A stretch of 35,220 bases of DNA from Erysipelotrichales bacterium (GCA_022508565.1 JAFLUY010000013.1:1-35220); one strand, 5' to 3'. Positions 1 through 35,220 are shown, counted from the first letter of the stretch. The notes: generated from the letters alone by a model not told the origin. A program made the numbers and translations.

Positions 1-524
1 GTTCAATGAATATAATGTCATCAGTAATAGCAGAAGAAAAGGAAAAAGGAACACTTCGAAGTCTTATATTTGCAAATATCAAACCAATGGAGTATTTTTT
101 GGGCAATGGATTATTTGTATTACTTGCAACAATACTTAGCTCTAGTTTATTTTTACCTATGATTGAGATAAGTGGAATCAATTACTTATACTTTTATATA
201 TTTGTTGCTCTATCATCAATTTGTTCGATGGTACTTGGAGCAACAGTTGGAATTGTTGTTAAGAATCAAATGTCAGCTAATGGAATATGTGCTCCAGTTA
301 CTATCATTTTAGGAATGTTGCCAACATTTGGAGCAATCAATGAATCTTTTCGTGATATATCAAAAGTGTTATATACGACTAGATTTGCAGATACAATTGC
401 AGAGATAACAAACAATACAACTGTTACTATAAGTTTTGAAATCATTTTAACTTATATAATCAACTTTGTAATTTGCTTAATACTATTTGCAATGGTTTAT
501 AAAAAGAAGAAATTAGACGAATAG
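1..524 (+). CDS. ABC-2 type transporter permease, C-terminal part (partial, 5' end outside window)
   Basis: The reading frame is open to the left edge, and the first in-window Met (position 6) lies inside a conserved block, so this is the C-terminal part of a longer gene. The block AEEKEKGTLRSLIFANIKP is the cytoplasmic coupling element of ABC-2 permeases (EEKE.GTL..L...P), which contacts the ATPase subunit. Hydrophobic segments follow (about residues 33-52, 60-80, 95-110 and 148-166 from position 6), matching the last membrane helices of the family, and the protein ends in a Lys-rich tail. The partner ATPase should be upstream, outside the window. Substrate cannot be told; family members export drugs, bacteriocins or polysaccharide. 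A hairpin terminator follows at 546. Confidence 0.85.
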   Translation, partial: SMNIMSSVIAEEKEKGTLRSLIFANIKPMEYFLGNGLFVLLATILSSSLFLPMIEISGINYLYFYIFVALSSICSMVLGATVGIVVKNQMSANGICAPVTIILGMLPTFGAINESFRDISKVLYTTRFADTIAEITNNTTVTISFEIILTYIINFVICLILFAMVYKKKKLDE

Positions 525-545
525 TAATATAAATTACAATTTATG

Positions 546-572
546 AAGCAAGTCATAAGATTTGCTTTTTAT
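546..572 (+). terminator. Rho-independent terminator of the ABC-2 permease unit
   Basis: Stem AAGCAAGTC (546-554) pairs with GATTTGCTT (559-567) with one G-U pair, and a T run follows. Confidence 0.75.
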
Positions 573-575
573 ATA

Positions 576-601
576 CAAAAAAACGAACTCTATAGTCCGT
601 T
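576..601 (-). terminator. Orphan minus-strand terminator in repeat copy A
   Basis: On the minus strand, AACGGAC (601-595) pairs with GTTCGTT (588-582) and is followed by a T run. It resembles the tRNA-Trp terminator at 5034-5060, but no minus-strand gene lies to its right. The likeliest explanation is a duplicated leftover. Confidence 0.6.
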
Positions 602-727
602 ATTTTTAAGTGACACTATGTGTACTAATATATATAACTAGTGGATTTTTATAAAATAGAATCAAAGTTTCACTTTCATTGATTTTTTGACATAAGTTTT
701 GATATTTAACAATAAAGTTTATCTTTA

Positions 728-736
728 TGATATAAT
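728..736 (+). promoter_or_regulatory. Extended -10 promoter for the P-loop kinase gene
   Basis: TGATATAAT (TG-n-TATAAT) lies 41 bases before the start at 778. No good -35 box is present at the right distance. The TTGACA at 687-692 is 38 bases away and cannot pair with this -10. Confidence 0.65.
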
Positions 737-777
737 AATTCTAACAAATAAATAGTGATTTAAGGATGAAAAATGAA

Positions 778-1341
778 ATGAAAAATATATTAATATTAGG
801 ACCTGGTAGGGCAGGAAAGTCTACTTTAAGTAGAATGTTAAAAGAGAAAATACCAAATTATAATTTAATTCATACAGATGCGATAAGAAATGCTATACAG
901 TTTAATTTGCCATGTGAATATGTTGAAGAGTTTTTAAATTATAAGGAAAATAATTTTTTTCAAAAAGTATTGCTAAACTTTTTAAGTGAACAAAGTGAAC
1001 AAGATAAAAATTCTTACGGTGTTATTTTGGAAGGAGCTCAAATATTGCCTGAAACTTTGTCAAATTATTCTGATATAGATAATACTATTGTAATTTATAT
1101 AGGTCATGGAAAATTGTCAAAAAAAGAATTATTTGAATTAGTAAGAAAAAATGACACTGAAAAAGATTGGTCGTTTTATAAAACGGACGTCGAATTAGAA
1201 GAATATATAAATGAATTTTATGAGAAACATTTGTACTTGAAACAAGAATGTGAGAAATATGGTTTTAATTATATAGATACTTCAAATAATAGGTCCGAAA
1301 TTTTAAATGAATTAGTAGAAAATATATTAAAACAGATTTGA
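778..1341 (+). CDS. Small P-loop NTPase / kinase-like protein
   Basis: A 187-aa soluble protein that opens with a Walker A loop, ILILGPGRAGKSTLSRML, at about residues 4-21. The next block has the HTDAIRNA pattern, resembling the substrate-side DxxR of small-molecule kinases (shikimate/gluconate kinase, zeta-toxin-like). VILEGAQILP then fits the Walker B/lid strand seen in that superfamily. The substrate is not evident. Start: ATG at 766 touches the AAGG ribosome site with no spacer, while ATG 778 starts right at the core fold 11-12 bases downstream, so 778 is preferred. It has its own promoter and lies inside the block bracketed by the direct repeats. An adenylate/uridine-kinase-like activity or an antibiotic phosphotransferase would be alternatives. 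The fold is well supported; the function is not. Confidence 0.7.
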   Translation: MKNILILGPGRAGKSTLSRMLKEKIPNYNLIHTDAIRNAIQFNLPCEYVEEFLNYKENNFFQKVLLNFLSEQSEQDKNSYGVILEGAQILPETLSNYSDIDNTIVIYIGHGKLSKKELFELVRKNDTEKDWSFYKTDVELEEYINEFYEKHLYLKQECEKYGFNYIDTSNNRSEILNELVENILKQI

Positions 1342-1405
1342 TAAAGTAATTGCATCCTATCAAGAAGAAGTAATAGTAACAGATGAAGAATATAATCAAT
1401 TTTAA
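1331..1405 (+). pseudogene. Possible 3' remnant of a lost gene
   Basis: In a frame other than the preceding gene, this stretch reads as a protein-like tail (DKVIASYQEEVIVTDEEYNQF, then TAA). It has no start codon or ribosome site, an in-frame stop lies just upstream at 1328, and it runs directly into a strong terminator. This looks like the last ~20 codons of a gene whose body was deleted. Chance cannot be excluded for so short a stretch. Confidence 0.3.
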
Positions 1406-1477
1406 ATGATAACAATTTTGCAAATTGCAATAGAAAGCGAGTGGTTGGAAATTTACTCGCTTTTTGTGTTATCATTT
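1404..1477 (+). terminator. Nested inverted repeats with strong terminator
   Basis: The inner stem AAAGCGAGT (1434-1442) / ACTCGCTTT (1455-1463) is followed by a T run and is a good intrinsic terminator. An outer perfect 11-bp inverted repeat, AAATGATAACA (1404-1414) and TGTTATCATTT (1467-1477), encloses it. A near-palindrome (TTGCAAATTGCAA, 1418-1430) sits between them. Termination after the kinase gene is the likely role of the inner stem. Confidence 0.75.
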
Positions 1478-1668
1478 AGTCATACAAATCACAATTTATC
1501 AAGTAGATCTTATGTGATGTGTTATAATATTCTAGGTGATAAATAGATGTCATCTAGTTGTAAGTTTAAATATTTATAATAATAGCAACCGAATGTTAAA
1601 AAAATGCAACCGGTAGTTGGTTGAAAAGTAATTATAGTTATTGTAATAATTTGCGTGTGAGGTGTGCC
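1478..1668. other. Intergenic region upstream of the phospholipid operon
   Basis: It contains an 18-base stretch at 1486-1503 that matches the start of the long direct repeats at 16 of 18 positions, an extended -10 box at 1520-1528, and two copies of GCAACCG (about 1587 and 1608). A small CAACC/GGTTG hairpin lies just before the first gene. The transcribed leader would be about 130 bases, long enough for a regulatory RNA, but I do not recognise a riboswitch. Confidence 0.5.
1520..1528 (+). promoter_or_regulatory. Extended -10 promoter of the phospholipid operon
   Basis: TGTTATAAT (TG-n-TATAAT) is the only convincing -10 between the terminator at 1477 and the first gene at 1669. No clear -35 is seen. 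Confidence 0.65.
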
Positions 1669-2355
1669 ATGAAAAACAAGTTTGAGGAATTATTTCCTAG
1701 TTATATTTTTATTCCTTTGTTTTTATTATTGTTTGTGAATTTTATTACTTATTTTTGTTCGAAGATAATAACCAATCATTTATATCATTATACGCTTTCA
1801 ACGATGATTGATGATGTAATTCCTTTAGTACCAATTTTTATAATTGTATATATTTTGGCATATGTTCAATGGATAGTTGGATATATTGTAATTGCAAGAG
1901 AAAGTAAAAAGGTATGTTATAAATATCTATCGGCTGAATTAATTGCTAAGTTTATCTGTCTAATATTATTTTTTCTCTTACCAACAACTATGGTAAGACC
2001 AGAGATACGCAATCAAGGCTTATTATTAGGATTAGTTAATTTCATATATATGGTGGATGCACCTGTAAATCTTTTTCCATCAATCCATTGTTTAGAATCG
2101 TGGCTTGTTTTTAGAGGAAGTTTAGCGTGCAAAAAAGTTCCAAACATGTATAAGCTCACTACCTTTATTTTTTCTATATTGGTATGTTTATCAACCGTTT
2201 TTGTTAAACAACATTTAATAGTAGATATTTGTGGTGGCATAATAGTAGTAGAGATAGGAATATTATTATCTAATAAATTTAATATGGGTATCATATATGA
2301 AAAAATAAATACTAAATTGTTAAAGAATAAGGATGATAAAAATGAAAAAATATAA
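1669..2355 (+). CDS. PAP2-family membrane phosphatase
   Basis: A 228-aa integral membrane protein with about six hydrophobic helices. The PAP2 catalytic signatures appear in order: an RPEIR segment near residue 106, FPSIHCLES (PSxHxxxS type) near 138, and VKQHLIVDICGG (xxHxxxD type) near 184. The family removes phosphate from lipid phosphates or transfers lipid headgroups; phosphatidic acid, phosphatidylglycerol phosphate or undecaprenyl pyrophosphate are possible substrates. ATG 1669 is chosen because GAGG lies six bases upstream; a TTG 48 bases earlier has no ribosome site. It is first in an operon with three phospholipid genes and overlaps the next gene by 14 bases, which points to lipid metabolism rather than a general phosphatase. 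Confidence 0.85.
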   Translation: MKNKFEELFPSYIFIPLFLLLFVNFITYFCSKIITNHLYHYTLSTMIDDVIPLVPIFIIVYILAYVQWIVGYIVIARESKKVCYKYLSAELIAKFICLILFFLLPTTMVRPEIRNQGLLLGLVNFIYMVDAPVNLFPSIHCLESWLVFRGSLACKKVPNMYKLTTFIFSILVCLSTVFVKQHLIVDICGGIIVVEIGILLSNKFNMGIIYEKINTKLLKNKDDKNEKI

Positions 2356-3427
2356 AGAAAAACAAAATAGAAAAAAGTCAGCAGATCTTGCTTCTAATAA
2401 AAAGAAACGAATTATTTTATCATGCTTTTTTATCGTACTTGCAATATTAACGATATTTGCTGTTACTTTTGGCAATGATTCTTTTTCATTTAAAGAATTC
2501 GTGAGATTTTTAAGAGATGCCAATCATATATATATAGTTTTTGCCTTTTTTACAGTAATATTATATATATTATTTGAAGGTCTTGCTATTAGAAGTATTG
2601 CTAGTTCACTTGGATATAAGAAGAGAGTAAGAGATTCTTTTGTATATTCATCAGCCGATATTTATTTTTCAGCTATAACACCATCTGCTTCGGGAGGTCA
2701 ACCGATGACAGCCTATTTTATGTATAAGGATAAGATACCAGGTAGTATCATTGCTATTACTTTATTATATAATTTGATGATGTATTCTCTTGCCTTTTTA
2801 GTAATAGGAATTGTTACCTTTATAATAAACCCGGCGATGTACTTAGGTTTAAATCTAATATCAAAGATATTAATATTTATGGGTTTTGTAGTTCAAACAG
2901 TAATATTTATTGGTTTTTATTTCCTATTATATAAAGATCAATTATTAGAAAAGTTATGTTCTTTCTTTATTGGTTTGGGAGTTAAAATACATATTGTTAA
3001 AAAACCAGATAAATATTTAAAAAAAATACATAACGTTATGGAGGAATATCAGGAATATGCAATTACTTTGAAAGAGAAAAAAGGAATATGGTTTAAAGCT
3101 TTAATCTTTAATATCTTACAAAGGGCAGCAACTATCGGAATTGCATTATTCGTATTTTTAGCAACATATGGAAACCCATCTAATTTATTTTCGATATGGG
3201 CAACACAAGTATATGTAGCAGCTGGCTCATTTTGTGTACCAATTCCCGGAGGTATGGGTGTAGCAGATTATATAATGCTAGATGGTTATAATAATATAAT
3301 GGAGTTCACAAGGTCTGCTAATCTACAATTACTAAGTAGATCAATTTCCTTCTATTGTTGTATCATAATTTGCGGTATAATAGTATTAGTCAAGTATATT
3401 TTGGCAAGAAAGGTGAAAGAAGTATGA
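2342..3427 (+). CDS. Flippase-like membrane protein (LPG-synthase transmembrane region / YbhN family)
   Basis: A 361-aa protein with a basic N-terminus (many Lys/Arg in residues 1-22) followed by about eight membrane helices. Family hallmarks are ITPSASGGQPMTAYFM near residue 113 and FCVPIPGGMGVADY near 300. These correspond to the tP..aGG.p and PGG.G..E/D motifs of the MprF/AglD/YbhN flippase-like family. The catalytic aminoacyl-transferase half of MprF is absent, so only lipid translocation or a related membrane role is expected. ATG 2342 has AAGGA eight to nine bases upstream; ATG 2333 touches that site. Its place between PAP2 and pssA suggests that it moves phosphatidylethanolamine or a precursor across the membrane (inference). 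Confidence 0.85.
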   Translation: MKKYKEKQNRKKSADLASNKKKRIILSCFFIVLAILTIFAVTFGNDSFSFKEFVRFLRDANHIYIVFAFFTVILYILFEGLAIRSIASSLGYKKRVRDSFVYSSADIYFSAITPSASGGQPMTAYFMYKDKIPGSIIAITLLYNLMMYSLAFLVIGIVTFIINPAMYLGLNLISKILIFMGFVVQTVIFIGFYFLLYKDQLLEKLCSFFIGLGVKIHIVKKPDKYLKKIHNVMEEYQEYAITLKEKKGIWFKALIFNILQRAATIGIALFVFLATYGNPSNLFSIWATQVYVAAGSFCVPIPGGMGVADYIMLDGYNNIMEFTRSANLQLLSRSISFYCCIIICGIIVLVKYILARKVKEV

Positions 3428-4125
3428 TAGGGTATTTTGATTATACGGTTGTTTTAACGTATCTTTCTTTACTATCAGCAACGACAGGTATTATTGTTTC
3501 ACTTAGTGGCAGTGGGCATCCTTATTTAGGAATGTTCTTCTTACTTTTTTGTGGGTTGTGTGATGCGTTCGATGGAAAGGTTGCTAGAACAAAAAAGAGT
3601 AGAACGGAAATGGAGAAGAATTTTGGAATTCAAATCGATTCTTTATCAGATTTAGTAGCATTTGGTGTGCTACCAGCATGTATTGGAGCAGCAATGATTC
3701 GAATATCACCAACATTATTTCCAATATGTAGCAATAATTTTGGAAATTGGTATTGTATAGTTATAAGATTTACTGCTTATGCCATATTGGTATTATATGT
3801 ATTAGCAGCTTTGATAAGACTTGCCTATTTCAATGTAACAGAAGAAGAAAGACAAAAGAAGGAAAAGAATAAAGTTAGGAAGAGTTATACGGGACTTCCT
3901 GTAACATCATCATCTTTGATATTTCCAGCTGTAATGCTTTTACAATTTATTATTCCTATTGATATAACAATTGTATATTTCATCGTAGTAATAATTACAG
4001 GTGTTTCTTTCTTGCTTAAATTTGAGATTAAGAAACCGGAATTAAAAGGAATATTATTGATGATTCTAGTTGGAGCTATTGAATTCATTCTTTTAATTAT
4101 ATTAAAGATTCACCTTCATCATTAA
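3424..4125 (+). CDS. pssA: CDP-diacylglycerol--serine O-phosphatidyltransferase
   Basis: A 233-aa membrane enzyme of the CDP-alcohol phosphatidyltransferase family. The active-site signature is complete: CDAFDGKVAR (D..DG..AR), a 12-residue spacer, then G-IQI-DSLSD, supplying all four catalytic Asp residues. The following DLVAFGVLPA is typical of the serine-specific branch. It joins CDP-diacylglycerol and serine to give phosphatidylserine. About six membrane helices are visible. ATG 3424 overlaps the stop of the previous gene (ATGA) and has AAGGTG upstream, so translation is coupled. The phosphatidylserine decarboxylase gene follows 13 bases later, confirming the pathway. Confidence 0.93.
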   Translation: MIGYFDYTVVLTYLSLLSATTGIIVSLSGSGHPYLGMFFLLFCGLCDAFDGKVARTKKSRTEMEKNFGIQIDSLSDLVAFGVLPACIGAAMIRISPTLFPICSNNFGNWYCIVIRFTAYAILVLYVLAALIRLAYFNVTEEERQKKEKNKVRKSYTGLPVTSSSLIFPAVMLLQFIIPIDITIVYFIVVIITGVSFLLKFEIKKPELKGILLMILVGAIEFILLIILKIHLHH

Positions 4126-4138
4126 GGAGTAAAATTAT

Positions 4139-4966
4139 ATGTTCACAGAGGAGAGTAAAACTTTAAAATTTTTATATACTAATGTAGTCGGTAGATGTAC
4201 ATTAAAGGTTTTAACATGGAGTTTTATATCTAAACTCTGTGGATTTTTTCTTGATACAAGACTTTCTAAATTTTTAATAAAGCCATTTGTTAAAAAGAAT
4301 AATATCAATTTAGATGATTATTATAGTGAGAATTTTAAGTGTTTTAATGATTGCTTTTCAAGAAAGATAAAGGAAGGTAAGCGAACAATAGATGATAGTG
4401 AAGATACGATAATATCTCCATCAGATGGATTAGTTAGTGCTTATAAAATAAGTGATGATTTGATTTTAAATATAAAGAATAGTAAGTATACGGTATCTTC
4501 TCTTTTAAAGAATGATGAGTTAAGTAAAAAGTATATAAATGGGACATGTATTGTTATAAGATTATGTGTAAATCATTATCACCGCTATTGCTATCCAGTT
4601 GGTGGTACTAAGAAAGAAAATATTCATATCAAAGGAGCTTTACATACTGTAAGACCAATTGCCTTAGAGAATACATTGGTATTTAGCGAGAATACTCGAG
4701 AATACACTGTATTAAAATCGGATAGATTTGGTGATATTATCATGATGGAAGTTGGAGCTTTGCTCGTTGGTAAGATTAAGAATTTTCATGATAAGCATAA
4801 GTTTAAAAAAGGAGAAGAAAAGGGAATGTTCCTCTATGGAGGATCAACGATTATTCTCTTTCTAGAGGATAAGGTTAGAGTTGATAATAGATTCTTTAAA
4901 GCTACGGATAAAGGTTTAGAGGAATCAATAAGAATGGGTGAGGTTTTGGGAAATTTAAAAAGATGA
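4139..4966 (+). CDS. psd: Phosphatidylserine decarboxylase proenzyme
   Basis: A 275-aa protein, near the usual 260-300 aa. ISPSDGLVSAY near residue 97 carries the catalytic Asp, NHYHRYCYPVGG near 145 carries the His residues, and YGGSTIILFLE near 233 holds the Gly-Ser bond where self-cleavage should create the pyruvoyl cofactor (usually LGST; here GGST). It makes phosphatidylethanolamine from the product of the preceding gene. AAGGAG lies upstream of ATG 4139. It is the last gene of the operon, with a perfect terminator at 5002. A hydrophobic N-terminal segment (about residues 20-45) probably anchors it to the membrane. Confidence 0.93.
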   Translation: MFTEESKTLKFLYTNVVGRCTLKVLTWSFISKLCGFFLDTRLSKFLIKPFVKKNNINLDDYYSENFKCFNDCFSRKIKEGKRTIDDSEDTIISPSDGLVSAYKISDDLILNIKNSKYTVSSLLKNDELSKKYINGTCIVIRLCVNHYHRYCYPVGGTKKENIHIKGALHTVRPIALENTLVFSENTREYTVLKSDRFGDIIMMEVGALLVGKIKNFHDKHKFKKGEEKGMFLYGGSTIILFLEDKVRVDNRFFKATDKGLEESIRMGEVLGNLKR

Positions 4967-5001
4967 AATAGAATATATTGACTAACAGATTACAATTTAT
5001 G

Positions 5002-5031
5002 AAGCAAATCAATAAAAGATTTGCTTTTTAT
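5002..5031 (+). terminator. Terminator of the phospholipid operon
   Basis: Perfect 9-bp stem AAGCAAATC (5002-5010) / GATTTGCTT (5018-5026) followed by a T run. Confidence 0.85.
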
Positions 5032-5033
5032 AT

Positions 5034-5060
5034 ATAAAAAAACGAACCTCAAAGTTCGTT
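5034..5060 (-). terminator. Terminator of tRNA-Trp
   Basis: On the minus strand, AACGAAC (5060-5054) pairs with GTTCGTT (5047-5041) and runs into seven T residues. It begins 11 bases after the tRNA CCA end. Confidence 0.85.
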
Positions 5061-5070
5061 AAATTCACAA

Positions 5071-5144
5071 TGGCAGGGGATGAGAGAATCGAACTCCCAA
5101 CTAAAGTTTTGGAGACTCCTATTATACCATTTAACTAATCCCCT
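5071..5144 (-). tRNA. tRNA-Trp (anticodon CCA)
   Basis: The minus strand folds as a complete 74-base cloverleaf: acceptor AGGGGAT/ATCCCCT (perfect), anticodon loop CTCCAAA with CCA at 5112-5110, T loop TTCGATT, discriminator G and an encoded CCA end. The anticodon stem GGAGT/ACTTT has two adjacent G-U pairs at its outer end, which is unusually weak. It has its own promoter and terminator. Anticodon CCA reads UGG only, which agrees with TGA being used as stop here. Confidence 0.95.
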
Positions 5145-5169
5145 AAATATAATTTTTGCTAACGAAATT

Positions 5170-5198
5170 ATTTTAGCATATTATTTTTCTTGTTTCAA
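5170..5198 (-). promoter_or_regulatory. Promoter of tRNA-Trp
   Basis: On the minus strand: TTGAAA (5198-5193), 17-base spacer, TAAAAT (5175-5170), with TG one base before the -10. Transcription would begin about 20 bases before the mature 5' end. Confidence 0.75.
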
Positions 5199-5241
5199 CA
5201 ATTATATTCTTAAATTTATTTATCAAAAAAATCATGTTTTA

Positions 5242-5250
5242 TGTTATTAT
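5242..5250 (+). promoter_or_regulatory. Extended -10 promoter of the aminotransferase gene
   Basis: TGTTATTAT (TG-n-TATTAT) lies 25 bases before the start at 5275. It is divergent from the tRNA-Trp promoter about 50 bases away. Confidence 0.55.
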
Positions 5251-5274
5251 ATATACAAAAAAGGAATGGTAATT

Positions 5275-7335
5275 ATGCTAAAAAAATCTGAAGCTATTGA
5301 TAGACTACTAAGAGAAAATCCTGAATTAGGCCAAAGAAGATTTGGATTACCAGATATTGGTAAGAGGATTGATGGAGATTTTTTTAATCCAACAGTTCAA
5401 GCAATAGCTGATGCAATTGACTTTTATGGATATGAAGTAAGAGATGAACTTATAACAGTTTTAAAAGATATCGATTTAGGTGGAGGCAATCCAACTAATT
5501 TTAAACCTTTTCCTTTATCGATAAAAAGAATGAAGGAATCGTTAGATCATTCCCTAATGTTTAAATATCCTTATACAGAAGGTGATGACAACATTAGAAA
5601 AATTTTACTTGATTATGTTGAAGAACTAGGTTTTATAAATGATCATCCATATTCCTATGAAGACATTGATGATAAAGGTTTATGCGTTCATAATATTACA
5701 TTCTTACCATCAACATCTATCGCGTTTAATTATATTATCAATATTATTGCAAAGCCAGGAGATGTAATTTTAATCCCAGGACCAAACTATGGCTTATTTA
5801 CAATACGTGCAGAAAGAGCAGGAGCAGAGGTTGAAATATTACCACTTTCTAAAGAAGATAAATGGCTTGTTAATCCAGAAAAACTAGCCGCAAAAATTGA
5901 CGACATAAATGAATCATTACAAAAAGTTTATAATAGAAGAAAAGGTTATGTTCCAAGAGTAGTAGCTTTTTTAAATACTAATCCATCTAATCCAACTGGT
6001 AAAGTTATGGGCGAGTCTGAAGTAAAAAGACTAGAAGCTATTTCTAAGGTATGTTTAGAAAGAGGAACATTTGTAATTGATGATTTAGTTTACCGTGATC
6101 TTGTTTTTGATGAAAAAAATATAGCAAAACCAATTTCAACAATACCTGGGTCTTTTAGAAATACAATTTCATTATTTGGTTTATCAAAAAGTTATGGACT
6201 TGCTTCCCTACGTGCCGGTTTTGTTGTAGCTGATGAAATAATTATTAGAGAACTTATAAATAGAATATTCCAAGGTATGGATTCAGCACCTGATATAGTT
6301 GGACAAGCACTTGCTGGAGCTTATAATATAACTGAAGAAAGAAAAAAAGTTTATAATGAATATTTTACTGAATTAAGGGATATTTACAGATATAAATATA
6401 ATTTACTTGTTTCATTAGTTAGTGGAATTGATGCAGTAGATCCTAAATATAAAGAAAGAGTATTAAATACAATTAATTCATCAGGATTAGAAAAAAAAGA
6501 AATAAAGAAATTATTAGAAGGAATGCCTTATGTTGAAATTCCTGAAAATTTAATTCCAGATGCCGGTTTCTTTGTAATGTTAGATTTCACTAAGATAAAG
6601 GGTATGAAATATAAAGGAAGCATCATTAATACGGAAAGAGATTTACTTAAATTCTTCTATAAAACATGTCGTATAAGATTTCTAATTGGTCAATCAATAT
6701 CTTGGCCAAACGAAGAAGAATTAATTGGTCGCGTTACTTTTGCATTAGAAGATGACCTAATGATAAATGCTTTTAAATTAATGAGTGATGCATTAACTAA
6801 ATTAATGCCAGGCGATGAATATATGATTCGTAAGAATAGATTAGAAGATCAAGAACAAATGGCGCATATTAAAGTGGATGGATGGCGCAATGCCTACGAT
6901 AATATTGTTTCTGCAAAATATTTAAAATCATTAGATTATCAGAAACAAACAGAACGTTATATTGCATCATTTGAAGAATACAAAGATTTAGTAATTGTAG
7001 CTGTTAAGGGTGATGAGGTTTTAGGTTACTCTTGCTACGATATAAAAGAAAATGAAAAATATGACTCTGAACTTGTGAGTTTATATATTAAACCAGATTT
7101 TTTAAATAAAGGAATTGGCTCATCTTTATTAAAAGAAACAGCCAAGATACTTTATGAAAGAAATTGTAAGAATATGATTATCTGGTGTTTTAAAGACAAT
7201 GAAAACGCCAAAAAATTCTATAAGGAATTGGGTGGAAACATTGTTGAAGAAAAAGTTGCTTTAATTGGCGATGAATCTTATGAAGAGGTATGTTTCTATT
7301 TTGATTTAGAATTCTTAAATGAAAATCCGTTCTAG
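5275..7335 (+). CDS. Fusion protein: PLP-dependent class I/II aminotransferase + GNAT acetyltransferase
   Basis: A 686-aa two-domain protein. Residues 1 to ~510 are a fold-type I aminotransferase: LNTNPSNPTGK near 237 (cofactor-binding Asn), VIDDLVYRDL near 268 (Asp and Tyr), GLSKSYGLASLRAG with the PLP-binding Lys near 305, and GRVTFAL near 485 with a likely carboxylate-binding Arg. Its length (families are usually ~400 aa) and N-terminal part resemble the aspartate aminotransferase/aspartate 4-decarboxylase type. Residues ~516-686 are a GNAT domain: GWRNAYDNIVSA near 537, the acetyl-CoA-binding segment YIKPDFLNKGIGSSLL near 600, and NENAKKFYKELGG near 640. Start: ATG 5275 has AAGGA nine bases upstream; a longer frame would run through the tRNA. 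A pathway making an amino acid or amine and then acetylating it is plausible; the substrate is unknown. Confidence 0.88.
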   Translation: MLKKSEAIDRLLRENPELGQRRFGLPDIGKRIDGDFFNPTVQAIADAIDFYGYEVRDELITVLKDIDLGGGNPTNFKPFPLSIKRMKESLDHSLMFKYPYTEGDDNIRKILLDYVEELGFINDHPYSYEDIDDKGLCVHNITFLPSTSIAFNYIINIIAKPGDVILIPGPNYGLFTIRAERAGAEVEILPLSKEDKWLVNPEKLAAKIDDINESLQKVYNRRKGYVPRVVAFLNTNPSNPTGKVMGESEVKRLEAISKVCLERGTFVIDDLVYRDLVFDEKNIAKPISTIPGSFRNTISLFGLSKSYGLASLRAGFVVADEIIIRELINRIFQGMDSAPDIVGQALAGAYNITEERKKVYNEYFTELRDIYRYKYNLLVSLVSGIDAVDPKYKERVLNTINSSGLEKKEIKKLLEGMPYVEIPENLIPDAGFFVMLDFTKIKGMKYKGSIINTERDLLKFFYKTCRIRFLIGQSISWPNEEELIGRVTFALEDDLMINAFKLMSDALTKLMPGDEYMIRKNRLEDQEQMAHIKVDGWRNAYDNIVSAKYLKSLDYQKQTERYIASFEEYKDLVIVAVKGDEVLGYSCYDIKENEKYDSELVSLYIKPDFLNKGIGSSLLKETAKILYERNCKNMIIWCFKDNENAKKFYKELGGNIVEEKVALIGDESYEEVCFYFDLEFLNENPF

Positions 7336-7345
7336 GGGGTATATT

Positions 7346-7879
7346 ATGGACTTTTTAACAGAAGAACAACAACAAAATGTACAAGAAGTAATTATATCTA
7401 TAAAAGCTTTTGAAGAAGGCAATCTTGACTTTTACGATGATATGATTCTAATAATTGAACAAATTAAGAATTATAAAAATAAGATGAGGTTTTATACTAC
7501 CTTTTATAAATTATTACTAAATTATTCAAGATTCAAATATAAACTTCAAGGTTTAGTAAATAATGATCTTGAAGAACTTTATTCATCATGTATAAGTGAT
7601 TTAAGCTTTTTTAAGGAATGTGAAAAAATAATAGGAAAGTATTTGAGTATTGGTGAAAAATCTGGAAATTATCCAGATTTAGAGGCGGCATACTTACTAA
7701 CTATTCATCTATCTGGTTTGTTACATTGTTTTAATGATTATCTAGATGAAATTAATACTTTAGCCAAAAACCAAGTGTTAGAGTTTGGATACACAGGGGA
7801 TTCAAAAGCACTAAAAAGACGCGAAGAAAGAATGACTACAATTGCAACTTTAGCTAACGCTATTAAAGTTCAAGAATAA
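7346..7879 (+). CDS. Uncharacterised 177-aa helical protein
   Basis: I do not recognise this protein. It is soluble, acidic and predicted mostly helical, with a Tyr/Leu-rich middle (about residues 50-75), no membrane segment and no conserved Cys or His cluster. ATG 7346 is preceded by AGGGGG that overlaps the stop codon of the aminotransferase-GNAT gene, so the two are probably translated together. A bidirectional terminator follows at once. A role beside the fusion enzyme is possible from context only. Confidence 0.75.
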   Translation: MDFLTEEQQQNVQEVIISIKAFEEGNLDFYDDMILIIEQIKNYKNKMRFYTTFYKLLLNYSRFKYKLQGLVNNDLEELYSSCISDLSFFKECEKIIGKYLSIGEKSGNYPDLEAAYLLTIHLSGLLHCFNDYLDEINTLAKNQVLEFGYTGDSKALKRREERMTTIATLANAIKVQE

Positions 7880-7908
7880 AAAAACAAGTTGGTTTCCAAC
7901 TTGTTTTA
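7880..7908. terminator. Bidirectional terminator
   Basis: Perfect 9-bp stem ACAAGTTGG (7884-7892) / CCAACTTGT (7896-7904), with A run before and T run after, between two convergent genes. The stop codon of the minus-strand gene lies at its right edge. Confidence 0.85.
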
Positions 7909-8142
7909 CATTGCCTTCATTAAAACTTCTTTATCCTCTTGCATTTTATCTAATTCTTTATATATATCATTTTCAATTCCAGCATTTACATCAGTTAAAT
8001 CTATTGGCATACTACTTGGCATATATAATTGAGATATATTATTTACAACTATCGTTCTTGTTATATCTTCTGTTATTCCAGTAATTATACTTAGAACTTT
8101 CGAGTAATGTTCTATATCAATTATATTTGGTAAATCTCCCAT
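7906..8142 (-). CDS. Uncharacterised 78-aa protein
   Basis: A small acidic soluble protein I do not recognise. It begins MGDLPNIIDIEHY and ends in a charged helix (KELDKMQEDKEVLMKAM). AAGGGGG lies about eight bases before its ATG on the minus strand, and a well-formed promoter lies just upstream (8171-8199), so it is a real gene rather than a chance frame. Confidence 0.7.
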   Translation of the reverse strand: MGDLPNIIDIEHYSKVLSIITGITEDITRTIVVNNISQLYMPSSMPIDLTDVNAGIENDIYKELDKMQEDKEVLMKAM

Positions 8143-8170
8143 TTAAATTGCCCCCTTTGAATTGAGTACT

Positions 8171-8199
8171 ATAATAGCACAATTGAACTATTGATGCAA
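8171..8199 (-). promoter_or_regulatory. Promoter of the 78-aa gene, overlapping the end of the upstream gene
   Basis: Minus strand: TTGCAT (8199-8194), exactly 17 bases, TATTAT (8176-8171). The -35 and part of the spacer lie within the last four codons of the preceding minus-strand gene. Confidence 0.65.
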
Positions 8200-8943
8200 G
8201 GTCTTTTTATTAATAATCGTTGCTGCATTATTTTTGAAATAGTTATATTGCCAATATGGTAGATCAAAGCCATATTTTAATTTTGAATAAATATTATATT
8301 TTGGTTTATAAGAGCCACTTATTTTCATAACATTTTTTGAAATTATATGAGCTGGTGAAATAAGTTTTTTATGCTTAATTATATATCCACTTAATAATGA
8401 TTCAGCAAGCCAATCTCTAAAGTATCCATATAATTCTTCATTTTTTATTTTTGTTTTAATGACATACAACACAACTTCAAGAGAAGTAACTATAGCTTCT
8501 CTTTCAAAAGAAAAGCAATCGTAATATTTATCATATAATTCTTTAGTTAATGTAGAAAAACATAATATTTCTGTTTTCATATAAATACGAATAGGTTTTC
8601 TACTAGTACGTGCATAATAGTTTTGTAATATATGAACTATTTCATGGACAAGAGAAGTTAAAATATAAAGATTAGTAAATATAACTAATTCATGTTTATC
8701 TTCTTTGCCATAATTATTTTCTGCATCATTTATCATTTCTTCATAGTTTATTTTTAAAGTACGCTCACCAAAATGATAAAATGCTAAATGTTCAATGTCA
8801 TTAGTAAATATAATATCTTTTAGATAATCATTTAATTCAAACTCATTAACTATTTCCCAGATATAATTTTCTATATCTTTTTTTGTGAATATTTGGTGTT
8901 CTATATTCTTTAAAATATTATTTCTTACAAAAATAGAAAGCAT
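8188..8943 (-). CDS. Putative zincin-type metallopeptidase (HExxH protein)
   Basis: A 251-aa soluble protein with SLVHEIVHILQN near residue 127, an HExxH zinc-binding site on a helix, and FEREA near 175 that could give the third zinc ligand (Glu). No signal peptide or membrane segment is visible in the preferred form. Start: the codon at 8943 has AAGGTG just upstream; the longer form (from 8994) has no ribosome site and its start overlaps the divergent promoter. I cannot assign it to a named peptidase family, and enzymatic activity is inferred from the motif alone. It is divergent from another HExxH/HExxxH-type protein, DUF3267-like, at 9011. Confidence 0.7.
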   Translation of the reverse strand: MLSIFVRNNILKNIEHQIFTKKDIENYIWEIVNEFELNDYLKDIIFTNDIEHLAFYHFGERTLKINYEEMINDAENNYGKEDKHELVIFTNLYILTSLVHEIVHILQNYYARTSRKPIRIYMKTEILCFSTLTKELYDKYYDCFSFEREAIVTSLEVVLYVIKTKIKNEELYGYFRDWLAESLLSGYIIKHKKLISPAHIISKNVMKISGSYKPKYNIYSKLKYGFDLPYWQYNYFKNNAATIINKKTLHQ

Positions 8944-8962
8944 AATATCACCTTGGTTGTTT

Positions 8963-8968
8963 ATTATA
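8963..8968 (-). promoter_or_regulatory. -10 box of the HExxH gene
   Basis: TATAAT on the minus strand, 20 bases before the start codon. It sits within 20 bases of the opposing promoter at 8987-8995, so the two genes share a control region. Confidence 0.55.
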
Positions 8969-8986
8969 ACAAAAATGTCTAAAATG

Positions 8987-8995
8987 TGGTACAAT
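8987..8995 (+). promoter_or_regulatory. Extended -10 promoter of the DUF3267/ABC unit
   Basis: TGGTACAAT (TG-n-TACAAT), 15 bases before the GTG start at 9011. It faces away from the minus-strand promoter at 8963. Confidence 0.6.
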
Positions 8996-9010
8996 TATTT
9001 AGGTGGTAAT

Positions 9011-9673
9011 GTGAAAAAATACTATAAATATGAATTAAATATGTCTATCATGAATATACTTTCAGTAGTGATTTTTATTGGTTTCTTAGCTATTATAAGT
9101 ATAAGTGGTTATGACATAACTGAAAATATTAATTATTCTTTTTACATTATTGGAATTATTTTTTATCTTATATTACATGAAGTATTACATGGATTAGGTT
9201 ATAGTTTTTTTGCTAAAGATAAAAAGAATATAAAATTTGGTATAGCTTTAGAAAAGGGGGTATTATACGCTGCTTGTCAAGAAGCTTTAAATAAAAAACA
9301 AATTCTAATTTCACTTATGCTTCCAACATTATTACTATCAGTTATTGCTCTTCCAGTTGGTTTAATATTTAATTTTAATTGGTTAGTAATATTTTCAATT
9401 ATTAATCTTGGAGGATCTATTGCTGATATATTAATGATGATACTTATTATTCGTGCACCAAAAGATGTTGCATATTTAGATTACAACACAGATATAGGAG
9501 TATATTTAATATCTGAATGTGATATGAGCAATCTTAAATCGTTTGGTTTTATCCTTACTGATCAAGGACAAGAAAACAAAAAAGAAATAGATAAAAGTAT
9601 AAAAAGATTTTATATTTCAAAGTATTCGTGTATAATACTTGCAATTGTGTTTTTAATTTGTATAATTTTATAA
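9011..9673 (+). CDS. DUF3267-like membrane protein (putative zincin peptidase)
   Basis: A 220-aa protein with about four membrane helices. The second helix runs into LILHEVLHGLGYSFF near residue 58, and CQEALNKKQILISLMLP follows near 94; both match the DUF3267 family, predicted membrane zinc peptidases (H-E-x-x-H). The start is probably GTG 9011, with AGGTGG four bases before it; ATG codons further in lack a ribosome site. The ABC exporter gene begins 20 bases after its stop, so they are co-transcribed. Proteolysis of a peptide handled by the exporter, or of a membrane regulator, is possible but unproven. Confidence 0.75.
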   Translation: MKKYYKYELNMSIMNILSVVIFIGFLAIISISGYDITENINYSFYIIGIIFYLILHEVLHGLGYSFFAKDKKNIKFGIALEKGVLYAACQEALNKKQILISLMLPTLLLSVIALPVGLIFNFNWLVIFSIINLGGSIADILMMILIIRAPKDVAYLDYNTDIGVYLISECDMSNLKSFGFILTDQGQENKKEIDKSIKRFYISKYSCIILAIVFLICIIL

Positions 9674-9692
9674 TTTTTATAGGAGGGGTATT

Positions 9693-12600
9693 ATGTTAGA
9701 TTTAAAAGGTATTTCAAAAATTTATAAAACAGCAGGTCTAACTCAAAAGGCCTTAGATAAAGTTAGTGTAAGTTTTAGAGAAAATGAATTTACATCAATA
9801 CTAGGTCCATCAGGGTCAGGGAAAACTACACTTTTAAATATTATTGGTGGTCTAGATGAATATACATCGGGTGATTTAATCGTTAATGATGTAAGTACTA
9901 AAAAATTTAAAGATAGAGATTGGGATTCTTATCGTAATCACAGAGTTGGTTTTATATTCCAAAGTTATAATTTAATTACTCATCAAACAATATTGAGAAA
10001 TGTTGAGTTAGCTTTAACTTTATCTGGTATTTCCAAAAATGAAAGAAGAAAAAGAGCATTAAACGCTTTAAAAGAAGTCGGATTAGAAAAACATGTTCAT
10101 AAAAAACCAAATCAGTTATCTGGTGGACAAATGCAAAGGGTTGCAATTGCAAGAGCGTTAGTTAATGACCCAGAAATAATCTTGGCGGATGAACCAACAG
10201 GTGCGCTTGACTCTGATACTAGTGTTCAAATTATGAATTTACTTAAGAAAATATCTGAAGATAAGTTAGTAATTATGGTAACGCATAATCCAGAATTGGC
10301 AGAAGAATATTCGAGTAGAATAATAAAAATTAAAGATGGCAAAATTATATCGGATTCACATCCATATAATGGAAAATCTAAGAAAAAAGTATCTAAAGAA
10401 AATATAGATGCTAAAACCAAGAAGACAAAAATGTCATACATAACAGCGCTTTCATTATCATTTAATAATTTAATGACTAAGAAAGCAAGAACCTTACTGG
10501 TTTCTATTGCAGGTTCAATAGGTATAATAGGGATTGCTTTAATACTTGCAGTTTCTACAGGATTCCAAAATTATGTAGACTCAATTCAAGAAGATACATT
10601 AACTTCATATCCACTTTCAATTCAACAAGAATCAACTGATATTACAAGTGTTTTATTATCAATGACAGCCGGAGATAACGAAGGCGCTAGTGGAAATGAA
10701 GTAAAAGAACAACAATATATTACATCAATGCTTTCTAGTGTTAGCACAAATGATTTAAAAAGTTTTAAAGAGTATTTTGAAAAAAATTATAAAAATAAAG
10801 ATAAGGACCTTTCAAATGTTGAATATGCCTATAGTGTTGATCCAAATATCTACACAATTGATGCAACTAAAAAGTTAGCAAGAGTTAATCCAAGTAGTCT
10901 ATTTAGTTCAATGTGGGGTTCAAATAATATAATGAGTTCATATTCGTCAATGGCATCAATATTTACCCAAATGGTAGATAATCGTGAAGAAATAAAAAAA
11001 GACTATGACGTATTAGCTGGTCGTTGGCCAGAAAAGTATGATGAAATGATGATAGTTTTGTCAGAACCAAATTCTATTTCTGATTTACTTGTTTATTCAT
11101 TAGGTCTACGTGATACTGATGAGTTATCTAAAATGATTACAAGTGTAATGAGTGGCGAAACAGTTGATATAACTAACGAACCTTTAACTCTATCATATGA
11201 TGATTTATTAAATGTTGATTTAAGATTAGTAATGCCAGCTGACACATATAAATATAATTCTAAATATGATGTTTACGAAGATATGACAAATGATGAAAAG
11301 TTTATGAATAAATTATATGATAAAGCAACTAGATTAAAAATAGTTGGTGTAGTTGCAGCAAAAGAAGGCATATCAGCATCCCCTTTAAGCCCAGGAGTTG
11401 CATATACATCAGAATTAATAGACTATATTATTGATTATTCTGAAGAAACTGATGTTGTAAAAAAACAATTAAAGAACAGTGAAATTAATGTATTCTCAGG
11501 AAATAGATTTGATAGCAATAAAAACAGTTTTGATTTTGAGTTTACCGACTTAGTTAAAGTTGATAATAAAAAATTACAAAGTGCTTTCAATATTAATATT
11601 GATCAAGAAACACTAGAAAAAGAAACTCAAAAATATATGGCAGAAATAAATGATGCTATCACTACAGATATTACACCTGCCAAAAAAATGTTCAGTGATA
11701 ACCTAAATATATTTGCTAAGGATTTATTAGATAGGATAAATGAAAAAAACTCATCAACTGATATTGATATATTAATTAGTAATTACTTGAGCAGTGATGA
11801 TGCAAAAAAAGCTTTATCTAAGATGGAAAGTGAATATGTCATTCCAGTTGAAGCACTAAAAACAGCATACGCCGGCTTATTAAAAGTACCATTAAGTGGC
11901 TATTTAGCAGCATATAATCCTGATTTTAGTGAGAATATACTAAAACCTATAAAAGAAAATATAATTTCACAATTTACTGAATCTGCACTTGTAACTGGAA
12001 CTGTAGAAACTATGGCTAAAACTATGATGGAAGCAAAAATAAAAAAAATAGTTTTAACAAAAGTTGGAGAGTTAACTTCAAATTTAACAAGCAGTTTTGC
12101 TGCCGCCTTCAATGTTGATGAGAAAAAGATAGCTTCGGCATTTACTCTTAACTTTAGTGAAGATGAGCTTGCTAGAGTAGTTAATGCAATGATGAATCCT
12201 AGTGAAACAACTCAAAAAACTAATTTGATAACACTAGGATATCAAGATAGAGAAGAACCTACATATATCTTATTCTATTTTAATAGTTTTGATGGAAAAG
12301 AAAACTTTATATCGTTCATAGACAATTATAATGAAAAAGTTGATGAAGAAAAAGAAATTAAATATACAGATGCAACAGGTATTTTAATGTCATCTGTTAA
12401 AACAATTGTTAATGCTGTAAGTTATGTTTTAATTGCTTTTGTATCTATTTCATTAGTTGTTTCTAGTATTATGATCGGCGTTATTACGTATATTTCAGTT
12501 TATGAGAGAACAAAGGAAATTGGTATCTTAAGAGCGATTGGTGCATCTAAAGGAAATATATCTTCAATCTTTAATGCTGAAACATTTATTATTGGTCTAC

Positions 12601-12821
12601 TTTCTGGAGTTTTAGGAATCGCGATTTCTTACTCATTTATACCAATAATTAATGGAATATTGCATAAATTTACGGGAAATATTCCATTATCTGCAACACT
12701 TGCAATTAATCATGCAATAATATTAATTGTTTTAGCGATTATCTTAACATTAATTGGCGGATTAATACCATCTCGTATGGCAAGTAAAAAAGATCCAGTT
12801 GAAGCTTTAAGAACTGAATAA
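9693..12821 (+). CDS. MacB-type ABC exporter, ATPase and permease in one chain
   Basis: A 1042-aa protein. Residues 1-~225 are an ABC ATPase of the LolD/MacB type: Walker A LGPSGSGKTT near 37, signature LSGGQMQRVA near 142, Walker B ILADEPTGALD near 162 and the H loop MVTHN near 195. A basic linker (~228-250) leads to the first membrane helix (~265-290). A large outer domain of ~630 residues follows, then three membrane helices (~915-1035) in an FtsX domain ending PSRMASKKDPVEALRTE. This is the MacB/FtsX mechanotransmission layout, which works on substrates at or outside the membrane. The outer domain is larger than in classic MacB (~200 aa), as often seen in gut Bacillota. AGGAGGGG precedes the ATG, and a hairpin terminator follows. 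Substrate unknown; bacteriocin or host-peptide export, or a signalling role, are options. Confidence 0.92.
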   Translation: MLDLKGISKIYKTAGLTQKALDKVSVSFRENEFTSILGPSGSGKTTLLNIIGGLDEYTSGDLIVNDVSTKKFKDRDWDSYRNHRVGFIFQSYNLITHQTILRNVELALTLSGISKNERRKRALNALKEVGLEKHVHKKPNQLSGGQMQRVAIARALVNDPEIILADEPTGALDSDTSVQIMNLLKKISEDKLVIMVTHNPELAEEYSSRIIKIKDGKIISDSHPYNGKSKKKVSKENIDAKTKKTKMSYITALSLSFNNLMTKKARTLLVSIAGSIGIIGIALILAVSTGFQNYVDSIQEDTLTSYPLSIQQESTDITSVLLSMTAGDNEGASGNEVKEQQYITSMLSSVSTNDLKSFKEYFEKNYKNKDKDLSNVEYAYSVDPNIYTIDATKKLARVNPSSLFSSMWGSNNIMSSYSSMASIFTQMVDNREEIKKDYDVLAGRWPEKYDEMMIVLSEPNSISDLLVYSLGLRDTDELSKMITSVMSGETVDITNEPLTLSYDDLLNVDLRLVMPADTYKYNSKYDVYEDMTNDEKFMNKLYDKATRLKIVGVVAAKEGISASPLSPGVAYTSELIDYIIDYSEETDVVKKQLKNSEINVFSGNRFDSNKNSFDFEFTDLVKVDNKKLQSAFNINIDQETLEKETQKYMAEINDAITTDITPAKKMFSDNLNIFAKDLLDRINEKNSSTDIDILISNYLSSDDAKKALSKMESEYVIPVEALKTAYAGLLKVPLSGYLAAYNPDFSENILKPIKENIISQFTESALVTGTVETMAKTMMEAKIKKIVLTKVGELTSNLTSSFAAAFNVDEKKIASAFTLNFSEDELARVVNAMMNPSETTQKTNLITLGYQDREEPTYILFYFNSFDGKENFISFIDNYNEKVDEEKEIKYTDATGILMSSVKTIVNAVSYVLIAFVSISLVVSSIMIGVITYISVYERTKEIGILRAIGASKGNISSIFNAETFIIGLLSGVLGIAISYSFIPIINGILHKFTGNIPLSATLAINHAIILIVLAIILTLIGGLIPSRMASKKDPVEALRTE

Positions 12822-12850
12822 AAAATTACATAGAAATATGTAATTTTTTT
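12821..12850 (+). terminator. Terminator of the MacB-type exporter unit
   Basis: AAAAATTACAT (12821-12831) pairs with ATGTAATTTTT (12838-12848), followed by more T. Confidence 0.8.
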
Positions 12851-12902
12851 ACATATTTTTATGTCAAAAATTATCATTAATACATCTTCATTTATAAAGA
12901 CA

Positions 12903-12911
12903 TGATATAAT
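12903..12911 (+). promoter_or_regulatory. Extended -10 promoter of the first unknown-cluster unit
   Basis: TGATATAAT lies 26 bases before the ATG at 12938, followed by a near-perfect AAGGAGGT ribosome site. Confidence 0.7.
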
Positions 12912-12937
12912 TATTATAAATAAGGAGGTCGCTTGAT

Positions 12938-14647
12938 ATGAGTAAAGTTTTATCTTATGAAAAATTTCTTAATCATGATAATTTTTATACTCAAGAAGAA
13001 TTAATTAATCAATTTGGATCTCCAGTTAGTAGTAGTTTTACATCTTCTTTAGTTATTAAAAACGAAGATTTATTTTTGGAATATAAAAACGAAGACTTAA
13101 TATCAGTAAGTGAAGAAAAAAAGGTTAGTAAAAAATTAATACATGATATATTAAGTGATGAAGGAATGTTTAGATACATTCAAACTAATTTAAATAATTC
13201 ATCAGGTGTAGTTTTAAAAATTGATTATATGATGGATGCTAACCCTGTTTCTTCAATTACATTAACTAAAGCAGAATTAATAACTGCAATTAATCAAATA
13301 ATGAATGATCTTTCACAAAAAGAAAAAATGCGTTTTGCTTTTATTGAAAGTATATCACGCACATATTCATGTGAACAAAAATACAATGACTATACACATG
13401 AAGTCTTTGTCGATGGTTTGAAACTGGGAATACCAGCTTCAACCTTATTAAAAATAATAACTTGTGATGAAGAAACTTTTAATAACTTTTTAAATGGTTC
13501 AATAAACTTTGGCTATGATAAAGAATGTTTAGCTTTTGCATTAGTAGATTTTGTTGCACGTGAAAGAATCTTTGAAAAATTTGAATTTAAAGCTTCAACT
13601 ATTCAAAGATTTAATAAAATCCGCGATTTCTCCTTAATAGATTTTGAATCATTAAATCAAAATAGATCAAAAAATGATATTGGTAGAAATGGTGAAAGTG
13701 TACTAGAAAAAATAAATCTATCAGATGAACTTATGGCTTACTTAGATAAAGAAATGGATAAAACATATTCAAAATTTGAAAAGTCCGTATATTATTATTT
13801 AAAGTTATGTGAAGCATTAACTTATGATGCAAATTATTTTTTATCTTCATCACCAGAGCTTTTAGAAAACCATGAGAATACTGAATATATTAATTCAATA
13901 AGCACAACTAATAATGAAATAACTAAATATGATTTTACAATGATATTTGCTAGCATTTTATCAAAACTGCAAATTGATTTTACATTAGATCAAAACCTAG
14001 TGGCTGGAATTAACTCTAATGCACCTATGCTAACTTTTAGATATGGTGAATATTTAATTTCCTTAACTTCTTTTGAAAATCCTGACAGAAGTGATTTATT
14101 AAATGTTAAGATTAATGATGAAATAATTAATTTAACATGCATAAATAAAAATGAATTCACAAGAAATAAATTTAAAGAATTATTAAATCGTATTTATAGC
14201 AATATAACTAGAGAAAAAGCAAATGCTAAAGCATTTAAAGAATCACTAGAAAATTATAATAGTAGAAATAATATAAATGAAGTATCTATTCAAGAAAAAT
14301 TAAGAATTCTATTATTAGAGATAAATCGAACTAATTTAAAAGGAATAGACGCTATCGGTTATGTTAAAAAAATCATACAAAATATATTTTCTAATACCAA
14401 TCGAGTTAAATTAAATTATCTATGCAAAGAATCAAAGAGAAACTATTTAACTCCAGTAACAATAATTTCCGTTTTAAATGATGATGGATATGTATATTAT
14501 ATGATTGATCATACAAATCCAAATGGTGTAATGGAATTATCCAAAGAACAAGTAACAAGTGTATTAGGTTTAGGCGGAATGTATTATATAGATGATAATA
14601 GAATTCCCGGAATAAATAACTTTGTAGGTGAAAAATATGTTAGATAG
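12938..14647 (+). CDS. Uncharacterised 569-aa protein with a degenerate transglutaminase-like region
   Basis: No signal peptide or membrane helix. Residues ~285-395 have the layout of bacterial transglutaminase-like domains: YYLKLCEALTYDANYF (family pattern ylkLc..l.YD..yF), a helix at ITKYDFTMIFASILSKLQI where the catalytic Cys normally starts the helix, then strands ending YLISLTSFENPDRSDLLNVK (family pattern y..DlT....DL..vK.G). The expected Cys, His and Asp are not at those places, so if the assignment is right the domain is inactive and may bind rather than cut or cross-link. The rest is not recognised; the C-terminal part (~505-545, YVYYMIDHTNPNGVMELS) may be a small beta domain. First gene of a four-gene unit; its end overlaps the next start by 11 bases. 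Confidence 0.75.
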   Translation: MSKVLSYEKFLNHDNFYTQEELINQFGSPVSSSFTSSLVIKNEDLFLEYKNEDLISVSEEKKVSKKLIHDILSDEGMFRYIQTNLNNSSGVVLKIDYMMDANPVSSITLTKAELITAINQIMNDLSQKEKMRFAFIESISRTYSCEQKYNDYTHEVFVDGLKLGIPASTLLKIITCDEETFNNFLNGSINFGYDKECLAFALVDFVARERIFEKFEFKASTIQRFNKIRDFSLIDFESLNQNRSKNDIGRNGESVLEKINLSDELMAYLDKEMDKTYSKFEKSVYYYLKLCEALTYDANYFLSSSPELLENHENTEYINSISTTNNEITKYDFTMIFASILSKLQIDFTLDQNLVAGINSNAPMLTFRYGEYLISLTSFENPDRSDLLNVKINDEIINLTCINKNEFTRNKFKELLNRIYSNITREKANAKAFKESLENYNSRNNINEVSIQEKLRILLLEINRTNLKGIDAIGYVKKIIQNIFSNTNRVKLNYLCKESKRNYLTPVTIISVLNDDGYVYYMIDHTNPNGVMELSKEQVTSVLGLGGMYYIDDNRIPGINNFVGEKYVR

Positions 14648-14849
14648 ACTAAGAAAACAATGTGATGATTTATTAAGCACTGATGTAGAAAAATATATGA
14701 CAATTTCTAATATTTTAAAAAATGATAATTGCTTTTTTGAAATGGACATTGACACGGCTTACAAAATATTAGAAGATTTAAATGTTAAAAAAGAAGATAT
14801 CAGCAAAGTATATTTAGATTTAATAAAAATAGAAAATTATAATGACTAA
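14637..14849 (+). CDS. Uncharacterised 70-aa protein
   Basis: A small, acidic, helical protein starting MLDRLRKQCDDLL. The ATG lies inside the end of the previous gene, with AGGTG six bases upstream, a normal sign of translational coupling. No WxG motif or other hallmark of secreted small helical proteins is present. The function is unknown. Its size and coupling would fit a small partner or adaptor of the 569-aa protein or of the ATPase two genes downstream. Confidence 0.7.
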   Translation: MLDRLRKQCDDLLSTDVEKYMTISNILKNDNCFFEMDIDTAYKILEDLNVKKEDISKVYLDLIKIENYND

Positions 14850-14858
14850 GGAGTATTT

Positions 14859-15224
14859 ATGAAATATCCAACTATTGTAAGAGACACAATTGACTTTATA
14901 AGTGATACAGAAGTATGTAATATCGGATACGCTGAAGGAAAATTAAGAGATTCACGTCCCTACAGACTTGAAGTATGGTCATCCTATGGCATTACGAATG
15001 CAACAATTTTTATTTCTTTAATTGATTTAGAAGAAAAATCAGAAGATGACATAAAAAGAATATTAATAGATAATAATATCATTGAAGTAATAAAAGATGA
15101 TATTTATATTACAGAAGTAGAAGATACAAAAGATAATTCATTCCTTTCTATAAATGTCCCTTTAGAAGGTAGTGATGTAACTATTAATAAATTACTTGTT
15201 AAAATTAAAGATTTTGAATTCTAA
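14859..15224 (+). CDS. Uncharacterised 121-aa protein
   Basis: A soluble protein with alternating strands and helices (alpha/beta), not recognised. The most distinctive segment is RPYRLEVWSSYGITNATIF near residue 33. AAGGAG lies upstream of its ATG, nine bases after the previous stop, and the next gene starts ten bases after its stop. It ends KIKDFEF. No catalytic motif is visible. Confidence 0.72.
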   Translation: MKYPTIVRDTIDFISDTEVCNIGYAEGKLRDSRPYRLEVWSSYGITNATIFISLIDLEEKSEDDIKRILIDNNIIEVIKDDIYITEVEDTKDNSFLSINVPLEGSDVTINKLLVKIKDFEF

Positions 15225-15234
15225 TGGAGGTTTT

Positions 15235-15996
15235 ATGGATTTCAAAGAAATAATAAAAAGCAACTTAGAAAAAGATAAACTAGTTTTAGGTTATAATGAA
15301 GATAAAAAACTTATTTGTGATATAAAAAAAGATAGCTCGATAATTATAACTGGAGAAACTGGTTCAGGCAAATCGATCTTGCTTGATCAAATTTTGCTTG
15401 AATTAATTTCCGAATTTAATTCTCTTGAAATGAATTTAATGTTAATAGATACATCGGGTGTTGAATTAAATTATTATCATGACACTAATTATGCAACTTT
15501 TAGTGCTATAAATGATATAGATAAATCAGTAGTTGCTTTATCTCGTGTTTTAAAGGAAATTGAAACAAGAAAGAATTTGCTTAATGAAGCAAAAGTATTA
15601 ACTGTTGATGAATACAATGAAATCAATGAAATCAATGAAGAAAAAATACCACTTTTAGTTGTAGCAATTGATGATGATAAATTATTACTAAGGGAAGCAG
15701 ATGTTGAAAAAATGTTATCAGGAATAATTAGCCAATTGAATGGTTTAAATATTCTTGTTATACTTGCTACAAGTGATGTCTTTAATAAATTTTTTGAAAC
15801 AGATATTAATACGTTAGCATCTTTACTTATTTCATTTGATTATACTAATGAACTGGAAAGCAAGAAGAATAATATTCAGGGCTCACAAAACTTAAGCATT
15901 GGTGAATTTTTAGCAAGAAGGCAAGGTACTGTTGAAAAATATCAAAACTTTGATTTTGATGATAACTTAATAAAAGAAGTATTAAGGATTGATTAA
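15235..15996 (+). CDS. Stand-alone FtsK/SpoIIIE-like ATPase domain
   Basis: A 253-aa protein made almost only of the FtsK motor core. Walker A IIITGETGSGKSILL is near residue 37; LIDTSGVELNYY near 69 corresponds to FtsK's D-x-K-x-x-E-L-x-x-Y; VLKEIETRKNLLNEAKV near 104 corresponds to the M..R......a..R helix; and IPLLVVAIDDDKLLL near 139 is Walker B, where FtsK has VVIDE. A strand NILVILATSD near 171 matches the following strand of the fold. There are no membrane helices and no DNA-reading gamma domain. The Walker B Glu is Asp here, so hydrolysis may be slow. GGAGG precedes ATG 15235. It could pump DNA or protein, or act as a secretion-type coupling ATPase for its neighbours. Confidence 0.78.
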   Translation: MDFKEIIKSNLEKDKLVLGYNEDKKLICDIKKDSSIIITGETGSGKSILLDQILLELISEFNSLEMNLMLIDTSGVELNYYHDTNYATFSAINDIDKSVVALSRVLKEIETRKNLLNEAKVLTVDEYNEINEINEEKIPLLVVAIDDDKLLLREADVEKMLSGIISQLNGLNILVILATSDVFNKFFETDINTLASLLISFDYTNELESKKNNIQGSQNLSIGEFLARRQGTVEKYQNFDFDDNLIKEVLRID

Positions 15997-15999
15997 AAA

Positions 16000-16024
16000 A
16001 GACTACTAAATAGTAGTTTTTTTT
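16000..16024 (+). terminator. Terminator of the first unknown-cluster unit
   Basis: GACTACTA (16001-16008) pairs with TAGTAGT (16011-16017), with an eight-T run. Confidence 0.75.
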
Positions 16025-16032
16025 GTTATAAT
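16024..16032 (+). promoter_or_regulatory. Extended -10 promoter of the 527-aa gene
   Basis: TGTTATAAT begins at the end of the terminator T run, and AAAGGAGG is about 20 bases further on. Confidence 0.7.
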
Positions 16033-16061
16033 AAAAGATGTAAAAGTAAAGGAGGATAAGT

Positions 16062-17645
16062 ATGGAAAAAATAGACATAATTAAAGATATTGAACAACTT
16101 TTTCCAAGCGAATTTAAAGATGCGACTATTCTTTTTAAAGATACTTATGTTCCTTTATATGATTTCTTAGAGCATGACTTTATTAAATTTGTCCGTGATA
16201 ATGCAAATGTTGAAGATTTAGTTAAATATATAAGAAATAATTTAAGTACAAGAATAAGATTAAAATCAGTTGAAGATTTTATAAGTGGAAACAAAATGTT
16301 TATTGATGTAATTCAAATAAGCCAAGATGAAGTGACTTCAGTAAGAGAATTTTTAAATTCATATTGTGTTCAAAATATGACTAGTGAAGGAAAAATCAAC
16401 TACCCACCTAATAGAACAGTTGAAATAGAAGAATTATATAAAAAAGTGCTAGAAAACACTTATTATGGACCAACAATCCAAGATAAGGCAGAGTTATGTA
16501 TTAATCTTGCTCATTATATTGACAAAGAAATACTTGATTCGATTATGGATGGTATGGATATAACTGTTTGGGATTATATTACAAAAGTTATTCCAACTAT
16601 GATGTCATCAATATCTGTAGTAAGCATCAAAGATGAAAAAGGTGATAGAGAAATTGATGTTGAAAAATTTGTAGTTCAAATAGTTGACCATCAAGCTAAG
16701 TATTTATCCGATAAAAAAGCTAAGGAAAAAGAAGATTTAGAAAATAAATATAATAAAACTAGCGATAACCCAGGATTAGTAAGTGAGATTCAAGTAAAAC
16801 TGGAAGAGGATAAGACGCTTACTGTTACTGCCGAAATACCTGTGCTAAATTCAAGTTTGCTTACAGATGAAGAGAAAAATTCATTACTTAATAATTATGT
16901 TAAGATGGAAAGCATCACAAATGAGGAATACTTAAGCACTGAATTAAATAGAATAAAAATTGCAATAGATAACGCTAACACAGCTCATGACTTAGATAGC
17001 ATTAGTTCATTCTTTAAAACAATTATTAGTAGCATAAATAGAGAAAATACTTCATCACATATTAATCAACTTATTATTTCAATAGATGAATTAATTATAT
17101 CTAAACGTAATAATCTTATAAAGGTTAGCGGCAACCAAGAGTATTATACAGACGCCTTATTCAGTGAGATAAATAGAATGAGAGAAGAATTAAGCGGATT
17201 TACAACTTTAGACCAATTTAGTTCGTTATATGGATGTGCATTAGATCGCTATGAAGAAGTATTAAATAAAGGCATTAAAGATATTCAGTTAAAAAGTTCA
17301 TTTGCTCAATTATTTAAACTAATAAATGAAAAAAGACTTAATTTAGACGCAACTATGGCTGATCAACCACCTGAAGTTGAAAGAGCTAAGGTTGATTTAA
17401 ATGCTTTAATAACTGATATTAAAAAAGATGTCTTAACTATTGAACATGATGCAAATAACTTAGGAAATCTAACTGGTACAGAAATACGTTTAAATTTAAA
17501 TATTCAAAAAGCTAAAGAGCAAGTTGAAAGAGCTTACATTGATGGCTTGCTAACTGAAGATGATCGTGAATATTATATGTATAGATTAAAAAATTTCTCT
17601 ATGGCAATACAAAGTGAAACTAAAATAGGGTTTGGAAAAAATTAA
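16062..17645 (+). CDS. Uncharacterised 527-aa helical protein
   Basis: A soluble, acidic, almost wholly helical protein. A highly charged stretch with coiled-coil character (DKKAKEKEDLENKYNKTSD, near residue 218) separates an N-terminal half from a beta-like patch (LTVTAEIPVL, ~248) and a long helical C-terminal half. The C-terminal half (about 290-520) reads like helical repeats with regular Leu/Ile spacing. No catalytic motif, signal peptide or membrane helix is visible. A strong ribosome site (AAAGGAGG) precedes the ATG, and the next gene begins ten bases after its stop. A scaffold or binding role would fit, but this is only a guess from composition. Confidence 0.75.
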   Translation: MEKIDIIKDIEQLFPSEFKDATILFKDTYVPLYDFLEHDFIKFVRDNANVEDLVKYIRNNLSTRIRLKSVEDFISGNKMFIDVIQISQDEVTSVREFLNSYCVQNMTSEGKINYPPNRTVEIEELYKKVLENTYYGPTIQDKAELCINLAHYIDKEILDSIMDGMDITVWDYITKVIPTMMSSISVVSIKDEKGDREIDVEKFVVQIVDHQAKYLSDKKAKEKEDLENKYNKTSDNPGLVSEIQVKLEEDKTLTVTAEIPVLNSSLLTDEEKNSLLNNYVKMESITNEEYLSTELNRIKIAIDNANTAHDLDSISSFFKTIISSINRENTSSHINQLIISIDELIISKRNNLIKVSGNQEYYTDALFSEINRMREELSGFTTLDQFSSLYGCALDRYEEVLNKGIKDIQLKSSFAQLFKLINEKRLNLDATMADQPPEVERAKVDLNALITDIKKDVLTIEHDANNLGNLTGTEIRLNLNIQKAKEQVERAYIDGLLTEDDREYYMYRLKNFSMAIQSETKIGFGKN

Positions 17646-17655
17646 GGGTGATATT

Positions 17656-18066
17656 ATGAATGATGAATATAATGAATTATATAATATGTTATCAACTGAT
17701 CGTGACGAAGTAAGAAAAATCAAAGATGCTTATCAACAAGATATAAGTTTACTTGTTGGAAAGATTAGAAGTTATCATATAAATAATGTTGATATATCAA
17801 CAGACTATGATTTAGAGAATAACTTTGATAAATTTAAAGTTGATGATTCTTATTTAAGATATAAATTAAATAATGATGCTATTGAATATAAAATTTCATT
17901 ATTAGAAGGTTATTTAGCAGATTTATTTGCTGAAAAAAAGTTTAATAATTTTCGCCGAGAAAAAGAAGAGAAACTTACAAAAAGTGAGTATCTAGAATAT
18001 ACACATAATCCAAGTGTTAAAAGTGATAAGATTGCTCAATGGTATCAAGAATTTATGCAAAAATAA
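17656..18066 (+). CDS. Uncharacterised 136-aa helical protein
   Basis: A charged, soluble, helical protein, unknown to me. It starts MNDEYNELYNMLSTDRDEV, has a basic-acidic segment NFRREKEEKLTKSEYLEY near residue 105 and ends IAQWYQEFMQK. AAGGGTG lies before ATG 17656, just after the stop of the 527-aa gene, so they form one unit ending at the terminator at 18065. Confidence 0.72.
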   Translation: MNDEYNELYNMLSTDRDEVRKIKDAYQQDISLLVGKIRSYHINNVDISTDYDLENNFDKFKVDDSYLRYKLNNDAIEYKISLLEGYLADLFAEKKFNNFRREKEEKLTKSEYLEYTHNPSVKSDKIAQWYQEFMQK

Positions 18067-18092
18067 ACTAGTTTAAATAAACTAGTTTTTTT
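18065..18092 (+). terminator. Terminator of the second unknown-cluster unit
   Basis: Two copies of the self-complementary AAACTAGTTT (18065-18074 and 18079-18088) four bases apart, so they can pair with each other. A T run follows. Confidence 0.8.
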
Positions 18093-18136
18093 GTTTAAAA
18101 TAAACGTAAATATTAACAACAATTAGCATATTTATG

Positions 18137-18166
18137 TTGACCTCAAATATTGTTTAATACTATATT
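18137..18166 (+). promoter_or_regulatory. Promoter of the membrane protein / ABC half-exporter unit
   Basis: TTGACC (18137-18142), 18-base spacer, TATATT (18161-18166), 35 bases before the start codon. It has a real -35 box and no TG extension, unlike most promoters here. Confidence 0.55.
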
Positions 18167-18200
18167 TAAAATAGATAAATATAATCAAAGGAGTAGTAAT

Positions 18201-19379
18201 ATGAAGATTAGTAACATTTTTATTGGTGGTTGGTTTCAAAGAACTATGCTACAACTATCAGAAATTTATGATTTTTTAAGAGAGGGAAAAAGCCAACTTA
18301 ATTTAGATCAAGAAAAATTGGCAGAGTTACACAAAGCATTACAAATTGGGAAAATTGATTATGGAGTTGCAGGCGAAGAATATATTGAGTTCACAACTGC
18401 ATTAAATATAAATGTTAAATTATTTGAAGATGGACTTATTACACTAAATAATCATAATGTAAGTGAAGATACATTATTTGCAGATATTAATCATGTAACA
18501 GACTATTATGAAAATAAATTGTCGCCTGCTTTATCTTATCTTTTTAGTTTAGGTGCACCAATACCTAAAGAACTAGCAAATATTGAAACAATATATCCAT
18601 ATTTCATTACATGTGAAAAAGCTACAAAAGATCAAATAAATGAACTGTTATCGAGAACAGAAAAACAAAAATATTTTGAATTTAAGAATAATAAATATGA
18701 TGTTGTTCGTGGAGATAAATACTATTTTATTAACAATAAAACTCAGTCATTAGTTAACATTGAACGTTATATAGAAGAACAAATATTTATTCGTGAATTT
18801 AAAGGTCAATTACATAGATATTTAAATATCCATAGAATTATTTGGGAAAAAATTGATGAAGTAAAAGACAATGCCCAAGTTAGAGGAGCAGATATAGTTA
18901 AGTTTAATAGTAAATTAGATGGTTATGCAAAAACTATTAATCTAATTAATGGACGTATTAATCAAATGGGAACTTATATATCTACTCGTGAAAAAATTGC
19001 AAAAAGCGATAAAGAACTAGAGGAATTCTTAAATATCAGTGGATATCGTTATGAAACATTACGAGATACATTAGAATATATAAAACATATTTGGACAATG
19101 ACAAAAGAATATGTAGCATCTGCTCAAAAATTATTTAGCGGATTAAAACAAGATGTAACTAGTAATTCAATTAATAGTTTAACTATAGTTACATCAATGA
19201 GTGCTGGAGTTTCAATCATTACATTACTTACAAAAACTCAGCCAGAGTTTACTACATTTGGTTTATTATATTTCTTTGTTTTAGCATTTATAGTGTTAGC
19301 TGCTAATAAAATAATTAGTTTAATAGCTAGAAAGAGAAAATATTCAGTTAATGATATTGAATATGAAAAAGACATTTAA
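18201..19379 (+). CDS. Uncharacterised 392-aa protein with two C-terminal membrane helices
   Basis: The N-terminal ~200 residues look alpha/beta. A long helical stretch follows (~205-320, with a possible coiled coil around GRINQMGTYISTREKIAKSD). Two membrane helices end the protein: one at about 331-350 (starting NSLTIVTSMSAGVSIITLL) and one at about 357-378. A basic tail follows. This order, a soluble alpha/beta domain, long stalk helix and two C-terminal helices, is the layout of CorA-type channels and of RMD1/DUF155 proteins. However, the CorA loop motif GMN is absent, so no ion transport claim is made. AAAGGAG precedes ATG 18201; an upstream frame start lacks a site. The ABC exporter gene starts five bases after its stop, so the products probably work together. 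Confidence 0.75.
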   Translation: MKISNIFIGGWFQRTMLQLSEIYDFLREGKSQLNLDQEKLAELHKALQIGKIDYGVAGEEYIEFTTALNINVKLFEDGLITLNNHNVSEDTLFADINHVTDYYENKLSPALSYLFSLGAPIPKELANIETIYPYFITCEKATKDQINELLSRTEKQKYFEFKNNKYDVVRGDKYYFINNKTQSLVNIERYIEEQIFIREFKGQLHRYLNIHRIIWEKIDEVKDNAQVRGADIVKFNSKLDGYAKTINLINGRINQMGTYISTREKIAKSDKELEEFLNISGYRYETLRDTLEYIKHIWTMTKEYVASAQKLFSGLKQDVTSNSINSLTIVTSMSAGVSIITLLTKTQPEFTTFGLLYFFVLAFIVLAANKIISLIARKRKYSVNDIEYEKDI

Positions 19380-19384
19380 TACTT

Positions 19385-21118
19385 ATGAAAAGATATTTTG
19401 ATATATTTAAAACAATGCTACGCATTGCTAATAAGCATAAATTTATGGTAGTTCAAATGTTTATAAGTTGTTGTATTTATAATGTTTCAAGTCTTCTTCC
19501 ACCAATTGCAACTGCTGGCATAATTGCTGTAATTTCTGCTAAAAATTTTAATGGAATATGGATCTATGTATTAATGTATATGATTTTTTACATAATGTAT
19601 TTTGGTTTCTTGCATTGGAATTATTTTACATATACTCATCTTGCAGATTATTATCATCTAGAAGTTCAAAGAGATTTATTTAACCATATTTCTAACAATG
19701 AAACTATATTTAATAAAATGTCTAAGGGAAAAGTTATTGAAACTTGCAGTGATGACATTCGCTATTTAGTAGATATTATGGATTGTGCTTCCGAAGCTTT
19801 AATGGGCGTTATAAAATTAATCGTTATATTTGGTATATTTTGTTATTATAATATATTTGTTGGACTTTTTGCTATCGTGCTTGATTTATTATATTTAAGT
19901 TTAATGAATGATAATTCTAAAAAAGTATCAAAATATTATGAGGGTACACGTAAATACGAAGATAAAGTGATGGATATCTTCAACCAAATGTTAACCAATC
20001 TAAAACAAGTAAAAAGCTTAAATATGATGGAACAACTAGATAGTAAACTTGATAAAACAAGAAAGAAATGGAAAGAACAATATAAAGGAAAAAGAAAAAA
20101 TCTAACAGCAAGATATTGTATTATCCCATATATTGTTTATATAGGTAAAATACTACTATATATATTCTTAGGGTATTTAGTTATTAATGGAAGTATGTCT
20201 TTAGACAAACTTGTATTATTAATTAGTTATTTTGAGATGACTATAACTGTTACTGATAAAATGTTAGATTATTTACTTAATTTAAGTAATTATGGAATAC
20301 GCTTAAATCGTATTGCTAATATCTTAGACTATTCTAGTGATAGAGATATAGATTATGGAGAAATTGACAATGATTACATTAATGGAACAGTAGTATTCCA
20401 AAAGGTTAACTATGAAATTAAGGGTAAAAAGATTCTTAATAATGTATCATTTAAAGTATATCCAAATGAAATAACTGCTATAGTAGGTAAAAGCGGTTCA
20501 GGTAAATCAACGATTATTAATTTGCTTTATAGACTAGATAGAATTAAATCAGGTAGCATTTTAATTGATGATGAAAGTATTTATAATTACACAAAAAAGG
20601 TATACTCATCAAATGTCTCTGGAGTTTTTCAAAAACCTTTCATGTTTGAAATGAGTATTAAAGATAATCTATCATTAATTGATTCAAATATAGCTAGACA
20701 AATAGAAGCATGTAAAAGAGTTGGAATGCACGATTATATTGAGTCATTACCAAAAGGGTATAATACTATTATTAATGATGAATCTAATTTATTTTCAGAA
20801 GGTCAAAAGCAATTATTAGTAATTGCAAGAGCATTACTTACTAAATCAGAAATACTTTTATTTGATGAAGTAACAAGTAATATTGGTTTTGAAGCTACGA
20901 CTATGGTAAGCACTGTTCTAAATGACTTAAAAAGCGATCATACAATTATGTTAGTTACTCATAAACCAGAAATTATGAGTTTAGCAGATCGTGTAGTAGT
21001 TTTAGATAAGGGATCTGTAGTAGCTAAAGGAAAAAATAAAGATGTATTAGAAAAATGTTCTTTATATCAAGAACTAACTACTAGAACTTTTGCTAGTGTT
21101 AGTCAAGAAAACATTTAA
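19385..21118 (+). CDS. ABC half-exporter (membrane domain + ATPase) with atypical motifs
   Basis: A 577-aa protein in the usual exporter order: about six membrane helices in residues 1-310, then the ATPase. Walker A GKSGSGKST is near 369 and Walker B ILLFDEVTS near 490 keeps the catalytic Glu; the H loop VTHKPE is near 521. The signature is FSEGQ instead of LSGGQ, and the D loop reads SNIG where SALD/SNLD is usual, so the dimer may be asymmetric or slow. No second half-transporter is nearby, so it would be a homodimer. There is no N-terminal peptidase domain. No ribosome site is visible before its ATG, only five bases after the previous stop, so translation probably depends on the upstream gene. 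Substrate unknown. Confidence 0.88.
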   Translation: MKRYFDIFKTMLRIANKHKFMVVQMFISCCIYNVSSLLPPIATAGIIAVISAKNFNGIWIYVLMYMIFYIMYFGFLHWNYFTYTHLADYYHLEVQRDLFNHISNNETIFNKMSKGKVIETCSDDIRYLVDIMDCASEALMGVIKLIVIFGIFCYYNIFVGLFAIVLDLLYLSLMNDNSKKVSKYYEGTRKYEDKVMDIFNQMLTNLKQVKSLNMMEQLDSKLDKTRKKWKEQYKGKRKNLTARYCIIPYIVYIGKILLYIFLGYLVINGSMSLDKLVLLISYFEMTITVTDKMLDYLLNLSNYGIRLNRIANILDYSSDRDIDYGEIDNDYINGTVVFQKVNYEIKGKKILNNVSFKVYPNEITAIVGKSGSGKSTIINLLYRLDRIKSGSILIDDESIYNYTKKVYSSNVSGVFQKPFMFEMSIKDNLSLIDSNIARQIEACKRVGMHDYIESLPKGYNTIINDESNLFSEGQKQLLVIARALLTKSEILLFDEVTSNIGFEATTMVSTVLNDLKSDHTIMLVTHKPEIMSLADRVVVLDKGSVVAKGKNKDVLEKCSLYQELTTRTFASVSQENI

Positions 21119-21146
21119 AAAAGCACTAATTAAAAGTGCTTTTTTC
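21117..21146. terminator. Bidirectional terminator between convergent genes
   Basis: AAAAAAGCACT (21117-21127) / AGTGCTTTTTT (21135-21145), a perfect stem with a T run on both strands. Confidence 0.85.
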
Positions 21147-22328
21147 TTTATATAAAATATCTATATCAACATCTCCATTGATACCATCAACCCTTCCAAC
21201 GTTACTCATTTGCCATAAGAAGTAATCTCCCTCATAGTTAGTGTTGCTGATATAATGAGCAAGCCAAATCGGATAATTCATAGTGGTATCCCAAATGTTT
21301 TCTAAATAGAATTTACTACTATAAAGCATAGTTTCATAGCCAGCAGCCTTTATAGTTTTAGCAAATGCTTCAAATGTCTCATTTAAATCATGAATGCTTA
21401 TTCCATATTTTCTAAATTTATTCCAATTTTCCCAGTCAAATGCTATTGGGAAATCAAGTTGTTCCCCATTTAGAGTTTCAAGCGTCCATTTTGCATGTTC
21501 TATTGCTGTATCTACATTTGTTGCAGTTGTATAAACATAAACACCAACCTTCAAACCAGCGTTTTTAGCAGCTTCTATATTTTGGGCAAAATAAGAATCT
21601 ACAGAAATATCCTTATCAATATCGGAATTAATACCCATTCTCATAATAACAAATTCTACCCCTGCGTTTTTTACTTTTTCAAAATCAATATTTTCTTGCC
21701 ATCTTGAAACATCAATTCCGATCATGGTATGTTCAGTTTTCTTATCTTCTATTACAGTGCTTATTGGCAAAGTAACTTTGTTTGTAGTAGAACTATTACT
21801 TTTAGATATTTCATCTACAACATTGACTCTTAAATTTTTCTTAGTTTCATTATTAGAACTATCTTTAATTATATAACTTACATGATAAGTTCCGACTGTA
21901 GTTAAATCATAAAAACCTTCTATCTCACAAGTTGGCTCACGATCATAATTATCACCAAAGACAATTTCATCACATGGATAATAATCATCATTAACTTTTA
22001 TAGTTCTACTAGTAGCAGCACTTATAAAAATGGGTGCAGTTTTATCTATTACTTCATAATTAACTTTAAGTTTATATTTTCTCTTTTCGTATTTATATTC
22101 AATAATTAATTCTTTTTTACCAATAATATCTGTAGTAATATTAGCATTCTTTGTTAGTATTTCCGTATTAGTATCTTTAATTAAATCATAAATATGTGCT
22201 TCTTCATAAACTGTTATCTTTTTCTCTTCTGTATTTAAATAAGCATCTTCTGGCATCTTGTATTCATCATAACCACATCCAGATAATAAAAAACATGTAA
22301 TTAAAAGAATTATAAATCTCATAAACAT
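21126..22328 (-). CDS. GH25 lysozyme-family lipoprotein
   Basis: A 400-aa protein beginning with a short lipoprotein signal ending FLLSGC (Cys ~18), so it should be a lipid-anchored surface protein. Residues ~90-175 contain an Ig-like DUF5011-type domain (DKTAPIFISAATSRTIKV; ...DLTTVGTYHVSYIIKDSSNN). From ~200 to the end is a GH25 muramidase: MIGIDVSRWQENIDFEKV with the first catalytic-region Asp, and FPIAFDWENW with the D-x-E pair. It should cut the peptidoglycan glycan chain, which implies the cell has a wall. GTG 22331, ATG 22328 and ATG 22322 are all possible; none has a ribosome site, and the -10 box is so close that the mRNA may start at the start codon. The gene is convergent with the ABC half-exporter. 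Confidence 0.9.
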   Translation of the reverse strand: MFMRFIILLITCFLLSGCGYDEYKMPEDAYLNTEEKKITVYEEAHIYDLIKDTNTEILTKNANITTDIIGKKELIIEYKYEKRKYKLKVNYEVIDKTAPIFISAATSRTIKVNDDYYPCDEIVFGDNYDREPTCEIEGFYDLTTVGTYHVSYIIKDSSNNETKKNLRVNVVDEISKSNSSTTNKVTLPISTVIEDKKTEHTMIGIDVSRWQENIDFEKVKNAGVEFVIMRMGINSDIDKDISVDSYFAQNIEAAKNAGLKVGVYVYTTATNVDTAIEHAKWTLETLNGEQLDFPIAFDWENWNKFRKYGISIHDLNETFEAFAKTIKAAGYETMLYSSKFYLENIWDTTMNYPIWLAHYISNTNYEGDYFLWQMSNVGRVDGINGDVDIDILYKEKSTFN

Positions 22329-22333
22329 CACTA

Positions 22334-22344
22334 ATTATATTATA
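22334..22344 (-). promoter_or_regulatory. Overlapping -10 boxes of the GH25 gene (near-leaderless)
   Basis: Two overlapping TATAAT boxes on the minus strand (22339-22334 and 22344-22339). Transcription from the nearer one should start at about 22327-22328, at the start codon itself. Confidence 0.5.
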
Positions 22345-22362
22345 TAATAAAAGTTCGATTTA

Positions 22363-22371
22363 TGATATAAT
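22363..22371 (+). promoter_or_regulatory. Extended -10 promoter of the MazG-domain gene
   Basis: TGATATAAT, 29 bases before ATG 22401 and divergent from the GH25 promoter. Confidence 0.65.
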
Positions 22372-22400
22372 AATACGCAAATATTGATGGGACGAATAGT

Positions 22401-23387
22401 ATGATGACAGAAGAGATAAAATTAGACTTAACAAATTATATAAAAGATGACTCATTTAACTTAAATGATGAAGTTAATGAAGTGACTGAACTGGAAATCG
22501 AAAAAGTTAAATTAATTATAAACCACTTGAGTCAAATGGGAATTAAAAGTGTTTTAATCACAGGTGCAGAAAATATAGATAACTTTACTTTAGGAACTAT
22601 AGTTTTGCGTATAAAAGAAAAAGGGATAAATCAAATAAAACTATATACAAGGGAATATGCAACACAAGAATATTTAGATTTTATAAATCAGTTAAGAAAC
22701 TTAGGTTTAACGGAGGTAATCTATTCATATCCAGTTTCTTGGTATCAAGAAAATGCCATGAGAACAATTAATAATTTTGAAAATACTGAAATGTTAAGAT
22801 TAAATGCTTACACTGGTATTATTGGCGAATATGGCGAGTTTTTTGATTATATAAAGAAATTATATACTCATAACCTTGCAGACGATAAGAAAGATGAAAT
22901 ACTAAACCTTGCTCCTAATGAACTAGGAGATTTAGTGTGGTATTTATCGACATCTTTAGCTTTATGCTATGATTACTCACTAAACGAAATTTATTCTCAT
23001 ATTATAGATCCTAGCAATACTCCTAAACAAAATAGTTATGATATTAATTTAATAGATGACTATATAAGAAATTATGAAGGCATTAATATAGCTGATGTTA
23101 TGATGAATTTCAAAAGAATACTTAATAAATTAGATGAAATAGAGTCTAAAGAATCTGCAATTGAAGCGGTTTCAAAAGTCTTAATTGAAATTGCTAGTAT
23201 AGCTAGATTCTTATTTAATAAGAACTTAAGCGAAATTTTAGTAAGTAATATTGAAAAATTAAGAAAAAGATATCCAACTGGTTTTGATATAGACAAAGCA
23301 AATGAAAGAATAGATGCTAATAAAAAATACAAAGAAGAAGATGGAATGAAAGTTAGAAACCTAACTAGCATTGATACTAAAAACTAA
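22401..23387 (+). CDS. MazG-type nucleotide pyrophosphohydrolase with an extra N-terminal alpha/beta domain
   Basis: A 328-aa protein. Residues ~130-310 form a MazG-like all-alpha domain: GIIGEYGEFFDYIKKL near 138 and NELGDLVWYLSTSLAL near 174 (EExxE/ExxD-type metal ligands), and NIEKLRKRYPTGFDIDKA near 284. An insert of ~60 residues separates the last two blocks; MazG domains are normally continuous there. Residues 1-~125 are a separate alpha/beta domain. Its helix-strand run (EVNEVTELEIEKVKLII, GIKSVLITGAENIDN, GINQIKLYTREYA) recalls the half-barrel of radical-SAM proteins such as MoaA, but there is no CxxxCxxC. The enzyme should remove pyrophosphate from a nucleoside triphosphate, for housecleaning or regulation. 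The ribosome site is weak (GGGA ten bases upstream). Confidence 0.82.
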   Translation: MMTEEIKLDLTNYIKDDSFNLNDEVNEVTELEIEKVKLIINHLSQMGIKSVLITGAENIDNFTLGTIVLRIKEKGINQIKLYTREYATQEYLDFINQLRNLGLTEVIYSYPVSWYQENAMRTINNFENTEMLRLNAYTGIIGEYGEFFDYIKKLYTHNLADDKKDEILNLAPNELGDLVWYLSTSLALCYDYSLNEIYSHIIDPSNTPKQNSYDINLIDDYIRNYEGINIADVMMNFKRILNKLDEIESKESAIEAVSKVLIEIASIARFLFNKNLSEILVSNIEKLRKRYPTGFDIDKANERIDANKKYKEEDGMKVRNLTSIDTKN

Positions 23388-23419
23388 TATCTTTTATCTT
23401 TTTAAATATAAACAAACAG

Positions 23420-23428
23420 TGATATAAT
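23420..23428 (+). promoter_or_regulatory. Extended -10 promoter of the CpXC/ABC-F unit
   Basis: TGATATAAT, 24 bases before ATG 23453, with GAGGTG as the ribosome site. Confidence 0.65.
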
Positions 23429-23452
23429 GATTAGGATTGAGAGGTGTTCTTC

Positions 23453-24022
23453 ATGAAGGCGAAAGAGGAATATGTTTGTCCAAAATGCAAACACAAAAAC
23501 CGAATTAAATTAACAGAAGAAGTAACACAAGAGAATGTTGAAAAAATTATTTCAAGAGAAATATTTCACTTTAATTGCAAAAAGTGTGGAGAACCAGTTA
23601 ATGTTGAATTTCCTTTAAAAGTTATTGGTGATGATTATTTAATTTATTATACACCCGGCGATAATCGTGATATAAGTGATCATTCTAAAAATATACTAAG
23701 AGTATGTGATACATATGATGATTTAAAGGAAAAAATATTTGTTCTTGAAGATGATTTAAATGATATAGTTATAGAATTTATTAAGAATTATATAAAAAAT
23801 AATTTAAGTGAAGATGTAATGAAAGATGTTACAAGAATCCGCTATAACTCGAAGGAAGAAGACACGTTATACTTTAGTTTAATTGGTGTTGATAAATTTG
23901 CAGAATGTACAATGGAGCAATACGAGAACATTAAAAAATTATTAAAAATAAAAAAGATTAACAAATGTGTTCTTATAGATGAATATACATATCAGAATTT
24001 TTATAAGATGAGGATGCTATGA
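23453..24022 (+). CDS. CpXC-domain zinc-ribbon protein
   Basis: A 189-aa protein with two Cys pairs, YVCPKCKHKN near residue 8 and FNCKKCGEPVNVEFP near 43, forming a treble-clef/zinc-ribbon as in the CpXC family (PF14353). The C-terminal ~120 residues are acidic and alpha/beta. No membrane segment. ATG 23453 has GAGGTG upstream; an ATG nine bases earlier does not fit the site. Its stop overlaps the start of the ABC-F gene (ATGA), so the two are translated together and probably act on the same target, perhaps the ribosome. The function of CpXC proteins is not established. Confidence 0.82.
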   Translation: MKAKEEYVCPKCKHKNRIKLTEEVTQENVEKIISREIFHFNCKKCGEPVNVEFPLKVIGDDYLIYYTPGDNRDISDHSKNILRVCDTYDDLKEKIFVLEDDLNDIVIEFIKNYIKNNLSEDVMKDVTRIRYNSKEEDTLYFSLIGVDKFAECTMEQYENIKKLLKIKKINKCVLIDEYTYQNFYKMRML

Positions 24023-25917
24023 AATTAACAATTAGAAATGGTTCAGTTACTTTAGAAGGTAATACAATCTTAGAATGCGTTAATGTTGATATTACAGACC
24101 ATACACATGCTGCAATTGTCGGAAGAAATGGTTCTGGAAAAACAACACTTTTGAAAGCTATATATGATAATGAACTTTTTAGTGAAGGTATAGAAGAAGA
24201 AAAATTTCAAATTGAGCGTATTGGGAAATTTTCTATTGGTTACATGCGTCAAGTTGAATTTGAAGATGAGAATTTAACTTTATTAGATGAGATAAAAAAA
24301 TCTTTTCAAGATTTAATTAATATGGAAGAAAAGTTAAATGACTATGTCATCAAACTTAATGAAAATAATTCTGATAAAATAATTAGAGAGTATACCGATT
24401 TACAAGAAAGATTTAAATTACTAGGTGGCTATTCATATAAAAAAGAGTATGAAGTAATGCTAAGTAAATTCGGTTTTGCTGAGGCTGATAAAAGTAAATT
24501 AATAAGCGAATTTTCGGGTGGGCAAAAAACTAAAATTGCTTTTATTAAATTACTATTAAGTAAACCAGATTTGCTACTTTTAGATGAACCTACCAATCAC
24601 TTAGATATCGAAACAATTGAATGGTTAGAAACATATTTAAAAAACTATAAAAAGGCGCTTATTATAGTTTCCCATGATCGTATGCTTATAAATAATATAG
24701 TTGATGTAGTCTATGATATAGATTATGGCAAAGTTGTAAAATATCCGGGTAACTACACTAACTATGAAAAAATGAAAAAGGAAATTTATGAGAAAACTTT
24801 AAAAGATTATGAATTTCAAAAAAAAGAAATTAAAAGACTACAAAGTATATATGAAAGATTTAGATTTAAACCATCAAAAGCTAGTATGGCTTTATCAAAA
24901 CTAAAACAAATTGAAAGAATGGATTTAATAGATAAACCTATTGAAGCAGATATGAGAGTGTTTCAAACTAATTTAAGCGAAATAGCTCCATCAGTAAAAA
25001 AAGTTTTAACATGTGATAATTTAGAAATAGGCTATGATAAAGTACTGGCAACCATTAATTTGGAAATAATGCGTGGTAAAAAAATAGGTGTTATTGGAAA
25101 GAATGGAATTGGTAAGTCAACTCTTTTAAAAACCTTAAACGGCACTATTGACCCAATAAGTGGAAATGTTTCATATGGTTTAAATGTAACACCAGGATAT
25201 TTTGATCAAAACTTAGCTATGAGTGATTCTAATCAAAGTGTTTTAGCTGAGTTTCGCACGTCTTTGCCCGAATTACACGAAAGTGAATGCAGGAAAGCAT
25301 TAGGTTCATTTCTTTTTAAAGGTGATGATGTTTTTAAACCAATAAATGTTTTAAGCGGAGGAGAAAAAGTACGTCTTCAATTATGTAAAATATTCTTTAA
25401 TAAACCAAACTTTCTAATTCTTGATGAACCAACAAATCACATGGATATTGTTGGACGTGATCATTTAGAAGATATTTTAGAGTATTATAAAGGTACGATG
25501 ATATTCGTTTCTCATGACCGCTATTTTATTAAGAAAATTGCAAATCAATTACTTGTATTTGATGATAATGGTGTCAAATTTTATCCATTCGGATATGATC
25601 AATATCTTGAGACTATAAAAAATGATGAGCCAATAGAACCAAAAAAAGACAAAAAGAAAAAGACGGAAGAAGTAGTAGAAGAAATACCAAAAGTCAATAC
25701 TTATGAACTAAAAAAAGAATTAAATAAATTAGAAAATGAAATAATAAAAAAAGAAACAAAGATAAAATTACTGGAACAAGATTTATTTAATACCGATGTA
25801 TATTCGGATTATAACAAATCTATGGCTATTAATGAAAAGATAAAATTACTAAAAGAAGAATTAACAGAATTAAATAATAAATGGGAAGAATTAACAAATT
25901 TAATTCTGGAAAATTAA
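24019..25917 (+). CDS. ABC-F family ATPase (ribosome-associated type)
   Basis: A 632-aa protein with two ABC ATPase domains and no membrane segment. Domain 1: GRNGSGKTT near 35, FSGGQKTKIAF near 164, LLLLDEPTNHLD near 184. Domain 2: GKNGIGKST near 360, LSGGEKVRLQL near 447, FLILDEPTNHMD near 468. The linker (~250-320) is rich in Lys/Arg and helical, as in the P-site tRNA-contacting linker of ABC-F proteins. The C-terminus has a Lys/Glu-rich linker and a coiled coil (~555-630), similar to the Uup/YdiF type. These ATPases act on stalled ribosomes, and some protect from antibiotics; which applies here cannot be told. Translationally coupled to the CpXC gene. Confidence 0.93.
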   Translation: MKLTIRNGSVTLEGNTILECVNVDITDHTHAAIVGRNGSGKTTLLKAIYDNELFSEGIEEEKFQIERIGKFSIGYMRQVEFEDENLTLLDEIKKSFQDLINMEEKLNDYVIKLNENNSDKIIREYTDLQERFKLLGGYSYKKEYEVMLSKFGFAEADKSKLISEFSGGQKTKIAFIKLLLSKPDLLLLDEPTNHLDIETIEWLETYLKNYKKALIIVSHDRMLINNIVDVVYDIDYGKVVKYPGNYTNYEKMKKEIYEKTLKDYEFQKKEIKRLQSIYERFRFKPSKASMALSKLKQIERMDLIDKPIEADMRVFQTNLSEIAPSVKKVLTCDNLEIGYDKVLATINLEIMRGKKIGVIGKNGIGKSTLLKTLNGTIDPISGNVSYGLNVTPGYFDQNLAMSDSNQSVLAEFRTSLPELHESECRKALGSFLFKGDDVFKPINVLSGGEKVRLQLCKIFFNKPNFLILDEPTNHMDIVGRDHLEDILEYYKGTMIFVSHDRYFIKKIANQLLVFDDNGVKFYPFGYDQYLETIKNDEPIEPKKDKKKKTEEVVEEIPKVNTYELKKELNKLENEIIKKETKIKLLEQDLFNTDVYSDYNKSMAINEKIKLLKEELTELNNKWEELTNLILEN

Positions 25918-25941
25918 AAAGTATACATTATATTAATAAAG

Positions 25942-25950
25942 TGTTATAAT
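25942..25950 (+). promoter_or_regulatory. Extended -10 promoter of the cation-efflux gene
   Basis: TGTTATAAT, 27 bases before ATG 25978. Confidence 0.65.
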
Positions 25951-25977
25951 CATTTTATCATAAACTGGGGTGCTAAT

Positions 25978-26835
25978 ATGGATAGATATAAAGAGGCTAG
26001 AAAAGCCAGTATACTAGGTATAATAGGAAATATATTTTTACTTATTATTAAAGGGATTATTGGTTTCATTACTAATTCTCAAGCTATGCTTTCTGATACA
26101 CTAAATTCTGCCGGTGATGTAATATCATCTTTGATGACTTACATTGGTAATAAAATATCATCAAAAGAACCTGATAGTGATCACAATTTAGGACATGGCA
26201 AAGCAGAATATATATTTTCAATGATGATTAGCGAAATAATGTTACTATTTTCAACATATGTTTTTATTTCTTCAATTAAATCTTTATTTGTAGATTATAG
26301 CTATCAATTTTCAATTTACTTATTTGTAATTTGTACAATAACTATAATAATAAAACTTGCATTATATCTTTATACAATTTATGTTGCTAAAAAATATAAT
26401 AATATATTAGTAAAAGCAAATGCTCAAGATCATATTAACGATTGTGTTTTAACTTCACTTAATTTAATTGCTGCTTTATGCGGTATGGTCGGCATAACTT
26501 TTGTTGATGGTGTAGTAGGGTCTCTTGTTGCAATTTGGATTTTTATATTTGCTTTAAAATTATTTAAAGAATCATTCGATGTTCTTATGGATAAAGGAAT
26601 GAATGAAAAACTAAAGAATAAGATATTAAGGGTAATAAAAAAGCATCCAGAAATAAAAAATATTAATCATTTTAATTCAACACCAGTTGGTTTTCGTTAT
26701 CAAGTGTCATTAACAATATTCGTTGATGGTAATTTATCAACTTTTGAAAGTCATGAGATAGCAAATAAATTAGAAAAAGAGATATCAGCCATAGATGAAA
26801 TTTATTTAACAATAATACATGTTAATCCTGAATAA
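25978..26835 (+). CDS. Cation diffusion facilitator (CDF) metal transporter
   Basis: A 285-aa protein with six membrane helices (residues ~12-210) and a cytoplasmic C-terminal domain (~213-285) ending IDEIYLTIIHVNPE, as expected for CDF proteins. Helix 2 has SDTLNSAGDVISSLMTYIG and helix 5 has AQDHINDCVLTS, which give the metal-site Asp/Asn and Asp/His/Asp residues. DPDSDHNLGHGKAEYI-type loop (KEPDSDHNLGHGKAEYIFS) is the family's conserved HGKxE element. It exports a divalent metal in exchange for protons. The DHxxD in helix 5 recalls manganese or iron exporters (MneP type), while zinc exporters usually carry HxxxD; the metal cannot be assigned firmly. Single-gene unit. Confidence 0.92.
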   Translation: MDRYKEARKASILGIIGNIFLLIIKGIIGFITNSQAMLSDTLNSAGDVISSLMTYIGNKISSKEPDSDHNLGHGKAEYIFSMMISEIMLLFSTYVFISSIKSLFVDYSYQFSIYLFVICTITIIIKLALYLYTIYVAKKYNNILVKANAQDHINDCVLTSLNLIAALCGMVGITFVDGVVGSLVAIWIFIFALKLFKESFDVLMDKGMNEKLKNKILRVIKKHPEIKNINHFNSTPVGFRYQVSLTIFVDGNLSTFESHEIANKLEKEISAIDEIYLTIIHVNPE

Positions 26836-26883
26836 ATAAACGTCAAAACAAACGTTAATTAAAGTAAGTAAAATAATAATTTA

Positions 26884-26912
26884 TTGAGAATAGACATATA
26901 ATTTGTTAGAAT
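26884..26912 (+). promoter_or_regulatory. Promoter of the thioredoxin-like gene
   Basis: TTGAGA (26884-26889), 17-base spacer, TAGAAT (26907-26912), with TG one base before the -10. One of the most complete promoters in the window. Confidence 0.7.
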
Positions 26913-26932
26913 AAATATAGAAGGGTGATAAT

Positions 26933-27442
26933 ATGTCAAAAAAAACAATCCCAACAAGAAACTATCTTATTTTAATTGGTTTAATTGTACTAGTTATTTG
27001 TGCGTGTTTTGCATTTTATAACTTATATAATATTATTGAGAAAAATAAAATAAATACAAGTCCTCTTGCCAATAAAGAAGTTTTATATAACGACTTAAAA
27101 AATACAACTACCGAATTAGATGCTGATACATTTTTAGTAATTAGTTACACACAAGATCTTGATGTTTATAACAATGAAAAAGAGATAAAAAAATATTTAA
27201 ATAGAATTAATTTAATGAATAATATAATGTACTTAAATATATCTGAATATATGGAAGATGAAGAATTTATACCGGACTTAAATAAAACTTTAAAATTAAA
27301 TGATAACTTGAAAATAGAGAAATTCCCCGCTTTAGTTTATTATAGAGAAGGAATAGCAACATATAGCATTGATTCAAGTGATCACTTATTAAATAAACTA
27401 GATTTTGAACAATTAGTTGATATGTACGAACTTGCTAGTTAA
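26933..27442 (+). CDS. Membrane-anchored thioredoxin-like protein lacking CxxC
   Basis: A 169-aa protein with one N-terminal membrane helix (~10-33) and the rest outside the cell. The outer part has thioredoxin-fold order: a strand LDADTFLVISYTQDL near 58, a helix, and KIEKFPALVYYREGIATY near 127, which contains the cis-Pro strand (typically aPTlvyf.dG). No CxxC follows the first strand (SYTQDLDVYNNEK is there), so it should not be an oxidoreductase. It could be a chaperone-like or assembly factor. GGGTGAT precedes the ATG, and a terminator follows directly. Confidence 0.72.
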   Translation: MSKKTIPTRNYLILIGLIVLVICACFAFYNLYNIIEKNKINTSPLANKEVLYNDLKNTTTELDADTFLVISYTQDLDVYNNEKEIKKYLNRINLMNNIMYLNISEYMEDEEFIPDLNKTLKLNDNLKIEKFPALVYYREGIATYSIDSSDHLLNKLDFEQLVDMYELAS

Positions 27443-27468
27443 CAAGATTTAATCTTGTTTTTTTTATT
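27441..27468 (+). terminator. Terminator of the thioredoxin-like gene
   Basis: AACAAGATT (27441-27449) / AATCTTGTT (27451-27459), followed by eight or more T residues. It begins at the stop codon. Confidence 0.85.
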
Positions 27469-27482
27469 TAAAAATATATAAT
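27455..27482 (+). promoter_or_regulatory. Possible promoter of trmL
   Basis: TTGTTT (27455-27460), 16-base spacer, TATAAT (27477-27482). The -35 lies inside the terminator of the previous gene. It is 20 bases before ATG 27502. Confidence 0.5.
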
Positions 27483-27501
27483 TATTAATGGAGGTCTTAT
27501 T

Positions 27502-28011
27502 ATGATTAATATAGTTTTATTTGAACCTGAAATTCCTGGCAATACTGGAAATATAATGAGAACGTGTGTTGCAACTAATTCAAAATTACATTTAATAAAA
27601 CCACTAGGTTTTTCTTTAGATGAAAAATATATAAAAAGAAGTGGGGTTAATTATATAGATAAATGTGAGTACCAAGTATATGAAAATATTGAGGATTTCT
27701 ATAGTAAAAATGAAGGAACATTTTATTATTTAACTAGATATGGGCATAAACCACATACTGAATTTGATTATTCGAATAGTAATGAAAATATTTATTTTAT
27801 GTTTGGAAAAGAGTCAACTGGTATACCAAGAGAATACTTAAAACCTCATCTAGATCATTGTATGCGTATGCCAATGACTGATAATGTAAGATCATTAAAT
27901 TTATCAAATACAGTAGCTATTATGGTATATGAAGCATTAAGACAACAAAATTACAATGATTTATTAAGAGACGAACCACATAAGGGTGCAGATTTCATCG
28001 AGAGAGCATAA
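27502..28011 (+). CDS. trmL: tRNA (cytidine(34)-2'-O)-methyltransferase TrmL
   Basis: A 169-aa protein, close to the family's ~155-160 aa, with the SPOUT knot signatures: FEPEIPGNTGNIMRTCVAT near residue 6, FGKESTGIPREYL near 94, and RMPMTDNVRSLNLSNTVAI near 115 (the S-adenosylmethionine-binding knot). It adds a 2'-O-methyl group to the wobble base of certain tRNA-Leu. GGAGG lies before its ATG. It is a single-gene unit ending at the bidirectional terminator at 28034. Confidence 0.93.
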   Translation: MINIVLFEPEIPGNTGNIMRTCVATNSKLHLIKPLGFSLDEKYIKRSGVNYIDKCEYQVYENIEDFYSKNEGTFYYLTRYGHKPHTEFDYSNSNENIYFMFGKESTGIPREYLKPHLDHCMRMPMTDNVRSLNLSNTVAIMVYEALRQQNYNDLLRDEPHKGADFIERA

Positions 28012-28033
28012 ATAATTCGAGTATCTTTATAAC

Positions 28034-28073
28034 AAAAAAAGAGGATTAAATCTAAGCGATTATCCTCTTTTTC
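28034..28073. terminator. Bidirectional terminator
   Basis: AAAAAAAGAGGAT (28034-28046) pairs with ATCCTCTTTTT (28062-28072), between convergent trmL and the ferredoxin gene. Confidence 0.8.
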
Positions 28074-28103
28074 ATTTTAGCATTGAAAGTTGTTAATCTG
28101 TTT

Positions 28104-28403
28104 CTATGCAGCTTCTTCTAATTCTTCGTCTGTTTCTTCTATATTTTGGCATTCGCAGCCTTCACCACAGTTGCAATCTTCACCACATTCACAAGTTTCA
28201 TTTTCTTCCATTTCTACTACATTGCTTTCTTCAATTTCAATTGCATAAACGGGACAAGCTTCTTTAGCTTCAATTGTTTGCTCTGTTATTTTTTCCTCAA
28301 TTACACTAGATAAACCATTTTCATTGAAATCAAAATTTTCAGGAGCTATAGCAACGCATGCTCCACATCCAATACATTTATCTTGTAAAACATTTATTTT
28401 CAT
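28104..28403 (-). CDS. Single-cluster ferredoxin with a Cys-rich acidic tail
   Basis: A 99-aa protein. Residues 1-~62 are a ferredoxin with one [4Fe-4S] site: CIGCGACVAIAPENFDF near 10 and EACPVYAI near 49, giving three Cys in the first block and one before Pro. This is the common Bacilli 4Fe-4S ferredoxin (Fer) form, an electron carrier. Unusually, an added C-terminal stretch (~70-99) holds six further Cys in the regular order CxC-x3-CxC-x3-CxC, surrounded by Glu/Asp, and then an acidic end. AAAGGAG lies seven bases before the start at 28403; an earlier in-frame start has no site. A -35/-10 pair lies at 28428-28456. Confidence 0.88.
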   Translation of the reverse strand: MKINVLQDKCIGCGACVAIAPENFDFNENGLSSVIEEKITEQTIEAKEACPVYAIEIEESNVVEMEENETCECGEDCNCGEGCECQNIEETDEELEEAA

Positions 28404-28427
28404 AATTTTTCTCCTTTGCCTAATAAG

Positions 28428-28456
28428 ATTATACAGATTTACAGAAGAAAAAACAA
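28428..28456 (-). promoter_or_regulatory. Promoter of the ferredoxin gene
   Basis: Minus strand: TTGTTT (28456-28451), 17-base spacer, TATAAT (28433-28428). Confidence 0.65.
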
Positions 28457-28483
28457 CTTCTATATACAAAATTAGACATAATA

Positions 28484-28492
28484 TGGTAAAAT
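28484..28492 (+). promoter_or_regulatory. Extended -10 promoter of the RVIDLNE-repeat gene
   Basis: TGGTAAAAT (TG-n-TAAAAT), 19 bases before ATG 28512, divergent from the ferredoxin promoter. Confidence 0.55.
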
Positions 28493-28511
28493 TTTAATAG
28501 GGTGAAAAGGT

Positions 28512-29498
28512 ATGGATAGTAGAATGGAAAAGTATAATGCTCCTGCTACATCTTATAAATCTCGTACTCAGAAAAACAAAGATTTATATAATGATGTTAA
28601 GAACAGTGCATTAACTAATTTTGATGTAAATTCTAATGTTTCAGTTATTGATACAAATGCAAAAAACATTGATGTTAATAAATTAAGCCAAATACTTGAT
28701 CAAAGATACAATGAATATGCACCAAAAAGAAAAAGCATATCAGTTCCAGACTTTGAAGAACCAATACCTGAAAAACCATTAGTAGAAACAAAAGAATATG
28801 ACATTAATGCCATATTAGAAAAAGCAAAACAAGGTAAAAACGTTGATTATAATAAAGAAAGATTAAAAAAAGTTAGAGATGCTCAATATGAAATACTAAA
28901 TAATCTTGATCTAGAAATTCAAAAGATTGATGATGCTAAAAAGACAACTCAAAGAAAAGCCGAAGAAGATAATTTAATGAATTTAATCAATACGATTACT
29001 CAAATAGAATTAAAGAATAAACAAGATTATCAAGATAAAGCAACTGCATCATCATTAGATTTATTAAGCGATTTAAGGGATGATGAGGAACATACTGGCG
29101 AAATAGAAAATGATATAATTCCTGCACAAAAAGAAGAAAGAGTTATAGATCTTAACGAACAAACAGAAGAGAAGGAATTAAGAGTTATTGACCTTAATGA
29201 GAACACGGCTGAAAATGACCTAAGAGTGATTGACTTAAATGAAGATACTAGTGAAGAACAAAGAGTTATAGATCTAAATGAGGAATATAAAGAAGAGTAT
29301 GAATCGCGTGAAGAATATGTTGAAAAAACTTTATCAAAATTAAATATAGATATATCTTCTTATGATGACTTTTCTGATGTTTCAAAAAGAGATACAGCTG
29401 TGGTAATTATTAAAGTGGCTATATTCGTAATAATAATAGCTTTGATTATTGGAGCAATTTATGTTCTTAATATATTATTAGATTTAGGATTGTTTTAA
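28512..29498 (+). CDS. Tail-anchored protein with four RVIDLNE repeats
   Basis: A 328-aa, strongly charged protein. There is no signal peptide, and the only membrane helix is at the very end (~297-325), so most of the chain faces the cytoplasm. Residues ~80-180 are helical with coiled-coil character. Four exact copies of RVIDLNE start at about residues 210, 224, 238 and 251, spaced 14, 14 and 13 residues apart and separated by Glu/Thr/Asn-rich linkers. The repeats are probably a short linear binding motif. It is not a family I recognise. The terminator stem at 29486 includes the last codons and the stop. The downstream gene is yunB. Confidence 0.78.
   Translation: MDSRMEKYNAPATSYKSRTQKNKDLYNDVKNSALTNFDVNSNVSVIDTNAKNIDVNKLSQILDQRYNEYAPKRKSISVPDFEEPIPEKPLVETKEYDINAILEKAKQGKNVDYNKERLKKVRDAQYEILNNLDLEIQKIDDAKKTTQRKAEEDNLMNLINTITQIELKNKQDYQDKATASSLDLLSDLRDDEEHTGEIENDIIPAQKEERVIDLNEQTEEKELRVIDLNENTAENDLRVIDLNEDTSEEQRVIDLNEEYKEEYESREEYVEKTLSKLNIDISSYDDFSDVSKRDTAVVIIKVAIFVIIIALIIGAIYVLNILLDLGLF
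29139..29282 (+). repeat. In-gene tandem repeat encoding RVIDLNE x4
   Basis: Units start at 29139, 29181, 29223 and 29262 (42, 42 and 39 bases apart). The peptide is identical in all four, but the codons differ (for example GTT/GTG, ATA/ATT, GAT/GAC, CTT/TTA/CTA), so the peptide has been kept by selection rather than copied recently. Confidence 0.9.
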
Positions 29499-29513
29499 AA
29501 ACAATCCTTTTTT
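29486..29513 (+). terminator. Terminator overlapping the stop codon of the RVIDLNE gene
   Basis: AGGATTGTTT (29486-29495) / AAACAATCCT (29499-29508), with a T run. The stem uses the last three codons, and the TAA stop falls in the loop. Confidence 0.85.
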
Positions 29514-29526
29514 CATATTAATTACT

Positions 29527-30213
29527 ATGAGAAAATTTAAAACTAAATATAATAAGGGGAATAATTACTATTTAACCTTTATTTTTATTATAATACTAGT
29601 TTTATCTATTATTAATTATTACAATAAACAAATATCGAGTAAACTTCTTGATATATCAGAAACAAAAATAGAAGAAATTACAAATATTTATATTAAGAAT
29701 AACATTGTGCCTAAAAACGTCGATTTATCTAAACTTATGGTAGTCAATAAAAATTCAAATGAAGAAATAGTATCTGTAGATATCGAAAATAATTACGCTA
29801 ATCAAATCATGATAGATGTTGTTAAAAAAATTCAAAATAATATATTTGAGTTAAATATAAACGATCCCTTACTAAAAAAATATAAAGATATAACTTATAT
29901 AAGTATACCCCTTTTTTTAGCGTATGATGGAGTATTGTTATCCAATTTAGGGCCTAAAATACCAATTAGATTATCATTTTATGAACATGCTTTTGGTAAT
30001 ATTGAAGTTGAATTAGTGAATTATGGAATTAATAATGCGCTAGTGAAAATATTTTTAGAGATTAGTTTAGAACAAAAAATTTATATACCTTATAAGGAAG
30101 TTAATAAAACAAAAGAATTTAGATTATTGATTGGTTCAAAAATAATTAATGGAACAGTTCCAAGCATATATGGTGGTTTATATAAACAAAATGTGGACAC
30201 TGTAAATACTTGA
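29527..30213 (+). CDS. yunB: YunB-like sporulation-associated membrane protein
   Basis: A 228-aa protein with one N-terminal membrane helix (~14-31). The C-terminal half matches YunB: ITYISIPLFLAYDGVLLSNLG near 120 (YunB: iPlG......GP.i), an F...GINNA motif near 163-172 (YunB: GINQT), then EISLEQKIYIPYKEV and GSKIINGTVPSIYGG near 198 (YunB: IVG.VP..Y). In Bacillus subtilis YunB is made in the mother cell under sigma-E and is needed for efficient sporulation. No ribosome site is visible before the ATG. The gene may mean that the organism sporulates, or that the protein was kept for envelope work. YutD follows two genes later. Confidence 0.83.
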   Translation: MRKFKTKYNKGNNYYLTFIFIIILVLSIINYYNKQISSKLLDISETKIEEITNIYIKNNIVPKNVDLSKLMVVNKNSNEEIVSVDIENNYANQIMIDVVKKIQNNIFELNINDPLLKKYKDITYISIPLFLAYDGVLLSNLGPKIPIRLSFYEHAFGNIEVELVNYGINNALVKIFLEISLEQKIYIPYKEVNKTKEFRLLIGSKIINGTVPSIYGGLYKQNVDTVNT

Positions 30214-30237
30214 AAGTCTTTTATTTTAGTATAAAAT
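30210..30237 (+). promoter_or_regulatory. Possible promoter of the 273-aa gene
   Basis: TTGAAA (30210-30215), 16-base spacer, TAAAAT (30232-30237), 32 bases before ATG 30269. The -35 overlaps the yunB stop codon. Confidence 0.45.
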
Positions 30238-30268
30238 ATGTTATTATTTATTATAGTAGGGTGATAAT

Positions 30269-31090
30269 ATGATAACCAGGTATGTAGATAAGTTCTTTAT
30301 AAACCCGGCTATTGAAAATGGAATAAAGTCGTATATTCTTTATAAAGAAGGAAAAACTTATCCTGCAATTTATACATATGAAATGAATGTTATAAAAGCT
30401 TTAACAGTTATATATGGTGAAAAAAGTATTCTACTTCCATATAAAATAGATAACGAGAAAGCTTTTGAATGTAATCTACTTATGTATGATTTAAGGGAAA
30501 GTGATATGTTAAACTTTTTAAAATATTTAAATTCATACTATGAATTTATGAAGAATTATAAATCAGAAAAGAAAGCAACAGGTTTAACTAACGAAATTGA
30601 AAAAATACTTATCGAAATGATAGTAAAAAGAGGAAAAAGAAAAGAATATACTAAAGAAGAATTAAAGGAATTTGATAAAATATTTAACCCTATCGAAGGA
30701 AATTTAAAGAAATTAAGATCATTAGTATCAGCAAATACTGGATTAATTGCAAGAGCATGGGAAACTAACAAGTATGAACTTACTAATACTCAACTTAGAA
30801 TGATTGCAGTAAATCCTAATTTATTAGATAGCAAACTTTATAGTAAATATGGTTATAGCATTACAACAATTGCATCTTTAAGTGAGGAAGAAATCGAGAA
30901 TGTTAACCATACTATAATAATAGAAGAAAACAGAGTACCAACAATACCAGAAAAAATAAATATATTCCAAAAAGGAAATAGAATTGTTTTTACAACAGGT
31001 AATGGTTTTGTTGATAAACTTATGTTATTAAGTATAATTGCAACAGAACTGATGATTGGTATGGTAATAATGTCAATCATAGGGGGATAA
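30269..31090 (+). CDS. Uncharacterised 273-aa protein with a C-terminal membrane helix
   Basis: I do not recognise this protein. It is soluble and mostly helical apart from an N-terminal alpha/beta part (residues 1-75, opening MITRYVDKFFINPAIENGIK). A charged helical stretch follows at ~110-140 (EMIVKRGKRKEYTKEELKEF), and one C-terminal membrane helix at ~248-270 ends in IMSIIGG. It is therefore probably tail-anchored, like the 328-aa protein two genes upstream. AGGGTGAT precedes the ATG. yutD starts one base after its stop, so they share an mRNA. Confidence 0.72.
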   Translation: MITRYVDKFFINPAIENGIKSYILYKEGKTYPAIYTYEMNVIKALTVIYGEKSILLPYKIDNEKAFECNLLMYDLRESDMLNFLKYLNSYYEFMKNYKSEKKATGLTNEIEKILIEMIVKRGKRKEYTKEELKEFDKIFNPIEGNLKKLRSLVSANTGLIARAWETNKYELTNTQLRMIAVNPNLLDSKLYSKYGYSITTIASLSEEEIENVNHTIIIEENRVPTIPEKINIFQKGNRIVFTTGNGFVDKLMLLSIIATELMIGMVIMSIIGG

Positions 31091-31091
31091 A

Positions 31092-31364
31092 ATGAAAATT
31101 GTTTTAAATGATATCGAGTACGAATTAATCAAAAATTATCGTGATGCATATGATGAAGAAGCTGTTAAAGAAAGAATAACAGATTATTTTAATGAATATG
31201 ACTATGTTTTTGGTGATTGGGCTTACGGAAAATTAAGACTTAAAGGGTTTTATAAAAATGATAATAAAAAAGTCACTAAAATAAATAATATAGAAGATTT
31301 AGATAAATATATAAAAGAAAACTGTGCATTTGATTGTAAGTACTTTTTATTAGAGAAAAAATAA
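31092..31364 (+). CDS. yutD: YutD family protein
   Basis: A 90-aa protein matching the YutD (DUF1027) family throughout: EYELIKNYRDAYDEEAVKER near residue 8, YVFGDWAYGKLRLKGFY near 38 (family GDWxYxxLRLKGFY), and ENCAFDCKYFLLEKK at the end. The Cys pair near the end (CAFDC) corresponds to the family's CNFGC. The function of YutD is not established. AGGGGGAT precedes the ATG, and the gene starts one base after the previous stop. Confidence 0.92.
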   Translation: MKIVLNDIEYELIKNYRDAYDEEAVKERITDYFNEYDYVFGDWAYGKLRLKGFYKNDNKKVTKINNIEDLDKYIKENCAFDCKYFLLEKK

Positions 31365-31393
31365 GGGATTATAGATTGTGAGGACTAGTAATA

Positions 31394-32407
31394 ATGAATG
31401 AAAATATACAAGTAACCAATAAAGCAGGAGAAACGATAGTTGTAGAAGGAATATCTTTTATCGAACTTACTGAGGCAAATAAAAAGTATGTATTCTATAC
31501 ACTAAATGAAAAAGTAGATAATGATTTAACAAAAATATATATAGCTGAAGTATCTGATTCTGATGAAGAATCGGGATCAATTAGCGATGCTGAATGGGAT
31601 GATTTGAGAAAGAAAATGGTTAGAATTTCTCATAAAGAAGAATTAACCGATGTTAAATACTTAAGTATGACAGATCAAACATTTAAAATTGGTGATCCAA
31701 GAAAACTAGCTGTCTCAGCTGTAAATATGCAAGCATTTAAAGATTATCAGATTACACATACAATATCTGTTAATCAAACTGATACGCCAGTTGAAGGAAC
31801 ACCAACATTCTTCGCTCAAGAACTTGCTCCAGCAACAGTGGAAACAGCACCAAGTGATGAAAGTATATTTACTAATCCACCACAACCTGTTGAAAACGTT
31901 GATACAGAACCGGAATCTGTTGATTCTGTGCCAACTGAACAGCCTGTAATAGATGCTCAACCAGTTGTAGAACCACAACTAGATGCTCAGTCACAAGTAA
32001 TAGAAAACACTAATGAAAATGTTGTTACTCAATCTGAATTTCCTGCCACTGAACCAGTAGTACAAGAATCAGTACCAGTTCAAGAAATAGCACCAGTACA
32101 AGAACAACCGGTAATTGAAACTGTTGCTCAAAGCGCTCCAACTGATGCGGCACTTGATGTAGGACCTGCAGTTATAGCTGAACCAGTTGCACAAACTGAG
32201 ATGGCAGAATCACCAGATGTAGAACCAGTGGAACCAGTGGAACAAGTTGTACCAACAGAAGTCACTTCACCAGTAGAAAACGTTCCAATAATTGACACAA
32301 CAACTATAACAAATGGAAACGAACAAAAAGCAATAATATCTGATGAAGATGCACTTAAAGCAATAAGTGTAATTCAAGACTATATAGATCAAGAAGAAGC
32401 AGCATAA
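31394..32407 (+). CDS. DUF1292-like domain protein with a long disordered Pro/Val/Glu-rich tail
   Basis: A 337-aa protein. Residues 1-~115 look folded; the part ISFIELTEANKKYVFYTL to DDLRKKMVRIS resembles DUF1292, a small domain often found near YutD-type genes in Bacilli. From ~135 to ~315 the chain is low-complexity, rich in Pro, Val, Glu, Gln and Thr, with repeats such as EPVVQESVPVQEIAPVQEQP and EPVEPVEQVV. The last 20 residues (EDALKAISVIQDYIDQEEAA) form a likely helix. No signal peptide or membrane helix. A GAGG site lies 11 bases before the ATG. The next gene, of similar composition, starts 12 bases after its stop. Confidence 0.75.
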   Translation: MNENIQVTNKAGETIVVEGISFIELTEANKKYVFYTLNEKVDNDLTKIYIAEVSDSDEESGSISDAEWDDLRKKMVRISHKEELTDVKYLSMTDQTFKIGDPRKLAVSAVNMQAFKDYQITHTISVNQTDTPVEGTPTFFAQELAPATVETAPSDESIFTNPPQPVENVDTEPESVDSVPTEQPVIDAQPVVEPQLDAQSQVIENTNENVVTQSEFPATEPVVQESVPVQEIAPVQEQPVIETVAQSAPTDAALDVGPAVIAEPVAQTEMAESPDVEPVEPVEQVVPTEVTSPVENVPIIDTTTITNGNEQKAIISDEDALKAISVIQDYIDQEEAA

Positions 32408-32419
32408 TAGGAGGTAAAT

Positions 32420-33277
32420 ATGGAAACACAATCACAAATTAATTTTGCCGAAGTGAAAACAATACTGAATGGAGTACAAACTTATATTTTAGCAAAACAA
32501 GCAGTTAATAATAGTCAAATAGAACAACCAGCAGTTGTTAACCAAGAAATGAACTTAGCATCTCAACCAGAGATACCAAGTGATCATTTATTAGAAGAAA
32601 CTGTTTTAAGCTCAGAAGGAATAAATGTTGATGCCAACGAAACTATGGACAAACTTGATGCAGGATTAGAAACACCTGTTCCAGATATTACTGAAACGTT
32701 ACCTCAAGGTATGCCGAATACTTCAACTGATGCATTTGCTCAAGTGGCATCAGAACAAAACATAATACCTGAAGTACAAACTATGATAAGTGAACAAGTC
32801 GGAGATGTGTCATCGCAACCAGATGCTTCGTCAATGCTAGATACATCGGCAACAAGTTTAATGAATGATACAACAATTTCAAGTGACCAAACTGAAGAAG
32901 TTCCGATTATGGATGCAGCAATGCCAGAGGTTGAACCTGCTAATGAAGCACTATCAGATGCTCCTGCAGGACTTGAAACAATCCAAGGTACAGACTTTGT
33001 TCAATCTGGTAATGTTGTAACAAATGATGCTATAAATAATGATAGTTCTCTTGCTTATCAAAATACAGAATTCCCAATGGCACAAGATGGTTTGATTGAG
33101 GGGACAGAACAAGCACAAACATATGTTGCATCAGGAAATGCAGCATCAACTGTAATAACTGAGATTGCTCCTGCAGTATCTACTGAGCCTGTTGTAATGC
33201 CAACAGGAACAACACCAGATATGGGTAACAATCCTGAATTAGTAGTTAGTGCAGAGTCTTTCGGACCAACATTATAA
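32420..33277 (+). CDS. Uncharacterised 285-aa disordered protein
   Basis: Apart from the first ~30 residues (METQSQINFAEVKTILNGVQ, a likely helix), the sequence is low-complexity: Ala, Glu, Gln, Thr, Ser, Pro and Val dominate, with almost no aromatic residues or Cys. There is no signal peptide. The N-terminal helix recalls the C-terminal helix of the previous protein, and the two genes have similar composition, so they may be partners or derive from one longer protein. AGGAGG lies upstream of the ATG, and a good terminator follows the stop. Confidence 0.7.
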   Translation: METQSQINFAEVKTILNGVQTYILAKQAVNNSQIEQPAVVNQEMNLASQPEIPSDHLLEETVLSSEGINVDANETMDKLDAGLETPVPDITETLPQGMPNTSTDAFAQVASEQNIIPEVQTMISEQVGDVSSQPDASSMLDTSATSLMNDTTISSDQTEEVPIMDAAMPEVEPANEALSDAPAGLETIQGTDFVQSGNVVTNDAINNDSSLAYQNTEFPMAQDGLIEGTEQAQTYVASGNAASTVITEIAPAVSTEPVVMPTGTTPDMGNNPELVVSAESFGPTL

Positions 33278-33280
33278 TAA

Positions 33281-33309
33281 AAAGCAAGTTATATAAACTT
33301 GCTTTTTTT
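33281..33309 (+). terminator. Terminator of the yutD/DUF1292 unit
   Basis: AAAGCAAGTT (33281-33290) / AACTTGCTTT (33296-33305), with a T run. Confidence 0.85.
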
Positions 33310-33322
33310 AATATACTTTAAT

Positions 33323-34168
33323 ATGGAAAATATAATTGCTTATTATTATAACTTAAATCCAGAAAAGTATAAGGAAAATGGCGATGTAATAATAATTGAA
33401 AGCCATGGCGAACTATATATTGCAAGAATAATAAAAGACAAAGATGTATTTACAAAAATAGTTTCTAGCATAAATAGTAGTTTCTTTTATAAACCTATTT
33501 TAAATAGAACTAATGGTTATTTTTTTGAATATAACAATCAAACATATGCACTATTTAAAGCAATAAATCCTGCAGTTCCAAGATATGACGATTTTATAAT
33601 AATTGAAAGCATAGAATCAACAGAAATAAATTATTCATCAATTTGGGAACATAATATAGAATATTTTATAAAACAACTTACTAGTCTTGATTTTTCTAAT
33701 ACGGAAGAAATTACTAACATTAATTATTATATAGGATTAGCAGAAAATGCAATTACTATGAACGAACTTGCTAATAAACTTACGATAAATGCAAGAAAGT
33801 GTCTTAGTCATTATCGAATAAAGTATCCTAATTATAATCTAACCTATAATGATCCTACAGAATTATTAATAGATTATATATCAAGAGATATTGCAGAATA
33901 TACAAAATCAAAGTTCTTTTTAGAAGGAATGTCTGTTGAAGAATTTATGAAACTTATTAATAAATATAAATTAAACGATAAAGAATTATTATACGTTTTT
34001 GCTAGATTACTTTATCCAAACTATTATTTTGATTTATTATCAGAAAAAAATACTGATAAACAACAAAAAATTATAGAAAAAAGGAAAAAATACGAGAAAT
34101 TTCTATCAAATATATTTGAACAAATAAAAACAACCACTTTATATGTTAATATATCGTGGTTGAAATAA
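33323..34168 (+). CDS. YutH/CotS-like spore-coat kinase-fold protein
   Basis: A 281-aa protein. Several stretches follow the YutH/CotS pattern of the protein-kinase-like superfamily: SIWEHNIEYFIKQLTSLDF near 109, INYYIGLAENAI near 137, KCLSHYRIKYP near 160 in the place of the catalytic loop, and LLYVFARLLYPNYYFDLL near 224 (YutH: RLLYP.hyf). The usual kinase HRD/DFG residues are not evident, so it may be inactive, as proposed for several coat proteins. ATG 33323 is preferred because the longer frame starts inside the terminator; no ribosome site is seen. Its last codons contain the terminator of the opposing nifU-like gene. The neighbours yunB and yutD support this assignment. Confidence 0.65.
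   Translation: MENIIAYYYNLNPEKYKENGDVIIIESHGELYIARIIKDKDVFTKIVSSINSSFFYKPILNRTNGYFFEYNNQTYALFKAINPAVPRYDDFIIIESIESTEINYSSIWEHNIEYFIKQLTSLDFSNTEEITNINYYIGLAENAITMNELANKLTINARKCLSHYRIKYPNYNLTYNDPTELLIDYISRDIAEYTKSKFFLEGMSVEEFMKLINKYKLNDKELLYVFARLLYPNYYFDLLSEKNTDKQQKIIEKRKKYEKFLSNIFEQIKTTTLYVNISWLK
34124..34162 (-). terminator. Terminator of the NifU-like gene, inside the yutH-like coding end
   Basis: On the minus strand CAACCAC (34162-34156) pairs with GTGGTTG (34137-34131), followed by TTTTTATTT. The stem encodes the last residues of the convergent gene on the plus strand. Confidence 0.65.
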
Positions 34169-34169
34169 C

Positions 34170-34451
34170 TTAAAGTTCAACATTAATGATGCCTTTGCAT
34201 TCTGGTACAATCTCTTTAATTGCCTCATATATATTATCTTGAATAGTATAGTCTTTATACATACAAGCAGCGCAAGCACCATATAATTTAACGAAAACAT
34301 AATTATCTTCGTATTTTATGTATTCAATATCTCCACCATCGCTATTAAGATAAGGCCTTAATTGATTTATGGTTTCAATAATTTTTGTTTCGTTATTAGA
34401 AGTTTTTTCTTTTTTTGTTTCTTTTTCTACAACAGTTTCTTTCTTTTTCAT
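34170..34451 (-). CDS. NifU-like Fe-S scaffold protein (C-terminal NifU domain)
   Basis: A 93-aa protein. After a Lys/Glu-rich N-terminus (~1-24), the rest is a NifU C-terminal domain: LRPYLNSDGGDIEYIKY near 34 (family L...DGGd.e.v), and LYGACAACMYKDYTIQDNI near 58 with the CxxC that carries a labile Fe-S cluster (here C-A-A-C). It probably delivers clusters to apo-proteins. It is equivalent to YutI of B. subtilis by domain and by neighbourhood. ATG 34451 has GGTGA close upstream; the longer frame runs through the promoter. One base separates its stop from that of the opposing gene. Confidence 0.88.
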   Translation of the reverse strand: MKKKETVVEKETKKEKTSNNETKIIETINQLRPYLNSDGGDIEYIKYEDNYVFVKLYGACAACMYKDYTIQDNIYEAIKEIVPECKGIINVEL

Positions 34452-34467
34452 TTCTGTCACCAAGCCA

Positions 34468-34473
34468 ATTATA
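34468..34473 (-). promoter_or_regulatory. -10 box of the NifU-like gene
   Basis: TATAAT on the minus strand, 17 bases before the start codon. A TTTACT sits about 18 bases upstream of it. It is divergent from the promoter at 34485-34513. Confidence 0.5.
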
Positions 34474-34484
34474 CCCCAAAAAGG

Positions 34485-34513
34485 TGTACAAAGTAAAGAT
34501 AATTTGCTATAAT
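34485..34513 (+). promoter_or_regulatory. Promoter of the S1-domain gene
   Basis: TGTACA (34485-34490), 17-base spacer, TATAAT (34508-34513), with TG one base before the -10. Confidence 0.65.
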
Positions 34514-34531
34514 AAGTAACGAGGTGCAATT

Positions 34532-34882
34532 ATGGATGACTTAAAAGTCGGAAGTGTTGTAAAGGGAGAAGTAACAGGAATAGAAAGTTACGGAATCTTT
34601 GTTAGATTAAATGAAAACTTTAGTGGATTAGTACATATATCAGAAATATCAGAAAAATTCGTCAAAGATATAACTAAATATGCTGATGTTGGTGAAGTTA
34701 TTTATGTTGAAATTAAAGAAATAAATAAAGAAACTAACAAGTGCATATTATCTGTTAAGGATCTTAATTATCGAATTGATGAAAACAGTAAAGTTAAAGA
34801 GTCAGTACGTGGTTTTAGCCCACTAAAACAACACTTACCAGAATGGATAGAACAAAAATATAATGAAATACATAAAAAATGA
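34532..34882 (+). CDS. S1 RNA-binding domain protein (YugI/CvfD type)
   Basis: A 116-aa protein with one S1 domain at residues ~5-75: VGSVVKGEVTGIESYGIFVR, SGLVHISEIS and the strand KCILSVKDL, which is the full OB fold. The tail GFSPLKQHLPEWIEQKY near residue 92 matches the conserved C-terminus of the YugI/GSP13/CvfD group. In low-GC Gram-positive bacteria that group binds RNA and affects translation and stress responses. GAGGTG lies before its ATG. Confidence 0.9.
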   Translation: MDDLKVGSVVKGEVTGIESYGIFVRLNENFSGLVHISEISEKFVKDITKYADVGEVIYVEIKEINKETNKCILSVKDLNYRIDENSKVKESVRGFSPLKQHLPEWIEQKYNEIHKK

Positions 34883-34894
34883 AAATTAAATCAT

Positions 34895-34925
34895 AAAAAA
34901 TGGCATGTTAAAAATGCCAAAAAAT
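34895..34925 (-). terminator. Hairpin with terminator polarity on the minus strand
   Basis: TGGCAT (34901-34906) / ATGCCA (34914-34919). The T run follows the stem only on the minus strand; on the plus strand an A run follows. No minus-strand gene is visible to its right, so the function is unclear. Confidence 0.4.
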
Positions 34926-34927
34926 AA

Positions 34928-34957
34928 TTGACATAGCAAAAAATACTATGTTATAAT
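34928..34957 (+). promoter_or_regulatory. Strong promoter of the tRNA cluster
   Basis: TTGACA (34928-34933), 18-base spacer, TATAAT (34952-34957), with TG one base before the -10. It is the only promoter with full consensus -35, -10 and TG here, as expected for stable RNA genes. Confidence 0.85.
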
Positions 34958-34983
34958 CAATTTGTTCATGTGATGGAACAAAC

Positions 34984-35075
34984 GGAGAAATACCCAAGTT
35001 GGCTGAAGGGACCGGTCTTGAAAACCGGCAGGTCGGGCAACCGGCGCGGGGGTTCAAATCCCTCTTTCTCCGCCA
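34984..35075 (+). tRNA. tRNA-Ser (anticodon UGA)
   Basis: A 92-base class II tRNA with a long variable arm (GGTCGGGCAACCGGC region). Acceptor GGAGAAA/TTTCTCC, anticodon stem CCGGT/ACCGG, loop CTTGAAA (anticodon TGA), discriminator G and encoded CCA. Confidence 0.96.
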
Positions 35076-35088
35076 TTTAGTTAGTTAT

Positions 35089-35165
<77 letters not shown>

Positions 35166-35167
35166 TT

Positions 35168-35220
35168 GGTCCGTTAGTCTAGAGGCCTATGACGTCTGCC
35201 TGTCACGCAGAAGATCACGG
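35168..35220 (+). tRNA. tRNA-Asp (anticodon GUC), partial
   Basis: Begins GGTCCGTTAGTCTAGAGG, with anticodon stem TCTGC/GCAGA and loop CTGTCAC (anticodon GTC). The T arm and 3' acceptor strand lie past the window end. Confidence 0.92.

Follow-up and report, generated by a model that had tools for sequence, protein, structure and literature searches.

A conserved, lineage-restricted gene cluster with a degenerate FtsK-like ATPase in two genera of gut Bacilli

Six neighbouring genes, here called A to F, form a conserved, lineage-restricted cluster that is common to two genera of gut Bacilli. The cluster lies in a stretch of 35,220 nucleotides (the window), which is contig 5 of a 1.69-Mb genome (G000), and covers positions 12938-18066. 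Two further genes, G and H, follow it in the window and belong to an independent cassette. A literature search turned up no description of this gene combination. At a probability of roughly 0.4, we propose that the A-F products form a cytoplasmic complex in which D, the FtsK-like ATPase, would act as a switch, and that this complex serves the assembly or export of surface proteins at the envelope.

An earlier note on this DNA had described eight same-strand genes in three units with their own promoters and terminators. All eight were recovered as open reading frames where the note had placed them, with A-D as unit 1, E-F as unit 2 and G-H as unit 3. The features of the region are as follows.

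12938-14647, plus strand: A, 569 aa, cytoplasmic; predicted transglutaminase-like fold at about residues 250-405 with the triad lost (putative pseudoenzyme)
14637-14849, plus strand: B, 70 aa, partner of A; ATG at 14637
14859-15224, plus strand: C, 121 aa, essentially limited to the two genera with D-E-F
15235-15996, plus strand: D, 253 aa, stand-alone FtsK/EssC-type ATPase domain; ATG at 15235
15990-16032, plus strand: terminator-like hairpin with a T-tail after D, end of unit 1 (z -4.9; narrower span 15998-16026)
16062-17645, plus strand: E, 527 aa, N-terminal beta-hairpin-helix modules and a long helical C-terminal half in the model
17656-18066, plus strand: F, 136 aa, well-conserved partner of D and E in the genus; ATG at 17656
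18056-18096, plus strand: terminator-like hairpin with a T-tail after F, end of unit 2 (z -4.4; narrower span 18060-18094)
18201-19379, plus strand: G, 392 aa, two C-terminal membrane segments; part of a GNAT-G(-H) cassette, outside the A-F locus; ATG at 18201
19385-21118, plus strand: H, 577 aa, ABC half-exporter travelling with G, outside the A-F locus
21110-21150, both strands: terminator-like hairpin with a T-tail between H and the convergent GH25 gene (z -4.5; narrower span 21117-21145)
21126-22331, minus strand: GH25 muramidase-family lipoprotein, convergent neighbour; in relatives, a conserved anchor immediately following F (or E)

The terminators claimed for the units were borne out by T-tailed hairpins at all three unit ends, with z-scores of -4.4 to -4.9. 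A further T-tailed hairpin precedes A (12812-12856, z -5.2), and each of the four folds better than every shuffled sequence. The promoters fared differently: promoter-like matches number 68 in the region, where shuffled sequences give 71.2 ± 6.6, and because such matches are no commoner than chance, the claim that each unit has its own promoter is unproven. A GGAGG-type site precedes the ATG of D. Hydropathy analysis placed two membrane segments at the C terminus of G, in agreement with its description as a two-helix membrane protein, several in H, and one borderline segment (1.68) within the ATPase core of D; it placed none in A, B, C, E or F and none at the N terminus of D.

Comparison with related genomes, mostly fragmented MAGs, delimited the conserved part. 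The window's genus is represented by nine genomes, and the second genus includes G043, G276 and G183; the window's own genome was searched by query. One related genome record gives deer cecum as the sampled material. We found that A, B, C, D and E are collinear in six species of the two genera (G000, G151, G148, G043, G276 and G183), and that F accompanies them in the first four of these. At the place of E, G276 and G183 have short genes (326 aa, or 139 and 213 aa), which we infer to be E from their position and appearance; phmmer gave no match for them, and no F was seen before GH25 in these two genomes. Orthologues of D are present in eight of the nine genomes of the window's genus, each with E and F lying downstream of it (D-(fam10)-E-F); fam10 is an additional gene found in some relatives. 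Other loci are cut by contig ends, with C-D-E-F remaining at one in G149 and E-F at one in G346. In G145, one contig has A-B-C close to its end, and another begins with D-fam10-E-F; because the outer neighbours on both sides match those of the window, the simple reading is one interrupted locus. The distribution of the genes is narrow: among 288 genomes of the order, 8 gave a match to E; for F the count was 9 among 386 genomes of the family, and for C it was 8 among 291. All of these matches fall in the two genera, barring single weak ones to E in G404, whose neighbourhood has no cluster genes, and to F in G225. A scan for F in a GTDB-wide contig collection returned only the same set of genomes.

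A and B are found as a pair beyond this lineage, in genomes of other genera that do not have D-F. In its AlphaFold model (mean pLDDT 85), A aligns at about residues 250-405 with members of the transglutaminase-like superfamily, among them arylamine N-acetyltransferases, S. pyogenes TglA, LapG and PeiP. The VIA-align Z scores were about 5-7.8, each match being weak by itself, and Foldseek gave no match at E ≤ 0.001. The assignment is supported by the Cys, His and Asp that the family conserves: where D-F is missing from the genome, A has all three residues in 11 of 12 proteins, and Cys and His in the twelfth. The window's A has K, A and T in their place. The triad is lost in all eight locus-type A proteins (G000, G151, G148, G043, for which the sequence is partial, G145, G146, G276 and G183), and the four of these that were placed in a tree form one clade (100/100). 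G148, G149 and G151 have additional copies of A elsewhere, and in these copies the triad is intact, so its loss tracks the type of locus and not the genus. That the active site was lost in the same loci suggests adaptation to new partners. Sequence comparison and the model together point to A as a probable transglutaminase-like family member without its triad, a predicted pseudoenzyme. The transglutaminase-like region named in the earlier note is thus seen only in the predicted fold, and the catalytic residues that would go with it are absent.

How much the gene order itself says about function depends on the background. Unrelated anchors, including GH25, CpXC, ABC-F and TrmL, are syntenic as well, and because this background is high, the collinearity of A-F is weaker evidence than it appears. 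A-B-C, D-E-F and the surface genes described below might therefore have separate functions and share only a stable chromosomal stretch, as would be consistent with the many genomes that have A-B without D-F, with the position of C and the surface gene S1 some 10 kb from D in G150, and with the separate terminators of the units. This account does not explain, however, why C, E and F have one narrow distribution in common, why A lost its active site in just these loci, or how the order A-B-C-D-E outlasted strong sequence divergence and an insertion between C and D in G043. The shared distribution and the change in the A triad carry more weight than the collinearity, and we consider separate functions a somewhat unlikely explanation.

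The description of the cluster as uncharacterised was upheld for most of its proteins. Pfam and NCBIfam returned nothing at curated cut-offs for A, B, C, E, F and G; PADLOC and PHROGs, which provide no cut-offs, gave weak matches at most for these six; and Pfam searches with the entire A and E families gave matches at chance level only. A sequence-profile search of the PDB with A, C, E and F produced nothing credible, and neither A nor E matched a solved structure well. The model of E has beta-hairpin-helix modules in its N-terminal part and helices in its C-terminal half, and a fold search gave it no convincing structural relative; matches to helical bundles such as YlaN (Z 11) were set aside because the tool warns that such matches are common for helical proteins. 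Comparisons with hhalign lent no support to a repeat common to A and E, nor to one common to E and F. In five genomes the gene fam10 separates D from E, and the window lacks it; in a weak PDB sequence-profile match, the fam10 product resembles a degenerate methyltransferase. Searches for a mobile origin were likewise unproductive: E was unmatched in a phage collection, F and C in viral contigs, and A and G in a plasmid search. Identity to the window copy is 22-54% for E, which like A evolves fast, 41-89% for F and 43-84% for C.

Fast evolution of A and E is also what a conflict or anti-phage defence system around the FtsK-like ATPase might display. D has weak PADLOC matches to SspH and mad8, a TelA/AAA cassette adjoins the locus in G148, and a lone relative of F lies next to likely immunity genes in G006. 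Yet typical defence islands are mobile, and this locus occupies a fixed chromosomal site in eight of the nine genomes of the genus. It has no nuclease or effector with an intact active site, A being apparently dead, and the PADLOC matches are of the ATPase type and confined to D and H, with none for A, B, C, E, F or G. A defence role is, in our judgement, improbable.

D itself was assigned to FtsK_SpoIIIE by Pfam (6e-18), which confirms the family given in the earlier note, and its nearest NCBIfam model is EssC (1.7e-17). We aligned D with its orthologues, with the FtsK that the same genome encodes and with EssC-type proteins from the genus. The Walker A motif, GETGSGKS, is intact and reads GETG[SAT]GKS in 11 of 11 D orthologues. 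In the same 11, the catalytic Glu of Walker B is replaced by Asp (IDD[DN] versus hhhhDE), the MARAAG of FtsK by QLNGLN or similar, and its ATQRP by ATSDV or similar. Across the arginine-finger and DNA-grip region, FtsK MARAAGIHLIVATQRP is matched to QLNGLNILVILATSDV in the alignment. PaFtsK has Arg620 as its arginine finger and Arg632 as the loop II residue that grips DNA (PMC9410874); we placed these on MARAAG and ATQRP by their spacing of 12 residues. The AAA+ Walker B has been written hhhhD[E/D] (PMC9436818), and residual hydrolysis by D is possible because Asp can occupy this place in some ATPases. With the catalytic Glu and both of these FtsK arginines replaced, D is probably not a processive DNA motor, and its sequence points instead to a probable nucleotide-binding switch or slow ATPase. 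Of the free, soluble motor that the earlier note had proposed, the kept Walker A motif agrees with nucleotide binding, and the motor activity is doubtful. Short FtsK-like proteins in the family (G018, G034, G092 and G099) keep the DE and have neither of the two arginines.

These substitutions bear directly on whether the cluster could be a DNA-handling machine, for segregation, recombination or transfer, with a soluble FtsK motor. The Pfam assignment of D and its alignment with the structures of FtsK and a TcpA-type coupling protein would fit such a role. With its three key residues replaced throughout and with room in 253 aa for the P-loop core only, D is poorly equipped for it; moreover, the cluster proteins include no relaxase, recombinase or DNA-binding family, and the genome encodes a separate full-length FtsK (a 743-aa frame at C34). 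We regard a DNA-handling function as highly improbable.

The G-H genes have a different history from A-F. G is present in 51 of 243 genomes of the family, mostly at 60-85% identity. A gene for a GNAT acetyltransferase precedes it in ten of ten loci read, and an H-like ABC half-exporter gene follows it in four of the ten, with a diverged one in a fifth. The distance from F to GH25 is -4 to 67 bases in eight relatives, all without G-H at the orthologous site, and 3,059 bases in the window, where G-H occupies it. In G151, G is on the same contig as the locus but about 20 kb off and on the opposite strand. Between genera, G is 75% (G090) and 66% (G087) identical, versus 53% and 51% for FtsK in these two comparable genomes; this much higher similarity of G than of FtsK across genera points to acquisition of G by horizontal transfer. 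The transmembrane and ATPase domains of H were found, together with the signature FSEGQ in place of LSGGQ, in keeping with its description as an atypical ABC half-exporter. These data show that G-H is an independent cassette beside A-F and not part of the same system. The grouping of all three units into one system thus holds for units 1 and 2, whose genes stay together as a conserved locus in related genomes, and fails for unit 3, which occurs across the family without A-F and is scattered independently. That all eight genes build one export machine, with the ABC exporter serving as channel, is suggested by the adjacency of the genes on one strand in the window. As a general system, such a machine is contradicted by the wide occurrence of G-H without A-F, usually with GNAT, by its absence from the orthologous site and by the distant G of G151, and can be nearly dismissed, although recruitment of G-H specific to the window is possible.

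Membrane and surface genes stand near the locus in several relatives. S1, which has a membrane segment, a Thr-rich stretch and a small terminal domain, adjoins C or D in G043, G145, G146, G150 and G021. The order after C is S1, S2, S3, S4 in G043 and G145, and S1, S3, S4 in G146, where S2 was not seen. S4 has a signal-peptide-like start and is followed by a giant protein of at least 1,629 aa in G145 and at least 1,220 aa in G146, whose start resembles that of S4. By Pfam, the giant protein of G145 has Listeria-Bacteroides (InlB-type) repeats, and G043 encodes a 2,017-aa relative on a different contig. The GH25 lipoprotein lies beside F or E in ten relatives and may be a mere chromosomal neighbour, since the CpXC, ABC-F and TrmL anchors are syntenic too. 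S4-type proteins were not found in G000, G151, G149, G148, G147 or G150. Because they are missing where A-F or C-F is present (G000, G151, G148 and G149), the S4 surface genes are not obligatory, and in the window's genome the system must have another client than S4 or another role. From the gene neighbourhood in some of the relatives, we infer a link to the envelope. The export or surface-assembly idea of the earlier note draws some independent support from these neighbouring genes, and the ABC exporter is no part of its evidence.

In the reading we favour, a cytoplasmic complex with D as its switch, the A-F products would be joined in some relatives by that of fam10. D would respond to nucleotide without driving DNA, in the manner of degenerate EccC/EssC domains of the FtsK type. 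E and F would serve as helical scaffolds, and A-B as an adaptor derived from a former enzyme. The complex would be located at the envelope, where it would govern the assembly or export of the surface proteins encoded nearby in relatives. A more specific proposal is a new envelope machine of gut Bacilli, in which the FtsK-derived switch, the dead transglutaminase-like adaptor and C, E and F steer how Thr-rich stalk proteins and giant proteins of the InlB-repeat type are displayed or exported; in this full form we think it unlikely.

In this one locus two different proteins, one an FtsK-type ATPase and the other a transglutaminase-like enzyme, have lost catalytic residues, and both losses are fixed; this offers a testable case of enzymes recast as switch and scaffold parts. 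The analysis also documents a conserved locus in an uncultured lineage of the gut, made up of genes that have no curated family, and tells this cluster apart from an unrelated transporter cassette that resembles a part of it. The locus alone does not answer a long-standing question.

Each of the recognizable proteins can be set against a known system. H shares its transmembrane and ATPase domains with ABC half-exporters (PRK13657/MsbA-like), but scores far below the curated cut-offs of the named families, carries the unusual signature and is a member of the G-H cassette. A aligns with the fold of transglutaminase-like cysteine enzymes, and its relatives outside the locus keep Cys, His and Asp, whereas the locus copies in both genera do not. 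D shares with FtsK/SpoIIIE translocases the Walker A motif, a D-x-x-x-VEL stretch and the alignment over the P-loop core, to which its Pfam match is confined; it differs in having no membrane, alpha or gamma domains, no catalytic Glu and no equivalents of Arg620 and Arg632. From the EccC/EssC proteins of type VII secretion, D differs as a single stand-alone domain without a membrane or FHA region. No WXG100 protein or other Ess component (T7SSb) was matched among the eight proteins by Pfam or NCBIfam, and long EssC-type proteins occur elsewhere in the genus, with none found in G000. As a degenerate FtsK-type domain whose best NCBIfam match is EssC, D nevertheless resembles the degenerate D2, D3 and DUF domains of EccC/EssC, and for the degenerate FtsK-type domains of EccC, structural or gating roles have been proposed (PMC11154593).

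The separate cassette 3' of F encodes G, a 392-aa protein with two membrane segments at its C-terminus and no Pfam or NCBIfam family. Mean column identity of G was 81% across ten loci and its likeness between genera exceeded that of FtsK; its distribution was scattered (51 of 243 family genomes).

Window 18201-21118 and loci L134-L143: GNAT-G(-H) cassette (GNAT, acetyltransferase; H, ABC half-exporter)
L089:3970-9532 (G148): inserted TelA/AAA_5 ATPase/DUF7192 cassette, flanked by the ABC-FtsX gene on one side and A on the other
L164:12112-17000, L165:1-3660 and L185:2732-8785: giant secreted InlB/Listeria-Bacteroides repeat-type proteins

Second pairs of B and the transglutaminase-like A, with the Cys-His-Asp triad intact, were found in G148 (L163) and G151 (L166) in addition to the A-F locus, and in G149 (L162) in addition to a C-F locus. 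The small protein S4 was matched by the first ~125 residues of the giant proteins, and its gene adjoins two of these three genes.

Window 5071-5144, minus strand: tRNA-Trp
Window 5080-7335: 751-aa ORF
Window 22401-23387: 328-aa ORF between GH25 and CpXC, weak radical-SAM match

The start called for the 751-aa ORF falls inside the tRNA gene, and the G145 orthologue has 684 aa (L164:532-2586), so the true start probably lies ~200 bases downstream. The 328-aa ORF was not at the corresponding site in relatives such as G151, G145, G043 and G346.

L112:7783-8256 (G006): lone F relative, match to F at E 1.4e-7
L187:4369-8946 (G145:C2): EssC-type protein, 1,525 aa

The F relative, which occurs without E or the FtsK/EssC-type ATPase D, is close to proteins resembling SUKH-type immunity proteins. 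With D as query, no long EssC-type frame was found in the window's own genome; long frames similar to the G145 EssC-type protein are present in G148, G150 and G151.
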